This document shows positions 1 through 64,000 of a stretch of DNA of 64,000 nt, piece by piece (positions within the stretch are counted from its first letter, which is position 1; every line of letters starts with the position of its first letter). The stretch comes from Taklimakanibacter lacteus. Its GTDB lineage: Bacteria > Pseudomonadota > Alphaproteobacteria > Rhizobiales > Aestuariivirgaceae. The stretch covers positions 186,001-250,000 of the forward strand of contig QOZQ01000003.1 of NCBI GenBank assembly GCA_003576695.1, in the 5' to 3' direction. Made by a program: the position numbers and the translations under genes. The notes under the pieces are model-generated. The model saw only the letters and a program-made list of their open reading frames with translations, did no database searches and was not told the DNA's origin.

Positions 1-1
1 T

Positions 2-1291
2 TTGGTCGCCGACATGTCGGGGACGGCCCGGGGCAAGATCCTGCCTCCGTCGAAGTTTTTGAAGGGCAACAAATCGCGCGGCCTGCGCGTGCCCGAAGAG
101 GTTTTCACCCTTACCATCAATGGCCGCTATGTGTGGGAGACCGCCGCCGTCAGCGATGCGGCGATCGACATTTATCTGCAGCCGGATTTCGACACGATGA
201 GGCTGGTGCCCTGGTACAAGGAGCCGACCGCGCAGGTCATCTGCGATGCCTTCCATCTCAATGACGACCCTGTCGATATATCGCCGCGCCACGTCCTGCG
301 CCGCGTGCTCGACCTCTATAAGGAGAAGGGCTGGCGCCCGGTCATAGCACCCGAGCTCGAATTCTACCTGGTCAAGCGCAACACCGACCCCGATTATCCG
401 CTGGAAGCGGCGGTTGGCCGTTCCGGCCGCAAGGAGGCCGGCGGCCAGGCCTATGGCATCGATGCCGCCAACGATTTCGATCCGATCGTCGAGGACATCT
501 ATGATTTCTGCGAGGCGCAGGAGCTCGATGTCGACACGCTAAGCCATGAAAGCGGCCCGGCGCAGCTCGAGATCAATTTCAACCATGGCGATCCGCTCGA
601 GCTTGCCGACCAGGTGTTCCTGTTCAAGCGCACCGTGCGCCAGGCGGCGCTCAAGCACGACATGTATGCGACCTTCATGGCCAAGCCGCATGAGAACGAG
701 CCCGGCTCGTCGATGCACATCCATCAGTCGGTAATGGACATCAAGACCGGCAAGAATGTCTTTGCCGGCCGCGACGGCAAGCCCTCGAAACTGTTCCTTT
801 CCCATATTGCCGGGTTGCAGCGCTATCTGGCGGCCGCCCTTCCGCTCGCCGCACCCAATGTGAACTCCTATCGCCGCCTGGTGCCGGAATCGGATGCGCC
901 CACCAATGTCCACTGGGCCATCGACAACCGCACCGTGTCGCTGCGCGTGCCGTCCTCCGATCCCTCGAACTTGCGGGTGGAGAACCGCGTGCCGGGCGCC
1001 GACGCCAATCCTTATCTTGCCTTTGCGGCATCGCTGGCCTGCGGCTATCTCGGCATGGTGGAGCGGTTGAAGCCGTCCGATCCGGTGGAGGGCTCGGCCT
1101 ATCGCTATGCCCATACCCTGCCGATCAGCCTGGATGAGGCGCTCGACAAGCTGAACTACACCAAGTCGTTCAAGCAGGTGCTGGGCGAGAAATTCGTCGA
1201 GGCCTTCCAGGACGTCAAGCATGAGGAGATGCAGCATTATCGCCGCGTCATCAGCTCCTGGGAGCGGGAATATCTGCTCTTGAATGTGTGA
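2..1291 (+). CDS. Glutamine synthetase family enzyme (gamma-glutamylamine synthetase-like), 5' partial
   Basis: This is the C-terminal 429 residues of a GlnA-fold ATP-dependent amide ligase. The reading frame is open to the window edge, so the true start lies upstream. Visible GS-family segments include the beta-grasp end (DMSGTARGKILP), the metal-binding ELEFYL strand, GPAQLEINF, the nucleotide/glutamate site around HIHQS, and the C-terminal RVPGADANPYLAFAA block. Long, diverged members of this type ligate glutamate to amines such as putrescine (PuuA) rather than making glutamine from ammonia; the SHESGPAQLEINFNHGD stretch fits the PuuA/GlnT-like branch. The substrate cannot be read from this fragment, and no Puu pathway partner follows. 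The next gene starts 65 bases downstream on the same strand. Confidence 0.85.
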   Translation: MVADMSGTARGKILPPSKFLKGNKSRGLRVPEEVFTLTINGRYVWETAAVSDAAIDIYLQPDFDTMRLVPWYKEPTAQVICDAFHLNDDPVDISPRHVLRRVLDLYKEKGWRPVIAPELEFYLVKRNTDPDYPLEAAVGRSGRKEAGGQAYGIDAANDFDPIVEDIYDFCEAQELDVDTLSHESGPAQLEINFNHGDPLELADQVFLFKRTVRQAALKHDMYATFMAKPHENEPGSSMHIHQSVMDIKTGKNVFAGRDGKPSKLFLSHIAGLQRYLAAALPLAAPNVNSYRRLVPESDAPTNVHWAIDNRTVSLRVPSSDPSNLRVENRVPGADANPYLAFAASLACGYLGMVERLKPSDPVEGSAYRYAHTLPISLDEALDKLNYTKSFKQVLGEKFVEAFQDVKHEEMQHYRRVISSWEREYLLLNV

Positions 1292-1356
1292 TTGCCTGAA
1301 TCAGCCGGATTGCCGATGATGGAACGGTGCGGATAGGGATAGTCGGAGGCCGGGTG

Positions 1357-3000
1357 ATGAGCTTGTTGCGCCGTCGCATCGACATTGCGGTCATGCTGTC
1401 AGTGGCTTTCCTGCTGCTGGTCACCGCATCGCCATCCATCGCCGGCAAGGGCGACCGCGCCAGCGGGCCGTCTTATGGCGACATGACATCCTCGATCGCG
1501 GTGCTGCTCGCGACACCTGAGCGCCTCGAGCTGCCGCTCGAGCGCATCAGGGCGGCACTCAAGGCGCATTATGTCGACAATGCCGGCACGGTCTATTGGG
1601 TCGGCACCGGCCGGATGACGCCTTTCATCCAGCGTCTCCTCGATGCCGAGGATGACGGGCTCAATCCCGCGGACTATCCGGTCGATACGCTGATCGACCT
1701 GCGCGACACGCTCGCCCCCGATGATCCGATGAGCGCTGCCCGTACCGAGCTCTATTTTTCGTCGTTCTTCGTCGCCTATGCGTCCGATCTGAAGACCGGC
1801 CGTGTTATTCCGCAGAAGGTCGACCCGCGGCTGTTCCGCAACCGCAAGACGGTGGATGTGCTGCGCATCCTGACCGACCTGAACAAATACCGCGAGCCGA
1901 CGAGATATCTCAACGAGTTCGAGCCCAGGAACCCGCAATACCAGGCGCTCAAGAAGCTCCTGGTGCATTATCGCGACCTTGCGGCGCAAGGCGGCTGGGG
2001 CACGGTGGAGCCCGGCGCCAATCTTAAGCCCGGCATGACCGATCCGCGCGTGGCGGAGGTGCGCAGGCTGGTCGGCGCGACCGGCGACTATGAGTGGCAG
2101 ACGCCTGGCGATCCCGATTTCTATGACGAGCAGCTCGCCATCGGAGTGAGGCGCTTCCAGGCCCGCCACGGGCTCGAGGCCAAGGGACTCGTCGGCAAGC
2201 AGACCATCATTGCCATGAATGTGCCGGTCGAGGAGCGAGTGCGCCAGATCATGCTCAATATGGAGCGCTGGCGCTGGATGCCGGAAAACCTCGGCGACTA
2301 TCATTTCCTCGTCAACATCGCCGCGTTCGAACTGCAGCGCATCCAGGCCAATACCATCATCGACCGCATGGACACGGTGGTGGGGGCGCCGGCGACACAG
2401 ACACCCGAATTCTCCGACGAGCTCGAATATGTCGAGTTCAATCCGACCTGGACCGTACCCTATAGCATCGCCACCAAGGAGATGCTGCCGCGGCTGCGCG
2501 GCAATCCTTACGCCTATGCCGGCGACTTCGAGGTCTTCAGCGGCGGCAAGCTCGCCTCATGGGGCAGCATCGACTGGTTCGCCTATGGGCCGGGCAATTT
2601 TCCCTTCACCTTCCGCCAGAAGCCGGGGCCGAAGAATGCGCTGGGCAAGGTCAAGTTCATGATGCCCAACAAGCACAATATCTATCTCCATGACACGCCG
2701 TCGAAGGACAAGTTCCTGCAGACCGCGAGGGCCTTCAGCCATGGCTGCATCCGCCTGTCGCGACCGGTCGATCTGGCTTACGCGCTGGCGCCCGATCTCG
2801 GCGGCTGGTCGAAGGAGCGCATGAATGCCACCTGGGCGAACGGCAAGACCACGCGCGCGTCCTTCACCGATCACATCCCGGTCCATCTCATCTATGGCAC
2901 CGCCTTCAAGGGCGATGCCGGCATGATCGAGTTCCGCCCCGATGTTTATGGCCGCGACCGCAAGCTCTATAACGCGTTGTTCGGCCGCCCGACGTCGTAA
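1357..3000 (+). CDS. L,D-transpeptidase, YcbB/LdtD type, with peptidoglycan-binding domain
   Basis: A secreted murein L,D-transpeptidase that should form 3-3 cross-links or attach proteins to peptidoglycan in the periplasm. ATG 1357 is preferred over the upstream GTG 1327 because GGAGG (1345-1349) sits 7 bases before it. Residues about 5-30 form a hydrophobic signal segment ending near SPSIA. A YcbB-type scaffold region follows, then a PG_binding_1 repeat at about residues 228-295, then the YkuD catalytic domain from about residue 312. The catalytic signature HGCIRLSRP has Cys at about residue 464, with the upstream YLHDTPS histidine. At 547 residues it is in the normal range for YcbB-like enzymes. 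Confidence 0.9.
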   Translation: MSLLRRRIDIAVMLSVAFLLLVTASPSIAGKGDRASGPSYGDMTSSIAVLLATPERLELPLERIRAALKAHYVDNAGTVYWVGTGRMTPFIQRLLDAEDDGLNPADYPVDTLIDLRDTLAPDDPMSAARTELYFSSFFVAYASDLKTGRVIPQKVDPRLFRNRKTVDVLRILTDLNKYREPTRYLNEFEPRNPQYQALKKLLVHYRDLAAQGGWGTVEPGANLKPGMTDPRVAEVRRLVGATGDYEWQTPGDPDFYDEQLAIGVRRFQARHGLEAKGLVGKQTIIAMNVPVEERVRQIMLNMERWRWMPENLGDYHFLVNIAAFELQRIQANTIIDRMDTVVGAPATQTPEFSDELEYVEFNPTWTVPYSIATKEMLPRLRGNPYAYAGDFEVFSGGKLASWGSIDWFAYGPGNFPFTFRQKPGPKNALGKVKFMMPNKHNIYLHDTPSKDKFLQTARAFSHGCIRLSRPVDLAYALAPDLGGWSKERMNATWANGKTTRASFTDHIPVHLIYGTAFKGDAGMIEFRPDVYGRDRKLYNALFGRPTS

Positions 3001-3055
3001 ACTGCCGTTTCCTTCGCCGTCATGGCGGCCCTGAGGCGGCTGTCAGCGCGGCTGC

Positions 3056-4444
3056 CTATTGTTTCAGCCAGGTCTCGAGACCAGTGATCGCGCTATTGGC
3101 ATCCTCGATGCCGGCGGTGCGCGCTTCGAGGTAGTATTTGAGCGCCATTGTCGGGTCAGGCTTGAGGCCCTGCACATTCTTGTCGCGGAACACGACCGGA
3201 TCATAGGTCTGGCCGAGACGCAAAGAGGCTTCCCGGTTGCCGAGATCACGGGCCTTGCTGAAGAAGGCCCTGGCCGCGCTGATATCGCCGAGGTCCAGGA
3301 GCTTGGTGCCGTTGCGCATCAGAGAATCGCTGTCGGAGGTCGCGGTCTCGCTGTCTTTCTCCAGCGGGGCAGGGATCGGCTGCGCCGCAGCGGTCTCGTG
3401 CTGGGTGACAGGTGGCAAGTTGAAATTTCGCTTCACATCGGTGGGCGGCGCCGAAGCCGGCTCGACCTGTGGCGGCGCCACCGTGGTATCGGTGCCGGTA
3501 TTGCCCAGCGCCACTTTGATCTCTTCGGTCGGCGCGGCGAGATCGCCGGTGCGCGGCTCGATCGCATCGACCGCGATCAGGAGCGGTGAGGGCGGTGGGC
3601 TCGGCACCATCAGCTTCAGATCCATCTCCTCGCCAGGCTTCAGGATCCAGGCATTGTCGGCGCCCTTGGTGCCGGCGGTCAGATAGGCATCGGCCGGCAG
3701 GCCGGTGAGCCGCAAATTGATGTCCTGGTTCGGCAAGGCCGGCTCGGCGCTGATCTTGAGCGGGATGAGGGTGTTCAAGGTGCCGGTCGCGTCCGTGACG
3801 TCCAGTCTTGCCGTGCTGATCGGCTTCTTGATGGCAGCGGCGGCTTCTTGCTCGTCCTGCGTGTTGCTGCCCATCGGCCGTGTATCGGCCGTTCTGGCGT
3901 CCGGCGTATTGAGGCCGGTCAGGAAGTTGCCGAGGGAATCGAAGGCGGCCGTGCTCAGCGCGCCATCATTGGCGCGGTCATAGACGACTGCGCCACCCAG
4001 CGCGCCGACGGCGACCGAGGCGACGCCGGCCAGCACCGCGTCACGCAGTCTCAAGCCATATTGCGTCCTGCGGCGCAGACGCCGCCTTGGTGGCGCATCA
4101 TCCGCCCAGCCGGGTTCGTTCTCATTGCCGGCGATGGTGTCGCCAGGGGAGAACCGCCGGGCCCTGACGGGCGCCAGCATTTCATCGTCATCATTGCGCG
4201 GCTCGCGCATCTTGGCATAGCGCATATAGGCTTCGAGCTGGCTCGGCCCGCGTTTCGGCTCATCGCCCGGCGCTTCCGGCTTTTCCGCCGCCGTCGCCTT
4301 GTTTTCGCCCGCAGGCTCGGTGGGCTTGTCCTCGGCGGATGCGCTCTTGATCTCGCGCCCCAGGAACCAGACCGGCTGCTCGGCTTCAGGTTTACTCCCC
4401 TCGGCTTCCACCTCGGCGGTCTTGCGCCGCTCGCTCGACTTCAT
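3056..4444 (-). CDS. Hypothetical membrane-anchored protein with C-terminal Sel1-like/TPR repeat
   Basis: Not recognised by name. The 462-residue product starts with a long charged, low-complexity cytoplasmic region (about residues 1-130, rich in Glu, Lys, Pro and Arg). One transmembrane segment follows (AVLAGVASVAVGALGGAVV), then a Thr/Pro/Ala-rich linker, and finally a Sel1-like solenoid piece (NGTKLLDLGDISAARAFF, EASLRLGQTYDP, ALKYYLEARTAGI). ATG 4444 is favoured because GGGAG lies 6 bases upstream; the GTG at 4459 has no ribosome-binding site. It lies 45 bases downstream of the TAXI binding-protein gene and may be cotranscribed with it. Sel1 repeats usually mediate protein contacts; any specific role is unknown. 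Confidence 0.75.
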   Translation of the reverse strand: MKSSERRKTAEVEAEGSKPEAEQPVWFLGREIKSASAEDKPTEPAGENKATAAEKPEAPGDEPKRGPSQLEAYMRYAKMREPRNDDDEMLAPVRARRFSPGDTIAGNENEPGWADDAPPRRRLRRRTQYGLRLRDAVLAGVASVAVGALGGAVVYDRANDGALSTAAFDSLGNFLTGLNTPDARTADTRPMGSNTQDEQEAAAAIKKPISTARLDVTDATGTLNTLIPLKISAEPALPNQDINLRLTGLPADAYLTAGTKGADNAWILKPGEEMDLKLMVPSPPPSPLLIAVDAIEPRTGDLAAPTEEIKVALGNTGTDTTVAPPQVEPASAPPTDVKRNFNLPPVTQHETAAAQPIPAPLEKDSETATSDSDSLMRNGTKLLDLGDISAARAFFSKARDLGNREASLRLGQTYDPVVFRDKNVQGLKPDPTMALKYYLEARTAGIEDANSAITGLETWLKQ

Positions 4445-4489
4445 CACTAACTCCCTCACATCCCCGGCACTACCGCAATGCGCTTGGCG

Positions 4490-5575
4490 CTATTGCAACG
4501 CGCTCGACTTCAGTCTCACAAAGCCTTCGAGACCGGTGCTCTTCGTCCTTTCGACATAGGACTGGAACGCGGCCTTCATAGCCGCTTCTTCCTTGCTTTC
4601 GCTGTCGGCCTGGGCGCGCTTGTGGTTGTCCAGCCACTCGTCGGCGGTGACATAGCGGGTCCATCCCGGCAGGTCGGCGGAAAGATTAACATCATTCCAT
4701 GCCGCATGCCACTTTCCGGTCTGCAGATCGCCGATGCCCGAATAAAGCACATCGGCGAATTTTCGCAGCTTGTAGTAGCGGTCGGTGCCCTTCTTCCAGT
4801 TATACACAGCGACCGCATAGCTGACGCTCAGCGTCTCGGTCATGCCGCTCTCCTGCGCGAGGCCGTCATAGGTCTTGGCCGTCAGGATCGCCGGTGTGTA
4901 GATCTCGTTGAGCTCATCATTGCCGGTGACATTGAGGAGCTTGTACTTGCCCGTGCGCGCGAGCTCTTCAGCGATGGCCGAGGGTTGCGGTGCCAGGATG
5001 ACGATCGCATCGGCCTTGCCGCTCTTGAGCAGCGCGGCCGCATCGCCTTCGCGCCCGTCGACCGGTTTGACGGCGATGCCGAGCGAGTCGAACAGCATGG
5101 TCGAGGTGACGAAGCGCGGCTCGCTCGCGGCACCTATATTGACGTTCTTGCCGGCGAGATCGGCGAGGCTCGCAATGTCCTTGCGCGCGATGACATGGAC
5201 CTGCGCCGAGCCGAGGCGCGCGACATAGGTGATTTTCTTGTCGATGTCCTCGACCAGGCCCTGCTTGCGCATATAGGCGATGGTATCGGAGGGCACGATG
5301 CTGGCGTCGATGCCCTTGAGGAACAGGAGATCGCGGACGGCTTCGACGGAGCCATGTCCCATCACGGGCAGGATGCGCAGGTCGCGCTCGGCTTCCATCA
5401 GGACCGCGAGGTCAGTCGCATAGCGTGTGGCCTGGCCGCTGCCGCCATCGGTGATCAGCGTAATGGCGCCCGCATTCATGCGGGCGATATCCTTGGTGTC
5501 TTCCCCCTGAACCGACCCGGCGCCTGTGAGCAAGGTCGCTGCGAGTACGCATACCATTCTCAAGGCTCTACTCAT
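4490..5575 (-). CDS. TAXI-family TRAP transporter solute-binding protein (orphan)
   Basis: A 361-residue periplasmic binding protein with an N-terminal signal peptide (MSRALRMVCVLAATLLTGAGSVQG). The family pattern is visible: ITLITDGGSGQATRYATDLA near the mature N-terminus, the GIDASIVPSDTIAYM loop, and the LADLAGKNVNIGAASEP segment typical of TAXI (TRAP-associated extracytoplasmic immunogenic) proteins. TAXI proteins normally deliver substrate to a fused DctQM membrane subunit, but no such permease is present in the window. It is followed by the Sel1-like gene and lies 131 bases downstream of ackA on the same strand. A link to the neighbouring sulfonate genes is possible only from position. 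Confidence 0.8.
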   Translation of the reverse strand: MSRALRMVCVLAATLLTGAGSVQGEDTKDIARMNAGAITLITDGGSGQATRYATDLAVLMEAERDLRILPVMGHGSVEAVRDLLFLKGIDASIVPSDTIAYMRKQGLVEDIDKKITYVARLGSAQVHVIARKDIASLADLAGKNVNIGAASEPRFVTSTMLFDSLGIAVKPVDGREGDAAALLKSGKADAIVILAPQPSAIAEELARTGKYKLLNVTGNDELNEIYTPAILTAKTYDGLAQESGMTETLSVSYAVAVYNWKKGTDRYYKLRKFADVLYSGIGDLQTGKWHAAWNDVNLSADLPGWTRYVTADEWLDNHKRAQADSESKEEAAMKAAFQSYVERTKSTGLEGFVRLKSSALQ

Positions 5576-5683
5576 GCCTTGTCTCCCAGCTTGTATGCCG
5601 TCCCCTGTGTCGGACAGAACTGCACCCCGGCCTGTCCGAACTTATCTAATCAAGCCCGAGATTGTGGCGGGCGTCCGGCATTA

Positions 5684-5697
5684 TTAAGGATTCTTAA
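5684..5697. promoter_or_regulatory. Short palindrome upstream of the TAXI gene
   Basis: TTAAG-GATT-CTTAA lies in the 131-base gap between ackA and the TAXI binding-protein gene. It is a perfect 5-base-arm inverted repeat in an otherwise unstructured AT-richer stretch and could be an operator or part of the promoter. There is no independent support. Confidence 0.25.
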
Positions 5698-5706
5698 CGC
5701 GCTTGG

Positions 5707-6747
5707 TTAGGTAAGTAGTCCTGTCGTATGTCGGGCTATGATTAGTTCCTCATTGGCTAGCACGATATGCACGGAAAAGCCATTTATCCAAGCGAGATGG
5801 TGAATGATGCGGCCACGGACGAATTCGGCGTTCTCGCCGATCCCGCCGGTGAACACCATGGCATCGATCCCGCCCATGGCGGCGATCAGGGAAGCGGCTT
5901 GCCGGGCGGCCCAGTAGCAATAGGCCTCGACGGCGTCCTGGGCCTGGCGCTCCGGACTTTCGAGCAGGCGCCGCATGTCGCTGGTGAGGCCGCTCAAGCC
6001 CAGGAGACCGCTCTTGCGATAGAGAATTTCCTCCATTTGCTCGAGACTTAGCCGGTCGTCCTTCATGATCGAAAGCACCACGCCCGGATCGATGGCGCCA
6101 GGCCTTGTGCCCATCACCAGCCCGTCGAGGGTCGAATAGCCCATGGTGGTGGCGACGCATTTTCCCTCCCGCACCGCAGCAAGGCTGGCGCCGTTGCCGA
6201 GATGGGCAATGAGAAGCCGGGCGGGCAGGGGCTTGCCTGTGGCCGCGGGCAGCGCGTGGACAACATGTTCATAACTTAGCCCATGGAAGCCGTAGCGCCG
6301 GTAGCCGCGCTCGAAATAGGCGCGGGGCAGGGCAAAGCGGGCGGCGATCTCGGGCTGGCTCGCATGGAATGCGGTATCGAAACAGGCGACTTGCGGCACA
6401 TGCGGGGCGGCTTCCCGCATCGCCCGGAGCGCATCGAGCCCATAGGGCTGATGCAAGGGGGCCAGCGCCCGCAAGGCGTTGAGCCGGGCCTCGATATCGT
6501 CATCGACGACCACCGGGCGGGAGAATTCGGTGCCGCCATGCACGATGCGGTGACCGACGCCCCTCAGTTGCGCCACCGCGATGTTTTCCCTGGCGAGGCG
6601 CGCGAAGACGGCGTTGAGCGCTTCGGCTCCTGCGCCTGCGACCTGGTCCTTGAAGCGCAAGACGGGATCATTGCGCGTCTCGAACACCGCGAATTTGAGC
6701 GTCGATGATCCGGCATTGAGGACGAGGATGGTCAATGGCTGTCTCAC
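5707..6747 (-). CDS. ackA: Acetate/propionate kinase
   Basis: Catalyses reversible transfer between acetyl phosphate/ADP and acetate/ATP. ASKHA-fold acetokinase motifs are clear: VLNAGSSTLKF at the N-terminus, HRIVHGG (Arg/His), CFDTAFH (catalytic Asp), HLGNGASL, MGTRPGAIDPG (active-site Arg), VFTGGIGEN, and a late NEE metal ligand. At 346 residues it is about 50 shorter than classical AckA, the difference being in the N-terminal domain, but no active-site motif is missing. GTG 6747 is chosen because it overlaps the MFS stop in a GTGA arrangement, implying translational coupling. In the xsc-MFS-ackA order it would convert the acetyl phosphate made by Xsc into acetate with ATP formation, replacing the more usual phosphotransacetylase. 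Confidence 0.9.
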   Translation of the reverse strand: MRQPLTILVLNAGSSTLKFAVFETRNDPVLRFKDQVAGAGAEALNAVFARLARENIAVAQLRGVGHRIVHGGTEFSRPVVVDDDIEARLNALRALAPLHQPYGLDALRAMREAAPHVPQVACFDTAFHASQPEIAARFALPRAYFERGYRRYGFHGLSYEHVVHALPAATGKPLPARLLIAHLGNGASLAAVREGKCVATTMGYSTLDGLVMGTRPGAIDPGVVLSIMKDDRLSLEQMEEILYRKSGLLGLSGLTSDMRRLLESPERQAQDAVEAYCYWAARQAASLIAAMGGIDAMVFTGGIGENAEFVRGRIIHHLAWINGFSVHIVLANEELIIARHTTGLLT

Positions 6748-8228
6748 TCCGTTGTTGGGGCCGCTGGCCGGACATTGACGCGCAGTGGCTTCTCCTCGAT
6801 CAGATGGAGGCTCGCGAGCGACAGCAATACGCCGCCGGTCGCGGCAATGAAGACCCAGCGGAACACCGAGGCGATGTCGGTGCCCGCCGCCGCGAAGCTA
6901 TGCGCCAGGCTTTCCATGGTGACATGGGCGGCGATATCCGCCGGCAGGCTGCCGATCACGATCGCCCCGAAGACCGCCACGACGAGGGCGCCGCCGAGCG
7001 AGCGGAAGAAGTTCAAGGTGCCGGTGGCGGTGCCCATCTGATGCGGCGACACGGCGTTCTGGATCGCCAGCAAGGTGAGGGGAAATATCGTGCCGAGGCC
7101 GATCGATGCCGCTGTCAGGATCAGCGCGAATGTCCACAGCGGCAAATTCTGCGGGTCCACCGCAACCACCGCGAGGCCGAGGGCGGCAATGACGAGGCCG
7201 ATCATCGTCGGACGCTTGTAATGCTTGAAATGGACCATCATACGGGCGCTGGAGGCGGCGCCGACGACAGTGCCGACCATCAGCGGGATGAGCGTGAAGC
7301 CCGATTGGCTGGCCGTAAGCCCATATTTGCCTTCCAGAAAAATGGGCATGTAGATGGCGAGCCCGATGAATACACCCATGCCGGCACAGGCTGCGATGAC
7401 GCTCATCGTCACCACCCTGTTGGCGAGGATCTCGATGGGGATGAGGGGCTCGGGCGCGGTCCTGAGGCGCGCCACGAAGAGGACCGCGAACAGGACAAAG
7501 GCGCCGATGAGGCCAAGAATGGTGCCCGATGTCCACGCATAGCGCGGACCGGCGAGGCTCAGCGCCAGCAGCAAGGCGGTCGTGGCGATGATCATCATGG
7601 CAGCGCCGAGCAGGTCGAGCTTGTGCGGCTTTTCGTGGCGCGGCAGTTTCTTGAGCAGCGAGTTCGTCATCCACAGAGAGACGAGGCCGATCGGCAGGTT
7701 GATCCAGAAGATCGCCGACCAGTGGAGCTTTTCCGCCATGAAGCCGCCGAGCGCCGGCCCGGCGATGCTCGACGCCGCGAAGACGCCGGCAATATAGCCC
7801 TGGTAGCGCATTCTTTCCTTGGGTGATACGATATCGGCGATGATCGTCTGCGCCAGCGAGATCAGCCCGCCGCCACCCATGCCCTGAAGCGAGCGCGCCA
7901 GGATCAAGGCGAGCATGGTTGGGGCCAGCGCGCACAGGATGGAGCCCAGGATGAAGATGCCGATCGCCACCAGGAGCGTCACCCGCCGGCCGGCGATGTC
8001 GGATATCTTGCCATAGAGCGGCGTGACTGCCGTCGAGGTGAGAAGATAGGCCGTGACAACCCAGGGGAGATGCTCGAAATCACCCAGGAGGCGCCCGATC
8101 GTCGGCATTGCCGTTGCGACAATGGTCTGATCGAGCGACGCCAGGAACATCGCCGTTATTACGCCGATGATGATCGAGCGCACCTCGGACGGGCTTAGCG
8201 CAGGACTCGCGGTTTCAGGTTTTTCCAT
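6744..8228 (-). CDS. MFS transporter, DHA2 (EmrB/QacA-like) drug:H+ antiporter family
   Basis: A 494-residue inner-membrane protein with about 14 predicted helices. DHA2 hallmarks are visible: LDQTIVATAMPTIGRLLGD (motif D1), the motif A loop LYGKISDIAGRR, and the motif C helix GYIAGVFAASSIAGPALGGF. The family exports hydrophobic or organic-anion compounds using the proton gradient. The gene sits between xsc and ackA, 30 bases after xsc, and its stop overlaps the ackA start, so it is almost certainly cotranscribed. Xsc operons often carry an exporter for sulfite; here this MFS protein could export sulfite, acetate or a sulfonate, but that is inference only. Confidence 0.88.
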   Translation of the reverse strand: MEKPETASPALSPSEVRSIIIGVITAMFLASLDQTIVATAMPTIGRLLGDFEHLPWVVTAYLLTSTAVTPLYGKISDIAGRRVTLLVAIGIFILGSILCALAPTMLALILARSLQGMGGGGLISLAQTIIADIVSPKERMRYQGYIAGVFAASSIAGPALGGFMAEKLHWSAIFWINLPIGLVSLWMTNSLLKKLPRHEKPHKLDLLGAAMMIIATTALLLALSLAGPRYAWTSGTILGLIGAFVLFAVLFVARLRTAPEPLIPIEILANRVVTMSVIAACAGMGVFIGLAIYMPIFLEGKYGLTASQSGFTLIPLMVGTVVGAASSARMMVHFKHYKRPTMIGLVIAALGLAVVAVDPQNLPLWTFALILTAASIGLGTIFPLTLLAIQNAVSPHQMGTATGTLNFFRSLGGALVVAVFGAIVIGSLPADIAAHVTMESLAHSFAAAGTDIASVFRWVFIAATGGVLLSLASLHLIEEKPLRVNVRPAAPTTE

Positions 8229-8258
8229 TCCTCTTTCTGGGCGCGGAATGGTCCAATC

Positions 8259-10019
8259 TCAAGCGGGAGCCTTCACATTCGTATGCTTGTACTTGTCGAG
8301 CACGCGCTGCGGATATTTGAGCGCGTCGCGGCGGAACGGATCGCCGAGTTCCTGCGTGACCATGACTTCGATGACGGTCGTCTTGCCCTTCTTCTGGGCA
8401 TCGCAGGCCTTGTCCAGCGCCTCGCCGACATCGCCGAGCTTGTCGATGGTGACCCCTTCGGCACCGAGCGAGCGGGCGACCTCGGCCCAGCTCGGATTCT
8501 TGAGGTTAACGCCGAGGAAGCGGGTATCGTAGAAGTCGACCTGATTCTTCTTCTCGGCCCCCCACTGCTTGTTGTGGAAGACCACCGCCGTCACCGGAAT
8601 GTCCTCGCGCACGCAGGTCAGGATCTCGGCGAAGCTCATGCCCCAGGCGCCGTCGCCGACATAGGCGATCGCCGGGCGGTCGGGCGCCGCCACCTTGGCG
8701 CCGATGATGGCGGGCAGCGCATAGCCGCAATTGCCGAAGCTCATCGCCGCGAACATCGAATTGGGCTGGTTGAAGCGCAGATAGGAATTGGACACCGAGC
8801 AGATATTGCCGATGTCGGTCGACACCATCGCATTGCCGGGCATCGCCTTCTCGAGCTCGCGCAGCATCTGGCGCGGATGCATATAGGGCGAGCCTTTGGC
8901 GATCTTGAGCGACCAGTCGTCCTTCTCATGCGCCCAGCCGTCGAGCTCCTTCTCCCAGGCGTCCTTCTCGGCCTTGATCTTCTTCTTGCGCTCATCGGCA
9001 TTTGCTGAAGCCGCGAGCTTGCGGTTGGCGAGCCGGTAGGAAAGCGCCTTCGCCGCTTCCTTCGCATCGCCGACAATGCCGACCGAGATCTGCTTCACCA
9101 GGCCTAGCATGCGATGGTCGCTGTCGACCTGGATGATCTTGGCGTTCTTCGGCCAGTAATCGAGGCCATGCTGCGGCAGCGTGCCGAAGGGGCCGAGACG
9201 GGTGCCGAGCGCCAGCACCACATCGGCCTCGGCGATGAGTTTCATGCCGGCCTTCGAGCCCTGATAGCCGAGCGGCCCGCACCACAAGGGATGCTTGGCC
9301 GGGAAGCTGTCATTGTGGAGATAGGAATTGACGACGGGAGCCGAGAGCTGCTCGGCCAGCGCCACGCATTCCGCAACACCGTCAGAGAAGATGACGCCGC
9401 CGCCCGAGACGATCACCGGGAATTTCGCCTTGGCGAGAAGATCGGCGGCCTCGTCGAGATCGGCATCGGCGCCGGGACCGCGGGCGATCTTGCGCGGCTT
9501 GGCGATCTCGTACTCCGCTTCGCCGTAGAAATTGTCGCGCGGGATGTTGAGCTGGGTCGGGCCGCGCTCCGACATCGCCATGTCGAAGCAGCGCGCGGTG
9601 AGCTCGGCCATGCGCGGATGCTTGGAGACATGCGCCTGGTATTTGGTGATCTTGGAGAAGATCGGCAGCTGCTCGGTCTCCTGGAAGCCGCCGAGGCCGA
9701 TGGTGGCCGAGCCGGTTTCGGGCGTGATCACCACCACCGGTGAATGGGCCCAATAGGCAGCCGCCGTCGAGGTGACGAAATTGGTGATGCCGGGGCCGTT
9801 CTGCGCGACGCAGACGCCGTGGCGGCCCGAGACGCGCGAATAGCCGTCCGCCATATGGCCCGCACCTTGCTCATGCGCGGTCGGGATGAAGCGGATGCCG
9901 GCGGTCGGAAACAGGTCGAGCGCGTCCATATAGGCGGAGCCGACGATTCCGAACACATCCTTGACGCCATAGGCGACAAGCGTTTCGACAAAGGCTTCGG
10001 AAGCGGACATTTTAGGCAT
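8259..10019 (-). CDS. xsc: Sulfoacetaldehyde acetyltransferase (ThDP-dependent)
   Basis: Cleaves sulfoacetaldehyde with phosphate to acetyl phosphate and sulfite (EC 2.3.3.15), the desulfonation step in taurine, isethionate and related sulfonate breakdown. The 586-residue length is normal for Xsc. The three domains of acetohydroxyacid-synthase-type enzymes are present: Pyr domain with catalytic Glu at about residue 50 (TAHEQGAGHMADGYSR), a central domain, and the PP domain with GDGAWGMSFAEIL to HNKQWG binding ThDP-Mg. The segments FGIVGSAYMDALDLFP and TPETGSATIGLGGFQE match Xsc rather than acetolactate synthase. ATG 10019 has AGGAG 6 bases upstream. It leads an operon with the MFS exporter and ackA. 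A gene making sulfoacetaldehyde is not evident nearby. Confidence 0.9.
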   Translation of the reverse strand: MPKMSASEAFVETLVAYGVKDVFGIVGSAYMDALDLFPTAGIRFIPTAHEQGAGHMADGYSRVSGRHGVCVAQNGPGITNFVTSTAAAYWAHSPVVVITPETGSATIGLGGFQETEQLPIFSKITKYQAHVSKHPRMAELTARCFDMAMSERGPTQLNIPRDNFYGEAEYEIAKPRKIARGPGADADLDEAADLLAKAKFPVIVSGGGVIFSDGVAECVALAEQLSAPVVNSYLHNDSFPAKHPLWCGPLGYQGSKAGMKLIAEADVVLALGTRLGPFGTLPQHGLDYWPKNAKIIQVDSDHRMLGLVKQISVGIVGDAKEAAKALSYRLANRKLAASANADERKKKIKAEKDAWEKELDGWAHEKDDWSLKIAKGSPYMHPRQMLRELEKAMPGNAMVSTDIGNICSVSNSYLRFNQPNSMFAAMSFGNCGYALPAIIGAKVAAPDRPAIAYVGDGAWGMSFAEILTCVREDIPVTAVVFHNKQWGAEKKNQVDFYDTRFLGVNLKNPSWAEVARSLGAEGVTIDKLGDVGEALDKACDAQKKGKTTVIEVMVTQELGDPFRRDALKYPQRVLDKYKHTNVKAPA

Positions 10020-10060
10020 GGCGGGCTCCTGGACGGGAAGAGGGGGTGAGTTTCCCTATT

Positions 10061-10073
10061 CTGGCATCTGGCA
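10061..10073. promoter_or_regulatory. Direct repeat upstream of xsc (possible operator)
   Basis: CTGGCA occurs twice with one intervening base, 42-54 bases before the xsc start codon, in the 82-base gap after the 2OG-oxygenase gene. MocR/GntR-type regulators often bind short direct repeats, and a MocR gene lies in the same region, so this may be part of a regulatory site. It is only a short repeat and could be chance. Confidence 0.25.
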
Positions 10074-10101
10074 CCATGAAAGCGCCAGTTCCGGCAAGCG
10101 A

Positions 10102-10773
10102 TCAGGTCCAGAGCGCCCTCAACCCGAAGAAGGCCGTGTCCTTGATCCGTCGCGCCACGCCCTGGAACGCCGAGTTCCGGGGATCGGTGCAGTAGGTCAT
10201 GCTCCAGACTACCCGCTTTTCGCCCTCCGCTATGGGGGTAACCTTATGGCGCACTTCGGCACCTTCGAAGACGATCATCGTATTGGGCGGCGTGGCGATC
10301 ACCCGGTCGCGACGGCTCTGCCGCACCATGAGACGGGCCTGCGAAAGCCCGCTCGGCTCGCGCCCACGGTTGATCATCGGGATCAGGACGGTGAAATGGC
10401 GGCCCCTGTAGAAATTATGATCATAGTGCCAGCCGATATGATCGCCGGGCTTGTCATAGAAGAGCACCGAGCAGGAGCTTTGGTCATGCAAAGGTGTCGG
10501 CTCGACTCGCAGGCGGACGATATTGGAGACGAGGCTGCGCAAGGCTTGCGAGCGATAGAGCGCCACCAGGCGGGGCGCCCGGCGTTCCAGTGTTTCATAA
10601 GCGACGGTGCCGCCTTTCTTGTGTGCCGGCAGATAACTGCGCTCGGTCTCGACCAGCTTCTCGACCTCCTCGACCAGCCGGGCGAAGTCGTCCTCGGGCA
10701 ATATGCCGTCGAGCGCCACCAGATGCTGCGCGAAGGAGGGCAGGGGCTGTTCGGGCGTGAAATGCGGGTCCAT
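10102..10773 (-). CDS. 2-oxoglutarate/Fe(II)-dependent dioxygenase family protein
   Basis: A 223-residue prolyl-4-hydroxylase-type double-stranded beta-helix oxygenase. The metal-binding HxD is in GWHYDHNF, followed by the core strand GRHFTVLIPMIN. The distal His and the 2-oxoglutarate-binding Arg are in VRHKVTPIAEGEKRVVWSM. ATG 10773 begins the conserved part; an open frame continues upstream to 10908 but would run into the sulfotransferase gene. It ends a probable operon of cupin, sulfotransferase and this gene, 37 bases after the sulfotransferase. Related proteins hydroxylate protein side chains or small molecules; the substrate here is unknown. Confidence 0.8.
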   Translation of the reverse strand: MDPHFTPEQPLPSFAQHLVALDGILPEDDFARLVEEVEKLVETERSYLPAHKKGGTVAYETLERRAPRLVALYRSQALRSLVSNIVRLRVEPTPLHDQSSCSVLFYDKPGDHIGWHYDHNFYRGRHFTVLIPMINRGREPSGLSQARLMVRQSRRDRVIATPPNTMIVFEGAEVRHKVTPIAEGEKRVVWSMTYCTDPRNSAFQGVARRIKDTAFFGLRALWT

Positions 10774-10810
10774 CTTCAGGGCCCGCACTCTAGTCGCGGA
10801 GTTTACAGTT

Positions 10811-11569
10811 TTATGACGCCGCTTTGAGGTCCGACCGATAGCGCCGCATCCAGTCGAGGCTTGTCTCATCGGCAAGCTTGGCGACGCCGGGCCTGACATC
10901 TGCGGCATTCGGCGCCGGAACGCCGAGGGCCTCGCAGATGCGGATCAATGTTGCGGCGGGCTCGGCGGAAAGCCGCTCATAGAAGAGGCGCAGCGGGATT
11001 ATGCCTTGCTCCTCGAACCACGAATTCCAGGCCGCGTCGTAGCTCTCGAGCTCGGCGACCTCCTGCCTGATCCGCGCGAAGTCATATTGAGGGGCTTGCG
11101 GCGGCGCCACCCTCTCGATCTCGGTTCCGTCGGGAGCGATATGCCAAAGCCCGGTTTGCTCCGCCTTGACCAGCGAAATGGCCTGCGCCAGCTTGTCCTC
11201 GCGCGAGAGATGCAAATAGAGAAGCTTGCCGAAGGCCTTCTCGAAGCGCGCTCTGTCCGAGGGAAGCCCCGGATATATCCGGTCCAGGATCGCCGAGAGC
11301 TCGTCCAGATTTTCCCGCATCAGCCGGAGGCCGAAGATGCCGGTTTCGCCTTTTCCGGCCCTGATGGCCGCCTCGAGAAACAATATGTTGAACTCATCAC
11401 TACTCATCGTGTCGGGGCTCGGCAAATTCCATTCACCGGCCCACCAGGATATGGATTGCCGGCGATAGAAGGAATCGGGATTGCCGGCCACCTTCGTGGA
11501 TGCCAGGAGATCGCACAGCAGCGTGCTGCCGGTGCGCGGCGTGCCGCAGATGATATATCCGTCAAACAT
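10811..11569 (-). CDS. Stf0-type sulfotransferase
   Basis: A 252-residue PAPS-dependent sulfotransferase of the Stf0 family, whose founding member sulfates trehalose in mycobacteria. The 5'-phosphosulfate loop CGTPRTGSTLLCDLL is at residues 8-22, and the conserved GIFGLRLMREN and LHLSREDKLAQAISLVKAEQTGLWH segments (3'-phosphate-binding Arg/Ser region) follow. It lies 9 bases downstream of the small cupin gene and 37 bases upstream of the 2OG-oxygenase, all on the minus strand. A carbohydrate or glycolipid acceptor is likely from the family, but no glycan gene is adjacent to indicate which. Confidence 0.85.
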   Translation of the reverse strand: MFDGYIICGTPRTGSTLLCDLLASTKVAGNPDSFYRRQSISWWAGEWNLPSPDTMSSDEFNILFLEAAIRAGKGETGIFGLRLMRENLDELSAILDRIYPGLPSDRARFEKAFGKLLYLHLSREDKLAQAISLVKAEQTGLWHIAPDGTEIERVAPPQAPQYDFARIRQEVAELESYDAAWNSWFEEQGIIPLRLFYERLSAEPAATLIRICEALGVPAPNAADVRPGVAKLADETSLDWMRRYRSDLKAAS

Positions 11570-11578
11570 GCTGCGGTT

Positions 11579-11860
11579 CTATTTGATCTCGATCTCGATG
11601 AAGGCATATTCGCCGTCATTGGCATTGATGACGTCATGCTCGACGCCCTCGTTGCGGAAATAGGGCACGCCCTTCTTCATCTCGGCGAAGTTCTCGCCCT
11701 GCGCGGTGAGGAGCTTCACCTTGCCGTCCATCAGCGGCACCACGACATAATCGTGGCCGTGCCGGTGCCAGCCGGTATTGGCGCCGGGCGCGAAGCGGTA
11801 TTCGGTGACGATCACTTTGTCGTTCTCGATATGCTTGATGGCTTTCGCGGTGCCGGACAT
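11579..11860 (-). CDS. Small single-domain cupin protein
   Basis: A 93-residue cupin consisting of one conserved barrel. Motif 1 is GWHRHGHDYVVVPLMDG (His32, His34, His36) and motif 2 is PYFRNEGVEHDVIN (His75), giving a plausible metal site. ATG 11860 is preferred because AGGAG stands 7 bases upstream; an upstream ATG at 11890 lies before this site. It is the first gene of a three-gene minus-strand group with a sulfotransferase and a 2OG-oxygenase. Small cupins of this size can be sugar- or metabolite-binding proteins, isomerases or dioxygenases; no function can be assigned. Confidence 0.75.
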   Translation of the reverse strand: MSGTAKAIKHIENDKVIVTEYRFAPGANTGWHRHGHDYVVVPLMDGKVKLLTAQGENFAEMKKGVPYFRNEGVEHDVINANDGEYAFIEIEIK

Positions 11861-11969
11861 CGGCTTCTCCTTCATGCGTGTGATCTGCAAAAATGGGCGC
11901 CGGTTTTACGTCCAGCGGCAGGCTGATTTCAAGATTCCAATCGCGCTCATCACGTCATGCCAGAAAGGA

Positions 11970-12689
11970 TCATGCGAGGAACCAATAGAGGATGAGGGGC
12001 AGGATGAGAGCGGTCACCACCGCATTGAGCGCCATGGCGATGCCGGCGAAGGTGCCGGCCACCTCATCGACCACGAAAGCGCGCGCCGTGCCGATGCCAT
12101 GCGCGGCAAGGCCCGCCGCGAAGCCGCGCGCGGCATAGTCCCTGAGGCCGAGGGCGTTCATGAGCGGCGTCACGATGATGGCGCCGACAAGGCCGGTAGT
12201 GACGACGAGGACGGCGGTGAGCGCGGCCTCGCCGCCAAATCTCTCGGCAATGCCCATGGCGACGCCGGCCGTCACCGATTTGGGTGCGAGCGATGCGAGC
12301 ACCGGATCGGGCACGCCGAAGAGCGCGGCGATGCCGAGCGCCGAGACGGCTGCCGTCACCGATCCGGCGATGAGAGCTGCCGCCATCGGCAGCAGGTTTT
12401 CCTTCACCTTGTCGAAGTTGCGGTAGAGCGGCACGGCGATCGCCACGATGGCGGGGCCGAGCAGGAAATGCACGAACTGCGCGCCCTGGAAATAGGTGGC
12501 GAAGGAGGTGCCGGTGAGGATCAGGACGGCGCCCAGCACGATGATCGCGATCAGCACGGGATTGACCGCCGGATGCCGTCCCGAAGCGAGGGCGATGCGG
12601 TCGGCCACGATCCAGACGATGAGCGTCACCGTCAGCCACAGAAGCGGCGTGGAGGAAAGATAGACCCAGAGCTCGAAGGCGGGCGTCAT
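11970..12689 (-). CDS. lrgB: LrgB-family membrane protein
   Basis: A 239-residue inner-membrane protein of the LrgB/CidB (YohK) family with about seven hydrophobic segments and the signature LAPKSVTAGVAMGIAERFGG followed by AAHGIGTARAFVVDEVAG. LrgAB/CidAB proteins were first described as holin/antiholin-like regulators of murein hydrolase activity. Later work connects LrgAB-type pairs to pyruvate, 3-hydroxypropionate or glycolate transport. The start overlaps the lrgA stop by four bases (ATGA), so the two are translationally coupled. Confidence 0.9.
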   Translation of the reverse strand: MTPAFELWVYLSSTPLLWLTVTLIVWIVADRIALASGRHPAVNPVLIAIIVLGAVLILTGTSFATYFQGAQFVHFLLGPAIVAIAVPLYRNFDKVKENLLPMAAALIAGSVTAAVSALGIAALFGVPDPVLASLAPKSVTAGVAMGIAERFGGEAALTAVLVVTTGLVGAIIVTPLMNALGLRDYAARGFAAGLAAHGIGTARAFVVDEVAGTFAGIAMALNAVVTALILPLILYWFLA

Positions 12690-13069
12690 GACGATCTCCC
12701 GCCGGACTGCCAGCGCTTGACGCCGGTAAAGACGAGCGCGGTCACGGCAAGAGCGAGCGCCGTGGAGACGAGAAGCGCCAGGAAGAGAACCGGCCCATAG
12801 CTGTTGACCAGGCTCAGATGGTCGATGACACCGACGCCTGCGGGCACGAAGAGAAGCGAGAGATGCTGCAGCAATCCGCCGGTCGCCCGGCCAAGCAAGG
12901 TGTCATTGATCGACTGCGGCGTGACGGAAACGAATTTCTGCGCCGCGAACAGGCCGGCGAACAGCAGCAGCAATCCGACGACCGGGCCCGGCATCGGCAA
13001 GTTGAAGCCATGCGACAGGACTTCGCCGGCAAGCTGGCATAAGAGCAGAAGTGCGAAAGCCTCGATCAT
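12686..13069 (-). CDS. lrgA: LrgA/CidA-family membrane protein
   Basis: A 127-residue protein with four hydrophobic segments and the family pattern CQLAGEVLSHGFNLPMPGPVVGLLLL near the N-terminus and FVPAGVGVIDHL in the second half. It is the partner of the downstream LrgB-type protein, with which its stop codon overlaps. The upstream neighbour is the flavodoxin-like gene, whose stop lies 39 bases away on the same strand, so cotranscription is possible. Confidence 0.9.
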   Translation of the reverse strand: MIEAFALLLLCQLAGEVLSHGFNLPMPGPVVGLLLLFAGLFAAQKFVSVTPQSINDTLLGRATGGLLQHLSLLFVPAGVGVIDHLSLVNSYGPVLFLALLVSTALALAVTALVFTGVKRWQSGGRSS

Positions 13070-13108
13070 CGAGCCCCGAAGCTAGCGAAGCGCAGCAAGG
13101 GGTCAATC

Positions 13109-14188
13109 TTATTTTGGTCGCGGATCCTTGATTCCGGCGTCGGGTTGCGTGAGCTTGCCCCGGCGCTGCAGCCTGACCGCCGCGACGAGGACACGCGCCG
13201 CATTGCGCACTTCTTCCTGCAGGTCCCTGTCGGCATCGAGATCGTCATGGCTCGTCGCATAGTCCCGATAATAGCCGATATAGCGATCGAGGATGGCTTT
13301 GGGCCCCGCCGCGACCAGTCCCATATCGGTGAGCCAGTCGGTCAGGATGCGGCGCAGATTCTCGGTGCCCGAGGCATCGCCATGCACGACGATCGAGAAC
13401 AGGCGGCCGGCGAGGTGGCGCGGATAGGGCCACCCCTTGAGCTCGAGCGCCTTTGCGGCGGCCGGGTCCTTGCCATGCGTCGAGGTCGGATCGGGATTGC
13501 CGCCATCGGCGCAGACGAGCCGGTCGATCATCGCCTTGAGCCCGGCCGGCGCCTGGTACCAGTTGACCGGTGTGACGATCATGATCCCCTGCGCCCTGAC
13601 CCACAGGGGATAGATCTCGTTCATCCAGTCATTCACCTGGCCGATGGCATGATTGGGATAGCAGGAGCAGGGCCAGTGACAGAGCGGCATGGCGGTCGAG
13701 ACGCAGGCCTTGCACGGATAGATCACGCGGCCATATTCGGAAGTGAGACGGCTGAGATCGAGGACGTCCGCTTCGAAACCGCGTTCGGCCTCGACAACCT
13801 TGCGCGCCATTGTCGTGAGCCGCCAGCTTTTCGACATTTCGCCCGGGCATGACTGGTCACTGCGCATCGATCCATTGATGATCAGGATGCGGGCGCGCGA
13901 TTTCGGATTGCGATGCTCGCGCTCTGCCTTCGCAATGGCCTGATGTGTCGCGTACCATTCGACCGGGAGGTCGTATGAGGGATCGGCGAAGCCTTTTCCC
14001 GCTTTCCGCGTGCGTGGGCTTTTGTGGTAGTCATGATAGGAGGTCCAGGCCCTGGGCAGCAGGGACCCGATGTCTTCCGCATTTGCGGCGAAGATCGGAT
14101 CATGGAAGCGCGCCCTGAAGCGCTCGGCGAATTCCGCCTTGCTCAAGGCGACGCTCGGCATTCCCTTGCGGACTTTGACCTTGCTCAT
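13109..14188 (-). CDS. Flavodoxin-like NAD(P)H-dependent FMN oxidoreductase with cysteine-rich loop
   Basis: A 359-residue protein whose core (about residues 100-300) is an NADPH-dependent FMN reductase/flavodoxin fold. An FMN phosphate loop is seen at ILIINGSMRSDQSCPG, with the later segments IMIVTPVNWYQAPAGLKAMIDRLV and FSIVVHGDASGTENL. Inserted at about residue 165 is a cysteine cluster, PCKACVSTAMPLCHWPCSCY, whose spacing recalls (but does not match) the compact Cys motif of iron-sulfur flavoproteins. An N-terminal extension of about 100 residues precedes the fold. The role is unknown; it lies between alanine dehydrogenase and lrgAB on the minus strand. Confidence 0.75.
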   Translation of the reverse strand: MSKVKVRKGMPSVALSKAEFAERFRARFHDPIFAANAEDIGSLLPRAWTSYHDYHKSPRTRKAGKGFADPSYDLPVEWYATHQAIAKAEREHRNPKSRARILIINGSMRSDQSCPGEMSKSWRLTTMARKVVEAERGFEADVLDLSRLTSEYGRVIYPCKACVSTAMPLCHWPCSCYPNHAIGQVNDWMNEIYPLWVRAQGIMIVTPVNWYQAPAGLKAMIDRLVCADGGNPDPTSTHGKDPAAAKALELKGWPYPRHLAGRLFSIVVHGDASGTENLRRILTDWLTDMGLVAAGPKAILDRYIGYYRDYATSHDDLDADRDLQEEVRNAARVLVAAVRLQRRGKLTQPDAGIKDPRPK

Positions 14189-14273
14189 GGCGCCGCTCCG
14201 TCCGGAAGCAGCCCGCCGGAATGCGGGCTGTTCCGGGGACCGTCCTACGCCGGAAAGCGCCTGTCAAATCTGC

Positions 14274-15392
14274 TCAGGCCGCGAGCGCCTTCTCGGCCGG
14301 CACATATTCATAGCCGAGATCGTCGGCGACCGCCTTGTAGGTCACTTTGCCCATGCAGACATTGAGCCCGGCCCTGAGGTGATGATCCTCGAGCAGCGCC
14401 TGCTTGTAACCCTTGTCGGCAATCCTGAGACCGAAAGGCAGCGTCACATTGTTGAGCGCATAGGTCGAGGTGCGCGCCACACCGCCCGGCATATTGGCGA
14501 CGCAGTAATGGATGACGCCGTCGACCACATAGGTCGGATCGGCATGCGTCGTCGCTTTCGATGTCTCGGCGCAGCCGCCCTGGTCGATCGCGACATCGAC
14601 GAGCACCGAACCGTTCTTCCAGTCCTTGAGCATCTTGCGGGTCACGAGCTTGGGCGCCGCGGCCCCCGGGATCAGCACGCCGCCGACGACGAGATCGGCC
14701 TTGGCGCATTCATCCTCGACAGCGCCTTGCGTCGAATAAAGCGTCTTGAGCTGCGTGCCGAAACGGGCGACGAGCTCTTCCATCCGGTCGGTGCTCTTTT
14801 CCAGGATGGTGACATCGGCGCCAAGGCCCATGGCCATCGCTGCCGCATTGGTGCCGACGACGCCGCCGCCGAGAATGACGACCTTGGCCGGCGACACGCC
14901 CGGCACGCCGCCGAGCAGGATGCCCGAGCCGCCTTGCGCCTTCTCCAGGCAATGGGCGCCCGACTGGATCGACATGCGCCCCGCCACTTGCGACATGGGG
15001 GCGAGCAGCGGCAGGCCGCCGCGCGAATTGGTGACGGTCTCATAGGCGATGCAGATGGCTCCCGACATCACCAGGTCCTTGGTCTGTTCCGGATCTGGCG
15101 CCAGATGCAGGTAAGTGTAGAGGATCTGGCCCTCGCGCAGCATCTTGCGCTCGACCGCCTGCGGCTCCTTCACCTTCACGATCATGTCGGCCTTGGCGAA
15201 GATCTCTTCGGGCGTCGGGATGAGCTGGGCGCCCGCGGTCTTGTAGTCTTCATCGGAGGCGCCAATGCCGAGTCCGGCGCCTGCCTGGACCCATACCTTG
15301 TGGCCGTGGCGCACGGCTTCACGAACCGCGAGCGGCGTCATGCCCACCCGGTATTCGTGATTCTTGATCTCTTTCGGAACGCCAATCAGCAT
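14274..15392 (-). CDS. ald: Alanine dehydrogenase
   Basis: NAD-dependent oxidative deamination of L-alanine to pyruvate and ammonia (EC 1.4.1.1). The 372-residue length is typical. N-terminal signature [20 protein letters not shown], substrate residues in VKVKEPQ and YLHLAPD, the nucleotide-binding [16 protein letters not shown], and [18 protein letters not shown] (catalytic Asp region) are all present. In bacteria that degrade taurine by transamination, Ald regenerates the pyruvate acceptor, so its presence some 4 kb from xsc on the same strand is suggestive. It also has a general nitrogen role, so the link is inference. The 152-base gap upstream should hold its promoter. Confidence 0.93.
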
Positions 15393-15544
15393 GATGGAAG
15401 AACTCCCAAAGGACGCGGGGCTCTGAACGCGCCGCGATCCGGATTGATGGTTGTCGGAATTATGCTAGTCGCCGGTTGCCCTCTAGAACCAGTTCACCTG
15501 GCTGCGTCGGGCCAGTTCTGGCCGGCCCTTTATGCGCGCCGGGC

Positions 15545-16537
15545 TTATACTCCCGGGGGCGATGTGCCGACAACCCCCGCCGATTTGAGGGAAATTCTGT
15601 CGATTCGCCGGTCCGCCCACAGCATGAACAGGCCGGCCGCCAGCACGATGGCGCCGCCCCACAGGGTCCTGGGGCCGGGGACATCGCCGAAAATCAGGAA
15701 GCCAAAGGCCATGGCCCAGAACATGGCGGTATATTCGAAGGGCGCGACGAAGCTCGACTCCGCGCTTTTATAGGCCATGCCGAACAGCACCATGGCGACC
15801 GCCACCGTCGAGCCGAGAAGCAGCATGGCCGAGAGCTCGAGGGCCGACGGCCAATGCCAGGGCCGGGTCAGGAAGGCGAGGCTCTTGTTCTCCACGACGC
15901 CCATGTCGATGACGCCGAACAGGATGGCGAGCGTGATCGCGACAGCGAGATACATGGCATTGGTATGGAAGCCCATGGCGGAGGGGCTGACATTACGCAC
16001 CACCCGCCTCGCCAGCGTCTGGCAGAACGCGTAACCCGCTGCCGAATAAAGGGCGAGGAAGGCCGCAGGCTCGAGCACGCCGCCGCCCGGATTGATCATG
16101 ATCATCACGCCGATGAAACCGCCGATGATGGCAATCCAGCGATGCAGCTTCACCTGCTCGCCCAGCATGGGTCCGGCCAAGAGCGCCACGATCAGCGGCA
16201 TGGCGAAATAGATGGCGACGGAATCGGCCATCGGCATGGCCGCGATCGACAGGATGAAAGCGAGATAGGCGGAACTCATGATCAGCCCGCGCGTTAGGCT
16301 CAAGGCCGTACCAGGTCCCATCAGGCTGGCAAGGGAGGCATTCTTGTGAACGATGAAGGCAAGGATGGGAATCCCGATCAGGCAGCGGATGAACAGGATC
16401 TGGTGAACCGGAAAAGTTTCGCTCAGATATTTGACGACCGTATCGCCGGAAGAGGCGATACCGACGGCGCCGCAGGCGCAGAGCATGGCAAGAAGCTTGT
16501 TGTCCTGGGGCGCGAGAGAGGTCATGCTGCAGCCCAT
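15545..16537 (-). CDS. EamA/DMT-superfamily transporter
   Basis: A 330-residue inner-membrane protein with ten predicted helices in two EamA halves (first half around VVKYLSETFPVHQILFIRCLIG; second half around AMYLAVAITLAILFGVI to SSFVAPFEYTAMFWAMAFG). Members export metabolites, amino acids or nucleobases. Two possible starts, 16537 and 16525, lack a strong ribosome-binding site; 16537 is kept. It is divergent from the extensin-like gene with a 50-base gap. The substrate is unknown. Confidence 0.85.
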   Translation of the reverse strand: MGCSMTSLAPQDNKLLAMLCACGAVGIASSGDTVVKYLSETFPVHQILFIRCLIGIPILAFIVHKNASLASLMGPGTALSLTRGLIMSSAYLAFILSIAAMPMADSVAIYFAMPLIVALLAGPMLGEQVKLHRWIAIIGGFIGVMIMINPGGGVLEPAAFLALYSAAGYAFCQTLARRVVRNVSPSAMGFHTNAMYLAVAITLAILFGVIDMGVVENKSLAFLTRPWHWPSALELSAMLLLGSTVAVAMVLFGMAYKSAESSFVAPFEYTAMFWAMAFGFLIFGDVPGPRTLWGGAIVLAAGLFMLWADRRIDRISLKSAGVVGTSPPGV

Positions 16538-16587
16538 ATCTCAGTTCAAGGCCTTGGGGAACTTGACGGCGGAAATGGGGGCTTCGC

Positions 16588-17466
16588 ATGAAATGCATAG
16601 CACTGCGCGGGTTCGTGCTGGCCTGTTGTCTTATCCTTGCGCATTCACCTGTCGATGCGGCCGAAAGAGTGAGGCCGCCTTTGCCGAAGCCCAAGCCGGT
16701 TCTGGACGCAGCGCCCGCACCCGGATTTGTCGAGCCCGAGGCGGCTCAGCTGGAGGAGCCGAAGGCCGAGCCCGAGACCGCATCGGTGATCGTCCTTCCC
16801 CGCCCCAAGCCTGAGCGGGGACAGACGCCTGATCCCGTACCGGAAGCGAAGCCGGCGCAGCCACAGGCTGAAGCGCCGGAAGAGGACAAGCCGGCCCCCG
16901 GTGATGATTTCGCAAGCTGCCGCACCGAGCTCGGTGCCCTTGGCGCGCGCTTCACCATTGCCGAGATTCCGGCGGCCGATCGGAAATGCACCGTGGTCAA
17001 TCCGGTGCGGATCACCGCCATCGAGACGCCGGCCGGCAAGGTCGATTTCCCGGGCGCGCCGGTCCTGAACTGCATCTTCGCCAAGCGCTTCACCTCGTGG
17101 GTGGCCGATGTCGCAGCCCCCGTGGTCAAGGCTCATACGGGTGAGGCGCTGGCGGCGATTGCCACCGGACCCGGCTATGAATGCCGTGCCCGCAATGGCG
17201 ACACGACCACGAAGATCAGCGAGCATGCCGCCGGCAATGCCGTCGACATTGCGGCGTTCAAGCTCGAGGACAGACTAAGCCTGCCTGTCGCCAATGTCGC
17301 CAGGACGGACAATGTCGAAAGCCGCTGGCTGATGGCCTTGCGCGTCTCGGCCTGTGGTTATTTCACCACAGTGTTGGGGCCTGGCGCCAATGCCGCCCAT
17401 GCCGAGCACTATCACTTCGATCTCGGCCTCCACGGCAAGTCCGGCAACTATCGGATTTGCGAGTAG
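16588..17466 (+). CDS. Secreted extensin-like C-terminal domain protein
   Basis: A 292-residue exported protein. A signal peptide (MKCIALRGFVLACCLILAHSP) is followed by a Pro/Lys/Glu-rich linker (about residues 25-105) and an extensin-like C-terminal domain starting at FASCRTELGALGARF. The C-terminal part carries SEHAAGNAVDIAAF and HAEHYHFDLG, the His/Asp arrangement of the LAS-type zinc metallopeptidase fold, so a peptidoglycan-related activity in the periplasm is plausible. Conserved cysteines (FASCRTEL, ADRKCTVV, VLNCIFA, SACGYF, YRICE) suggest disulfides. It sits between two minus-strand genes and is probably monocistronic. Confidence 0.85.
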   Translation: MKCIALRGFVLACCLILAHSPVDAAERVRPPLPKPKPVLDAAPAPGFVEPEAAQLEEPKAEPETASVIVLPRPKPERGQTPDPVPEAKPAQPQAEAPEEDKPAPGDDFASCRTELGALGARFTIAEIPAADRKCTVVNPVRITAIETPAGKVDFPGAPVLNCIFAKRFTSWVADVAAPVVKAHTGEALAAIATGPGYECRARNGDTTTKISEHAAGNAVDIAAFKLEDRLSLPVANVARTDNVESRWLMALRVSACGYFTTVLGPGANAAHAEHYHFDLGLHGKSGNYRICE

Positions 17467-17472
17467 CTTCGT

Positions 17473-18966
17473 TTATTCGGCGGCCTTCCTCGACGCTTCG
17501 GCGATCGTCTCGGCAAGCAGGTTGATGCCGGGCTCGATCTTCTTCTCATCGATCGAGGAGAAGGCGAGGCGGAAGAAATTGTTGGGCGCGGACTCGGCCC
17601 CGAAATGGATGCGCCCGGGCTCGATGACGATGCCGCGCGTCGCCGCATGCTTGCCGAGCGCTTCGCTGTCGAGCATCCTGGGGCCTTCGACCCAGAAGCT
17701 GGTGCCGCCGAAGGAGGGAATGCGGGCCGCATCCGGCATATGCGTCTGGAGCGCCGCGCCCATGATTTCCCAGCGGCTGCGATAGGCCTTGTGCAGGCGG
17801 CGGATCAGCGTGTCATGGTGGCCAAGCGACAGGAACAGGGCGGCCGTGCGCTGGTTGTTGTTGGGCGCATGGCGCACCATGAGCCGGCGCAGCGCGCGCG
17901 CTTCTTCGACAAAGGCCTTCGGCCCGACGAGGAAGCCGAGTCTCAGGCCCGGAAACAAGGTCTTGGACAACGAGCCGACATAGATGACGCGCCCCTCGTC
18001 ATCGAGGGATTTGAGCGCCGGGCAGGGCTCGTTCACATAGTTCGTCTCGAACTCGTAGTCATCCTCGATGATGACGAAATTCCGCTGCGAGGCGAGCTTG
18101 AGAAGGTCGAGGCGGCGCGCCAGGGGCATGGTGGCGGTGGTCGGAAACTGGTGGCTCGGCGTCACGAAGACGAGATCGGCCGATGCCACGTCGTCATTGA
18201 GCGTGAGGCCGCCCTCATCGACCGGCACCAGCGCGACCTTTTGGGTCTTGAGCCGGAAGATGTTGCGCATGTCGGGGAAGCCCGGCTCCTCCATGGCGAC
18301 GCGGCTCTTCTCGTCGACGAGCAGGCTCACGATGAGATAGAGGGCATTCTGGGCGCCGAGCGTGATCAGGATCTCGTCATCGCTCGCCATGATGCCGCGG
18401 CGCGGCAGGATGCGGCGGCGGATCTGCTCGACCAGCAGGGGGTCATCGAACGCCCAGGTGTCATTGGTCCAGGTGCCCAGCCACTTCTTGCCGAGCGCCT
18501 GGCGGGCGCAGTCGCGCCATTCGGCCAGCGGGAAGAGATTGTGGTCCACTTGCCCATAGATGAAGGGATAGGTGTAGCTCTGCCAGTCGAGCGGCTTGAA
18601 GATATTGGCCTGGGCGGCGGGATGCTTGAGGAGGCGCGCCTTCCAGTGCGGATCGGTGCCGGGCTGAGCCGGTGCGGCGCCCGGAGCTGCCCTGGCCGGT
18701 TTGATCGCGGTCTCGAGCGCCTTGTCGGCGACGAAATAGCCGGAGCGCTCGCGCGCCGCCAGATAGCCGTCATCGAGAAGCCCCTGATAGGCAAGCACCA
18801 CCGTGTTGCGCGACACGCCGAGGCTCTTCGCCATCTTGCGGGTCGAGGGGATGGGCTCGTCGCGGGCAAGCTGCCCGTCGAGGATGGCAGCCACCAGGGC
18901 TTCGCGAATCTGCGTCTGCAGGCTCGAATGATTGTGGCGTCGTATATGAACCAGCCAGTCGCGCAA
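17473..18966 (-). CDS. MocR-type regulator (GntR helix-turn-helix plus class I aminotransferase domain)
   Basis: A 497-residue MocR/PdxR subfamily transcription factor. The N-terminal GntR winged helix (about residues 10-80; PSTRKMAKSLGVSRNTVVLAYQGLLDDGYL) is followed by a fold-type I aminotransferase-like domain. Its PLP lysine is in VGSLSKTLFPGLRLGF at about residue 335. Some family members sense taurine with PLP (TauR, which activates tpa and xsc), GABA (GabR) or pyridoxal (PdxR). Start TTG 18966 has AGAGG 6 bases upstream. The gene is divergent from the soe-like operon, and a perfect 12-base inverted repeat is shared by the intergenic region. With xsc and ald nearby, a TauR-like role is a reasonable but unproved guess. 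Confidence 0.88.
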   Translation of the reverse strand: MRDWLVHIRRHNHSSLQTQIREALVAAILDGQLARDEPIPSTRKMAKSLGVSRNTVVLAYQGLLDDGYLAARERSGYFVADKALETAIKPARAAPGAAPAQPGTDPHWKARLLKHPAAQANIFKPLDWQSYTYPFIYGQVDHNLFPLAEWRDCARQALGKKWLGTWTNDTWAFDDPLLVEQIRRRILPRRGIMASDDEILITLGAQNALYLIVSLLVDEKSRVAMEEPGFPDMRNIFRLKTQKVALVPVDEGGLTLNDDVASADLVFVTPSHQFPTTATMPLARRLDLLKLASQRNFVIIEDDYEFETNYVNEPCPALKSLDDEGRVIYVGSLSKTLFPGLRLGFLVGPKAFVEEARALRRLMVRHAPNNNQRTAALFLSLGHHDTLIRRLHKAYRSRWEIMGAALQTHMPDAARIPSFGGTSFWVEGPRMLDSEALGKHAATRGIVIEPGRIHFGAESAPNNFFRLAFSSIDEKKIEPGINLLAETIAEASRKAAE

Positions 18967-18985
18967 GGGGCACCTCTGGACCCAT

Positions 18986-18997
18986 CATAGGGCCAAA
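18986..18997 (-). promoter_or_regulatory. Inverted-repeat half upstream of MocR gene
   Basis: CATAGGGCCAAA here is the exact reverse complement of TTTGGCCCTATG at 19116-19127. It lies about 20 bases before the MocR start codon; the partner copy lies about 50 bases before the molybdoenzyme start. Two copies facing the two divergent genes suggest a regulator-binding site, most simply for MocR itself. Confidence 0.55.
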
Positions 18998-19115
18998 ACT
19001 GCCGGCAACAATATGGAAACTGGTGAATTGATCTCAACCTGGCCGGCCCGACGCCTGTGGCCAAGCTCTTAACATTTCAGCGGATAGACGCTTCTGGCGC
19101 CTGCTATCCGCGGTC

Positions 19116-19127
19116 TTTGGCCCTATG
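19116..19127 (+). promoter_or_regulatory. Inverted-repeat half upstream of soeA-like gene
   Basis: TTTGGCCCTATG, identical in the other orientation to the copy at 18986-18997. A further partial copy, TTTGGCC, occurs at 19152-19158. Its position about 50 bases upstream of ATG 19177 argues that the coding start is downstream of this element, and that a longer open frame beginning at 19057 is not the real gene start. Confidence 0.55.
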
Positions 19128-19176
19128 GTTCAGTCTGGTCCCATCCTTTAGTTTGGCCAGCCAGTCCCCGAGTCCC

Positions 19177-22011
19177 ATGACGTTGATGACCCAGCCCAAG
19201 ATCGATACCTCGCTCAAGACCTGGGACGAGATCAAGACGACCACATGCTATATGTGCGCCTGCCGCTGCGGGATCAAAGTCTATCTGAAGGACGGCACGG
19301 TCAAATATATCGAGGGCAATCGCGACCATCCGGTAAACAAGGGCGTGATCTGCGGCAAGGGTGCCTCCGGCATCATGCAGCATTATTCGCCCGCCCGATT
19401 GTCGAAGCCGATGCTGCGCGTGGGCGAGCGGGGCTCGGGTGAGTTTCGCGAGATCGAATGGGAGGAGGCGCTCACGCTTGCGACGTCCTGGCTCGCGAAA
19501 GTGCGCAGCGAAGACCCCAAGCGCCTCGCCTTCTTCACCGGTCGCGATCAGTCGCAAGGTCTCACCGGCTGGTGGGCGACGCAATTCGGCACCCCCAATT
19601 ATGCCGCCCATGGCGGCTTCTGCTCGGTGAACATGGCGGCCGCCGGCCTCTATACATTCGGCGGCTCCTTCTGGGAGTTCGGCGAGCCTGACTGGAAGCA
19701 CACAAAATATTTCCTCCTGTTCGGCGTCGCCGAGGATCATGCCTCCAACCCGATCAAGATCGGCCTCGGCAAGCTGAAAGCGCGGGGCGTGAAGATCGTC
19801 TCCATCAATCCGGTGCGCACCGGCTATTCGGCGATCGCCGATGAGTGGATCGGCATCCGACCCGGCACGGATGGGTTGTTTGCCGGCGCCCTCATCCATG
19901 AGTTGCTGCGCAACCGGAAGGTCGATCTCGATTATCTCGCCCGCTACACCAATGCCGCCTGGCTGGTGATCCGCAATCCGGGCCAGGCCGATGACGGGAC
20001 TTTCGCGCGCAACGCCAATGGCGAGCCTTTGATCTATGACGCGGTGATCGGCCGGCCGCTCTCGGCCCATCGCGCCGACACATCGCCCAAGCTCATCGGC
20101 GAGGTCACGCTGGTCGATGGCCGCCGCGCGGTGCCTTCCTTCATGCTGCTGGCGGAACGCTTCCTGTCCGACGATTATTCGCCGGCGAAAGTCGCCGAGA
20201 CCTGCGGCATCCCGGCCGACACCATCCGCCGCATCGCTGCCGAGCTTGCGAAGACGGCCTTCGAGGAAGAGCTCTGCCTCAATATCGGCTGGCGCGACTG
20301 GGCCGGGCGCATCCATGACAAGATGATCGGCCGTCCGGTCTCGATGTATGCGATGCGCGGGATCTCGGCGCATTCGAACGGCTTCCAGACCTGCCGCACC
20401 TTGCATCTGCTGCAGATCATCCTCGGCACCATCGATGTGCCGGGTGGCTTCCGCTATCGCCCGCCATTCCCGAAGCCCGCACCGCCCGGCATCAAGCCCG
20501 CCGGCAAGCCGGGGCAGGTCAAGCCCAATACTGCATTGCCCGGCCCACCTCTGGGCTTTGTCACTGCGCCCGAAGACCTGCTGATCGACAAGGACGGCAA
20601 GCCGCAGCGCATCGACAAGGCCTATTCCTGGGAAGCGCCTTTCGCCGCGCACGGCATGATGCATACCGTGATCGCCAATGCCGCCAAGCGCGATCCTTAC
20701 GGCATCGATGTGCTCTTTCTCTATATGGCGAATATGAGCTGGAACTCGGCGATGAATGTCGCCGAGACGACGGGCCATCTCACCGCGAAGGATGAAGCAA
20801 CAGGCGACTATGTCATCCCGCATATCATCTATTCCGACGCCTATGCTTCGGAAATGGTGCACTATGCCGATCTGATCCTGCCCGACACGACCTATCTCGA
20901 GCGCTGGGACTGTATCTCGCTGCTCGACCGGCCGATCTCGGAAGCGGATGGCCCGGCCGATGCCATTCGCCAGCCGGTCGTCGAGCCCGATCGCGATGTG
21001 CGCCCGTTCCAGACGGTGCTGCTCGATCTGGGTGCCAGGCTCGGCCTCACCGGCATGACGAATGAGGATGGCACGCCGCGCTATCCCGGCGGCTATGCCG
21101 ATTACATGGTCAATCATGAGCGCAGCCCCGGCATCGGACCGCTGGCCGGCTGGCGCGGCAAGGAAGGCGTCTTCCACGGACGCGGCGACGTGAACCCGAA
21201 GCAGCTCGAGCGCTATATCGAGAATGGCTGCCACTGGTTCTACGAGCTGCCCGATCATGTGAAATACTATCGCCATGCCAACCGCGATTATCTCGAATGG
21301 GCGACCTCCTTCGGCTTCATCGGCAGGCCCGATCCGATCGTGTTCCAGCTCTATCTCGAGCCCTTGCAGAAATTCCGCCTGGCGGCGGAAGGCCATGGCG
21401 CGATCACGCCGCCCGAAGAGTATCGCAAGCGTCTCATCACCTATTTCGATCCTTTGCCCGGCTGGTATGAGCCGCTCGAAGAGAGCCTGCGCGATCACAA
21501 GGAGTTTCCGCTCCATGCGATCACCCAGCGGCCGATGGCGATGTATCACTCCTGGGGTTCGCAAAATGCCTGGCTCCGGCAGATTCTCGGCCGCAACTGG
21601 CTCTATCTGGCGCGCTCGCGCGGCGAGGCGATGGGCCTGAGCGACGGTGACTGGGTGAATGTCATCTCGGCGACGGGCCGCATCAAGGTGCAGGTGAAGC
21701 TCATGGATGGCGTCAATCCGCACACGGTGTGGACATGGAATGCGATCGGCAAGCGCTCGGGCGCCTGGGCGCTCGCCCCCGATGCGCCGGAAGCGAAGAA
21801 GGGTTTTCTGCTCAACCACCTGATCGCCGAGTTGTTGCCGGAGCGCGACGGCGGCTATCGTTATTCCAATTCCGATCCGGTCACGGGCCAGGCCGCCTGG
21901 TATGATCTGCGCGTCAGGATCGAAAAGGCGGAAGACGGGAGCGGGATCAGCGCGCCGCAATTCCCGACATTGAAGAGTTTCGGCTGGATCGCCGGCAGGA
22001 GACGCGCATGA
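19177..22011 (+). CDS. soeA: Molybdopterin oxidoreductase catalytic subunit, probable sulfite dehydrogenase SoeA
   Basis: A 944-residue member of the DMSO-reductase (complex iron-sulfur molybdoenzyme) family. A [4Fe-4S] motif lies at Cys24, Cys27, Cys31 and Cys59 (TTTCYMCACRCGIKV ... KGVICGKG), and a candidate Mo-ligating Cys149 lies in HGGFCSVN. No twin-arginine signal precedes it, implying a cytoplasmic enzyme; this, with the SoeB/DmsC-like partners, fits SoeABC, which oxidises sulfite to sulfate and feeds electrons to quinone. Formate, thiosulfate or polysulfide enzymes of the same family are alternatives. ATG 19177 (or 19186) is chosen over an upstream frame because the inverted-repeat operator would otherwise be coding. 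ATGA overlap with the next gene shows coupling. Xsc in the same window is a sulfite source. Confidence 0.78.
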   Translation: MTLMTQPKIDTSLKTWDEIKTTTCYMCACRCGIKVYLKDGTVKYIEGNRDHPVNKGVICGKGASGIMQHYSPARLSKPMLRVGERGSGEFREIEWEEALTLATSWLAKVRSEDPKRLAFFTGRDQSQGLTGWWATQFGTPNYAAHGGFCSVNMAAAGLYTFGGSFWEFGEPDWKHTKYFLLFGVAEDHASNPIKIGLGKLKARGVKIVSINPVRTGYSAIADEWIGIRPGTDGLFAGALIHELLRNRKVDLDYLARYTNAAWLVIRNPGQADDGTFARNANGEPLIYDAVIGRPLSAHRADTSPKLIGEVTLVDGRRAVPSFMLLAERFLSDDYSPAKVAETCGIPADTIRRIAAELAKTAFEEELCLNIGWRDWAGRIHDKMIGRPVSMYAMRGISAHSNGFQTCRTLHLLQIILGTIDVPGGFRYRPPFPKPAPPGIKPAGKPGQVKPNTALPGPPLGFVTAPEDLLIDKDGKPQRIDKAYSWEAPFAAHGMMHTVIANAAKRDPYGIDVLFLYMANMSWNSAMNVAETTGHLTAKDEATGDYVIPHIIYSDAYASEMVHYADLILPDTTYLERWDCISLLDRPISEADGPADAIRQPVVEPDRDVRPFQTVLLDLGARLGLTGMTNEDGTPRYPGGYADYMVNHERSPGIGPLAGWRGKEGVFHGRGDVNPKQLERYIENGCHWFYELPDHVKYYRHANRDYLEWATSFGFIGRPDPIVFQLYLEPLQKFRLAAEGHGAITPPEEYRKRLITYFDPLPGWYEPLEESLRDHKEFPLHAITQRPMAMYHSWGSQNAWLRQILGRNWLYLARSRGEAMGLSDGDWVNVISATGRIKVQVKLMDGVNPHTVWTWNAIGKRSGAWALAPDAPEAKKGFLLNHLIAELLPERDGGYRYSNSDPVTGQAAWYDLRVRIEKAEDGSGISAPQFPTLKSFGWIAGRRRA

Positions 22012-22766
22012 CATCGCTTCCAACGCCGTCATCCAACCAGAAGAAGCTCGGCCTCGTCATCGATCTCGACACTTGCGTCGGCTGCCAGGCTTGCGCCACG
22101 TCCTGCAAGGAGTGGAACACGCAAGGCTATTCGGCGCCACTCAACGACAGACAGGCCTACAGCGCTTCGCCGGAAGGCACCTGGCTCAACCGCATCCACG
22201 GCTATGAGGTGAAGGCGCCGGAGGACGAGCAATCGCGCATCGTGCATTTCCCGCGCTCGTGCCTGCATTGCGAGGAGCCTGCCTGCGTGACCGTCTGTCC
22301 GACCGGGGCGTCCTACAAGCGCGCCGAGGACGGCATCGTCCTGGTGAATCCGGAAACCTGCATCGGCTGCAAGCTCTGCTCCTGGGCCTGTCCCTATGGC
22401 GCGCGCGAATATGACTATGACCATGGCGTGATGAAGAAATGCACGCTCTGCGTCGACCGCATCTACAACGACAATTTCGCCGTGGAGGATCGCGTCCCGG
22501 CCTGCGTAAAGGCTTGCCCCACGGGGGCGCGCCATTTCGGCGATCTGGGGGATGCCGAGAGCAAAGTGTCGCGTCTCGTGGCCGAGCGTGGCGGCTATGA
22601 TCTCTTGCCGGAGATGGGCTACAAGCCGGTGAACAAATATCTCCCGCCCCGCAAGCGCAGCAGTGAGAAGATGAAAGCGACACCGAGCGAGCCTGAAACG
22701 ATGAGCGAGGGGAAGTCGCGCGTCGATGATTTCTTCCGCTGGGCCGATCGCCTGCTGAGCCGATAG
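22008..22766 (+). CDS. soeB: Four-cluster ferredoxin subunit, probable SoeB
   Basis: A 252-residue electron-transfer subunit with four cysteine clusters: CVGCQACATSC, CLHCEEPACVTVCP, CIGCKLCSWACP, and CTLCVDR with CVKACP, as in DmsB, PsrB and SoeB. It should carry electrons from the molybdenum subunit to the membrane anchor on the cytoplasmic side. There is no signal peptide. The start overlaps the soeA stop (ATGA), and the membrane subunit follows after 4 bases. The C-terminal 40 residues after RKRSSEK are polar and unconserved-looking. Confidence 0.85.
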   Translation: MTSLPTPSSNQKKLGLVIDLDTCVGCQACATSCKEWNTQGYSAPLNDRQAYSASPEGTWLNRIHGYEVKAPEDEQSRIVHFPRSCLHCEEPACVTVCPTGASYKRAEDGIVLVNPETCIGCKLCSWACPYGAREYDYDHGVMKKCTLCVDRIYNDNFAVEDRVPACVKACPTGARHFGDLGDAESKVSRLVAERGGYDLLPEMGYKPVNKYLPPRKRSSEKMKATPSEPETMSEGKSRVDDFFRWADRLLSR

Positions 22767-22770
22767 TCAG

Positions 22771-23715
22771 ATGCATCCGGCCTATTCCGTCATCCTGTTC
22801 ACCACCGCATCGGGGGCCGGCTATGGCCTGCTGGCGCTGTTGGGATTGGTTGGATTCAATCACGGCCGGGCGTCGAGCCTGTGGTTTGGCGGGACGGCGC
22901 TGGTGATTGCCCTGGGCCTGATCACGCTCGGCCTTCTGTCGTCGACCTTCCATCTGGGCCGTCCCGAACGCGCCTGGCGGGCTTTTTCGCAATGGCGATC
23001 GTCCTGGCTGTCGCGCGAGGGTGTGGCCTCCGTCATCACCTTCGCACCGGCCCTTGTCTTCGGCGCGCTCTGGCTGGGCTTCCTCGACGAGCCGCGATGG
23101 CTTGGCCTTGCCGGTCTGGCCACCGTGCTGATGTGCGCCGTCACCGTCTTCTGCACCGCCAAGATCTATTCGACCCTCACCACCATAAGGCAATGGCATC
23201 AGCCGCTGACCGTCCCGGTCTATCTTGCTTTCGCGCTTGCGACCGGCGCCGTCCTCCTGATGGCCATCGCATCGGTCTTCGGGCTCTATCAGATCTTCCA
23301 GGCCGGTCTCGCGGTCGTCGCCCTGGTCCTGACGCTGGTGCTGAAGATCCTCTATTGGCGCGGGATCGACAGCGATCCCAAGACTCGCACCATCGAGGCG
23401 GCGACCGGACTTGCGCGACAGGGCGAGAAGGTCCGGCAATGGGAAGTGCCGCATACGGCCGAGAACTTCATCATGAAGGAGATGGGTTTTGTCGTGGCCC
23501 GCAAGCATGCCGAGAAGCTTCGCCGCACGGTGATGATCCTGCTGGTGCTCGCCATTCTCGCAACCGTTCTGACGATCCCGTCAGCGACGCTGGCAATCCC
23601 GTTTTCCGTGCTTGCCTTCCTGCTCGCCGCCGCCGCCGCCGCGGTCGAACGGTGGTTGTTCTTCGCCGAAGCCCAGCATGTCGTCTCGCTCTATTACGGC
23701 ACCGAACGGGCGTAA
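22771..23715 (+). CDS. soeC: DmsC-family membrane anchor subunit, probable SoeC
   Basis: A 314-residue inner-membrane protein with about eight hydrophobic helices, beginning MHPAYSVILFTTASGAGYG and containing STFHLGRPERAWRAFSQWRSSWLSREG, a pattern of the DmsC/YnfH anchor family. It should bind quinone and receive electrons from the ferredoxin subunit. It completes an ABC operon with no further cotranscribed gene; the next gene starts 82 bases downstream and belongs to a toxin-antitoxin pair. The DmsC type (not NrfD type) anchor is also seen in SoeC. Confidence 0.82.
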   Translation: MHPAYSVILFTTASGAGYGLLALLGLVGFNHGRASSLWFGGTALVIALGLITLGLLSSTFHLGRPERAWRAFSQWRSSWLSREGVASVITFAPALVFGALWLGFLDEPRWLGLAGLATVLMCAVTVFCTAKIYSTLTTIRQWHQPLTVPVYLAFALATGAVLLMAIASVFGLYQIFQAGLAVVALVLTLVLKILYWRGIDSDPKTRTIEAATGLARQGEKVRQWEVPHTAENFIMKEMGFVVARKHAEKLRRTVMILLVLAILATVLTIPSATLAIPFSVLAFLLAAAAAAVERWLFFAEAQHVVSLYYGTERA

Positions 23716-23724
23716 TCTGGGCAT

Positions 23725-23789
23725 TGAGCGAGCTTGATTTTTACCTGAATTGCCCTTATTTTGAGCGGGTATGTATCAATCTGAGCGAG
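23725..23789. promoter_or_regulatory. Three direct octamer repeats upstream of the antitoxin gene
   Basis: TGAGCGAG occurs at 23725-23732 and 23782-23789, and TGAGCGGG at 23762-23769, all in the 82-base gap before the Xre-type antitoxin gene; the last copy is 8 bases before its ATG. Toxin-antitoxin operons are usually autorepressed by the antitoxin binding repeats in the promoter, so these are good operator candidates. Confidence 0.45.
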
Positions 23790-23796
23790 ATTCACG

Positions 23797-24168
23797 ATGA
23801 ATACCGCTGGTCTGGAAGTCGCTGCCGGTCATTTCAGCGAGGAGCAGTCGCCCTTTTTATCTGCACCGCGTGTCTGCGAAGTGTTGGGGATCAATCAATC
23901 GGAACTGGCCAAGCTCATAGGGGTGGCGCGAAATACGCTGACCGCCAAGTCGGGAGCCCGCAAGGTCGATCAGGCGCTAAGCCCCGTGGTGCGGATTCTT
24001 TCCATGGCGATTGAGATGACGGGCGATGAGAGCCGTGCCGTGATCTGGTTCAAGCATCAGCCGATTCCGGGCTGGGCAGGCAAGACGGCCTATGACCTCG
24101 TGAGCGAGGGAGAGGCGGGCAAGGTCTTGGCTTATCTCGAAGCAGTGCGCTCCGGCGTCTATGCGTGA
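23797..24168 (+). CDS. Xre/MbcA/ParS-type antitoxin (DUF2384)
   Basis: A 123-residue antitoxin for the following RES-domain toxin. An N-terminal helix-turn-helix segment (VCEVLGINQSELAKLIGVARNTLTAKSG) is followed by the C-terminal toxin-binding domain, with the signature WFKHQPIPGWAGKTAYDLVSEGEAGKVLAYLEAV. In this family the C-terminal tail occludes the toxin active site. The stop overlaps the toxin start by 8 bases. GC content and codon use look somewhat lower than in neighbours, in keeping with a mobile accessory pair. Confidence 0.9.
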   Translation: MNTAGLEVAAGHFSEEQSPFLSAPRVCEVLGINQSELAKLIGVARNTLTAKSGARKVDQALSPVVRILSMAIEMTGDESRAVIWFKHQPIPGWAGKTAYDLVSEGEAGKVLAYLEAVRSGVYA

Positions 24169-24679
24169 GGCAGACGCCGCCTCCATTCAACTGCTGTGGA
24201 GAGCTTATGTACCGCGCTGGGCTCATGCGCCGCTTTCGGGAGAGGGCGCAAGGCGTTTTGGCGGTCGCTGGAATCCCGTCGGTTCGCCTGCAATCTATGC
24301 GGCACGCGAGCTCTCGACTGCATGGGCAGAGTACAATCAGGGATTCGTCCAACATCCCGCGCTCATCATACAGATCGAGCTCGGGGGTGCGTCTCTGGCC
24401 GATCTCACTGCTGCAGATGTAATGAGCCAGTGGAAGATCGCGCCGGACATTCACAGATGCAACTGGCGCGACGACCTCGGTAAGGGCCGCAATCCGAAAA
24501 CATACGACATTCGCGAGCGGCTTCTTGCCCAAGGTTTTGACGGCGTGATCTATCCCTCCACGATGTCGCCTGGGGGGAGCTGCGTGGTTCTTTGGCGATG
24601 GAACGAGCCGGATGCGCCGTCCCTCAGGGCGATCGATCCAGAAGGGCTGTTGCCGCGCAATCAACAATCCTGGATGTGA
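24161..24679 (+). CDS. RES-domain toxin (NAD+ phosphorylase family)
   Basis: A 172-residue RES toxin. Family members such as MbcT and Res degrade intracellular NAD+ and arrest growth. The conserved Arg, Tyr and Glu surrounding the active site are in RRFGGRWNPVG, PAIYAARELSTAWAEY and the following strand; the late GGSCVVLW serine region is also present. Start ATG 24161 overlaps the antitoxin gene. The domain is full length, with no frameshift, so the module appears intact. Confidence 0.9.
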   Translation: MREADAASIQLLWRAYVPRWAHAPLSGEGARRFGGRWNPVGSPAIYAARELSTAWAEYNQGFVQHPALIIQIELGGASLADLTAADVMSQWKIAPDIHRCNWRDDLGKGRNPKTYDIRERLLAQGFDGVIYPSTMSPGGSCVVLWRWNEPDAPSLRAIDPEGLLPRNQQSWM

Positions 24680-24685
24680 AGGCCC

Positions 24686-25522
24686 ATGATGTCCAAGCCC
24701 AAGCTGCACTGGTTTGACGACTGGTATCTGATCGAGGCCTTCGGCTCCGGCCTCTACGGCATCGGTGAGCCGAAATATCATCAGATCAACTGGAATTATC
24801 TGGTCGTTGGCAGCGAGCGGGCGCTGTTGTTCGATACGGGACCGGGCCTGCGCGACATCGCTCCCGTCGTCGCGAGCCTCACGGATCGGCCAGTGACTGT
24901 GCTGCTTTCTCATCTTCACTACGACCACACCGGCAATTTTCATCGCTTCCCCGAGACGGCGCTTGTCGATCTGCCGATGCTGCGCGCCTGCGAGAAGGAC
25001 GGCCTGCTGCATGCGCCCGAGGAAATGTTCCTGGGCTCATATGAAGACATGACCTGGGTGCCACATATCATCAAACGCTGGTGGCCGATCGGTCATCGCA
25101 TCGATCTGGGCGGAAGAGGGCTCGAGATCATCGCCACACCCGGCCATTCGCCTGAATCGATTTCGCTCTTCGACAGGGAGCGTCGCGTCCTGCTGGCTGC
25201 CGATTTTCTCTATCTCGGCAATCTCTACGCCCAGACACCGGGCGCATCGCTGCCGGACTATCTGGCGAGCGCCGAGACGCTGACCGGCCAGTTGCCGGCC
25301 GACATGCTCATCCTTGGCGCCCATGGCGAGGAGGGGACGGATGAGTCCCCGAAACTAACCCGGCATGATCTTGTGGATCTCAAGGCGGCATTGACGGCCA
25401 TTCGCGACCATGACATGCCGCCGGCGAGCCAGAATCCGGACCGTTATGTGATTAATGATCGACTGGCCCTTCTGGCCGGACCGCAATCTTATGGCCCCTG
25501 GCGGGCATATAAGGGCGGTTGA
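24686..25522 (+). CDS. Metallo-beta-lactamase-fold hydrolase
   Basis: A 278-residue MBL-fold protein with the metal-binding motif SHLHYDHTGN (His76, His78, Asp80, His81), preceded by LLFDTG. Later metal ligands are in GHSPESI and AADFLY, with a terminal GAHGEE. No signal peptide, so cytoplasmic. Members include glyoxalase II, lactonases and many uncharacterised hydrolases. It starts 6 bases after the RES toxin and may be read through from it, though functionally it looks unrelated. ATG 24689 is an alternative start. Confidence 0.85.
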   Translation: MMSKPKLHWFDDWYLIEAFGSGLYGIGEPKYHQINWNYLVVGSERALLFDTGPGLRDIAPVVASLTDRPVTVLLSHLHYDHTGNFHRFPETALVDLPMLRACEKDGLLHAPEEMFLGSYEDMTWVPHIIKRWWPIGHRIDLGGRGLEIIATPGHSPESISLFDRERRVLLAADFLYLGNLYAQTPGASLPDYLASAETLTGQLPADMLILGAHGEEGTDESPKLTRHDLVDLKAALTAIRDHDMPPASQNPDRYVINDRLALLAGPQSYGPWRAYKGG

Positions 25523-25525
25523 AAT

Positions 25526-25549
25526 TCATATAAAGATATGTTTATATGA
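25526..25549. promoter_or_regulatory. 24-base palindromic operator upstream of homocysteine methyltransferase
   Basis: Perfect 9-base arms TCATATAAA (25526-25534) and TTTATATGA (25541-25549) flank GATATG. It sits 25 bases before the start codon of the methyltransferase gene, in an AT-rich island. The pattern resembles the AT-rich palindromes bound by ArsR-family regulators sensing S-adenosylmethionine or S-adenosylhomocysteine upstream of methionine-cycle genes in Proteobacteria; that identity is from memory of the motif and is not proved here. Confidence 0.65.
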
Positions 25550-25574
25550 TGATATATCCTTTAGGAAATGTCCG

Positions 25575-26594
25575 ATGACCCGCCCGTCCTTTGTTGAAGC
25601 CCTGAATTCGCGCCCCTGGCTGCTCGCCGATGGGGCGACCGGCACCAATTATTTCCAGATGGGCCTTACCTCGGGCGATGCCCCGGAGATCTGGAATTTC
25701 GAGTTTCCCGATCGCGTCCGCTCACTGCATCGCCGCTTCATCGAGGCCGGCGCCGACATCATCCTGACCAACACCTTCGGCGGCAACCGCCACCGCCTGA
25801 AGCTGCACAATGCGCAAGACCAGGTGCGCGAGATCAATATCGCCGCCGCCCGCAATGCCCGCGCCGAGGCCGATGCCTCGGCAAGGCCCGTCTATGTCGG
25901 CGGCTCCATCGGTCCGACCGGTGAGATCTTCGAGCCGATCGGATCGCTGTCCCACGCGGAAGGGGTTGCCGCTTTTGCCGAGCAGGCGAAGGCGCTCAAG
26001 GAAGGCGGCGTCGACGTTCTGTGGATCGAGACCATGTCTTCTGAAGAGGAGCTGCGCGCTGCGGTGGAGGGCGCGGCCCAGGCCGGGCTTCCCATCGTCA
26101 CCACCATGAGCTTCGACACCAACGGCCGCACCATGATGGGCATCACGCCGCAGGCTTTCGGCCAGCTGGCATCGACGCTCAGCGTCCAGCCGGTGGCGAT
26201 CGGCGCCAATTGCGGCGTCGGCGCGTCCGAGCTCGTCGCCACGGTGCTCGGCATCACCGCGGCGCGTCCCGATGCGCATGTCGTCGCCAAGGGCAATTGC
26301 GGCATCCCGCAATATGTCGACGGCCATATCCATTATACCGGCACGCCCGAATTGATGGCGGACTATGCCCGCATCGCGCTCGATGCCGGCGCCCGCATCA
26401 TCGGCGGCTGCTGCGGCACCAGTCCCGATCATCTGGCGGCCATGCGCAAGTCGCTTGAGACCTATAGCAAGGGCGCGCGTCCCTCGATCGAAACGATCGA
26501 GACGCGGCTGGGCGCGGTCTCCGAGCTCGCCAAGGGCGTCGACACGGCTGCCGCCGGTGCGGCCCGTCGCGAGCGCCGCCGCGCCCGCGACTAG
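25575..26594 (+). CDS. Homocysteine S-methyltransferase (BmtB-like or split methionine synthase domain)
   Basis: A 339-residue TIM-barrel methyltransferase that transfers a methyl group to homocysteine to give methionine. The segments LLADGATGTNYFQMGL, GADIILTNTFGGNR, and the zinc ligands in GANCGVG and GGCCGTSPDH are all present. ATG 25575 has AGGA 8 bases upstream; the open frame extends further but would cross the palindromic operator. The methyl donor may be betaine, or a methyl-corrinoid protein if it is the detached first domain of MetH, as known in some alphaproteobacteria. A stand-alone corrinoid protein lies at 38081. A glycosyltransferase follows after 5 bases. Confidence 0.88.
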   Translation: MTRPSFVEALNSRPWLLADGATGTNYFQMGLTSGDAPEIWNFEFPDRVRSLHRRFIEAGADIILTNTFGGNRHRLKLHNAQDQVREINIAAARNARAEADASARPVYVGGSIGPTGEIFEPIGSLSHAEGVAAFAEQAKALKEGGVDVLWIETMSSEEELRAAVEGAAQAGLPIVTTMSFDTNGRTMMGITPQAFGQLASTLSVQPVAIGANCGVGASELVATVLGITAARPDAHVVAKGNCGIPQYVDGHIHYTGTPELMADYARIALDAGARIIGGCCGTSPDHLAAMRKSLETYSKGARPSIETIETRLGAVSELAKGVDTAAAGAARRERRRARD

Positions 26595-26599
26595 GACCG

Positions 26600-27529
26600 G
26601 TGCCGACTGCCATTTGCCTGACACCTGATCGCCGGTTCTTCGGGCCGGCGCTCAGCGTTGCCTCCGACATCCTCAATTGTGGATTGCCGCCGGATGCCGA
26701 TCTCTTCCTGGTCTGCGAGGAGATGGATGTCTGGCCGCGCTTCGCCGATCTCGACGAGAGCTTGCGCGGCAGGCTCAAGCTGATCGTCACATCCTTCGAT
26801 GATGTGACGCGCAACCTTCCGACCAACAACAATGGCGAGCATGCCATTACCCGCAGGCTCTTCCTCGATCGGGTGCTGCCCGCCCGGTATGACCGCATCA
26901 TTCCGGTCGATTCCGACATGACGATCGTGAATGAGGGGCTGGCGCCGCTGATTTCGCTCGACCTTGGCGGCGCGGTCATGGCGGCGGCGACCGACATGAT
27001 CTCCTACATGGATTTCGGCGGCCATCTGGCGGCGGAGTTCCAGGCCTATCGCTCGAGCCTCGGCATGAGGCCGGACATGCTCTATTTCAACAACGGCCTC
27101 ACCGTCATCGATCGCCAGGCATGGACGAAAGCCGATCTCGGCAACCGCACCTTGCGCTTCATCGAGAAGAACCCGCAACTATGCCTGCGCTTCGAGCAGA
27201 GCGCGCTCAACGCGCTTCTGAAAGGGGACATTGCCAGGCTGTCGCCGCGCTTCAATTTCATGGGCGACTTCATGCTGCTCGATCTCGAGAACGAGATCCG
27301 CCCCAATGTCTATCATTTCGTCAACCGGCCCAAGCCCTGGCAGAAGGGCTGGGCCGGCGAGCCGCGCTTTGCTCAGGCCTTCAAGCGCTGGTTCGCGCAA
27401 TCGCCTTGGCCTGATTTTCCCGATGATCCGCCGGCAGAGGCTCCGGAAAGGCCGGTCAACCATGATTTTCGCGAACGCCTTGTGGCCTTTCTCAAGACCC
27501 AGCGCTTTGCCGATGGCTGGTCGGCATAA
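26600..27529 (+). CDS. Nucleotide-diphospho-sugar glycosyltransferase, GT8-like
   Basis: A 309-residue GT-A fold protein. The DxD metal/sugar-nucleotide motif is in IIPVDSDMTIVNE (about residue 113), and a FNNGLTVIDRQAW acceptor-side segment and KPWQKGWAG C-terminal motif resemble GT8 (glycogenin/LgtC-like) transferases. The start GTG 26600 follows the methyltransferase stop by 5 bases. No signal or membrane segment is seen. Its sugar donor and acceptor are unknown, and it has no obvious functional tie to its upstream neighbour. Confidence 0.72.
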   Translation: MPTAICLTPDRRFFGPALSVASDILNCGLPPDADLFLVCEEMDVWPRFADLDESLRGRLKLIVTSFDDVTRNLPTNNNGEHAITRRLFLDRVLPARYDRIIPVDSDMTIVNEGLAPLISLDLGGAVMAAATDMISYMDFGGHLAAEFQAYRSSLGMRPDMLYFNNGLTVIDRQAWTKADLGNRTLRFIEKNPQLCLRFEQSALNALLKGDIARLSPRFNFMGDFMLLDLENEIRPNVYHFVNRPKPWQKGWAGEPRFAQAFKRWFAQSPWPDFPDDPPAEAPERPVNHDFRERLVAFLKTQRFADGWSA

Positions 27530-27659
27530 GGGCTCACGCGTCCTGCAGGGCTGGCGCGATCCTCTCACGCCATCCGTCCTTCACTGGCTACACTCATTGT
27601 CCTGCCCATTATCGTTTCTCGGATACGGGAAGACGGGCAAGCGGCAGTAATCCGTCGTT

Positions 27660-28841
27660 TCACACGTAAGGATTGAGTTCGCGATAGAGTGGATTGAGGG
27701 TCGCCAGCAAGGGAAGTACGGCGGCACCTCGTGCCACCGCATCGACCCCGAGCTCGCTCTTCATGATACGCGGCAGCGTCCGCTCGATCCGACCGACCGA
27801 GGGGAGGAGCGGCTCGGCCCGCGCCATGAAGGCATCGATCAGCCAGCCTGGTGCATTGCCGCCCAGCATGATCACCTGCGGATCGAACAGGTTCTCGATC
27901 GCATTGAGGCCGTTGCGCAAGGGTTCGACCGCTTCCGCGATCCAGGCGGCGAGGGCAGGATCGTCGGGACCGAAGCGTTCGGCGAATTCCGCCAGGCCGG
28001 CGACCTCGATGCCGCGGGCCGAGAGAAAGCGCATGGCGCTGTCGACCGACACATAGGTTTCAAGACAGCCACGCTTGCCGCAGATGCAGTCATGGCCGCC
28101 CGGCACCGCGGTGATATGGCCGATCTCGCCGGCATTGCCGCTGGCGCCGCCGAAAGCCGCGCTATGGATCATGACGCCGCTGCCGAGACCGATGCCGAAA
28201 TAGACATAGACGAAATTCGTGAGCCGCCTTGCGGCTTCGCCGAACCGCCATTCGGCGACGATGGCGCATTGGCCGTCATTGGCAAGCGATACGGGAAAGC
28301 CTGTTGCCTTGCTGAGAAGGCCGCGCAGTGCGAGACCATCCCAGCCCGGCAGGCGCGGTGGGCTCAGGCCCGGCACGGCGAAGGGGCCTGGTGTCGCAAG
28401 GCCGATGCCGAGGAACTGCGCTTCGGGAATCTGTGTCGCCTGCATCAGCCGATGCGTCGCCAGTTCGAGCTGAACCACCGCATGCTCGGGTTCGAGATCG
28501 TTGAGCGCATGATCTTCCCGGTGCAGCACTTCGCCCGCGAGATTGACGGCGATCGCCGACATCTGCCCGACATCGACATGGAAGCCGAGCGAGAAGGCGC
28601 CGGAAGGATTGATGGCGAGCGGAGTGGGGGGTTTGCCGACGCGTCTTTCGGCCGTCTTCGTTTCCTGCACGAACCGCATGGCGATGAGCTCATCCACGAG
28701 ATCCGAGCTTGCCTGTTTGGAAAGGCCAGTCGCGTCCGCAATGCCGGAGCGGGAGATGCCGTTGTTCATGCGGATCGTATCGAACACCACCCACAGATTG
28801 ATGAGCTTGGCTTTCACGACATTGGTGGCGCTGAGCAGCAT
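27660..28841 (-). CDS. ROK-family transcriptional repressor
   Basis: A 393-residue ROK regulator. The N-terminal winged helix (SRSGIADATGLSKQASSDLVDELI) precedes a sugar-kinase-like effector domain with the zinc motif CICGKRGCLETY and the glycine-rich IGLGSGVMIH phosphate/sugar region. Members such as NagC and XylR respond to sugars or sugar phosphates. It is divergent from a sugar ABC importer, and palindromes occupy the 137-base gap, so it very likely regulates that operon. Confidence 0.9.
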   Translation of the reverse strand: MLLSATNVVKAKLINLWVVFDTIRMNNGISRSGIADATGLSKQASSDLVDELIAMRFVQETKTAERRVGKPPTPLAINPSGAFSLGFHVDVGQMSAIAVNLAGEVLHREDHALNDLEPEHAVVQLELATHRLMQATQIPEAQFLGIGLATPGPFAVPGLSPPRLPGWDGLALRGLLSKATGFPVSLANDGQCAIVAEWRFGEAARRLTNFVYVYFGIGLGSGVMIHSAAFGGASGNAGEIGHITAVPGGHDCICGKRGCLETYVSVDSAMRFLSARGIEVAGLAEFAERFGPDDPALAAWIAEAVEPLRNGLNAIENLFDPQVIMLGGNAPGWLIDAFMARAEPLLPSVGRIERTLPRIMKSELGVDAVARGAAVLPLLATLNPLYRELNPYV

Positions 28842-28879
28842 GGAAAATTCCCGAAAAAGGCAAAGGTTTATAGTTAGTA

Positions 28880-28927
28880 AGTCAGAATGACTGAATAATT
28901 ATTGACATCACCCCGATCTGGGGTCAA
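28880..28927. promoter_or_regulatory. Divergent control region with two inverted repeats (ROK / sugar ABC operon)
   Basis: AGTCA-GAA-TGACT lies at 28880-28892. A second dyad at 28902-28927 has outer TTGA/TCAA and inner CCCC-gatct-GGGG arms; its left edge is also a perfect -35-like TTGACA (28902-28907). These are the only symmetric elements between the ROK gene and the binding-protein gene and are candidate operators. Confidence 0.45.
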
Positions 28928-28978
28928 TCTCTGCCGCCATGCTCCTCAGAGAGCAAAGAAAACAGGGAGGTTTTGGTA

Positions 28979-30265
28979 ATGGTCCACAATTTTAACCGCA
29001 GACAATTCCTCGGGACGGGCGCGCTGGCGGGCGCCATGACCACCATGCCCGGCTGGTTCGAGGGGGGCGCCAAAGCCCAGTCGGCAGCCCTCAATGTCTT
29101 TTCGCCGCTGCCGCCCGATCCGGCGCCGCCCGGGGCCGCCAAATTCTCCGAAGAAGCCTTTGCCAAATGGCAGGCCGACAATGGCGCCACCGTCGCCTAT
29201 GAGACGCTGGCCTGGCCGCAGCTGCATGACCGGATGGCAACGGCCTTCGCCTCGGGGGCAGCACCCTGGGACATCACCTATAATTGCGGCTGGGTGCCGG
29301 AATTCGAATCCTTCCTCACCCCTTATGCCGACAACCTGCCCAAGGCCCTGGTCGATGACCTGCCGGCCACCAGCTTCGCCACCACCACGGTGGGGGGCAA
29401 GCGCTATGGCGCCGTTTTCACCCTCTCGCTCTTGACCCTCTTCTACAACAAGGAGCTGATGGAACAGGCAGGCTTCAAGGAAGCGCCCAAGACCTGGGAC
29501 GAATTCAAGGCCTGCGCCAAGGAGATGACCCGCGACGGGCGCTTCGGCTTCGTCTTGAACTATGGCGATCCGGCCGGCATCGGCGGCACCGCGAGCTATT
29601 GGATGGTGTTCCTGCAGCAGGCCGGCGGCAAGGTCTATGGCGAGGACGGAATGCCGGCATTCAAGAGCGATGAAGGCGTGGCCGCGCTGCAGATGATGGT
29701 CGACCTCATGCCCTCGACCGATCCCGGCTCCATCTCCTATGCCGGCATCAATGATGCGACCAATGTGCTGCTCGCCGGCCGTGCCGGCATGATGATGAAC
29801 TGGCCCTTCATGTGGAATGCCGGCAATGATCCCAAGCAGTCGCAGATCGTCGGCAAGATGACGAGCGCCGTGCTCCCGGCGGGACTCAAGGGCAGCGCCT
29901 CGATCGACGGCACCGATGCTTGGACCATCACCAAGGCGAGCAAGAACCAGGACAAGGCACAGAAGCTCATCGAGTTCTATCTCGATGCCGAGGTGCAGAA
30001 GCGCCAGGTGCTCGACACCGGCTGGCTGCCGATCAGGCTCTCGGTGCTCGCCGATCCCGAGGTCCAGGCCAAGGCGCCCAATGCCGCGGTCGTGCTCGAG
30101 CAGGCCAAGCATCCCTATGACAGCTTCGTCACCGCCGACTACAACCAGGTGACGGTCGCCATCGGCACCGAGGTGCAGAAGGCGCTGCAGGGCAGCAAGA
30201 CCGCGGCGCAGGCGATTGCCGATGCCCAGGATGCCGTGACCGCGATCGTCAAGCGGCGCGGCTGA
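28979..30265 (+). CDS. Sugar ABC transporter substrate-binding protein (Tat-exported)
   Basis: A 428-residue family 1 (MalE-like) periplasmic binding protein. The N-terminal twin-arginine signal NRRQFLGTGALAGAMTTMPG is clear. The mature protein has the usual sugar-binding protein pattern (LTLFYNKELMEQAGF, PKTWDEFKACAKEM, AWTITKASKNQDKAQKLIEF). GGGAGG at 28965-28970, 8 bases before ATG 28979, fixes the start. It heads a binding protein, permease, permease, ATPase operon regulated by the divergent ROK protein. The sugar is not identifiable. Confidence 0.9.
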   Translation: MVHNFNRRQFLGTGALAGAMTTMPGWFEGGAKAQSAALNVFSPLPPDPAPPGAAKFSEEAFAKWQADNGATVAYETLAWPQLHDRMATAFASGAAPWDITYNCGWVPEFESFLTPYADNLPKALVDDLPATSFATTTVGGKRYGAVFTLSLLTLFYNKELMEQAGFKEAPKTWDEFKACAKEMTRDGRFGFVLNYGDPAGIGGTASYWMVFLQQAGGKVYGEDGMPAFKSDEGVAALQMMVDLMPSTDPGSISYAGINDATNVLLAGRAGMMMNWPFMWNAGNDPKQSQIVGKMTSAVLPAGLKGSASIDGTDAWTITKASKNQDKAQKLIEFYLDAEVQKRQVLDTGWLPIRLSVLADPEVQAKAPNAAVVLEQAKHPYDSFVTADYNQVTVAIGTEVQKALQGSKTAAQAIADAQDAVTAIVKRRG

Positions 30266-30296
30266 GCACAGGCATCGACAGGCGGCGGGGGCCGGC

Positions 30297-31199
30297 ATGA
30301 CGACGACAGTTGAGCACAGGCGGCGAAGAACGGGGATGTTCTTCGTCGCACCGGCGCTCATCGTCCTCGCCGCCATATTGTTCTATCCGATCGTCGATTC
30401 GGTCCTCTTGGCCCTGCAGCGGGTGCAACTCGCCGGCGGTGCCGTCACCCAGGAATGGATCGGCCTTGGCAATTTCACCCGGCTGTTCTCGGATCCCGTC
30501 TTCTGGCGGGCGGCGCTCAACACGGCCTATTTCTCGGTCATGGAGGTAATCCTGGTGACGCTGATCAGTCTCGGCGTCGCCTTGCTGCTCAATCATCCCT
30601 TTGGACGATCGGGTTTCTTCCGCATCCTTCTCATCATCCCCTGGGCGATCGCACCGGTCGCCAATGCGGTATTGTGGAAATGGATCCTCAACGCCAATTA
30701 CGGCGTCCTCAATGCGCTTCTGAAATCGCTCGGCGTCATCGACTACAACCAGGTCTGGCTCGGCACGCCGTTCTCGGCGCTGAATTTCCTGCTCATCGTC
30801 GATGTGTGGAAATCGGTGCCTTTCGTGGCGTTGCTGATGCTGGCGGGACTGCAGCGCGTGCCGCAGTCGCTCTATCGCGCCGCCTATATGGATGGCGCCG
30901 GGCCCTGGCAGAGCTTCCTCAATGTGACCTTGCCGACCATGCGCGGCGTCATCGCCATCGCCATCGTGCTGCAGACCATCTGGTCCTTGCGTGTCTTCGA
31001 TCTCGTCTTCGTGCTGACCCGCGGCGGGCCGGCGGATGCGACGGCGCTGCTCAATTTCCTTGCCTATCGCGTGACCTTCAACTTCCTCGATCTGGGCTAT
31101 GGCTCGGCCATCGCCAATGTGATCTTCGCGCTGACCTTCGTGCTGGCCGCCCTCTATGTCTGGTTGCTGTGGCCGCGCGAAATCAAAGGTGCGCGATGA
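30297..31199 (+). CDS. Sugar ABC transporter permease (MalF-like)
   Basis: A 300-residue, six-helix inner-membrane protein. It shows the EAA loop YRAAYMDGAGPWQSFLNVTLPTM, where the ATPase docks, and the RPADATALLNFLAYRVTF-like end typical of MalF/UgpA permeases in this subfamily (here GGPADATALLNF). It begins 31 bases after the binding-protein gene, and its stop overlaps the next permease start (ATGA), so translation is coupled. Confidence 0.9.
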   Translation: MTTTVEHRRRRTGMFFVAPALIVLAAILFYPIVDSVLLALQRVQLAGGAVTQEWIGLGNFTRLFSDPVFWRAALNTAYFSVMEVILVTLISLGVALLLNHPFGRSGFFRILLIIPWAIAPVANAVLWKWILNANYGVLNALLKSLGVIDYNQVWLGTPFSALNFLLIVDVWKSVPFVALLMLAGLQRVPQSLYRAAYMDGAGPWQSFLNVTLPTMRGVIAIAIVLQTIWSLRVFDLVFVLTRGGPADATALLNFLAYRVTFNFLDLGYGSAIANVIFALTFVLAALYVWLLWPREIKGAR

Positions 31200-32044
31200 C
31201 CTTCGCCAGGCTCCAGCAGGGCGGACCGCTGCGCCAGGTCATGGTGATAGCCGGGCTCATCCTCTTCACCTGCTGGTCGGCGGGACCGGTTCTCTGGCTC
31301 ATCCTGTCGAGCGTGCTGGAGCAGAAGGCGCTGATCGCCCAGCCGCCCGATCTCAGTCCGCGGAATTTCACGCTGGAGAACTTCTCGACCGTCATCGGTG
31401 CTGCCGCCTCACTCGGGCGGGGTATCGTGAACTCCCTCATCGTCGCGGTCTTCTCGACGGCGCTGGCTCTGGCGCTGGGCGCACCGGCCGCCTATGCGCT
31501 GGCCCGCCTGCCGGTGCCGCGCGCCAACAACATCTCCTTCCTGATCCTCGCCACCCAGATGCTGCCCGGCATCGCCATCGCCATCCCGCTCTTCATCGTC
31601 ATCAGCCGGCTCGGCCTCATCGACAATGTGCTCTCGCTCGGCGTCGTCTACCTGTCCTTCAACCTGCCGATCGTGATCTGGATCCTGCGCGGCTTCTTCC
31701 TCGGCATCCCGGCCGGCATCGAGAAAGCGGCGGCCATAGATGGCGCCGGCATCTTCGCCACCTTCTGGCACATCATCCTGCCGATCTCGCTGCCGCCCTT
31801 GAGCGCCGCCGCCGTCTTCGCCTTTGTCGAAGCCTGGAACGAGTTCTTCTTCGCCCTCATCCTGACCCGCCAGCAGGCGCAGACCACGCCGCTGGTGATC
31901 GCCAATTTCGCCGGCCAGTACCAGACCGTCTTCGGCCAGATGATGGCCGCCGCCGTCATCAGCGTGGCGCCGGTCATCCTGCTCGCCATCCTGTTCCGCA
32001 ACCAGATCATCCGCGGCTTCGCGGACGGCATGATGAAAGGCTGA
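31196..32044 (+). CDS. Sugar ABC transporter permease (MalG-like)
   Basis: A 282-residue, six-helix inner-membrane protein. The EAA motif EKAAAIDGAGIFATFWHIILP lies in the second half, followed by FVEAWNEFFFALILT, characteristic of MalG-type permeases. ATG 31196 overlaps the preceding stop codon. It pairs with the MalF-like permease to form the channel. Confidence 0.9.
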   Translation: MTFARLQQGGPLRQVMVIAGLILFTCWSAGPVLWLILSSVLEQKALIAQPPDLSPRNFTLENFSTVIGAAASLGRGIVNSLIVAVFSTALALALGAPAAYALARLPVPRANNISFLILATQMLPGIAIAIPLFIVISRLGLIDNVLSLGVVYLSFNLPIVIWILRGFFLGIPAGIEKAAAIDGAGIFATFWHIILPISLPPLSAAAVFAFVEAWNEFFFALILTRQQAQTTPLVIANFAGQYQTVFGQMMAAAVISVAPVILLAILFRNQIIRGFADGMMKG

Positions 32045-32052
32045 AGATCGCC

Positions 32053-33111
32053 GTGCCCGCCATAGAACTGAAGCATGTCTCGAAATCCTTCGGCCCCTAT
32101 CAGGCCTGCAGCGATGTCAATCTCATCATCAGCGAAGGCGAGTTCGTGACTTTGCTGGGCGCCTCGGGCTGCGGCAAGACGACGACTCTCAACATGGTTG
32201 CCGGCCTGGAGGACGTGACATCGGGCGACATCCTGATGAACGACAGGCGCGTCAACGATCTCTCGCCGGTCGAGCGCGATGTCGCGATGGTGTTCCAGAA
32301 CTATGCGCTCTATCCGCATATGACGGTTGCCCGCAATATCGGCTTCACCTTGAAGATGCGGGGGCTCGATGCGGTCGAGGTCGCGCGCCGCGTCGAGAAA
32401 GTTGCAGCCTCGCTCGAGCTTTCCGCCATGCTCGATCGCCTGCCGTCGCAATTATCGGGCGGCCAGCAGCAGCGTGTTGCCATTGGCCGCGCTCTGGTGC
32501 GAGAGCCCAAATTCTTCCTGTTCGACGAGCCCTTCTCCAATCTCGATGCCGGCCTGCGCTTGCGCATGCGTGCCGAGGTCAAGGAACTGCATCAGCGTCT
32601 CGGCGTCACCTCGATCTTCGTCACCCACGACCAGGAGGAGGCGATGTCGATCTCGGACCGGATCGCGGTCATGAACAAAGGCCGCATCGAGCAGCTCGGC
32701 ACGCCGGAAGAGATCTATGCCCGCCCGGCGACGCGCTATGTGGCGACCTTCATCGGCAGCCCGCGCATCGAGCTGGCGGCGGGCGAGACCGTCGCTTTTG
32801 GCAACATGTCCGCCTGCCGGATCGGATCCGTCACCTTGCCGCTCGTGCGAAGTCTCCGGCCCGGACGGCAGGTCGAGATCGGCGTGAGGCCCGAACATGT
32901 AAGGCTCGGGCACTCCGGCATCCCCGCAACCGTGCGGCTCGTGCAACCGGTAGGCCCCGCCACCCATGTGACGCTCGGCTGGGAAGGCGGCACACTGGTG
33001 GCGAGCCTGCCGGGCTTCGCGCGGCTGAGCCCCGGCGCCGCCGTTTTTGCCGAGATCGATTCAGCCCAACTCCTCGTCTTCGACCGCGAAAGCGGCGAGC
33101 TTCTGTCATGA
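32053..33111 (+). CDS. Sugar ABC transporter ATP-binding protein (UgpC/MsmK-like)
   Basis: A 352-residue ATPase. Walker A GASGCGKTT, Q-loop FQNYALYPHM, signature LSGGQQQRVAIGRAL, Walker B FFLFDEPFSNLD and the H-loop VTHDQEEAM are intact. A C-terminal MalK-type regulatory (TOBE) domain begins near residue 235. Start GTG 32053 lies 8 bases after the permease stop; no in-frame ATG is better placed. The C-terminus of the gene overlaps nothing, and the aminotransferase starts 19 bases later. Confidence 0.9.
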   Translation: MPAIELKHVSKSFGPYQACSDVNLIISEGEFVTLLGASGCGKTTTLNMVAGLEDVTSGDILMNDRRVNDLSPVERDVAMVFQNYALYPHMTVARNIGFTLKMRGLDAVEVARRVEKVAASLELSAMLDRLPSQLSGGQQQRVAIGRALVREPKFFLFDEPFSNLDAGLRLRMRAEVKELHQRLGVTSIFVTHDQEEAMSISDRIAVMNKGRIEQLGTPEEIYARPATRYVATFIGSPRIELAAGETVAFGNMSACRIGSVTLPLVRSLRPGRQVEIGVRPEHVRLGHSGIPATVRLVQPVGPATHVTLGWEGGTLVASLPGFARLSPGAAVFAEIDSAQLLVFDRESGELLS

Positions 33112-33130
33112 TCATCAAGGAAAGACTGCC

Positions 33131-34510
33131 ATGAACCAGCATTTCAAGCCGAACTCGATCGCCGGCCGCGACGTCAAGGCGCATCTTCATTCGCAGACCA
33201 ATCCCAGGCGCTTCGAAGAGCAGGGGCCGCTGATCGTGACGCGCGGCGAAGGCATCCGCGTCTTCGACGATGCCGGCAAGCCCTATATCGATGCCATGGC
33301 GGGCCTGTGGTGCGCTTCGCTCGGCTTCAACAATGCCAGGCTCGCCGCCGCCGCCACGAAGCAGTATGGCGAGCTCGGCTTCTACCACACCTTCTTCAAC
33401 CGCACCCATGAGCCGGCGACCGATCTTGCCGAGACGCTGCTCGAGCTCACCGGCATGAAGGGCGGCAAGGCCTATTTCGCCACCTCGGGCTCGGAAGCGA
33501 ACGAAACGATGGTGAAGCTCGCCTGGGTCTATCACACGGTGCGCGGCAAGCCGACCAAACGCAAGGTGATCGCGCGCGACCGCGCCTTCCACGGCTCGAC
33601 CATTGCCGCCGCCTCCATGTGCGGCCTCACCTTCATGCATCGCGAATTCGGCCTGCCGATTGCGGGCTTCCTGCACACGCTGTGCCCCGATCCCTATCGC
33701 GGCACGCTCGCCGGCGAGAGCGAGGATCAGTTCATCGGCCGGCTGGTGGGCGAGCTCGAGAAGCTCATCCTGCGCGAAGGGCCTGATACGATCGCCGCCT
33801 TCATCGCCGAGCCGATCAATGCCGGTGGCGGCATCATCGTCCCGCCCAGGGCTTATTTCGCCAGGCTGCAGGCGGTGCTCGCCAAATATGACATTCTCTG
33901 TCTCGGCGACGAGATCGTCTGCGGCTTCGGCCGCACCGGCAACTGGTTCGGCAAGGAGACGGTCGGCATGAAGCCCGACATGATGTCGCTCGCCAAGGGC
34001 CTGTCCTCGTCCTACTTCCCGATTTCCGCCGTCGTGCTCAGATCTGAGATCTATGAGGCGGTGAATGAATTCAACAAGGCCGGCGGCTCCTTCGGCCATG
34101 GCTTCACCAATTCGGGCCATCCGGTCGGCGTCGCGGTGGCCCTCGAGACCATCGCCATCTACAATGAGATGAATGTCGTCGAGCATGTGCGCAGGATGGG
34201 TGCCAGACTGCGCGGCCATTTCGAAGCGATGGCCGACCGCTTCCCGATCATTGGCGATGTGCGGGGCGCTGGGCTCATGCTGGGCATCGAGCTCGTGGCC
34301 GACCGGGAAAGCCGCACGCCCTTCGATCCGGCCTTGCAGGCGGGGCTCACCTTCGACCAGATCGCCTATGACAACGGGCTGATCGGCCGCTGCATGGGCG
34401 ACACGCTCGGCTTCTCGCCGCCCCTCATCGTCACCGAGAAGGATGTCGATGAGATCGCCGAGCGCTGTGAGAAGAGCCTGAAGGAGCTTCACTCGCGGCT
34501 GCGGAAGTAA
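33131..34510 (+). CDS. Class III (omega) aminotransferase
   Basis: A 459-residue PLP enzyme of fold type I, class III. It shows the phosphate-binding ATSGSEANET, RAFHGSTIAA, the Asp of LGDEIVCGFGRTG that contacts the pyridine ring, and the Schiff-base lysine in MSLAKGLSSSYFPISA. It ends the ROK-regulated sugar ABC operon, so its substrate may be an amino sugar, an amino acid or a polyamine arriving by that importer. Taurine-pyruvate aminotransferases belong to the same class, so a role in making sulfoacetaldehyde for Xsc cannot be excluded, but the operon context argues against it. ATG 33131 has AAGGAAAG upstream. Confidence 0.88.
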   Translation: MNQHFKPNSIAGRDVKAHLHSQTNPRRFEEQGPLIVTRGEGIRVFDDAGKPYIDAMAGLWCASLGFNNARLAAAATKQYGELGFYHTFFNRTHEPATDLAETLLELTGMKGGKAYFATSGSEANETMVKLAWVYHTVRGKPTKRKVIARDRAFHGSTIAAASMCGLTFMHREFGLPIAGFLHTLCPDPYRGTLAGESEDQFIGRLVGELEKLILREGPDTIAAFIAEPINAGGGIIVPPRAYFARLQAVLAKYDILCLGDEIVCGFGRTGNWFGKETVGMKPDMMSLAKGLSSSYFPISAVVLRSEIYEAVNEFNKAGGSFGHGFTNSGHPVGVAVALETIAIYNEMNVVEHVRRMGARLRGHFEAMADRFPIIGDVRGAGLMLGIELVADRESRTPFDPALQAGLTFDQIAYDNGLIGRCMGDTLGFSPPLIVTEKDVDEIAERCEKSLKELHSRLRK

Positions 34511-34583
34511 ACTATCGGTGAGTTGGGAACTTAAGCTGGGATTATTATCTTTCCTATCGATTCGCGAATTTCGGGAGAGATAG

Positions 34584-35726
34584 ATGCGGCTTGTCCTGGT
34601 GCTTTCGCTGGCTCTTCTTGGCGCTATCCCCGCTGTCGCTGCGGAAAATTTCGACACCGAGAAGGGCAAGATCGCCGTCGACACGATTGCCGATGGGCTG
34701 CCGCATCCCTGGGCGATCGATTTCCTGCCCGATGGGCGCATGATTGTTACCGAACGCGGCGGCAGGATGCGCATTGTCACCCAGGCGGGCAGCATCGGCG
34801 AGGCGATCCAGGGCGTTCCCAAGGTCGATGCCGGCGGGCAGGGCGGCCTGCTCGATGTCGCCGTGCATCCGAACTTTACCGAGAACCGCCTCATCTATTG
34901 GAGCTTCTCGGAAGCGGGACAGGGCGGCAACTCGACGGCGGTGGCGCGCGGCCGGCTGGGCGAGGATGCCACCACGCTCAACGAAGTCCGGGTGATTTTC
35001 TCCCAGAAGCCGAAGCTGCGCAGCAACATGCATTTCGGCAGCCGCCTGGTTTTCGATGGCAGTGGCCATCTCTTCGTCACGCTCGGCGAACGCTCGGCGG
35101 CGAAATTCCGCGTCCAGGCGCAGCAGCTCGACTCGCATCTGGGCAAGGTCGTCCGCCTGATGGAGGATGGCACGGTGCCGGGCGACAACCCCTTCGTGAA
35201 CAAGCCCGATGCCCTGCCGGAAATCTGGTCCTATGGCCACCGCAACCCGCAGGCCGCGGCGATCAATCCGGCGACGGGAGAGCTATGGGAGATCGAGCAC
35301 GGGCCGAGGGGCGGCGATGAGATCAACATCCCGCAGGCCGGCAAGAACTATGGCTGGCCGGTCATCTCCTATGGCGTGAACTATAACGGCACGCCGGTGG
35401 GCAGCGGCAGGAGCGAGATGCCCGGCATGGAGCAGCCTATCTATCAATGGACGCCGGTGATCGCCCCTTCCGGCATGGCCTTCTATACGGGCGCGCTCTT
35501 CCCGCAATGGAAGAACAATCTCTTTGTCGGCGGTCTCAGGGCAGAGGCGCTGGTGCGCCTCGAGCTCGACGGCAACAAGGTGATCCATGAGGAGCGCTTG
35601 CTGCGCGAGCTGGGTCTTCGCATCCGTGACGTGGCGCAGAGCGCCGACGGCAGTCTCTATGTCATCACCGATGAGGATGACGGCATGATCCTCAAGCTGT
35701 CGCCCGCGAAGCCCGGACCATCATAA
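34584..35726 (+). CDS. PQQ-dependent sugar dehydrogenase (soluble aldose dehydrogenase, YliI-like)
   Basis: A 380-residue secreted six-bladed beta-propeller. Signal peptide MRLVLVLSLALLGAIPAVAA. Family motifs PHPWAIDFLPDGRMIVTERGG, GGQGGLLDVAVHP, GHLFVTLGERS, WSYGHRNPQAAAINP, GEIEHGPRGGDEIN-like (WEIEHGPRGGDEIN) and GKNYGWPVISYG are all visible, including the His and Arg that hold PQQ and calcium. It would oxidise aldoses in the periplasm. The 3' end overlaps the convergent membrane-protein gene by 35 bases. GGGAG precedes ATG 34584 by 7 bases. Confidence 0.9.
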   Translation: MRLVLVLSLALLGAIPAVAAENFDTEKGKIAVDTIADGLPHPWAIDFLPDGRMIVTERGGRMRIVTQAGSIGEAIQGVPKVDAGGQGGLLDVAVHPNFTENRLIYWSFSEAGQGGNSTAVARGRLGEDATTLNEVRVIFSQKPKLRSNMHFGSRLVFDGSGHLFVTLGERSAAKFRVQAQQLDSHLGKVVRLMEDGTVPGDNPFVNKPDALPEIWSYGHRNPQAAAINPATGELWEIEHGPRGGDEINIPQAGKNYGWPVISYGVNYNGTPVGSGRSEMPGMEQPIYQWTPVIAPSGMAFYTGALFPQWKNNLFVGGLRAEALVRLELDGNKVIHEERLLRELGLRIRDVAQSADGSLYVITDEDDGMILKLSPAKPGPS

Positions 35727-36498
35727 GCCCCAGCCCGCTGATGGCGGCGAAGATGACGAGCCACAGCCAGGTGCCGGGGCTCGCGAAGTTGGCACGCCCG
35801 GTCTGCAGATGGGCGAGCAGCAGGGAGATGATGGCGAGAAAGCCCAGGCTGCCATTGAAGACGCCGCCGACGAAGCATTCCTCGCGCGCCGCCGAGCGCG
35901 CCAGCAGCAAGGCTCCGAGGCCGGGCGCCAGGAACACCGCGCTGTAGATCCGCCCATGCATCGCATCGATGCCCCAGGGCCAGAAGCCCGCGGCAATGCC
36001 GGGGGCCACGAACAGGAAAGCGCCATAGAGCGTCATCACGGCGCCGGCGATCAGCAGCAATCGCCGGAAGCCGTCATCGACGGGCAGCATCGGCACGGCC
36101 GGCAGGCGGCGATAGAGCAGAAGGGCACCGCCGGTGAGCGCGGCGTAGCCGACATAGAGGATGAACCAAAGGGTCACCCGGCGGGTGCCGACGAAGGACT
36201 CGAGATGGATGAGCGAGGCGACCGACACGACGAAGGTGAAGATGAAAGCCACCACGAAGCTCGCGCGCGCCGGCGACCAGCGGTTCTGCAGGAACAGCAC
36301 GGCAAGGCTCAGCATCTCCGCGACATAGACGGCGCCGAGGAAGCGCGCATTGAAGGGCGCGATCGCCCAGGGCCAGCGCGGCGCGATCACCTGCGGGGCG
36401 AAGAGCAGCAACGGCCCCGCGATCAGCACGATGAGGGCGGCGCCCGTGAAGATGCGCACCCAGGGTGACAGGTCCGGATTGCGTGAAGTGTCGCTCAT
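35692..36498 (-). CDS. Uncharacterised eight-helix membrane protein with internal duplication
   Basis: Not recognised. The 268-residue product has about eight hydrophobic segments in two four-helix halves that resemble each other. The first half contains VIAPRWPWAIAPFNARFLGAVY and the second GIAAGFWPWGIDAMHGRIYSAV, each followed by three further helices. This pseudo-repeat implies gene duplication and fusion. It overlaps the 3' end of the convergent PQQ dehydrogenase gene by 35 bases and is otherwise isolated. No catalytic or binding motif is seen. Confidence 0.75.
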   Translation of the reverse strand: MSDTSRNPDLSPWVRIFTGAALIVLIAGPLLLFAPQVIAPRWPWAIAPFNARFLGAVYVAEMLSLAVLFLQNRWSPARASFVVAFIFTFVVSVASLIHLESFVGTRRVTLWFILYVGYAALTGGALLLYRRLPAVPMLPVDDGFRRLLLIAGAVMTLYGAFLFVAPGIAAGFWPWGIDAMHGRIYSAVFLAPGLGALLLARSAAREECFVGGVFNGSLGFLAIISLLLAHLQTGRANFASPGTWLWLVIFAAISGLGLMMVRASRATA

Positions 36499-36590
36499 CT
36501 GATGTCTCCCGGCGCCGGCAAGCTTACGCCTATGAACGCTTGGGAACGAGCGTTAATTCCGTCTGTGACAACGTTCCGTTCGCAATATCC

Positions 36591-37865
36591 CTATCGGGCG
36601 ATCTCAGCGAGCCCGGCGATGAAGGCATCGACCTCGGCCTCGGTGTTGTAATGGGCGAGGCCCACGCGAAGCACCCCGCCCTTGTCCATGAGACCCATGC
36701 GGGTGACGGGCTCGACCGCGTAATTGTGGCCGGACCAGACGAACATGTTCCTGGCGGCAAAGGCCTTGGCCAGCACTTCCGGACTATGCCCATCGAGGGT
36801 GAAGGAAACCGTCGGCACGCGCCGATGCACGGCATTGGCCGAGGTGATGCCGCGGATCTTCAGGCCCTTGAACGGCGTCAGGTCATCGATCAGGCGCTTG
36901 CACAGATGATGCTCCCAGTCGGTGAAGACATCGAAGGCGCGATGGATGCGTGCGCCGCGCGCCGACATATGGTCATAGGTCTTCGCCGACGATCCGGGTG
37001 TGTCGCCATGGCTTGCCAGATAGTCGATGGCGCCCAGCGTCCCCGCCATGCCTTCGTGGCTCAGCGTGCCGGTCTCGAACTTATGCGGCAGGTCGTTGCC
37101 GGCCGGGCGCACCTTGTAGCTGAAGGTCTCTTCGAGCAGCGCCTCGCGGCCCCAGAGAATGCCCTGATGCGGACCGAAGAACTTGTAGGCCGAGGAGACG
37201 AGGAAATCGCAGCCGAGCTCCTGGACATCGATGCCGCAATGGGGCGCGAGCTGCACCGCATCGACATAGAAGAGGGCGCCTGCCTGATGCGCGTCCGCGG
37301 CGAAACGCTTCACGTCATTGATCGTGCCGGTGCAGTTGGAGGCAAAGCCCATGGCGACGAGCTTCGTCTTGGGGCTGAGTACGCTTGTGAGAGCGTCCTC
37401 GGCAAACTCGTAAGTCTCCGGATCGAAATCCATCCAGCGCACGGTGAGTCCGCGGTCCTCGGCGAGTAGCAGCCAGGGCGCCACATTGGCGTCATGGTCC
37501 ATGCGCGACAGCACGATCTCATCGCCGGGGCTCAATCTCCGACCGAGGCAGCGCGACATATGGAGCGTCAGCGTCGTCATGTTCTGGCCGAAGACGATCT
37601 CGCGCGGCGAGCGGGCATGGTAAAAATCCGCCATCGCCTGATGAGCTTCGTTCACCAGCTCATCGGCCGCGACCGTGGTCGAGAAATAACCGCCGAGATT
37701 GGCGTTTTTCGCGACCATCGCTTCGAGCGTGCGGTCGATCACCTGCCGCGGCACCTGGGTGCCGGCCGGGTTGTCGAAATAGATCCGGGCAAGATTGCCG
37801 TCCTTTTGGGCAAGGGCGGGAAACTCGGCGCGAATGGCATCGATCGGGAAGGCAGGTAGGGGCAT
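36591..37865 (-). CDS. Cysteine desulfurase-like class V PLP aminotransferase
   Basis: A 424-residue fold-type I enzyme of the SufS-like branch. IYFDNPAGTQVP at the N-terminus, NMTTLTLHMSR phosphate region, VDAVQLAPH (PLP-ring Asp and adjacent His/Gln), and the lysine in VSSAYKFFGPHQG are present. The C-terminus (GLAHYNTEAEVDAFIAGLA) matches cysteine desulfurase-like proteins that are not in suf or isc operons. No catalytic-loop cysteine of SufS/IscS type is obvious, so another C-S or C-N lyase activity is possible. ATG 37865 is used; a longer open frame reaches 37901 without a convincing start. Confidence 0.82.
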   Translation of the reverse strand: MPLPAFPIDAIRAEFPALAQKDGNLARIYFDNPAGTQVPRQVIDRTLEAMVAKNANLGGYFSTTVAADELVNEAHQAMADFYHARSPREIVFGQNMTTLTLHMSRCLGRRLSPGDEIVLSRMDHDANVAPWLLLAEDRGLTVRWMDFDPETYEFAEDALTSVLSPKTKLVAMGFASNCTGTINDVKRFAADAHQAGALFYVDAVQLAPHCGIDVQELGCDFLVSSAYKFFGPHQGILWGREALLEETFSYKVRPAGNDLPHKFETGTLSHEGMAGTLGAIDYLASHGDTPGSSAKTYDHMSARGARIHRAFDVFTDWEHHLCKRLIDDLTPFKGLKIRGITSANAVHRRVPTVSFTLDGHSPEVLAKAFAARNMFVWSGHNYAVEPVTRMGLMDKGGVLRVGLAHYNTEAEVDAFIAGLAEIAR

Positions 37866-38010
37866 GGGGGAACTCTGGCTGGCGGGGCCTCCGCATAGCA
37901 CCCTCGTCAGGTCCGTTCCAGAGCTGGTCGGTTTCTGCCCTATCCCTGTCGCAGGTGATGGGGAATAACCCTTGCCTTGCGCTAATTTAGCCTTCAGAAG
38001 AACGGCGAGA

Positions 38011-38054
38011 GCGCTTCCCGCTAAAGTTGCTCGACTTTGGCGAAAAGGAAACGC
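38011..38054. repeat. 44-base palindromic intergenic repeat, copy A
   Basis: A REP-like element with nested dyads: outer GCGCTTCC ... GGAAACGC, inner GCTAAAGT-tgctcg-ACTTTGGC. It matches copy B at 46117-46160 in 39 of 44 positions, and several differences keep or improve pairing. It ends 26 bases before the corrinoid-protein start codon, in the 215-base gap between divergent genes. Confidence 0.75.
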
Positions 38055-38080
38055 CTACGCCCTTGCCGGGAGACCAGTAA

Positions 38081-38785
38081 ATGAGCGACGAAGGCGAACT
38101 TGATCTCAGGTCCTTGAACGACGAGGAACTGACCCAGCAGGTCCATGACGACCTCTATGACGGCCTCAAGGAAGAGGTCGAAGAGGCCGTGCATATCCTT
38201 CTGGAGCGTGGCTGGACCCCCTACAAGGTCCTGACCGAGGCGCTGGTCGAGGGCATGCGCATCGTCGGCATCGACTTCCGCGACGGCATCCTGTTCGTGC
38301 CGGAAGTGCTCCTCGCCGCCAATTCGATGAAGGCTGGCATGGCCATCCTGCGCCCGCTGCTCGCCGAGACCGGGGCGCCGCGCCTCGGCAAGATGGTGAT
38401 CGGCACCGTCAAGGGCGACATCCACGACATCGGCAAGAACCTGGTCGCCATGATGATGGAAGGTGCCGGCTTCGAGGTCATCAATATCGGCATCAACAAC
38501 CCGGTCGAGAAATATCTCGATGCGATCGCCGAGCATCAGCCCGACATCCTCGGCATGTCGGCGCTGCTCACCACCACCATGCCCTATATGAAGGTGGTCA
38601 TCGACACGCTGAAGGAAAAAGGCATGCGCGATGACTATATAGTGCTGGTTGGCGGGGCTCCTCTCAATGAGGAATTCGCCAAGGCTGTCGGCGCTGACGC
38701 CTATTGCCGTGACGCCGCGGTCGCGGTCGAGACGGCGAAGGACTTCATGAAGCGCAAGCACAATCTATTGGCGGCGTCTGCGTGA
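38081..38785 (+). CDS. Corrinoid (B12-binding) methyltransferase protein, MtbC/MetH-cap type
   Basis: A 234-residue cobalamin carrier: an N-terminal helical cap domain (about residues 10-95; LLERGWTPYKVLTEALVEGMRIVG) and a Rossmann B12-binding domain with GDIHDIGKN (cobalt-ligating His115), MSALLTTTM and LVGGAPLN. Such proteins shuttle methyl groups between a donor methyltransferase and an acceptor methyltransferase. GGGAG lies 8 bases before ATG 38081. A DUF1638 protein follows after 28 bases. With stand-alone homocysteine methyltransferases at 25575 and 51780, it may be part of a split methionine synthase. Confidence 0.9.
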   Translation: MSDEGELDLRSLNDEELTQQVHDDLYDGLKEEVEEAVHILLERGWTPYKVLTEALVEGMRIVGIDFRDGILFVPEVLLAANSMKAGMAILRPLLAETGAPRLGKMVIGTVKGDIHDIGKNLVAMMMEGAGFEVINIGINNPVEKYLDAIAEHQPDILGMSALLTTTMPYMKVVIDTLKEKGMRDDYIVLVGGAPLNEEFAKAVGADAYCRDAAVAVETAKDFMKRKHNLLAASA

Positions 38786-38813
38786 TCCCGGGCGCCGAAA
38801 TGAGGTTCGGCGC

Positions 38814-39449
38814 ATGACCTTCGTCAATGTCAAACCTTCCGAGGAATTCGAATTCCTCAACGGCCAGGGCCATGTGCTCCTGATCGCCTGCGGGGCGTTG
38901 GCGCGCGAGATCGTCGACCTGATCGAGACCAACCGCTGGACGGCCTTCGACGTCGCCTGCCTGCCGGCCAAATGGCACAACACGCCGCAATTCATCGTGC
39001 CCGCCATCCGCGACAAGATCCGCGAGGCCAAGGGCAAGTACAAGTCGATCTTCGTGCTCTATGGCGATTGCGGCACCGGCGGCCTGCTCGACAAGCTGCT
39101 CGAGGAGGAGGGCGTCGAGCGTATTCCAGGCCCCCATTGCTATGCCTTCTTCTCCGGCAATGACGCTTTCAAGCGCCGGGAAGACGAGGACATGACGTCC
39201 TTCTTCCTCACCGACTACCTGGCCCGCCATTTCGACAAGCTGATCTGGGCCGGCATGGGCCTCGACCGCCATCCCGAGCTGCTGCCCATGTATTTCGGCA
39301 ATTACAGGAAGATCGTCTATATCGCCCAGACCCGCGATGAAGAGCTCGCCAAGCGCGCCATGGCCGCCGCCAGGCGCCTGGGCCTCGACTATGAATATCG
39401 TTTTGTCGGCTATGGCGAGCTGGCGGACGAGATGAAAAGCCGCGCCTAG
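38814..39449 (+). CDS. DUF1638 family protein
   Basis: A 211-residue cytoplasmic protein of the DUF1638 family (LLIACGALAREI near the N-terminus, LYGDCGTGGLLD, PGPHCYAFFSG, and a conserved cysteine pair). Members are usually found next to corrinoid proteins and methyltransferases and may assist methyl transfer or cofactor handling; the activity is not established. It is cotranscribed with the corrinoid gene. Its stop overlaps the convergent desaturase stop by four bases. Confidence 0.82.
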   Translation: MTFVNVKPSEEFEFLNGQGHVLLIACGALAREIVDLIETNRWTAFDVACLPAKWHNTPQFIVPAIRDKIREAKGKYKSIFVLYGDCGTGGLLDKLLEEEGVERIPGPHCYAFFSGNDAFKRREDEDMTSFFLTDYLARHFDKLIWAGMGLDRHPELLPMYFGNYRKIVYIAQTRDEELAKRAMAAARRLGLDYEYRFVGYGELADEMKSRA

Positions 39450-40336
39450 CTCATTTCGCTGAGGTACCTGGCGTTGAACCGGACATAGCCCTTTTCCACC
39501 TGCTTGAGATGTGTCTCGATCAAAGCGTGGAATTCCGGCAGCCGATGGAACGGCACGCCCGGATAGGAATGGTGCTCGGCATGATAGGGCATGTTCCAGG
39601 CGAGCTTGCGGATAAGGATGTTGGTCAGCGTCGTCCGGCTGTTCTCCAGCATATTGGCGACATAGGGACAGCGTCCATGCTCGGCGAGAAGATAAAGCCT
39701 GAGGAAAGGCTGGCCGATCAAGGCTGGAATGATCCAGACAAACAGCAGGACCGGTGTCTTGAGATAGACCGATAGCCCGATCACCAGCGCGTAGGCGGCG
39801 ATCATCGCGCGGGCCTCCATGCGTACCTTGCCGTGCCCCTTGGCCGGCACGAAGCTGTCGCGGCAGCGTCCCGATGCGTTGTTGGCAAGCGTCTTCAGAT
39901 GGCCCCACCAGACGGGCAGGCCGGACACATGCACCATATATTGCCTGGGCGTTTCCGGCTTCGCGAAAGCGAGCTCCGGATCCTTCTCGGGATCCTGGGT
40001 GTAGCGGTGATGGGCGAAGTGGAAATAGCGGAACCAGTCCGCCGGCAGCGCAATCAGGAAGCTCGCCACGCGCGCGATCGCCTCATTGAGCCACGCGCTG
40101 CGAAAGGCGGTCTGGTGAATGGTCTCATGCAGAAGGGTGAAGACGAAGACGATCAATATGCCTTGCGGGATCATGAGCAGGGGCCAGAACGGCACCTTCA
40201 TCGCGATCAGCATGCCCAGAACGATGATGCCGCCCCAATGCAGAAGCAGGCCGGTCAGTCCCGGCCGATCCGATTTTTCGGTCAGCTGGTCGCGCTGGGC
40301 CTGCGACAGGGAGGTGATGATCTCGCGGTGGTCCAT
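39446..40336 (-). CDS. Fatty acid desaturase family membrane protein
   Basis: A 296-residue integral-membrane di-iron enzyme. Three histidine boxes are present: HETIHQ, HFAHHRYTQ and HAEHHSYPG, along with four or five hydrophobic helices. Members introduce double bonds or hydroxylate acyl or related chains. ATG 40336 is used; a longer open frame continues but would cross the control region. The gene is divergent from a LysR regulator with a 70-base gap containing an inverted repeat, so LysR control is likely. Confidence 0.85.
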   Translation of the reverse strand: MDHREIITSLSQAQRDQLTEKSDRPGLTGLLLHWGGIIVLGMLIAMKVPFWPLLMIPQGILIVFVFTLLHETIHQTAFRSAWLNEAIARVASFLIALPADWFRYFHFAHHRYTQDPEKDPELAFAKPETPRQYMVHVSGLPVWWGHLKTLANNASGRCRDSFVPAKGHGKVRMEARAMIAAYALVIGLSVYLKTPVLLFVWIIPALIGQPFLRLYLLAEHGRCPYVANMLENSRTTLTNILIRKLAWNMPYHAEHHSYPGVPFHRLPEFHALIETHLKQVEKGYVRFNARYLSEMS

Positions 40337-40371
40337 GGCCGGAAATCTATTCGACAAACCATCTTTCGTAA

Positions 40372-40390
40372 AATGACTATTCCTGTCATT
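40372..40390. promoter_or_regulatory. Inverted repeat between desaturase and LysR genes
   Basis: AATGAC-N7-GTCATT, a 19-base dyad in the 70-base divergent gap, 17 bases before the LysR start. Size and position fit a LysR-type operator. Confidence 0.5.
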
Positions 40391-40406
40391 ATGGTAAGAT
40401 AAACTT

Positions 40407-41333
40407 ATGAATGCGCTCCCGTCGCTCAGGACATTGCAGGCCTTCGAAGCCGCCGCCCGCACCGGCAGTTTTGCCGCGGCCGCCCGGGAGCTTTCGATAT
40501 CTCCCGCCGCGGTTAGCCAGCTCATCGCCACGCTCGAGGATCATGTCGGGCGCAAGCTGTTCCATCGGATCAACCGCCGCTCCGTCCTGACCGAAGCGGG
40601 CCGCGAGGTCCTGCCCCGCCTGACGCTGGCTTTCGAGGAAGTGAACGGCGTCGCCCGCAGCCTCATGGGTGGCGCGCAGCGCGCGCGCCTTGTCGTGTCG
40701 GTCCCGTCATCGGTGGCCACGAGCTGGCTTCCCCAACGTCTGCCAGATTTCATCGGCCTTCATGGTGAGGCGGACATCTTCGTCAGGGGCGAGGAGGAGC
40801 CGATCGCGTTCGAACGCGACCTCATCGATATAAGGCTTTCCTACGGGCGCTTCGATCAGCGCGACCATGACGCCGAGCCGATCGTCACCGATGCTGTCCA
40901 TCCTGTCTGCACGCCGGCTTTGCTGAAGAAGCATGGTCCGCTGCGCGATGCGCGTGATCTGCTCGCCATGCCCTTGATCCACACCGACTGGGGGCCGGCG
41001 GCTGCCGCTTTCCCTTCCTGGCGTGGCTGGTTCGAGGCGATGTCAATCGCACCCGGGAGGGAAATCCAGCGCGGCTTGACGGTCAACTCATCCGCGGCAG
41101 CCCTCGATCTTGCTCTGGCAGGCCTCGGAATAGCGCTTTGCCAGGGGCTTTTTGCTGCCGAAGCGGTCGAGCAGGGCAGGCTCGTCAGGCCGATCGGTCG
41201 CGCCCTGGAACTGAACCAGCCTTATTGCCTGACCGTCCCGCTCAGAAGTGCCAGGCGCGCCGTTGTCATGGCTTTCCGGGGCTGGTTCGCTGTCGAATGT
41301 GTGAAATCCGTGAATTCGCCGGCTCTCGCTTAG
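40407..41333 (+). CDS. LysR-family regulator (GcvA-like)
   Basis: A 308-residue LysR protein. The N-terminal helix-turn-helix (LQAFEAAARTGSFAAAARELSISPAAVSQLIATLEDHVGRKLFHR) is canonical and the rest is a type 2 periplasmic-binding-like effector domain. The DLIDIRLSYGRFD segment and the GcvA-style N-terminus NALPSLRTLQAFEAA place it in the GcvA/AmpR branch. It is divergent from the desaturase, its likely target. Confidence 0.9.
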   Translation: MNALPSLRTLQAFEAAARTGSFAAAARELSISPAAVSQLIATLEDHVGRKLFHRINRRSVLTEAGREVLPRLTLAFEEVNGVARSLMGGAQRARLVVSVPSSVATSWLPQRLPDFIGLHGEADIFVRGEEEPIAFERDLIDIRLSYGRFDQRDHDAEPIVTDAVHPVCTPALLKKHGPLRDARDLLAMPLIHTDWGPAAAAFPSWRGWFEAMSIAPGREIQRGLTVNSSAAALDLALAGLGIALCQGLFAAEAVEQGRLVRPIGRALELNQPYCLTVPLRSARRAVVMAFRGWFAVECVKSVNSPALA

Positions 41334-41348
41334 CTGTCATATTGCTAG

Positions 41349-41360
41349 ATTGTCGACAAT
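41349..41360. promoter_or_regulatory. Perfect 12-base palindrome upstream of GntR gene
   Basis: ATTGTCGACAAT is a perfect palindrome in the 66-base gap before ATG 41400. FCD-type GntR regulators bind short palindromes of this form, often autoregulating, so this is probably the operator of the enolase-superfamily/Dpp operon. Confidence 0.55.
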
Positions 41361-41399
41361 GTGATTGATTCGCCGTTCCAGACTCCTTCCGGGGCGGCC

Positions 41400-42083
41400 A
41401 TGGCCAAGCTTGAATTCGAGCCGATTGTCGATACGACCCGCCGCGCCGAGATCGTGGCGAGGCTCAGGCGCGCCATCCTCACCGGCCAGCTCGAGCCCGG
41501 CCAGAAGGTCAATGAGCTGCGCATTTCCGAGCAAATGGGCGTGAGCCGCGCCCCCCTGCGCGAGGCGATCCGCGAGCTGGTGCAGGAGGGGCTCCTCACC
41601 AATATCCCCTATGCCGGGGCCTATGTGATCAATGTCACGGCCAAGGACATCGCGGATGCCTATGGGCTGCATCACGCGCTCGAGGATTTCGCCATCGAGC
41701 GCGTCTGGCCGCTGCGCAATGAGACCTTCGCTGTCGAGCTCAACCGCCGCCATGCGCAAGTGAAGCAGGCGACCTTGGCGCTCGACACCACCCGCCAGAT
41801 CGAGACGGCGCTCAGCCTGCACAGTCTCATCTACGAATGGGCCGACAATGCGCTCCTCCTTGACACCTGGCAGCGCCTGGCGCGCCGGCTGCAGATGTAT
41901 TTCGCGCTGCATCAGCAGGCCCGCAACGAGCCGGTGCCGGCGGTCGACATGCATGAGGACTATGTCCGCCTGCTGAAGGGCGCCGACATGGCTGCCGCCA
42001 AGCGCCATGCGCGCGAGCATATCGATTGGGATTTTGAAGAATTGCTGAGCTATGCGCACAGCCTCGAAACGAACCGGAAGTGA
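41400..42083 (+). CDS. GntR-family regulator, FCD subfamily
   Basis: A 227-residue regulator. The N-terminal winged helix (LRISEQMGVSRAPLREAIRELVQEGLL) is followed by an all-helical FCD ligand domain with conserved metal-binding His/Asp positions (HSLIYEWADN, AKRHAREHIDWD). ATG 41400 is preferred to GTG 41361 because GGGG stands 5 bases upstream and the palindrome would otherwise abut the start codon. It leads an operon with two enolase-superfamily enzymes and an ABC importer, and most likely represses it, responding to a sugar acid or a related metabolite. Confidence 0.88.
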   Translation: MAKLEFEPIVDTTRRAEIVARLRRAILTGQLEPGQKVNELRISEQMGVSRAPLREAIRELVQEGLLTNIPYAGAYVINVTAKDIADAYGLHHALEDFAIERVWPLRNETFAVELNRRHAQVKQATLALDTTRQIETALSLHSLIYEWADNALLLDTWQRLARRLQMYFALHQQARNEPVPAVDMHEDYVRLLKGADMAAAKRHAREHIDWDFEELLSYAHSLETNRK

Positions 42084-42086
42084 AGA

Positions 42087-43199
42087 ATGCGCATTGAGAC
42101 GATCAAGGCCTATCGCGTGCTGCAGCCCTTTGTGGATGGGCCTTACAAGATGTCGAAAGGCCGGCATGCCGATGCTTTCGATGCGGTGATCGTCTCCCTC
42201 GGAGCCGATAATGGCCTCGTCGGCTGGGGCGAGATGGCCCCGCTCGGCACTTTCTATTCGGACGCCTTCGCGGCTGGCGCGCAAGCGGGCGTCGCCGAGT
42301 TGGCGCCGCATCTCCTCGGCCGCGATCCCCGTGCTCTGGCGCAGGTCAACCGGCTGATGGATGTCGTCTTCAAGGGCCATCCCTATGTGAAGTCGGCGCT
42401 CGACATGGCCTGCTGCGATCTCGCCGCCCGCGCTGCCGATGCGCCGCTCGTTACTTTGCTGGGCGGACGCGAGAGCGAGACGGCGGAGCTCTATCGCGTC
42501 GTCACCCATGGATCGGTCGATACGATGGCAAAGCTGGCCCAGCGCATTGTGGGCGATGGTTTCAGGCGCCTGCAGGTCAAGGTCGGCGGTGACGTCAAGG
42601 GCGACATCGAGCGTGTGACGGCGGTGGCGGCTGCGGTGCCGAAAGGCACGGTGATCTTCTGCGATGCCAATGCCGGCTGGACGCCCTTCCAGGCGAGGCA
42701 ATTCGCCGATGCGACGCGCGAGATCGATTATGTGTTCGAGCAGCCTTGCGTCTCGATCGATGAATGCCTGTCGGTCAGGCGTTCGCTCGGCAAGCCGATG
42801 GTGCTCGATGAATCGGTCGTCACGCTGGAAAACCTGCTGGAGATCCATCGCAAGGGAGTGGCCGACGGCCTGACCCTCAAGATCTCACGTATCGGCGGCG
42901 TCTCGAAGACAAGGGCTTTGCGCGATCTCGCCGTCGAGCTGGGCTTCATGGTGACGGTCGAGGATACGGGTGGTGCGGAGATCGACACCGCCGCCATGGC
43001 GCATCTGTCGCTGTCGACGCCGGAAGAACGTCGCCTCCATGCCATCGCCTTCCATGACTGGGTGACGGTGAAGACGGCGGTGGCGCCGCCGCCGGTCAAC
43101 GGAAGCCGCATGGGCATTCCTGACGGCCCCGGCCTCGGCATCGACGTGCTGGCCGAGCGGCTCGGCAACCCCTTCCTCGAACTGGGCCAAGGCAAATGA
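42087..43199 (+). CDS. Enolase-superfamily enzyme, cis-3-hydroxy-L-proline dehydratase-like
   Basis: A 370-residue mandelate-racemase/MLE-type enzyme. The catalytic lysine pair appears to be Lys165 (LQVKVGGD; the first Lys of the KxK motif is Gln163) and Lys265 (LKISRIGG). Metal ligands are Asp193 (CDAN), Glu218 (FEQP) and Asp241 (LDES). This Lys-Lys arrangement and overall sequence resemble cis-3-hydroxy-L-proline dehydratases and proline-betaine epimerases of the MLE subgroup. It is 3 bases downstream of the GntR gene, and its stop overlaps the next start by four bases. Confidence 0.8.
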   Translation: MRIETIKAYRVLQPFVDGPYKMSKGRHADAFDAVIVSLGADNGLVGWGEMAPLGTFYSDAFAAGAQAGVAELAPHLLGRDPRALAQVNRLMDVVFKGHPYVKSALDMACCDLAARAADAPLVTLLGGRESETAELYRVVTHGSVDTMAKLAQRIVGDGFRRLQVKVGGDVKGDIERVTAVAAAVPKGTVIFCDANAGWTPFQARQFADATREIDYVFEQPCVSIDECLSVRRSLGKPMVLDESVVTLENLLEIHRKGVADGLTLKISRIGGVSKTRALRDLAVELGFMVTVEDTGGAEIDTAAMAHLSLSTPEERRLHAIAFHDWVTVKTAVAPPPVNGSRMGIPDGPGLGIDVLAERLGNPFLELGQGK

Positions 43200-44377
43200 A
43201 GATCCGCAGGATCACGGCGACGCCGATCAATCTCAGGCTCGATGCGCCTTACGCTTGGGTGTTCGGCGAGCTCGACGGCTTCTCGCCGACCATCGTCGAG
43301 GTCGAGACGGAGGAGGGGCTGACAGGACTGGGTGAGGCGCCGACACCGGCCGCGGCCCGGATCATCACGGAAAGTCTGGCGCCCAATCTCATCGGCCGCG
43401 ATGCCTTCGATATCGCCGGCGCCGAGCATGTGTCGCTGCCTTACTGGACCGGCGTTCAGAGCATCAATGACCGCAGCCGCATCATGGCCTTTGGCGCGAT
43501 TGAGATGGCCTTGTGGGATCTGCGCGGCAAGGCGTGGAACCAGCCGCTCTATCAGCTTCTGGGCGGCGCCGTGCGCAAGGACATTCCCTTCACCGACTAT
43601 TTCTCGCTGCGGGGCGATGGCGCCGTCAAGGGCGAGAAGACGCCGGAAGCGGTGGCCGATTATTGCCAGTCGCTGCATGAGCGGCATGGCACGACCTTCT
43701 TCGAAGGCAAGTTCTCGACCGCGGACCCGAAGATTTCGCTCAAGGTGGTTGAGCTGATCCGCAAGCGGCTTGGCGATGGCGTGATGATCCGCATCGATTC
43801 CAACCAGGCCTATTCGCTGGCGACGGCGCGTCAGCTGGCGCGGCCTCTGGAGGAGCTCGGCATCCGCAACTGGGAAGACCCGGTCGCGACCATCGAGGAC
43901 ATGCGCGAATTGCGCCGCCATTGCTCCATTCCTTTTTCCACCCACAATGTGGACATCGCGCGCGCCGGTGAATTGCGCGTGCCGGATGCCATTGTCAGCA
44001 ACCCGACGGTGCTGGGTGGCATCGGCCGGCTTGTCCGCTTCATCGGCGCCTGCGAGCATTCGGGCATCGACTACTGGTGCTACAGCGGCGACAGCGGCAT
44101 CGGCAGCGCCGCCTATTTGCATCTCTGCGCAGCACTTGGCTGGATCCGCGAGCCCAACCAGTCGCTGTTCCGCATGCAGATGACGGATGTGATCGAGGAG
44201 GGGCCATTCGCGCTGAAGAACAATCTCGTGCGCGTGCCGGAGGGGCCGGGCCTCGGCGTCACGCTGTCCGCTGAAAAACTTTCCGCCTGCCATCAAGATT
44301 TTCTCAAACGCGGACCCTGCAACAAATATCACGACCCGGATAAACCGGGCACATACCGGCGCCTGCCGCTGAGCTGA
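43196..44377 (+). CDS. Enolase-superfamily enzyme, glucarate dehydratase-like with altered active site
   Basis: A 393-residue protein resembling the glucarate dehydratase subgroup (LAPNLIGRDAFDI, FGAIEMALWDLRGKAWNQPLYQLLGGAVRKDIPF). Metal ligands Asp201 (IDSN), Glu227 (WEDP) and Asn251 (STHN) are plausible. The KxK motif is Lys172-Phe-Ser174, so one Lys is missing. The segment that carries the general-base His in glucarate dehydratase (SNNHLGI-type) reads YSGDSGIG here, with Ser in place of His. It may therefore do different chemistry, such as epimerisation. It overlaps the previous gene (ATGA) and precedes the Dpp transporter. Confidence 0.8.
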   Translation: MKIRRITATPINLRLDAPYAWVFGELDGFSPTIVEVETEEGLTGLGEAPTPAAARIITESLAPNLIGRDAFDIAGAEHVSLPYWTGVQSINDRSRIMAFGAIEMALWDLRGKAWNQPLYQLLGGAVRKDIPFTDYFSLRGDGAVKGEKTPEAVADYCQSLHERHGTTFFEGKFSTADPKISLKVVELIRKRLGDGVMIRIDSNQAYSLATARQLARPLEELGIRNWEDPVATIEDMRELRRHCSIPFSTHNVDIARAGELRVPDAIVSNPTVLGGIGRLVRFIGACEHSGIDYWCYSGDSGIGSAAYLHLCAALGWIREPNQSLFRMQMTDVIEEGPFALKNNLVRVPEGPGLGVTLSAEKLSACHQDFLKRGPCNKYHDPDKPGTYRRLPLS

Positions 44378-44432
44378 GAAAAGGGAGACTCGCTTCGCAT
44401 TTCGCAAAGCCAAACAGGGAAAGGGACAGACC

Positions 44433-46094
44433 ATGAAAGACTATCGTTTGCTCGACCTCATCCGGCGCAGCCGGTCGCCGATCGAGAACCATTTGATCGA
44501 CGGGCTTGTCGCCGGTCGCGTCAGCCGCCGCGAATTCCTGCGCCATGGCAGTCTGCTCGGCCTGTCGCTGCCGCTGATCGGCCGGATCGGCGCGGCTGCC
44601 GGCTTCGGCGTGATCGCCGCTCCGGCACGCGCCGAAGGTGCCGCCGGCGCCACCATCCGCGTCGCCTGCAGCGCGCCCAATGGCGCCATCGATCCCGTCA
44701 AGGTGCCCGATGTCGGCGGCCTCGTGATGCTGCAGCAGACGGGCGAGTTCCTGTGCATGGACGGGCCCGATCTCGTCCTGAAGCCGATGCTGGCCGAAAG
44801 CTGGGCGCCCAATGACAAGGGGACAGTCTGGACCTTCAAATTGCGCAAGGGCGTGAAATTCCACTCAGGCAGCGAGATGAAGGCGGACGACGTCGTCGCG
44901 ACCATCAACCGTCTCGCCGATCCGGCCAATTCCTCGAACGCGCTCTCGGTGTTCTCGGGCGTCCTCTCCAAGGGCGCTGCCCGCAAGGTCGACGATTATA
45001 CGGTCGAGTTCCATCTCGATGCCGCCAACGGCAATTTCCCGTATCTCCTGTCCTCCGACAACTACAACGCCATCATCCTGCCGGCCAGTTACGCCGATGA
45101 CTTCGAGAAGAACTTCGTCGGCACCGGGCCCTTCAAGCTCGAGAAATACACGCCCAAGATCGGCGCGTCCTTCGTGCGCAATGAGGATTACTGGGGCGAG
45201 AAGGCGCTGCCGGCCAGGGTCGAGTTCGTCTTCTTCGCCGACATCCAGCCGCAGATCCTGGCGCTGCAGGGCGGCCAGGTCGATGTCATCAACCAGTTGC
45301 CGGTTCTGGCAGGCGCCGGGCTTCTCAATGATCCCGCCTATTCGATCATCAGCCAGAGCTCGGCCACCCACCATGAAGTCCATATGCGCAACGACATGGA
45401 TCCCTTCAAGGATCCGCGCGTGCGCCGTGCCATCGCGCTCAGCCTCGATCGCGACAAGCTGGTCAAGGGCCTGATGCGCGGCCGGGCGCAACCCGGCAAT
45501 GACAGTCCCTTCGCGCCGGTCTATCCCTCGACCGATGCATCGGTGCCGCAGCGCCAGAAGGATATTGCAGAGGCGAAGCAGCTCCTCGAGGCAGCGGGCA
45601 TCAAGCCCGAAACGAAGATCACGCTGACCACCCAGCGCTATCAGGAGATTCCGGAATATGCCCAGCTCATCCAGAATGCCGTGAAGGAAATCGGCATCGA
45701 CATCGAGCTGAATGTCATGGATTCGGGCACCTACTATGGCGACGCCGTCTTCGGCAAATCGAACTGGCTCGATTCGACCATGGGCATCACCGATTACGGC
45801 CATCGCGGCGTGCCCAATGTCTATCTCTCGGCACCCTTGCGCAGCGAGGGCACCTGGAATGCCGCCCATTTCAAGAACAAGGATTTTGATACGCTGGCGG
45901 CGAGCTATATCGCCGCCCTCGATCTCGAGGCGCAGAAGGTCGATGCGGGCAAGATCCAGAAGCTGCTGCTCGAGGAGACGCCGGTGATCTACGGCTATTT
46001 CTTCGATTACCTGTCGGCAAGCGTCAAAGGTGTCACGGGCGTCAATCCGACGGCGATGTCGCAAATCTTCCTCGACCGCGCCGCCAAGACCTGA
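44433..46094 (+). CDS. Dipeptide/oligopeptide-type ABC transporter substrate-binding protein (Tat-exported)
   Basis: A 553-residue family 5 binding protein. A twin-arginine signal lies after about 28 residues (RVSRREFLRHGSLLGLSL), so it is probably folded before export. Family 5 pattern: LAESWAPNDKGTVWTFKLRKGVKFHSG, DPRVRRAIALSLDRDKLVKGL, and FSHGRAQPGNDSPF-like (GRAQPGNDSPFAPVYPS). It heads the importer of the GntR-controlled operon. In this family substrates include peptides, opines and glycosides; with two enolase-superfamily enzymes, an acidic sugar derivative is a guess. Confidence 0.88.
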   Translation: MKDYRLLDLIRRSRSPIENHLIDGLVAGRVSRREFLRHGSLLGLSLPLIGRIGAAAGFGVIAAPARAEGAAGATIRVACSAPNGAIDPVKVPDVGGLVMLQQTGEFLCMDGPDLVLKPMLAESWAPNDKGTVWTFKLRKGVKFHSGSEMKADDVVATINRLADPANSSNALSVFSGVLSKGAARKVDDYTVEFHLDAANGNFPYLLSSDNYNAIILPASYADDFEKNFVGTGPFKLEKYTPKIGASFVRNEDYWGEKALPARVEFVFFADIQPQILALQGGQVDVINQLPVLAGAGLLNDPAYSIISQSSATHHEVHMRNDMDPFKDPRVRRAIALSLDRDKLVKGLMRGRAQPGNDSPFAPVYPSTDASVPQRQKDIAEAKQLLEAAGIKPETKITLTTQRYQEIPEYAQLIQNAVKEIGIDIELNVMDSGTYYGDAVFGKSNWLDSTMGITDYGHRGVPNVYLSAPLRSEGTWNAAHFKNKDFDTLAASYIAALDLEAQKVDAGKIQKLLLEETPVIYGYFFDYLSASVKGVTGVNPTAMSQIFLDRAAKT

Positions 46095-46116
46095 TCGAAT
46101 GGGGCTGTCACCGCAG

Positions 46117-46160
46117 GCGCTCCCCGCCAAAGTTGCTCGACTTTGGCGATAAGGGAGCGC
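46117..46160. repeat. 44-base palindromic intergenic repeat, copy B
   Basis: A REP-like element: outer GCGCTCCC ... GGGAGCGC (perfect 8-base arms), inner CGCCAAAGT-tgctcg-ACTTTGGCG (perfect 9-base arms). It matches copy A at 38011-38054 in 39 of 44 positions. It lies between the binding-protein and permease genes of one operon, where such hairpins commonly protect the upstream mRNA and reduce downstream expression. Confidence 0.78.
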
Positions 46161-46228
46161 TCTGGAATAGGCCTGCCGGCCGGAGCTTCGACTTCGGCTG
46201 GCAGGTCTTTCGAACAGGGGAGTCGTCC

Positions 46229-47182
46229 ATAGCCGCATTCATCCTTCGCCGCGTTGCCTTGTCGCTGGTGACGCTCGTCCTCTTGAGCCTCATGGTGTTC
46301 TTCGGCGGCCAGGTGCTGCCGGGCAATGTCGGGCGCGCTATATTGGGTCCCTTTGCCGAGGAATCGGCCGTGCAGGCGCTCAACCACTCGCTTGGCCTCG
46401 ACCGGCCCTATCTCGTCCAATACTGGGACTGGATCTCGAATTTCGTCCAGGGCGACATGGGGACGTCCTATGTCTTCCGCTCGCCCGTGGCGCCTTTCGT
46501 GCTCGACGCGCTGGTCAATTCCTTGAAGCTCGCCGCCGTCGCCTTCATCATCGTGGTGCCCATCGGCATATTGGGCGGCGTCGTCGCGGCCCTCAATGTC
46601 AATCGCCCGCTCGACCGCATCATCAGCCTGAGCGGTCTCACCGCGACTGTGCTGCCTGAATTCGTCACCGGCATCGTGCTCATTCTCATCTTCGGCATCT
46701 GGCTCAAATGGCTGCCGATCGCCGCGGCCTGGCCGGAAGGGGCGGGCTTCTGGGTCCAGCTCTATCATCTGATCCTGCCCTCGATGCCGCTGTTCCTGGT
46801 GCTCTTCGGCTATATCGCCCGCATGGCGCGCGCCGGCATGATCGAGGCGCTGGAGTCGGACTATACGCGCACCGCCGTGCTGAAGGGCCTGCCCTGGCAC
46901 ACCGTCATCCGCCGCCATGTGCTGCGCAATGCGCTCACCCCCACCATCACCGTCATCGCCACCCAGGCCGGCTATCTGATCGGCGGCCTGGTCGTGGTCG
47001 AGACCTTGTTCCGCTATCAGGGCATCGGCTCGCTGATCTTCACGGCGGCGCGCGGCAAGGATTTCCCGGTGCTGGAAGCGGGCATCCTGATCATCGGCAT
47101 CGTCTTCGCGACGGCCACCCTCATTGCCGATATCACCTATTCGCTGCTCAACCCGCGCATCAGGCTGGGAGCCGAAAGATGA
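46229..47182 (+). CDS. Dpp/Opp-type ABC transporter permease (DppB-like), apparent ATA start
   Basis: A roughly 317-residue six-helix permease (FILRRVALSLVTLVLLSLMVFF at the N-terminus; EAA-loop SDYTRTAVLKGLPWHTVIRRHVLRNA). The only good ribosome-binding site, AGGGGAG at 46216-46222, stands 6 bases before an ATA codon (46229) exactly where DppB proteins begin. The next alternative upstream is TTG 46133, inside the palindromic repeat. No ATG, GTG or TTG occurs between. Either ATA is used as a rare start, or the true ATG has been lost by mutation or sequencing error. The stop overlaps the next gene (ATGA). Confidence 0.82.
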   Translation: MAAFILRRVALSLVTLVLLSLMVFFGGQVLPGNVGRAILGPFAEESAVQALNHSLGLDRPYLVQYWDWISNFVQGDMGTSYVFRSPVAPFVLDALVNSLKLAAVAFIIVVPIGILGGVVAALNVNRPLDRIISLSGLTATVLPEFVTGIVLILIFGIWLKWLPIAAAWPEGAGFWVQLYHLILPSMPLFLVLFGYIARMARAGMIEALESDYTRTAVLKGLPWHTVIRRHVLRNALTPTITVIATQAGYLIGGLVVVETLFRYQGIGSLIFTAARGKDFPVLEAGILIIGIVFATATLIADITYSLLNPRIRLGAER

Positions 47183-48042
47183 GTGCCGCCGACATCACGC
47201 CCGGCCGGGAACGCGGCCGGCTTGCCGAATTGCTGGCGGCCCTCGGCCGCTCGCGCACTTTCCTGGCCGGCGCGGTGATCCTGCTGTTCTGGATCTTCTG
47301 CGCGCTGTTCGGCGAGTTCTTCACACCCTATGACCCGCTGGCCGACGACATCATCAATTCCCTGATGCCGCCCTCGGCCGAGCACTGGTTCGGCACCGAC
47401 CAGCTCGGTCGCGACGTGTTCTCGCGCGTCATTGTCGGCGCTCGCGACATCCTCACCGTGGCGCCGCTCGCGACGCTCATCGCCACCATCTTCGGCACGG
47501 CGCTCGGCCTCGTCACCGGCTATTTCCGCGGGATCGTCGATGACGTCGTGAGCCGTGTGCTCGAAGCCTTCATGGCGATGCCGGTGGTGATCATAGCGCT
47601 TCTTGCCATCGTGGCGCTCGGCACCTCGACCTTCACCGTCGTCTCGGTCATCGGCCTTTCCTTCTCGCCGATCATCGCCCGTACCGTGCGCTCGGCCGTG
47701 CTGTCCGAGCGCGAGCTCGATTATGTCGCCGCCGCCAGGCTCAGGCGCGAGAATGCGCTCCACATCATGTTCGTCGAGATCCTGCCCAATGTTCTGCCCC
47801 CCATCCTGGTCGAGGCGACGGTGCGGCTCGGCTACGCCATCTTCGCGGTCGCCACATTGAGCTTCATGGGGTTCGGCATCCAGCCGCCATCGCCCGACTG
47901 GGGCCTCAGCGTCTCGGCCAATTACGGCATGATCGGCGGCGGCTTCTGGTGGACGGTGCTGTTCGATGCGCTCGCCATCGCCTCGCTCGTCATCGGCGTC
48001 AACCTGGTGGCCGATGGCGTCCAGGGAGCGCTCGATGACTGA
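47179..48042 (+). CDS. Dpp/Opp-type ABC transporter permease (DppC-like)
   Basis: A 287-residue, six-helix permease with an N-terminal LAALGRSRTFLAGAVILLF segment, the family motif HWFGTDQLGRDVFSRVIVGAR, and EAA loop ERELDYVAAARLRRENALHIM. ATG 47179 overlaps the DppB stop, and its own stop overlaps the ATPase start by 8 bases, so the three are tightly coupled. Confidence 0.9.
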   Translation: MSAADITPGRERGRLAELLAALGRSRTFLAGAVILLFWIFCALFGEFFTPYDPLADDIINSLMPPSAEHWFGTDQLGRDVFSRVIVGARDILTVAPLATLIATIFGTALGLVTGYFRGIVDDVVSRVLEAFMAMPVVIIALLAIVALGTSTFTVVSVIGLSFSPIIARTVRSAVLSERELDYVAAARLRRENALHIMFVEILPNVLPPILVEATVRLGYAIFAVATLSFMGFGIQPPSPDWGLSVSANYGMIGGGFWWTVLFDALAIASLVIGVNLVADGVQGALDD

Positions 48043-50086
48043 CGCGCTGGTGCTCGATCATCTCGATGTCGCCTATCACGCCAGGGGCCGCGACCGGGCG
48101 GTGCTGCGCGATGTCAGCTTCCGCATCGGCGAAGGCGAGGCCTATGGGCTGGTGGGCGAGTCGGGTTGCGGCAAGTCGACCGCCGCTTTGGCGGCCGTGC
48201 GCTATCTGCCGCGCAATGGCAGCGTCACCGGCGGGCGCATCGCCATTGCCGGGGAGGATGTCACGACGCTCGGCCGCGACGCGCTGCGCCGGCTGCGTGC
48301 CAGGACCGTGTCGATGGTCTATCAGGATCCCGGCAAGGCCCTGAACCCGACCTTGCGCGTCGGCCGCCAGATCGCCGAGATTTTCGAGCTGGCCGGCGCC
48401 TCGGCCGGCGACGCGCGGGCGCGCGCGTCCGGGATGCTGAAGCGCGTGCGCATTTCCGATCCGGCCCGCGTCATGCAGCGTTATGCGCATGAACTGTCGG
48501 GCGGCATGCAGCAGCGCGTCGCCATCGCCATGGCACTCGCCAAGGATCCGGCACTTCTCATTCTCGATGAGCCGACGACCGGCCTCGATGCCACCGTCGA
48601 GGCCGAGGTGCTCGACCTGATCGCCGAGCTCCGGCGCGAATTCAGGACCTCGATCCTGTTCATCAGCCACAATCTCGCGGTGGTGGCCAAGATGTGCGAC
48701 CGGGTCGGCGTGCTCTATGCCGGCATGCTGGTGGAGGAGGGCCCGACGCAGGCTCTGTTCCGTGACCCGCGCCATCCTTACACGGTGGCGCTGCTCAGAT
48801 GCCTGCCGCGCGCCGGTGAGCACAAGGGCCAGAACCGCCTGGATACGATCCCGGGATCCTTGCCGCTGCCGGGCGCCATCATCACCGGCTGTCCCTTCGC
48901 CGAACGCTGCGCGCTGGCCGATGACTGCTGCCGGCGTGAGCTGCCGGCGCTCATCGATCTGGCCGGGCGCTTCTCGCGCTGCCACTATCACACACGCGCC
49001 GGTGAGCTGCCGCGCCAGACGCCGGCCGAAGTGAGGTCTCTGGCGCACCGGACGGCGCCGGAACCGGTCCTCAGGATCGACAATCTCAACAAGACCTTTC
49101 GCTCGCGCGACCACAATCTGCGCGCGGTCGCCGATCTGTCGCTGACCATCGAGGTGGGCGAGACCTTGGGCCTTGTCGGTGAATCGGGTAGCGGCAAGAC
49201 CACTTTCGCCAAGCTTCTGCTGGGCTTGCTGCCGCCCGATGCCGGCGGATCGATTTCCTTCGATGCCAGGACGCTGCCGCCTTTGCTCGATGAGCGCACC
49301 GATGAAGAGGTCAAGGCGATGCAGATCGTCTTCCAGAACCCCGATTCGGCGCTGAACCGTGCCCATTCGATCCGCCATGTCATCGGCCGGGCGCTGAAAC
49401 AGCTCGCCGGACTGAGTGGGGAAGCATTGAAGGCGCGTCTCCGCGACCTCATCCGCTCGGTGAAATTGTCGGAGCGCCATCTGAGCGCCAAACCGCGCCA
49501 GCTTTCCGGCGGCCTCAAGCAGCGCGTGGCGATCGCGCGCGCTTTCGCCGGCGAGCCGCGCCTCGTCGTCTGCGACGAGCCGACCTCGGCGCTCGATGTC
49601 TCGGTGCAGGCGGCGATCCTCAATCTGCTGGCCGATCTCCAGGCCGAGAAGCAGGTGAGCTATGTCTTCATCTCGCATGATCTGGGCGTGGTGCGCTATC
49701 TCGCCGACAAGATCGCCGTCCTCTATCTCGGCCGCATCATGGAGCTGGGCTCATCCGGGCGCGTCTTCTCCGGCCCCCATCATCCCTATACCGAGGCGCT
49801 GCTGTCGGCGGTGCCGAAGCTCGACGGCGCGTCGCGGGCGCGCATCAAGCTCGAGGGAGAGATCCCGAGCGCCAGCAACCCGCCCTCGGGCTGCGTCTTC
49901 CACACTCGTTGCCCGCGCAAGCTGGGGCCTATTTGCGAGACACAGGAGCCGCCGCTCGCGGAAGCCGAGCCAGGGCACGCGCTGCGCTGCCATATTCCGC
50001 TGGCGAACCTGGCTAAGCTACAAGGGATTTCAATGCATCAGCATTCTGAGACGGTCGTCCTCCCAACTCGTCATGGCCGCCCTTGA
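48035..50086 (+). CDS. Fused double ABC ATPase (DppD-DppF)
   Basis: A 683-residue protein with two complete nucleotide-binding domains in one chain. The first has Walker A GESGCGKST, signature LSGGMQQRVAIAMAL, and the C-terminal oligopeptide-type cysteine motif region (GCPFAERCALADDC). The second has GESGSGKTT, signature LSGGLKQRVAIARAF and GCVFHTRCPRK. Each ends with the cysteine-rich segment typical of Dpp/Opp ATPases. Its last residues and stop codon (50084-50086) lie inside a palindromic repeat element, suggesting the repeat replaced the original 3' end. Confidence 0.9.
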   Translation: MTDALVLDHLDVAYHARGRDRAVLRDVSFRIGEGEAYGLVGESGCGKSTAALAAVRYLPRNGSVTGGRIAIAGEDVTTLGRDALRRLRARTVSMVYQDPGKALNPTLRVGRQIAEIFELAGASAGDARARASGMLKRVRISDPARVMQRYAHELSGGMQQRVAIAMALAKDPALLILDEPTTGLDATVEAEVLDLIAELRREFRTSILFISHNLAVVAKMCDRVGVLYAGMLVEEGPTQALFRDPRHPYTVALLRCLPRAGEHKGQNRLDTIPGSLPLPGAIITGCPFAERCALADDCCRRELPALIDLAGRFSRCHYHTRAGELPRQTPAEVRSLAHRTAPEPVLRIDNLNKTFRSRDHNLRAVADLSLTIEVGETLGLVGESGSGKTTFAKLLLGLLPPDAGGSISFDARTLPPLLDERTDEEVKAMQIVFQNPDSALNRAHSIRHVIGRALKQLAGLSGEALKARLRDLIRSVKLSERHLSAKPRQLSGGLKQRVAIARAFAGEPRLVVCDEPTSALDVSVQAAILNLLADLQAEKQVSYVFISHDLGVVRYLADKIAVLYLGRIMELGSSGRVFSGPHHPYTEALLSAVPKLDGASRARIKLEGEIPSASNPPSGCVFHTRCPRKLGPICETQEPPLAEAEPGHALRCHIPLANLAKLQGISMHQHSETVVLPTRHGRP

Positions 50087-50164
50087 GGCGGCCATCCAGT
50101 CGTTACGGCGCGCAGCTGTTTGGCGGATGGGCTGGATGGCCGGGTCGAAGCCCGGCCATGACGA
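50068..50164. repeat. 97-base MITE-like palindromic element
   Basis: Terminal inverted repeats TCGTCATGGCC (50068-50078) and GGCCATGACGA (50154-50164) bracket two internal hairpins: ATGGCCGCC-cttga-GGCGGCCAT (50073-50095) and ATGGCCGGG-tcgaag-CCCGGCCAT (50136-50159). The first contains the stop codon of the double ABC ATPase. Similar elements are common in Hyphomicrobiales intergenic DNA, but no copy of this length was compared here. Confidence 0.7.
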
Positions 50165-50214
50165 ATGGGGAGGAATCTCACCTCTTGAGCGTCGGGCCGG
50201 GAGGTGCGAAGCGG

Positions 50215-50256
50215 CTTTCGGATAACCCGATGCGCAAACAAAGAGATAAAGCGCGG
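50215..50256. repeat. Intergenic repeat fragment related to 51295-51340
   Basis: CTTTCGGATAACCCGATGCG followed by a segment matching CAAA(T)CAAAGAGAT and AGCGC; it repeats, with small changes, the 3' part of the element at 51250-51340. It lies between the ABC ATPase and the convergent Crp-family gene. Confidence 0.6.
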
Positions 50257-50284
50257 GGCCGATTCTATGAGAACGCCCGACACT

Positions 50285-50968
50285 CTAGGAATCCACGCTG
50301 CGTTTGAGCGTCGCTATGTCGTTGAGGCAATAATAGCCTGACGATCGTGAGATCGTCTTGCGCCGTGTCCAGTCGCTGAAAACCCGGCTCACATTCTCGC
50401 GCGCCACTCCGGCCATCGCCGCAAGGTCGCTCTGGTGGATCTTGTGACGGACCACGACGCGCCCTGTGTCCTCCTCTTCGCCGAGCAGTTCGCCGAGCTC
50501 GAGCAGGGTGCGCGCCAGGCGCGCCTTGACGGTCATGAAACTGGCGGCCGCCACCGCATTGTCGGTTTCACGCAACCGGGCCGCCAGCACATTGACCAGA
50601 TAGCGATAGATTTCCGGATGCTGTCGCGTGTATTTCTCGAAAACGGCACGGCTGATGAAGCTCAGCTCGCACGCCCTGACGGCTACGACCGATGCCGACC
50701 GTGGCTGCCCGTCGATGACGGCAAGTTCGCCGGCGAGTGCTCCTGGCCTGAGCAGGGCCAATATCCGTTCGTCACCTTTGGGCGAGCTTATGACCACCTT
50801 GAGGAGGCCGTGCTCAAGCCGGTAGCAGCCGTCACCGGCGTCCCCGGCAGCAAAGAGCACCTCGCCGGCATCGAGGTGACGCCGTTCCGTGCTCGAGAAC
50901 AGCAGCGCTGACAGGTGTTCGGGCAGGGCCGGCAGGATGCCGGGCATGCGCGGAGATCTTGTCGTCAT
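50285..50968 (-). CDS. Crp/Fnr-family transcriptional regulator
   Basis: A 227-residue regulator with an N-terminal cyclic-nucleotide-type beta-roll (GDGCYRLEHGLLKVVISSPKGDERILALLRPGALAGELAVIDGQPRSASVVA) and a C-terminal helix-turn-helix (QSDLAAMAGVARENVSRVFSDWTRR). Few cysteines and no Fe-S cysteine cluster, so it is not a classical FNR. Effector unknown. A 15-base palindrome lies about 60 bases upstream of its start and could be autoregulatory. It is flanked by repeat elements on both sides. Confidence 0.88.
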   Translation of the reverse strand: MTTRSPRMPGILPALPEHLSALLFSSTERRHLDAGEVLFAAGDAGDGCYRLEHGLLKVVISSPKGDERILALLRPGALAGELAVIDGQPRSASVVAVRACELSFISRAVFEKYTRQHPEIYRYLVNVLAARLRETDNAVAAASFMTVKARLARTLLELGELLGEEEDTGRVVVRHKIHQSDLAAMAGVARENVSRVFSDWTRRKTISRSSGYYCLNDIATLKRSVDS

Positions 50969-51026
50969 TGCCCCTCACATATTGATCCGGCCGGTAAAAC
51001 CGCCGGTTTCGCCAGAATATTTGCAC

Positions 51027-51041
51027 GCTAACCATGTTAGC
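51027..51041. promoter_or_regulatory. Palindrome upstream of Crp-family gene
   Basis: GCTAAC-CAT-GTTAGC, perfect 6-base arms, about 60 bases before the Crp-type start codon at 50968, within an AT-rich patch. A candidate operator or CRP-like site. Confidence 0.4.
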
Positions 51042-51249
51042 ACGCAAAAAAGTGACGGCCATCACTGCAATTGCCGCCGAATTTGGGTAGGAATCGCGCC
51101 ATCAGGACGGCGACTGATGCACACCGACGGAGGCCTACGATGGGTGTGCGGGTATTGGAGCCTATAAATCGAATTGGCTAATCTGAAACTGACGGCGGGC
51201 CTGGGTCGCACATGACGGCGTGTGCGGCTCCGGCCGTTTCTTTTTTGGA

Positions 51250-51340
51250 GCATCGGACCGAAAAGCTTGTGGCCGGGTTTAACCCGGCCATCCCGGTTTT
51301 CGGATAATCCGATGCGCAAATCAAAGAGATGGAGCGCAGG
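51250..51340. repeat. Composite palindromic intergenic repeat
   Basis: Nested arms: GCATCGGA (51250-51257) with TCCGATGC (51308-51315), CCGAAAA (51258-51264) with TTTTCGG (51297-51303), and GGCCGGGTT-T-AACCCGGCC (51271-51289). The following segment to 51340 is shared with the fragment at 50215-50256. The architecture also resembles the element at 54015-54114 (palindrome, then ATGCGCAAA, then an AGAGCG/GAGCGC block). Confidence 0.65.
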
Positions 51341-51360
51341 TCGGCGCCCCAGCGGAGCAT

Positions 51361-51783
51361 TCAATCGCCTGACGGCACCGCGACATCCTTCGCCCATTGC
51401 CCAAGCTGATAGTCGCCGCCGGTGATCTCATAATAATCCCCGGCATCGTCGCAGAAGATGTGGCCGGCAAGCTTGAGGCCGGTGGCACCGTCGATGGCGC
51501 CCGCGGCGATCGCGGTATAATCCCGCCCATCGCCCTTCCAGAACAGGGTCGAACCGCATTCGCCACAGAAGCCGCGCTTCGCCGTGTCGCTCGAGCGGTA
51601 CCATTTGAGGCCGCGCGTCTCGGTAAGCTTCAGATATTCATCTCTGGCGCCGGTCGCCGACATATAGTTGCCGGTCTGCTTGCGGCATTGTCGGCAGTGG
51701 CAGGCGATGACCGCGCGCAGCGGACCGGTCACCGTGAACTTCACCGCGCCGCACAGGCAGGAGCCGGTTCTGGCCTCGCTCAT
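51361..51783 (-). CDS. GFA/CENP-V family zinc protein
   Basis: A 140-residue Mss4-like fold protein of the GFA (glutathione-dependent formaldehyde-activating) family, with cysteine motifs GSCLCGAVKF, CHCRQCRKQTG and CGECGSTLFW that bind two zinc ions. Many members are not true Gfa enzymes. Its start overlaps the homocysteine methyltransferase stop by four bases (ATGA), so it belongs to the three-gene operon starting at 53368. Confidence 0.88.
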   Translation of the reverse strand: MSEARTGSCLCGAVKFTVTGPLRAVIACHCRQCRKQTGNYMSATGARDEYLKLTETRGLKWYRSSDTAKRGFCGECGSTLFWKGDGRDYTAIAAGAIDGATGLKLAGHIFCDDAGDYYEITGGDYQLGQWAKDVAVPSGD

Positions 51784-52697
51784 GCCGCTCTCCGCAATGC
51801 CGTGCTGAGCGCCTTGATATGCTGCGGATTGGTGCCGCAGCAGCCGCCGAAGATGCTGGCGCCCATCTTCCGCCAGTCCTGCGCATAGGTGACGAGGGCG
51901 GTGGGCTCGATGATGTCGACGAACTGCCAGTCCGGCATCTTGAAGAAGCCGCTCTCGGGATAGGCGCCGAGCGGGCCCTGCCAGGTCTCGCGCACGACCT
52001 TGAGCGCATCACCCGTGTGATTGGGCAGCGTGTGCATGATGGAGATCACATCCGCGCCCGTTCCGGCAAGCGCCTTGACGATATCGCCGAGCGGCCAGTC
52101 GGGCCGCGCGAAGCCGGTGAGCTTGCCGTCTTCTCCGGGCTCGGTCGAGATGCCGGCCCAGACCGGCAGGCCGGTTTCGACCGCCGCTTCCGTTGCCCAC
52201 AGCGAATAATCGGCATCGCGCATCATCTCCATCATGATGAGATCGACGCCGGCATCGGCCATGCTCTGCGCCTTGCGCCGCATCAGGGCGCGGGCATCCT
52301 TCTCGCTCCATTCGCGGTATTTTTTCACCCGGTCGACGCCCTGGTCCATCGGCCGCATGACCGAGAAGGAGCCGGCGACCGCGGCGCGGCCTTGGGCCGC
52401 CTCGCGCGCGATCCTCACCGCTTCCCTGTCGATCCTGATCAAATCCTCGTCGCGCCCCAGAGCATTGAACAGGAGCGGGCTCGTCGCATAGGTATTGGCG
52501 GTGACGATCTCGGCCCCCGCCTCGATATAGTCCTCATGCACGCAGCGCACGACGGCGGGATGGGTGAGATTGGCCTCGGCGCACCAGGTCTCGCCGGCCA
52601 TCGGCACGCCGCGGCTCTGGATGTCGGTGCCGGTGCCGCCATCGAGGATGATGATGTCGCCCCTGGTGAGTTTGCGGGCGATGGGAGCGTAGGTCAT
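51780..52697 (-). CDS. Homocysteine S-methyltransferase family protein
   Basis: A 305-residue TIM-barrel methyltransferase distinct from the one at 25575. The N-terminal ILDGGTGTDIQSRG and C-terminal zinc motif FGGCCGTNPQHIKAL are clear. MmuM-like members use S-methylmethionine; others use betaine or methyl-corrinoids. ATG 52697 is chosen because it overlaps the upstream ferredoxin-gene stop (ATGA); an open frame continues further but would lie inside that gene. The middle of the operon ferredoxin-like, this gene, GFA. Confidence 0.85.
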   Translation of the reverse strand: MTYAPIARKLTRGDIIILDGGTGTDIQSRGVPMAGETWCAEANLTHPAVVRCVHEDYIEAGAEIVTANTYATSPLLFNALGRDEDLIRIDREAVRIAREAAQGRAAVAGSFSVMRPMDQGVDRVKKYREWSEKDARALMRRKAQSMADAGVDLIMMEMMRDADYSLWATEAAVETGLPVWAGISTEPGEDGKLTGFARPDWPLGDIVKALAGTGADVISIMHTLPNHTGDALKVVRETWQGPLGAYPESGFFKMPDWQFVDIIEPTALVTYAQDWRKMGASIFGGCCGTNPQHIKALSTALRRAA

Positions 52698-53368
52698 GCG
52701 GATATTCCAGTCGGAGAGGGGTGATGGGCATTGCGGAAGGCGCGCATATGGAACTGCATCTGCGCGCGCCCGTAAGTGAAGGGACGCCCGACCGGACAGG
52801 CGCGCCGGGCAAGGCATCCGCCCTCCATGCAGTCAGTGCCTTCAGACGAGGCGATATGACCGATGCAGCGCGGCACGTCATAGCCTGAACCGGAGAAGGC
52901 GCCAACCGGGCAGGCGCTGAGGCAGGGTTGTCCGGCGCAGCTTTCGCATGGATGGGGACCCGCCGATGCCGCCGGCAGGTCGAACTCGACCGGGAAGAGC
53001 AAAGCGGCGCGGAAGGCATGCCACAGGCCATAGGTTGCATGGACATTCATGCCGAGCGGCGAGACATGGCCGGCCTTGGCGCGCCTGGCCCAGGTGAGGA
53101 AGGGCAGGGGCGGCTTGTCGAAAGGATAGACGGCCCTGGCATCGAGATCGCGGGCGAGCCTGCCGATGACCTCGCGGCACCAGTCGTCCATCAGGTCATG
53201 CCTTGGGTCACGCTCGCGCGCGAAGCGCCGGAACATCTCCGGCCCCGCATTGCCGACCATGATGACGAAGCGCGTGCCCTCCGGCGTGCGGTCGTCCGGG
53301 CGGGGCGAGAACCAGCCGAGGGGGGTGAAGCTCTCGCGCCTGATCGCGGTGAGGACGGGGTGTTCCAT
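52694..53368 (-). CDS. Ferredoxin-like 4Fe-4S protein (QueG-like)
   Basis: A 224-residue protein with a C-terminal cysteine array CESCAGQPCLSACPVGAF and further Cys at RCIGH, DCMEGGC and RRACP, like the two-cluster module of QueG-type proteins. The N-terminal 150 residues lack a recognised motif. ATG 53368 is used; an upstream frame begins at 53515 without clear support. It opens an operon with a homocysteine methyltransferase, so a reductive role in keeping a corrinoid or substrate reduced is conceivable; this is inference. Confidence 0.72.
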   Translation of the reverse strand: MEHPVLTAIRRESFTPLGWFSPRPDDRTPEGTRFVIMVGNAGPEMFRRFARERDPRHDLMDDWCREVIGRLARDLDARAVYPFDKPPLPFLTWARRAKAGHVSPLGMNVHATYGLWHAFRAALLFPVEFDLPAASAGPHPCESCAGQPCLSACPVGAFSGSGYDVPRCIGHIASSEGTDCMEGGCLARRACPVGRPFTYGRAQMQFHMRAFRNAHHPSPTGISA

Positions 53369-53515
53369 GGCGAGGAGTCTAGCCCCTGCCGCCAGCCAGG
53401 CAAATCGATGCTTGCGGCCGGTTGCGAGCCGCAAGCGACAGCCGCACCTTGCTGGCGCTGCGGCGGCCGAGGCGGCCCGTCTGACGAGGTCGCGGCGCCT
53501 TTCCAGGATTTGCAA

Positions 53516-53532
53516 CTGCGAGTCATTTGCGA
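53516..53532. promoter_or_regulatory. Candidate Fur/Mur operator upstream of the Fur-family gene
   Basis: CTGCGAGTCATTTGCGA, 43 bases before the fur-type start. It matches in reverse orientation the site at 57661-57677 (TTGCGAATGACTCGCAA) with few changes, and resembles 57701-57717. The shared core is TTGCRANTCATTYGCA-like. This suggests autoregulation together with control of the sit operon. Confidence 0.6.
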
Positions 53533-53575
53533 TAAAGCGCGGGCAGACACACGCGTCAGCAGGAGAAGAATCGCG

Positions 53576-54013
53576 TTGCCGAATTCCGCCGTGAAACCGG
53601 ATTTGCCGTCACTGTGCCGCGAGCAGGGGCTGCGGCTCACCGGGCCGCGCCGGGTCATCATGCAGGTGCTTTCCGACATGACGGATCATCCGGATGTCGA
53701 GGAACTGCACCGGCGCGTCACCGCCATTGATCCCTCGATCGCCATTGCCACGGTCTACCGGACGGTCAACCTGCTCAAGCAGAAGGGCATATTGGAGCGC
53801 CACACCTTCGCCGACGGGCGCTCGCGCTATGAAACGGCCGGTGGCAAGCATCACGACCATCTCATCGATGTCGAGACCGGCGATGTCATCGAGTTCGCCT
53901 CGCCCGAGATCGAGAGGCTGCAGGAGGAGATCGCCCGCCGCCACGGCTTCCGGATCGTCAGCCACAGGCTCGAGATCTATGCCGAGAAGCTCGGCCGCAG
54001 GCGCGGAAGATAG
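53576..54013 (+). CDS. Fur-family metal regulator (Fur/Mur-like)
   Basis: A 145-residue ferric-uptake-regulator family protein. The N-terminal winged helix (GLRLTGPRRVIMQVLSDMTDHPDVEELHRR ... IATVYRTVNLLKQKGILER) and the C-terminal metal-binding KHHDHLIDVETGDVIEF match Fur/Mur rather than Zur or PerR. In alphaproteobacteria this protein often acts as a manganese regulator (Mur) of sitABCD. Start TTG 53576 has AGGAG 10 bases upstream; the gene is convergent with the sit-like operon, and matching operator-like sites precede both. Confidence 0.88.
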   Translation: MPNSAVKPDLPSLCREQGLRLTGPRRVIMQVLSDMTDHPDVEELHRRVTAIDPSIAIATVYRTVNLLKQKGILERHTFADGRSRYETAGGKHHDHLIDVETGDVIEFASPEIERLQEEIARRHGFRIVSHRLEIYAEKLGRRRGR

Positions 54014-54014
54014 A

Positions 54015-54114
54015 GCATGATCCGGAAAAGTGGATACCGGTTTTCCGGAAAAATCATGCGCAAACAGGAAGCTAGAGCGTGATGGTGACTCGACGAAAAG
54101 CCATCGCGCTCTAG
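54015..54114. repeat. Bipartite palindromic repeat filling the fur/sitD gap
   Basis: GCATGAT (54015-54021) pairs with ATCATGC (54053-54059). A second hairpin has CTAGAGCG (54072-54079) with CGCTCTAG (54107-54114), extended by GATGG/CCATC (54081-54085, 54101-54105). It occupies the whole space between the convergent fur-type and sitD-type stop codons and could serve as a bidirectional terminator. Elements of this form are frequent in Hyphomicrobiales. Confidence 0.65.
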
Positions 54115-54972
54115 CTATACCGCCCCGCCGGAGCTCTCCGCGTCGGTGTCCGGCGTGGGCGCCTGGCGCGTCCACAGGAAGGCGGCGATGAACAGAATGC
54201 TGAGCAGCAGCACGATGGTGGGGGCGGGCGCGCTGTCGATGAAGAACGACAGATAGACGCCGGCCAGCGATGCCGCGACCGCGATGATGACGGCGGCGGC
54301 CAGCATGGCGCTGAACCGGCGCGTCAGCAGGAAGGCGATGGCGCCGGGCGCGATCAGCATGGCGATGGCGAGGATGAGGCCCACCGCCTTGAGCGCGCCG
54401 ACGATGGTGAGCGAGATGAGGCACAGAAGGCCGTAATGCAGGACGCCGACGCGCAGGCCGACCGCTCTCGCCTGCGCCGGATCGAAGGCGTGCAGCAGCA
54501 GATCGCGCCACTTGACCAGGATTATGCCCGCCGTGACCGCCGCGATGACGGCGCTTTCGGCGATGTCGGCGAGGCCGATGCCGAGCATGTCGCCGAACAA
54601 TATGTGATCGAGATGGACCTCGGACTGGATCTTCACATAGAGGACGAGGCCGAGGCCGAACATGCCCGAGAACACCACGCCCATTACCGTATCCTGCTTG
54701 ATGCGGCTGTTGTCCTTGAGATAGCCGGTGGCGAGGGCGCAGGCCATGCCGGCGGCAAACGCCCCGATGGCGAGCGGAATTCCGGCGATATAGGCGAGCA
54801 CGACCCCCGGAAAGACCGCATGGCTGATGGCGTCGCCCATCAGCGACCAGCCCTTGAGCACCAGGAAGCAGGACAGCAATGCCGTCGGGATGGCGATCAG
54901 CACCGAGATGACGAGCGCATGGGTCATGAACGCGAACTGGAAGGGCTCGAGCAGGAGGGAGACGAGGCTCAT
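54115..54972 (-). CDS. sitD: Metal ABC transporter permease (SitD-like)
   Basis: A 285-residue ABC-3 family permease with eight or so helices (FMTHALVISVLIAIPTALLSCFLVLKGWSLMGDAISHAVFPGVVLAYI and GFLILAMLIAPGAIAFLL-type motifs). It overlaps the previous permease start by four bases (ATGA). Permease for manganese or iron import with the other Sit proteins. Confidence 0.88.
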   Translation of the reverse strand: MSLVSLLLEPFQFAFMTHALVISVLIAIPTALLSCFLVLKGWSLMGDAISHAVFPGVVLAYIAGIPLAIGAFAAGMACALATGYLKDNSRIKQDTVMGVVFSGMFGLGLVLYVKIQSEVHLDHILFGDMLGIGLADIAESAVIAAVTAGIILVKWRDLLLHAFDPAQARAVGLRVGVLHYGLLCLISLTIVGALKAVGLILAIAMLIAPGAIAFLLTRRFSAMLAAAVIIAVAASLAGVYLSFFIDSAPAPTIVLLLSILFIAAFLWTRQAPTPDTDAESSGGAV

Positions 54973-55826
54973 TGGTCGCTCTCCAGCGCCCGGGCGGCAC
55001 GCCGGCGCGCCGCGATCATGCCGTGCTTGGGCGCCAGGAAGAACGCCGCCAGGAAGACGAGAGTCTGCAGCACGACGATGATGCCGCCGGTGGCGCCGTC
55101 GAGGAAATAGCTCGCATAGGCGCCGAGGAAGCTCGTCGCGGCGCCGATCGCGACGGCGATCGCGATCAGGCGCGGAAACCGGTCGGTCAGCAGATAGGCC
55201 GTGGCGCCGGGCGTCACCACCATGCAGATGACGAGAAAGGCGCCGACCGTCTGCAAAGCCGCGACGGTCGAGGCGGAGAGCAGCGTGAAGAACATGATCT
55301 TGAGCAGGGCGGGATCGAGGCCGATCGAGCGGGCGTGGCTTTCATCGAAGAACACCACCATCAGGTCCTTCCATTTGACCAGCAGGACGGCCAGCGACAC
55401 GAGGCCGATGATGGCCAGCTGCAGCGTGTCTTCCGGCGTGATCGCCAGGATGTTGCCGAGCACGATGGTCTGGACATTCACCGAGGTGGGCGACAGCGAC
55501 ACCATGAACAGCCCGAGCCCGAAGAAGGAGGTGAAGATGAGCCCGATGATGGCGTCTTCCTTGAGCCTGGTGCGCTGGTTGAGGAACAGCATGGCGCCGG
55601 CCGCCAGCGCGCCGGCGAAGAACGCGCCGAGCGAGAAGGGCAGTCCCAGCATATAGGCGCCGGCGACGCCCGGCACGATCGAATGCGAAAGCGCATCGCC
55701 GATCAGCGACCAGCCCTTGAGCATCAGATAGGCGGAGAGGAAGGCGCACACGCCGCCGACCAGCGCCGAGACCCACATGGCGTTGAGCATGTATTGGTAG
55801 GTGAAGGGCTCGAGGAGCGCCGCCAT
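54969..55826 (-). CDS. sitC: Metal ABC transporter permease (SitC-like)
   Basis: A 285-residue ABC-3 permease, paralogous to the following gene (LMLKGWSLIGDALSHSIVPGVAGAYMLGLP; CMVVTPGATAYLLTDRF). ATG 55826 directly follows the ATPase stop with no gap (TGA ATG). It probably forms a heterodimeric channel with the SitD-like subunit. Confidence 0.88.
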   Translation of the reverse strand: MAALLEPFTYQYMLNAMWVSALVGGVCAFLSAYLMLKGWSLIGDALSHSIVPGVAGAYMLGLPFSLGAFFAGALAAGAMLFLNQRTRLKEDAIIGLIFTSFFGLGLFMVSLSPTSVNVQTIVLGNILAITPEDTLQLAIIGLVSLAVLLVKWKDLMVVFFDESHARSIGLDPALLKIMFFTLLSASTVAALQTVGAFLVICMVVTPGATAYLLTDRFPRLIAIAVAIGAATSFLGAYASYFLDGATGGIIVVLQTLVFLAAFFLAPKHGMIAARRRAARALESDQ

Positions 55827-56726
55827 TCAGGCCTGCTCCTTGTCCCGGCGCGGCGCCGGCTGCCGGGCCGGCTTCGCATCATAGAGCACCAGCGGCCGCT
55901 CGTCGTCGCTGAACACCGTGACGCCGCGCGGATCGGCGCGGGTGCCGGCGAGAACGAAATGCCGCAGCACGCCGCCGAAGGCCTTTTCCAGATTGGCCTG
56001 GGTGAAGGTCTCGGCCGTCGGCCCGTGCGCCAGCACGGTGTTCTTCACCAGCACGGTGCGGTCGCAGAATTCCGGCACGCTGCCGAGATTGTGGGTCGAG
56101 ACCAGCATCACCCTGCCTTCATCGCGCAGCGACTTGAGCAGCGCGATGATGGCTTCCTCGGTCTTGACGTCGACGCCGGTGAAAGGTTCATCGAGCAGGA
56201 TCACCCGCCCGTCCTGGGCGAGTGCGCGGGCCAGGAAGACGCGCTTCTTCTGGCCGCCCGACAATTCGCCGATCTGGCGCTTGCGATAGTCGCTCATGCC
56301 GACGCGCGCTAGCGCGCTTTCGACCGCCGCGTGATCGCCGGGGCGCGCCCGGCGCATCATGCCCATATGGCCGTAGCGGCCCATCATGACCACATCCTCG
56401 ACCAGCACCGGAAAATTCCAGTCGACCTCTTCCGCCTGCGGCACATAGGCGACGAGATTGCGCTTCAGCGCCTGGCTGACCGGCTGGCCGAGCACGGCGA
56501 TCTCGCCGCGCGCCAGGCCGACGAAGCCCATGATCGCCTTGAACAGCGTCGACTTGCCGGAACCGTTGACGCCGACCAGCGCGGTGATCGTGCCGGTCGG
56601 GATTGCGAAGCTGGCGTCGCGCAGCGCCGTGAAGCCGTTGCGATAGGTGACAGTGGCGCGGCTGACGCTGAGACCCGCCCCCGCATCCGGGGACGCGGAG
56701 GCCCTGGGCGAAGCCGGTGGCTTCAT
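55827..56726 (-). CDS. sitB: Metal ABC transporter ATP-binding protein (SitB-like)
   Basis: A 299-residue ATPase. Walker [11 protein letters not shown]-loop [10 protein letters not shown] (the QAEEVDW form is typical of Mn/Fe/Zn transporters), signature [15 protein letters not shown], Walker [13 protein letters not shown] and H-loop VSTHNLG are intact. It starts at ATG 56726, overlapping the SitA-like stop. A proline-rich C-terminal tail of about 30 residues follows the core. Confidence 0.9.
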
Positions 56727-57640
56727 TGCGACAGGCCCTTGGCCAGCCCTTTCTCGATCGTATCGGAGGTGACGCTGAGCAGATCGATATAGGTCGGCAC
56801 GGGGCCATCCGCCTCGCTCAGCGAATCGACATAGAGCACCCCGCCATAGAGCGCGCCGGTCTCGCGCGCCACTTGCCGCGCCGGCTTGTCCGACACGGTG
56901 CTTTCGGAGAAGACGGCGGCGATCTTGTTGGCCTTGACCGCGTCGATCACCTTGCGCACCTGCTGCGGCGTGCCTTGCTGGTCGGCATTGATCGGCCACA
57001 GATAGAGTTCTTTCATGCCGAAATCGCGGGCGAGGTAGCTAAAGGCGCCCTCGCTCGAGACGAGCCAGCGCCTGTCGGCGGGAATGCTGTCGAGCTTCTG
57101 CTGGATCGGCGCGACGGCGCCTTCGATCTTCTTCTTGTAGGCCTCCGCATTGGCCTTGTAGGTTTCGGCATTCGCAGGATCGTATTTGACGAAGGCGTCG
57201 CGGATATTGTCGACATAGATGAGGGCGCTCTTCGGCGACATCCAGGCATGCGGATTGGGCTTGCCCGTATAGGGTCCCTCGGCGATGCTCATCGGCTCGA
57301 CGCCCTGCGAGACGACCACGCCCGGCACGTCGGTCAGGTTCTGGAAGAATTTCTCGAACCACAGTTCCAGATTGAGGCCGTTCCACAGGATGAGCTGCGC
57401 GCCCTGCGCCCGCTTTATGTCGCCGGGTGTCGGCGCATAGTTGTGGATCTCGGCGCCGGGCTTGGTGATCGATTCGACGACCGCCGCGTCTCCGGCGACG
57501 TTGCGCGCCATGTCGGCGATGACCGTGAAGGTGGTGACCGCCTTGAACTTCTCGGCTGCGGCGCTGCCGCCGGCCATGCCGCCAAGGACTGCGGCGGCGA
57601 TGAGCGCCAGGAGGCTCCTGCGCCCGACGAGATGGAACAT
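56723..57640 (-). CDS. sitA: Metal ABC transporter substrate-binding protein (SitA-like)
   Basis: A 305-residue cluster A-I periplasmic metal-binding protein. A signal peptide (residues 1-29) precedes the mature domain. Metal ligands typical of Mn/Fe-specific members are seen: His66 ([10 protein letters not shown]), His131 (NPHAWMSP), Glu in SSEGAFSYL and Glu/Asp in [10 protein letters not shown]. No His-rich loop of the zinc (ZnuA) type is present, so manganese or iron is more likely than zinc. ATG 57640 is used rather than an upstream ATG at 57706 because that region contains the operator sites. It heads sitABCD. Confidence 0.9.
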
Positions 57641-57660
57641 GGTGTCTGCCTCTCTTACAG

Positions 57661-57677
57661 TTGCGAATGACTCGCAA
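57661..57677. promoter_or_regulatory. Candidate Fur/Mur operator 1 upstream of sitA
   Basis: TTGCGAATGACTCGCAA, an imperfect palindrome 20 bases before the sitA-like start codon. It is nearly the reverse complement of the site before the Fur-family gene at 53516-53532. Confidence 0.6.
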
Positions 57678-57700
57678 TAGATGGCACGAATATCCTGCAA

Positions 57701-57717
57701 TTGCAACTCATTTGCAG
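57701..57717. promoter_or_regulatory. Candidate Fur/Mur operator 2 upstream of sitA
   Basis: TTGCAACTCATTTGCAG, the same spacing and core (TTGCRANTCATTYGCA) as the other two candidate sites, about 60 bases before the sitA-like start. A pair of sites would allow tight metal-dependent repression. Confidence 0.55.
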
Positions 57718-57827
57718 ATTGAAGGTGACATCAGGCCACCCTGGCGATCACGGTCGGGTTGCTTGAGGGGAGTGAACCCAGTGATGGAGGGGGGCGGCAA
57801 GCCAATAGAATCAATTAGTTGAATGGC

Positions 57828-57857
57828 TCCGTGTGTGCAGAATCCGTGTGTGCAGAA
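57828..57857. repeat. Perfect 15-base tandem repeat (two copies)
   Basis: TCCGTGTGTGCAGAA occurs twice without a gap (57828-57842 and 57843-57857) in the middle of the gene-free region. Its role is unknown; it could be a replication-slippage duplication or a regulatory repeat. Confidence 0.7.
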
Positions 57858-58159
57858 AGAGCCAGCGCTTGCGTGAAGCGCAGTGAATAGAGAATTTGGG
57901 CTGAGAACATTAACCGGCTTGTTGGGTGAGATGGCGATCTGCTCCATCCCATACCGACGCGTCTCATCAGATCGAGCTGATGCGACGACAAACGCGCAAA
58001 CTCGTCGCGAGAAATCTTGTTCGCGGAACGAACGGGCGACCTGCTCGCTTCCGGCACCTTGTCGGTGGAGCTTTCTGCACCGTCTCCATACTGCCCCCTT
58101 ATACGGCTCATCGGAAAAATGTATTACCCGCCGTAGATTCCTTGTCCGATAGTTCCGGC

Positions 58160-58178
58160 TGAACTCGTTATGAGTTCA
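58160..58178. promoter_or_regulatory. 19-base palindrome upstream of the ABC/PEBP cluster
   Basis: TGAACTC-gttat-GAGTTCA, perfect 7-base arms, 41 bases before the TTG start of the binding-protein gene. It is a likely repressor operator for the cluster; no regulator gene of the cluster lies within the window. Confidence 0.5.
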
Positions 58179-58218
58179 CGAGTCACGGCCAATGTGCCGG
58201 GGCATGAGGGAGGAAAAA

Positions 58219-59412
58219 TTGGCAAATCCTTACGCAAAATGGTTGCGGGCGGCCGTGCTCGGCATGGCAGTTGTCGCCGGCGTTCCGGCGCTCGCTGGCG
58301 GCGTCGATGAACTGCCGCAGCAAATCCGCGATGAGCTTTACAATCCCAACATGATCGATCCGATGCAGCCGATAGGCGAAAGCGCCTATCGCGACTGGAA
58401 GGCGAAAAACCCGCCGCCCTGGACGATCGGCTACGCGAGTTCCTATGCCGGCAATACCTGGCGCGCCGACGTCATGAAGCGGCTGCAGGATGAAATCATC
58501 CCAAAGTGGAAGAAGCTCGGGCTGATCAAGGACGTCATCATCACGCAGTCCAACCTGAACGACTCGACGCAGATCCAGCAGATGCGTCAGCTGGTCGACC
58601 AGGGTGTGGATGCGATCATCGTCTGCTGCTCCAATCCGACCGCCCTCAATCAGACCGTTCAATATGCGCATGAGCGCGGTGTTCCGGTGTTCTCCGGCAT
58701 CGGATACCTGACGTCGCCTTACGCCGTGAACTCCTCTGCGAATTTCGTCGCCGGCGGAGTCCAGATGGGCGAATGGATGGCCAAGGAGATCGGCGGCAAG
58801 GGCAACATACTGGTCGTCGAAGGTATTCCGGGCGCCTCGGCGTCCGATTCGCAGAATGTCGGTATCCTCAAGGCGCTGGAGAAATATCCGGACATCAAGG
58901 TCGCCGGCCAGGTCGCCGGCATGTGGACGGACCAGATCGCACAGGCCGAGATCCAGAAGTGGCTCGCGACCAATCCAGGCGAGCTGAACGGCATTATTAT
59001 CCAGTCGGCATCGGAGCTGGGCGGCCTCAGGGCCCTCAAGCAGAGCGGACGGGATATGGTGCCGCTCACCATCGGCGGCGAGCTTGGCGCGCTGTGCTAC
59101 TGGCGCAAGAATCCCGAATATGTCAGCGCCGCCATTCAGGCCTGGCCGCCCGGTGACGACTTCGAATTCTCCTGGAATATCATGATGCGCACGCTCCAGG
59201 GGCAGGGACCCAAGGTGCAGTCGATCCTGACCAAGCCGCAACTGCTTACTTTCGAGCAATTGTCGAAGGTCCTCGACGAGAACTGCAATGAGGATTCCGA
59301 CGGCTGGTACAATGTCGGCATCGAGAGCTGGGCCGGAAAGGACTATCTCGACCAGTTCTTCCTCCACCCGGCCGACCCAGAGAAATACGACCCCGCCAGC
59401 CACGGGAAATGA
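58219..59412 (+). CDS. Periplasmic substrate-binding protein of RbsB-like ABC importer
   Basis: A 397-residue type 1 periplasmic binding protein (Peripla_BP_4 fold) with an N-terminal signal (WLRAAVLGMAVVAGVPALAGG). The fold pattern is seen in TIGYASSYAGNTWRADVMKRL, QMRQLVDQGVDAIIVCCSNP, and FVAGGVQMGEWMAKEIGGKGNILVVEGIPGASAS. Such proteins usually bind sugars, but diverse small molecules are known. TTG 58219 is preferred because GGGAGG stands 5 bases upstream; an ATG at 58204 lies before this site. It heads a cluster with a fusion ATPase, hydrolase and permease. Confidence 0.85.
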   Translation: MANPYAKWLRAAVLGMAVVAGVPALAGGVDELPQQIRDELYNPNMIDPMQPIGESAYRDWKAKNPPPWTIGYASSYAGNTWRADVMKRLQDEIIPKWKKLGLIKDVIITQSNLNDSTQIQQMRQLVDQGVDAIIVCCSNPTALNQTVQYAHERGVPVFSGIGYLTSPYAVNSSANFVAGGVQMGEWMAKEIGGKGNILVVEGIPGASASDSQNVGILKALEKYPDIKVAGQVAGMWTDQIAQAEIQKWLATNPGELNGIIIQSASELGGLRALKQSGRDMVPLTIGGELGALCYWRKNPEYVSAAIQAWPPGDDFEFSWNIMMRTLQGQGPKVQSILTKPQLLTFEQLSKVLDENCNEDSDGWYNVGIESWAGKDYLDQFFLHPADPEKYDPASHGK

Positions 59413-59508
59413 GAAGCTGTTCCCTGTCGCCGTCCGATCCGCTGAAGGATCGGGCGGCGCGGCGCGGCCAAACCGCTTGACTGCCGGCCCGGGGCATGGG
59501 GAACTAGC

Positions 59509-61701
59509 TTGGCAATGGCCTATCCTACCGTCGAAATTTCCTCCGTCGTCAAAACCTTTGGACCGACTGTGGCCTTGGGAGGGTGCAACCTGCGCGCCCA
59601 CGCCGGAGAAGTTCATGCCATCATTGGCGGCAACGGGTCGGGCAAGAGCACCCTTGCCAAGGTGATCTCGGGCGTCCTCATCCCCGACAGCGGGCAGGTT
59701 TCAATTCTCGGAAAATCGGCCACCTCGCCCTATGAAGCGCGCCTTCTCGGCATATCGAACGTCTTCCAGGAAGTGCTGGTCGCCGATGAATGCTCGGTGC
59801 TCGACAATCTCTATCTGGGTGCCGACGGCCTGATCGGCGCCGCGATGAACCAGGAAGAAAAGCGCGACAAGGCAGCCGCCCTCATGCGCGAGCTGCTCGG
59901 CTTTGATCTCGATCTGTCGGCGCTGGTGGGCGAACTGCCGTTGAGCCTAAAGCAATGGATTACCATCGCCAGGGCGCTGCTTACCGAACCCAAGGTGCTG
60001 ATTCTCGATGAATCATCGGCTGCCCTCGATTTCGATGCGACCGAGCGGCTGTTCCGCAAGATGCGGCAGCTCAAGAAGACCGGCACCAGCATCCTGATCG
60101 TCACGCATCGCATTGCGGAGTTGGTGCGGATCGCCGACCGTGCGACGGTGCTGCGCGATGGCGTCGATGTGGGTTGCCTGGAAAAGACGGAAATCACCGA
60201 AGCAAGGATTCTGGAGCTGATCGCCGGTCCGCAGCGCGAGCGAGCAGAAACAGCGCAGATCATCCCGCAAAGACAAGGCGACAGCCCGCTGCTGCGGGTT
60301 ACCGACGGTCGCATCTGGGACGACGCCGCTTCGATCGATCTCGCACTCTATCCGGGCGAAATCATCGGCGTAACCGGGCTCGATGGTCAGGGACAGGCCG
60401 ACTTCGTGCGCTGCCTCGCCGGCATCCAGCCGCTGGTCAGGGGGCGCATTTCCGTGGTGCGCGACAAGGCAGCTAACGACATCGTCGATCTGCATTCGGC
60501 GCGCGCCAATGATGTCAGCTATGTGAGCGGCGACAGGAAGAAAGAGGGCATCTTCGCCAATCTCAGCATCTTCGAGAATCTTGTTTTGCCGGTGTTCTCC
60601 GAATATCGGCTGGGTTCGGTTCTCAATCTCATCAACCGCACCAAGCTCAATCCGGTATTCGAATGGGAGGCGAGCAAGCTGGCGGTGAAGATGGGGGATC
60701 GCGGCAACCTGATCACCTCGCTGTCGGGCGGCAACCAGCAGAAGGTGCTGATCGCACGCTCCTTTGCCGAGAAGCCCGCCGTGCTGGTGCTCAATGACCC
60801 GGCGCGCGGCATCGATGTCGGCGCCAAGCTCGATCTCTATCGCAATCTCAGGGAATTCGCCTCGCGCGGCAATGCCGTCGTGTTCCTGTCGAGCGAGATC
60901 GAAGAGTTTCTCAATCTGTGCACGCGGGTGAACGTTTTCCACAACGGGTCGATTTCGTCGGAATTCGAGCCGCCCTATGACAGCCACGTCATTCTTAATG
61001 CTATGTTCGGCCGCAAGGCGACGGCGCGGCTTCCGGGCGAGGCGGCGAACCAGAATGATGCGGTCGCGGACGTGGTGGTCGGCCAGAGGGTGGCGGTTGG
61101 CGACGGCGGATATGATAGCGCGCGGCCGATGCCGCCACCCGTCACGCCGGAGCCGCGACGCCCGAATGGCACTCTCCAGGAAGGGACCGCGTTCGAGTTG
61201 AAATGCCCCGATATCGCTCCTGGCCAGGTGATTCCACGCAAATTCACGGAGGCGAACCGGCTTTCGCCGCGCCTCGTTTGGTCGGGGATCCCGAGCGGCA
61301 CCAAAAGCTTTGCTGTCGCGATCACCGATCCTGACCTGCCCGAGGAGTTCAAATTTCCCCGCGCCTTCGCGCACTGGCTCGTCCATGACATTCCAGTGGG
61401 CATTCGCGAATTGCCGGAGGGCGCCAGTGGCAGCGCGCTTTTGCCCGATGGCGCCAGAGAGCTGAACAGCGACTTCGTCACCTTCAAGATACCGGGTTTC
61501 GGGCGCGGCTATGGCGGGCCGTGGCCGCCAGACCGGCAGCATCGCTATGTATTCACCATCTACGCTCTGAAAGCGGAGAGGCTCGACATAGCGACCGATG
61601 CCGATCTGACAGTCTTCGCTGCGGCGGTCCTGCCGGTAACGATCGCTCAGGCGTCATTCGTAGCCGTCTATGGGCCGGCAGAGAAGCCGCTGCCCGGCTG
61701 A
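59509..61701 (+). CDS. RbsA-like double ABC ATPase fused to a YbhB/PEBP domain
   Basis: A 730-residue fusion. Residues about 1-500 are a sugar-type double ATPase: first domain Walker A GGNGSGKST (residues 40-48) and Walker B VLILDESSAALD. The second domain has a degenerate Walker A (GVTGLDGQGQADF), as in RbsA, with an intact LSGGNQQKVLIARSF signature. A proline-rich linker (about 503-560) leads to a complete PEBP (Raf kinase inhibitor-like) domain (about 562-728), with conserved ITDPDLP, AHWLVHDIP and GYGGPWPP, the anion/ligand-pocket motifs. The frame is continuous, with no plausible internal start before the PEBP domain. TTG 59509 has GGGGA 6 bases upstream; ATG 59515 is an alternative. PEBP proteins bind phosphate-bearing or lipid head groups. 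Confidence 0.88.
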   Translation: MAMAYPTVEISSVVKTFGPTVALGGCNLRAHAGEVHAIIGGNGSGKSTLAKVISGVLIPDSGQVSILGKSATSPYEARLLGISNVFQEVLVADECSVLDNLYLGADGLIGAAMNQEEKRDKAAALMRELLGFDLDLSALVGELPLSLKQWITIARALLTEPKVLILDESSAALDFDATERLFRKMRQLKKTGTSILIVTHRIAELVRIADRATVLRDGVDVGCLEKTEITEARILELIAGPQRERAETAQIIPQRQGDSPLLRVTDGRIWDDAASIDLALYPGEIIGVTGLDGQGQADFVRCLAGIQPLVRGRISVVRDKAANDIVDLHSARANDVSYVSGDRKKEGIFANLSIFENLVLPVFSEYRLGSVLNLINRTKLNPVFEWEASKLAVKMGDRGNLITSLSGGNQQKVLIARSFAEKPAVLVLNDPARGIDVGAKLDLYRNLREFASRGNAVVFLSSEIEEFLNLCTRVNVFHNGSISSEFEPPYDSHVILNAMFGRKATARLPGEAANQNDAVADVVVGQRVAVGDGGYDSARPMPPPVTPEPRRPNGTLQEGTAFELKCPDIAPGQVIPRKFTEANRLSPRLVWSGIPSGTKSFAVAITDPDLPEEFKFPRAFAHWLVHDIPVGIRELPEGASGSALLPDGARELNSDFVTFKIPGFGRGYGGPWPPDRQHRYVFTIYALKAERLDIATDADLTVFAAAVLPVTIAQASFVAVYGPAEKPLPG

Positions 61702-61739
61702 TGCACGAAATTGTCTTTCAGGATTGGAGGGAGGATCAG

Positions 61740-62144
61740 ATGAACAAGTATGGCGGAAGGAAGAGCTTCGATCTGGAATGGATCGAGCGCTGGGCGCGCT
61801 GCGTCAACGACGACCGGATATTGCCGGTGATCGGGCGCTTCTTCACCAGCCGGTTTGTGCTCGGTGTCGATGACACGGAATATCTGATCGATGTCCGCAG
61901 CGGCAAGATCCAGCGCATCTCCGAAGGACTGGCGCCCAACGACATGGGTTATGATTTTGGCCTCAAGGCGCCAAGCAGCGCCTGGTCCAAATTCAGCCAG
62001 AAGATCCCGCCGCCCATGTTCAACGACATATGGGCGATGGCGCATCCGCTGCACAAGCAACTGGTCATCGACGGCAACACGCTGCCCTTCTGGCAGAATC
62101 TGCGCGCGTTGTCGCGCATGCTCTCGCTGATGAGACAGGTCTAG
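61740..62144 (+). CDS. Small protein, possibly SCP2-like sterol/lipid-binding fold
   Basis: Not firmly recognised. The 134-residue product has the hydrophobic strand/glycine pattern seen in SCP2-type lipid-binding proteins (FVLGVDDTEYLIDVRSGKIQRIS, then WSKFSQKIPPPMFNDIWAM, then LVIDGNTLPFWQNL), but the match is by eye only. ATG 61740 has GGAGGGAGG just upstream; ATG 61701 is an alternative that overlaps the fusion-gene stop (TGATG), giving 147 residues. It is followed 13 bases later by the hydrolase gene. No signal or transmembrane segment, so cytoplasmic. Confidence 0.68.
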   Translation: MNKYGGRKSFDLEWIERWARCVNDDRILPVIGRFFTSRFVLGVDDTEYLIDVRSGKIQRISEGLAPNDMGYDFGLKAPSSAWSKFSQKIPPPMFNDIWAMAHPLHKQLVIDGNTLPFWQNLRALSRMLSLMRQV

Positions 62145-62157
62145 GAGATTTACGCTC

Positions 62158-63114
62158 ATGAACACCCACGATCCGATTGTCGGCCGGTATGTCTATGTCC
62201 AGTGCGAAGGCAAGACCTACCGCACTTACTATGAAGAGCATGGCGATGGCATTCCGCTGGTCTGCCTGCATACCGCGGGCACCGACGGGCGCCAGTACCG
62301 CCACCAGCTATGCGATCCCGATATCAGCCAGAACTATCGCGTCATCGCCTTCGACATGCCGTGGCACGGCAAGTCTATCCCGCCCTCCGACTTTTACCTG
62401 ATGGAGGACGAGTACAAGCTGACGACCCGATTCTATTGCGAGTTCATCGTCGCCTTCTGCCGGGCGCTCGATCTCAAGAAGCCGGTGATCATGGGGCAGT
62501 CGATGGGCGGCAATGTCTGCCTGGCGCTGGCGCTGAAATACGAGAACGAATTTTCCGCCCTGATCGCGCTCGAGGCCTGCGATTATTCCCCGGGCTGGTG
62601 GATCGACCCGCTGCATCATCCGCATATCCATGGGGGCGAAGTGGTGGCGACTTCGGTTTTCGGCCTGATGTCGCCGGAATCGCCGGACGAATACCGTTGG
62701 GAGACCTGGTGGTATTATGCGCAGGGCGGCCCCGGCATCTTCAAGGGCGACCTTTATTTCTACAGCGTCGATTCCGATCTGCGCGACCAGGTGCACAAGA
62801 TTTCCGGCAAGGTGCCGATCTTCTTCCTGACCGGCGAATATGATTTTGCCTGCACGCCGGAGATGACGGAACGGACCGCCGAGAAGGTGAAGAACTCCGA
62901 ATGTATCATTTTCAGCGGCGGCCATTTCCCGACCTCGGAGGACCCGGTCAAGTTCAAGGGTGTCATTGCGCCGGTGCTGAAGAAGATCCTCGGGCTCGAT
63001 CCGGAGCGCCGCGGCCAGGCTCCTGGCCTCGGCGCCCGGGCGGGCATCACGGATTCGCGCGCCATCGGCCGGAACGAGCGTCCGGGCGATGGCCGGCGGG
63101 TCATCGACCTTTGA
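62158..63114 (+). CDS. Alpha/beta-fold hydrolase
   Basis: A 318-residue serine hydrolase of the alpha/beta-fold superfamily. Nucleophile Ser115 in GQSMGGN, acid Asp229 in TGEYDFACT and His256 in SGGHFPTSED form a likely catalytic triad; the oxyanion side is HTAGTDGRQYR. No signal peptide, so it acts in the cytoplasm, presumably on an ester, lactone or C-C bond of the substrate brought in by the adjacent ABC system. About 35 polar residues follow the core. GGAG precedes ATG 62158 by 10 bases. Confidence 0.87.
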   Translation: MNTHDPIVGRYVYVQCEGKTYRTYYEEHGDGIPLVCLHTAGTDGRQYRHQLCDPDISQNYRVIAFDMPWHGKSIPPSDFYLMEDEYKLTTRFYCEFIVAFCRALDLKKPVIMGQSMGGNVCLALALKYENEFSALIALEACDYSPGWWIDPLHHPHIHGGEVVATSVFGLMSPESPDEYRWETWWYYAQGGPGIFKGDLYFYSVDSDLRDQVHKISGKVPIFFLTGEYDFACTPEMTERTAEKVKNSECIIFSGGHFPTSEDPVKFKGVIAPVLKKILGLDPERRGQAPGLGARAGITDSRAIGRNERPGDGRRVIDL

Positions 63115-63175
63115 TGGGCTGGGCGGGCGGCAGCGCCCGTCCGCCTGCTTGCAAGGGAAGCCGTAGGGCCACCTG

Positions 63176-64000
63176 ATGTCGCAGTCGCGGGGTTCACAGA
63201 ACACCTACCTGCTGGTACCGATCCTGCTGATCGCCGTGCTGCTGAGCACCGCGGTGATCCGCGGGCCGAATCTCGTTTCGCTGTCGGGCTTCGGCAGCGC
63301 GATCATCGTTTCGGCGCCGCTCATCCTCGCGACCTACGCACTAATGGCACTGGCAGTCGCGGGACGTGGGACGGTCGATCTCGCCGTCGGTCCGCTGCTC
63401 GCCTTCATCAATGTTTCGGTGGTGAAACTGAACGGGCTCGGCGTCGTGACCTCACCGCTCGGCGTCTTCATCGTCGCCCTCGGCATCGGGGTTCTTTACC
63501 AGCTGCTGTTCGCGCTCATCATCATCGTCGTGAGAGTCCAGCCGATCATCGTCGCGCTGAGCGGTTTCCTGGCGCTGACCGGCATCAATCTGGTGATCCT
63601 TCCCCGGCCTGGTGGTGTGGCGCCGGACTGGATGTCATCCTGGGGACTCGGCAACACCATCTTCTCGCCGGTCCTATTGATGCTGGTCATCGCAACCGGC
63701 GGCTGGCTGCTGTTCACGCTCACATCCTTCTACGGCAATCTCAGGATGATGGGCTATGACGAGCGGGCGGCCTATACCAGCGGCGTCAGGATCAATATCG
63801 TGCGTATCGGCGCGCATGTGATTGCCGGATTGTTCGTAGGCCTCGCGGCGATCTGCTACACCGGGCTCATCGCATCGGGCGACCCGACGCAAGGCACGAC
63901 GATGACGCTGACCGCCGTCACCGCTTTGGTGCTCGGCGGCATCAGCCTGTCGGGCGGACGCGGCGGCGTGACCGGCGCGCTTCTCGGTGCGCTCAACCTC
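63176..64000 (+). CDS. RbsC-like ABC transporter permease, 3' partial
   Basis: The first 275 codons of an inner-membrane permease of the ribose/branched-chain type; the frame is open to the window end. About eight hydrophobic helices are seen, with the family features LMALAVAGRGTVDLAVGPLL near the third helix and the ATPase-docking/GG motif TALVLGGISLSGGRGGVTGALLG near the current end. It follows the hydrolase by 61 bases and supplies the channel for the binding protein and the fusion ATPase. A second permease may follow outside the window. Confidence 0.85.
   Translation, partial: MSQSRGSQNTYLLVPILLIAVLLSTAVIRGPNLVSLSGFGSAIIVSAPLILATYALMALAVAGRGTVDLAVGPLLAFINVSVVKLNGLGVVTSPLGVFIVALGIGVLYQLLFALIIIVVRVQPIIVALSGFLALTGINLVILPRPGGVAPDWMSSWGLGNTIFSPVLLMLVIATGGWLLFTLTSFYGNLRMMGYDERAAYTSGVRINIVRIGAHVIAGLFVGLAAICYTGLIASGDPTQGTTMTLTAVTALVLGGISLSGGRGGVTGALLGALNL

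Follow-up and report, generated by a model that had tools for sequence, protein, structure and literature searches.

In CUT2 importers, uptake is driven by the binding and hydrolysis of ATP, and the C-terminal domains of MetN, ModC and MalK regulate importer ATPases. PEBP proteins, in which two aspartates, two histidines and one arginine are nearly invariant, form fusions infrequently, and the sections consulted of a review on the family list only the glucose/sorbosone dehydrogenase type (PMC8793217). It is argued in the same sections that bacterial PEBP/YbhB proteins are unrecognised small-molecule enzymes. Flotillin-associated rhodopsin (FAR) clusters, in turn, are described in the consulted part of another paper for Pelagibacterales, HIMB59 and Pseudothioglobus (PMC10308929).

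The gene described below encodes a CUT2-type ATPase whose chain continues into a PEBP domain, and it sits in a FAR-type operon that extends past the end of the window (the whole stretch of 64,000 nucleotides that was analysed). The first-pass annotation had called the fusion unusual and undescribed, and this view holds as far as the sources reach: the sections of the PEBP review (PMC8793217) give dehydrogenase-type fusions only, and no ABC-PEBP protein was found in the titles and abstract openings listed by searches of open-access papers. The PEBP domain normally exists alone, and its conserved fusion to an ATPase is a concrete clue to the role of bacterial PEBP proteins.

The ATPase-PEBP gene and its product

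The forward-strand frame at 59509-61701 contains no stop over its 730 codons. Translation probably begins at ATG 59515 (MAYPTVE), which is where the homologues begin, and not at TTG 59509. An earlier reading of this frame as two RbsA-like nucleotide-binding domains (NBDs), a linker and a complete PEBP domain with its motifs is borne out by profile searches. The Pfam profile ABC_tran matches the protein in two stretches (1.1e-37), and the PBP profile PF01161 matches residues 575-721 (1.5e-28) with 100.2 bits against a cut-off of 24, covering profile positions 2-135 of 135. The fused PEBP domain has the motifs DPDLP, HWLVHDIP and GYGGPWPP and is the sole PF01161 match in the window's genome. Taken alone, the PEBP part matches E. 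coli YbhB (1vi3, 6.2e-21) and five further PEBP chains among solved structures. In NCBIfam, the first 500 residues have their highest scores against CUT2 ATPases, among them D-allose AlsA and galactofuranose YtfR; all of the 25 best families shown fall below their cut-offs.

AlphaFold models the fusion with low confidence (mean pLDDT 63.1, pTM 0.44). The pLDDT drops below 50 in the linker (residues 506-559), over residues 342-410 and in places within the PEBP domain. The low values in the linker may lend slight support to its being disordered; since the model is weak elsewhere too, it neither proves this nor informs on contacts between the domains. A structure search with the model returned only ABC-type proteins among its best 50 matches and is uninformative on domain arrangement.

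Distribution, conservation and origin of the fusion

The same domain order occurs elsewhere. The uninterrupted ATPase-PEBP architecture is present in 12 distinct genomes, including four of Mesorhizobium, whose records are not marked as MAGs, as well as Rhodobacter and Gemmobacter; one fused locus, L003, is from Mesorhizobium denitrificans. A genome scan gave nine further loci (L003-L011), each with the ABC and PEBP parts in one frame and 69-76% identical over the whole chain, and the order-wide sample added the genomes G539 and G488. G565 (L084/L126) is taken as the same record as L007, its sequence over the gene being the same, and hence the total is 12. In the samples, the fusion was found once among 385 genomes of the class, four times among 397 of the order (the window's genome and G565 counted), once among 69 of the family and once among 5 of the genus, the last two being the window's genome each time. 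The six ATPases that rank next in the class sample, with 49-58% identity, have no PEBP, and their match stops at about residue 504. The patchy distribution of the fusion may point to spread by transfer.

The alignment of the fused proteins holds 13 rows from the 12 genomes, as the duplicate L084 is included, and three rows are cut at the N-terminus by locus ends; L084 was excluded from the PEBP tree, the ATPase tree and the dN/dS comparisons. D607, D609, H622, H678 and R679 are invariant in this alignment and appear to correspond to the nearly invariant residues given in the PEBP review sections, the one-to-one pairing being made by motif (PMC8793217). For the PEBP domain, nine of ten pairs have a dN/dS of 0.06-0.18, and the remaining pair, whose dS is very low, has 0.37; for the NBDs (alignment columns from 100 on), it is 0.02-0.19 over ten pairs; and for the linker, it is 0.11-1.07 in the nine pairs of ten that are computable, all of these values being rough because dS exceeds 1 in several pairs. 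Judged from these comparisons, both domains are conserved, with purifying selection on both sides of the linker, and the linker drifts. A short RP-containing motif (GRPVPRPV-like) is present in the linker of 11 of the 12 fused genomes.

The fused PEBP domain stands apart from other members of its family. In the order sample (397 genomes), the PEBP parts of the fused relatives are 64-76% identical to the query, while all other listed PEBPs (E up to 1e-20) reach at most 45%. No free full-length PEBP of the fused type was found in the family and order samples, where the others are at most 46% identical, with the exception of one 57-residue fragment at 55%. In 9 of the 12 fused genomes the fused domain is the sole PF01161 match; the other three also keep a free PEBP. 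In a tree of the 12 fused and 26 other PEBPs from the family and order samples, a set of nominally stand-alone proteins that includes two dehydrogenase fusions (L074, L090), the fused domains share a single branch (100/99), whose stem measures 1.15 changes per site. This separate clade on a long stem suggests that the fused PEBP is specialised.

The ATPase tree compares 12 fused, 10 unfused FAR-type and 14 other CUT2 sequences. The fused ATPases form one clade (100/100) beside eight unfused ones, the unfused L015 and L124 are basal within the FAR type, and all 22 are apart from the other CUT2 rows (100/100), although the tree carries a long-branch warning and some joins may be false. Two sequence features accompany this split. 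The Walker B of NBD2 reads LNDP in 22 of 22 FAR-type ATPases, compared to DEP in 13 of the 14 other CUT2 rows, and the exact NBD1 signature PLSxKQW is found in 19 of 22 FAR-type ATPases compared to none of the 14 others. The unfused FAR-type ATPases end in a short variable tail. The tree places the fusion inside a CUT2 ATPase subfamily of its own, in which no other sampled member has PEBP.

The comparison also indicates that, among the sequences compared, the fusion arose once, in an alphaproteobacterial lineage. The repeated independent occurrence that the first-pass annotation had named as support for a real fusion was not seen, as both trees give one origin, and a second, independent ABC-PEBP fusion was not found among the matches listed from a phylum sample of 398 genomes searched with PF01161 (156 matched). 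Among these listed matches are three frames of at least 600 aa, none of which matches the ABC part; two are dehydrogenase fusions and one has PEBP only. Dehydrogenase-type PEBP fusions were recovered at L074, L090, L157 and L158, which means that the method detects fusions. Separately, two open frames with a C-terminal PEBP and no other Pfam match were observed (L071:1390-3351, 653 aa; L156:2722-4521, 599 aa), which may be undescribed fusions or just long open frames.

The operon and its unfused relatives

The features of the fusion gene and its operon are collected in Table 1.

Table 1. Domains of the fusion and genes of its operon. Positions are those of the window, or of locus L002 (G000:C18:240001-259000), which covers the operon beyond the window end, where so marked.
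Feature	Positions	Strand	Description
Substrate-binding protein, periplasmic, CUT2 type	58192..59412	+	406 aa; Peripla_BP_4 8.4e-38; closest solved chain a CUT2 periplasmic sugar-binding protein (7.8e-26)
ATPase-PEBP fusion gene	59515..61701	+	728 aa from ATG 59515; 730 aa from TTG 59509
NBD1	59530..60174	+	estimated to span residues 8-222 or so of the 730-aa frame; Walker A GGNGSGKST, altered signature PLSLKQW, Walker B ILDES, H-loop VTHR
NBD2	60289..60969	+	estimated to span residues 261-487 or so; degenerate P-loop GLDGQGQAD, signature LSGGNQQ, altered Walker B (LNDP)
Linker	61021..61191	+	about residues 505-561; 33-76 residues long and of low identity among homologues
PEBP/YbhB domain	61192..61692	+	residues 562-728; PF01161; signature residues D607, D609, H622, H678, R679
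SCP2-fold protein (P3)	61740..62144	+	134 aa; structure model and Foldseek
Alpha/beta hydrolase, partner of P3	62158..63114	+	318 aa; Abhydrolase_1 1.5e-22; nearest solved chain a meta-cleavage product hydrolase (4.8e-11)
First permease, crossing the window end	63176..64000 (L002:9176-10543)	+	BPD_transp_2
Permease 2	L002 10540-11958		BPD_transp_2
Rhodopsin-like protein	L002 11968-12657		Bac_rhodopsin 2.3e-12
Flotillin	L002 12718-14691		Flot 3.2e-31
Small membrane protein	L002 14726-15190		
Symporter-like protein	L002 15187-17094		
LysR gene, after the symporter-like gene	L002 17101-18159		LysR family

The operon is well preserved among the fused genomes. The gene for the substrate-binding protein lies upstream of the ATPase, and PEBP, P3 and hydrolase follow in direct succession, in 12 of 12 genomes. 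Gene order is identical across the other fused loci as far as each reaches: L127 ends in the first permease, the rhodopsin-like gene is directly beside the flotillin gene in all 11 loci that extend so far, and the symporter-like gene is reached in L125, L126 (= L007) and the window's genome. The symporter-like protein of the window's genome has no Pfam match; over 629 residues it shares 28% identity with an SSF-family protein of L121. Comparison of mainly upstream flanks of 1.7-6.6 kb found no flanking gene common to fused operons other than an ABC ATPase in 3 of the 12 loci. A second flotillin-type gene is present in the window's genome on another contig (L166 on G000:C18; L165 on G000:C20).

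By its gene content, the fused operon would be classed as FAR-type. Unfused relatives with a binding protein, ATPase, both permeases, a rhodopsin-like gene and flotillin are found at L013, L014, L016 and L118-L121; the binding protein is on the opposite strand in L121 and L122, and the contig of L122 ends inside the ATPase. L012 is a short contig, and in the stretches around L015 and L124 no rhodopsin or flotillin was seen. The SCP2-fold gene and hydrolase come after flotillin in L118-L122, lie upstream on the opposite strand in L013, and were not seen in the stretches of L014 and L016. No PEBP gene was found around the ten unfused FAR-type ATPases (L012-L016, L118-L121, L124) by HMM at E up to 1, nor a stand-alone one in the unfused FAR-type stretches L012-L016 and L118-L124, although the same HMM recovered PEBP elsewhere.

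Several further observations concern these unfused clusters. Biotin carboxylase and LamB/YcsF genes (L121:12312-14596) lie beside the operon of L121, which belongs to an alphaproteobacterium with a small (1.4-Mb) genome, probably one of the Pelagibacterales; this resembles a neighbourhood reported for Pelagibacterales in the consulted part of the FAR paper (PMC10308929) and is a further reason to call the fused operon FAR-type. An IKIVEFD-like motif recurs near the C-termini of the unfused FAR ATPases of L013, L118, L119 and L121, and a separate protein of 111 aa (L118:4191-4526) has three copies within its first 60 residues; the motif is possibly a docking peptide. The first permease of L118:4587-6920 and of L120:12500-14893 has a long tail with repeated GSGIQSLG-like units.

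The identity of P3 comes from its predicted structure. Pfam gives no match for the window's P3 up to E 10, and the matches of other members are weak and mutually unrelated. Its model, made from 26 sequences, has a mean pLDDT of 88.4, and all seven Foldseek matches at E up to 0.001 are of SCP2 type (best 1wfr, 3.3e-6; 2cx7, 5.3e-5, TM 0.67). A P3 member was found in 31 of the 385 sampled genomes of the class. A hydrolase adjoins P3 in 23 of the 24 loci L094-L117, and in three of them (L102, L104, L108) the two are in one frame. Around other P3 homologues, no PEBP gene was found in any of 20 stretches of 3.5-16 kb, of which 19 have a hydrolase match, so that PEBP is linked to the P3-hydrolase pair only in the fused lineage. 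The neighbours differ among seven of these 20 stretches, as read by eye from N-termini and not by profile.

The hydrolase tree, which includes 10 of the 12 fused genomes (all but L006 and L010), groups the ten fused-lineage hydrolases with 16 from stand-alone P3-hydrolase pairs (99/98), and places six from unfused FAR clusters, with one stand-alone pair, in a separate group (99/97). Since the fused hydrolases group away from the unfused FAR ones, PEBP, SCP2 and hydrolase look like one added module. This suggests that PEBP, P3 and hydrolase either arrived as a single unit or were assembled to serve a common task, the direction and joint arrival being read from gene order together with a tree that is unrooted and has one very-long-branch row at its midpoint root.

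In the rhodopsin-like protein, the residue of helix G aligned with the retinal lysine, in a column that is presumably the right one as placed by alignment and motif, is leucine in all 11 fused loci examined; in eight unfused proteins it is lysine in five and arginine, leucine and glutamine in the others. A search at E up to 0.001 gave a single PF01036 match in every one of the 12 fused genomes; two of these matches score below the family cut-off, and at this threshold neither a second rhodopsin nor a partner proton pump was found. The gene is in the operon in 11 genomes; in G488 it is on another contig, the operon contig ending before it. Thus, in hosts that include Mesorhizobium, the only rhodopsin-type gene found is without the retinal lysine. 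As far as the consulted part of the FAR paper goes, most freshwater FAR relatives share this lack, and the published marine FAR genomes, unlike the fused ones, always have a separate proteorhodopsin; the proposal made in print, that a proton-pumping rhodopsin is assisted by FArhodopsins, would have no place in hosts such as Mesorhizobium (PMC10308929).

Possible roles of the fused domain

The best explanation of these findings, held tentatively, is that the PEBP domain, fused once to the ATPase of a FAR-type CUT2 importer, serves there as a tethered uptake-and-processing domain. ATP binding and hydrolysis would power uptake and, with LNDP in place of the DEP of NBD2, catalysis may rest on one site. 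On its flexible tether, PEBP would stay near the cytosolic mouth of the permease, able to reach the channel exit and the SCP2 and hydrolase partners. Its polar pocket would receive the imported compound and bind or chemically change it, and the SCP2-fold protein and hydrolase would complete its take-over. The fusion would in this way hold an uptake-and-processing module at the transporter, in a membrane patch scaffolded by flotillin. Given SCP2 and the hydrolase, a guess is that the compound is not a plain sugar but amphipathic, or one with acyl or aryl groups.

Handling or conversion of a compound is favoured over allosteric control because of the tether and the SCP2 and hydrolase neighbours. 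It is less likely, though it deserves to be weighed, that PEBP is a regulatory domain, which senses a cytosolic ligand (substrate or product) and turns the ATPase down or up. The topology, with an extra domain C-terminal to importer NBDs, is that of known regulated ATPases, and the altered NBD2 Walker B of all 22 FAR-type ATPases makes them asymmetric and perhaps tunable. The invariance of the PEBP signature residues in 12 genomes fits regulation too, since a ligand-sensing domain would also keep its pocket residues. However, the linker of 33-76 residues is poorly conserved, and the ten compared unfused ATPases of the same subfamily work without PEBP. The first-pass annotation had proposed a new way to control an ABC importer; the ATPase-PEBP fusion is real, but control is kept only as a competing idea, since a linker of varying length and sequence would suit a tether no less than a rigid allosteric coupling, and the genes immediately downstream, for the SCP2-fold protein and the hydrolase, point to compound handling.

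A bolder and doubtful proposal is a receptor-coupled importer, in which the rhodopsin without its retinal lysine would be a blind 7TM receptor or subunit of a flotillin-scaffolded transporter, and PEBP a tethered enzyme converting the entering substrate before SCP2 and hydrolase. If this is true, bacterial YbhB gains a defined enzymatic context and FAR clusters gain a function in uptake, not light.

That PEBP targets the ATPase to the membrane, binding lipid head groups and keeping it in a flotillin patch, is improbable. Flotillin does occur in the operon in all 11 fused loci that reach that far, but the ATPase is already held by its permeases, as is generally known of such transporters, and the unfused relatives with flotillin have no PEBP. 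Moreover, according to the consulted sections of the PEBP review, polar lipids added in crystallisation were not seen in PEBP structures (PMC8793217).

A neutral passenger is likewise improbable, there being only a slim chance that the fusion is a stable accident in which PEBP acts like free YbhB. As the sole PF01161 match in 9 of 12 fused genomes, it may supply a general YbhB function; against this, 3 of 12 also keep a free PEBP, no free full-length proteins of the fused type were found in the family and order samples (the 57-residue fragment apart), and the long-stemmed clade suggests specialisation. An artefact of frameshift, missed stop or misassembly has next to no chance: nothing was found in its favour, 12 genomes share the fusion, the four Mesorhizobium records among them are not marked as MAGs, selection is purifying on both sides of the linker, and a hidden frameshift or missed stop is ruled out by 12 uninterrupted homologues.

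The conserved fusion, set beside genes for a hydrolase and a carrier-type protein, indicates a pathway within which the ligand of PEBP can be sought, and it recasts the FAR cluster as an ABC importer operon.

Compared with CUT2/RbsA-type ATPases (RbsA, AlsA, YtfR, XylG), the fusion shares two NBDs per chain, a Peripla_BP_4 binding protein and BPD_transp_2 permeases. It differs in forming its own subfamily (100/100), in having two different permeases and an altered NBD1 signature, in an NBD2 Walker B that reads LNDP instead of the DEP expected of CUT2, and in an NBD part that scores below the cut-offs of the 25 best NCBIfam families. Like the PEBP/YbhB/RKIP/FT family, its last domain matches PF01161 over the cut-off and has the five signature residues, but here it is fused to an ABC ATPase. 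MetN, ModC and MalK likewise have an extra domain behind their NBDs, whereas that of the fusion is a PEBP rather than an ACT-, TOBE- or OB-like domain, and it follows a long variable linker on a double-NBD chain.

The published FAR cluster, as given in the consulted part of its description, has a rhodopsin-like gene that adjoins flotillin, an SCP2 protein, an inner-membrane translocator, a sodium symporter and alpha/beta hydrolases, as does the fused operon; in the main text, gene tables apart, "ABC" and "phosphatidylethanolamine" each occur 0 times (PMC10308929). Compared to that cluster, the fused operon is distinguished by an ATPase that carries PEBP and by SCP2-fold and hydrolase genes that come directly after it (PMC10308929).
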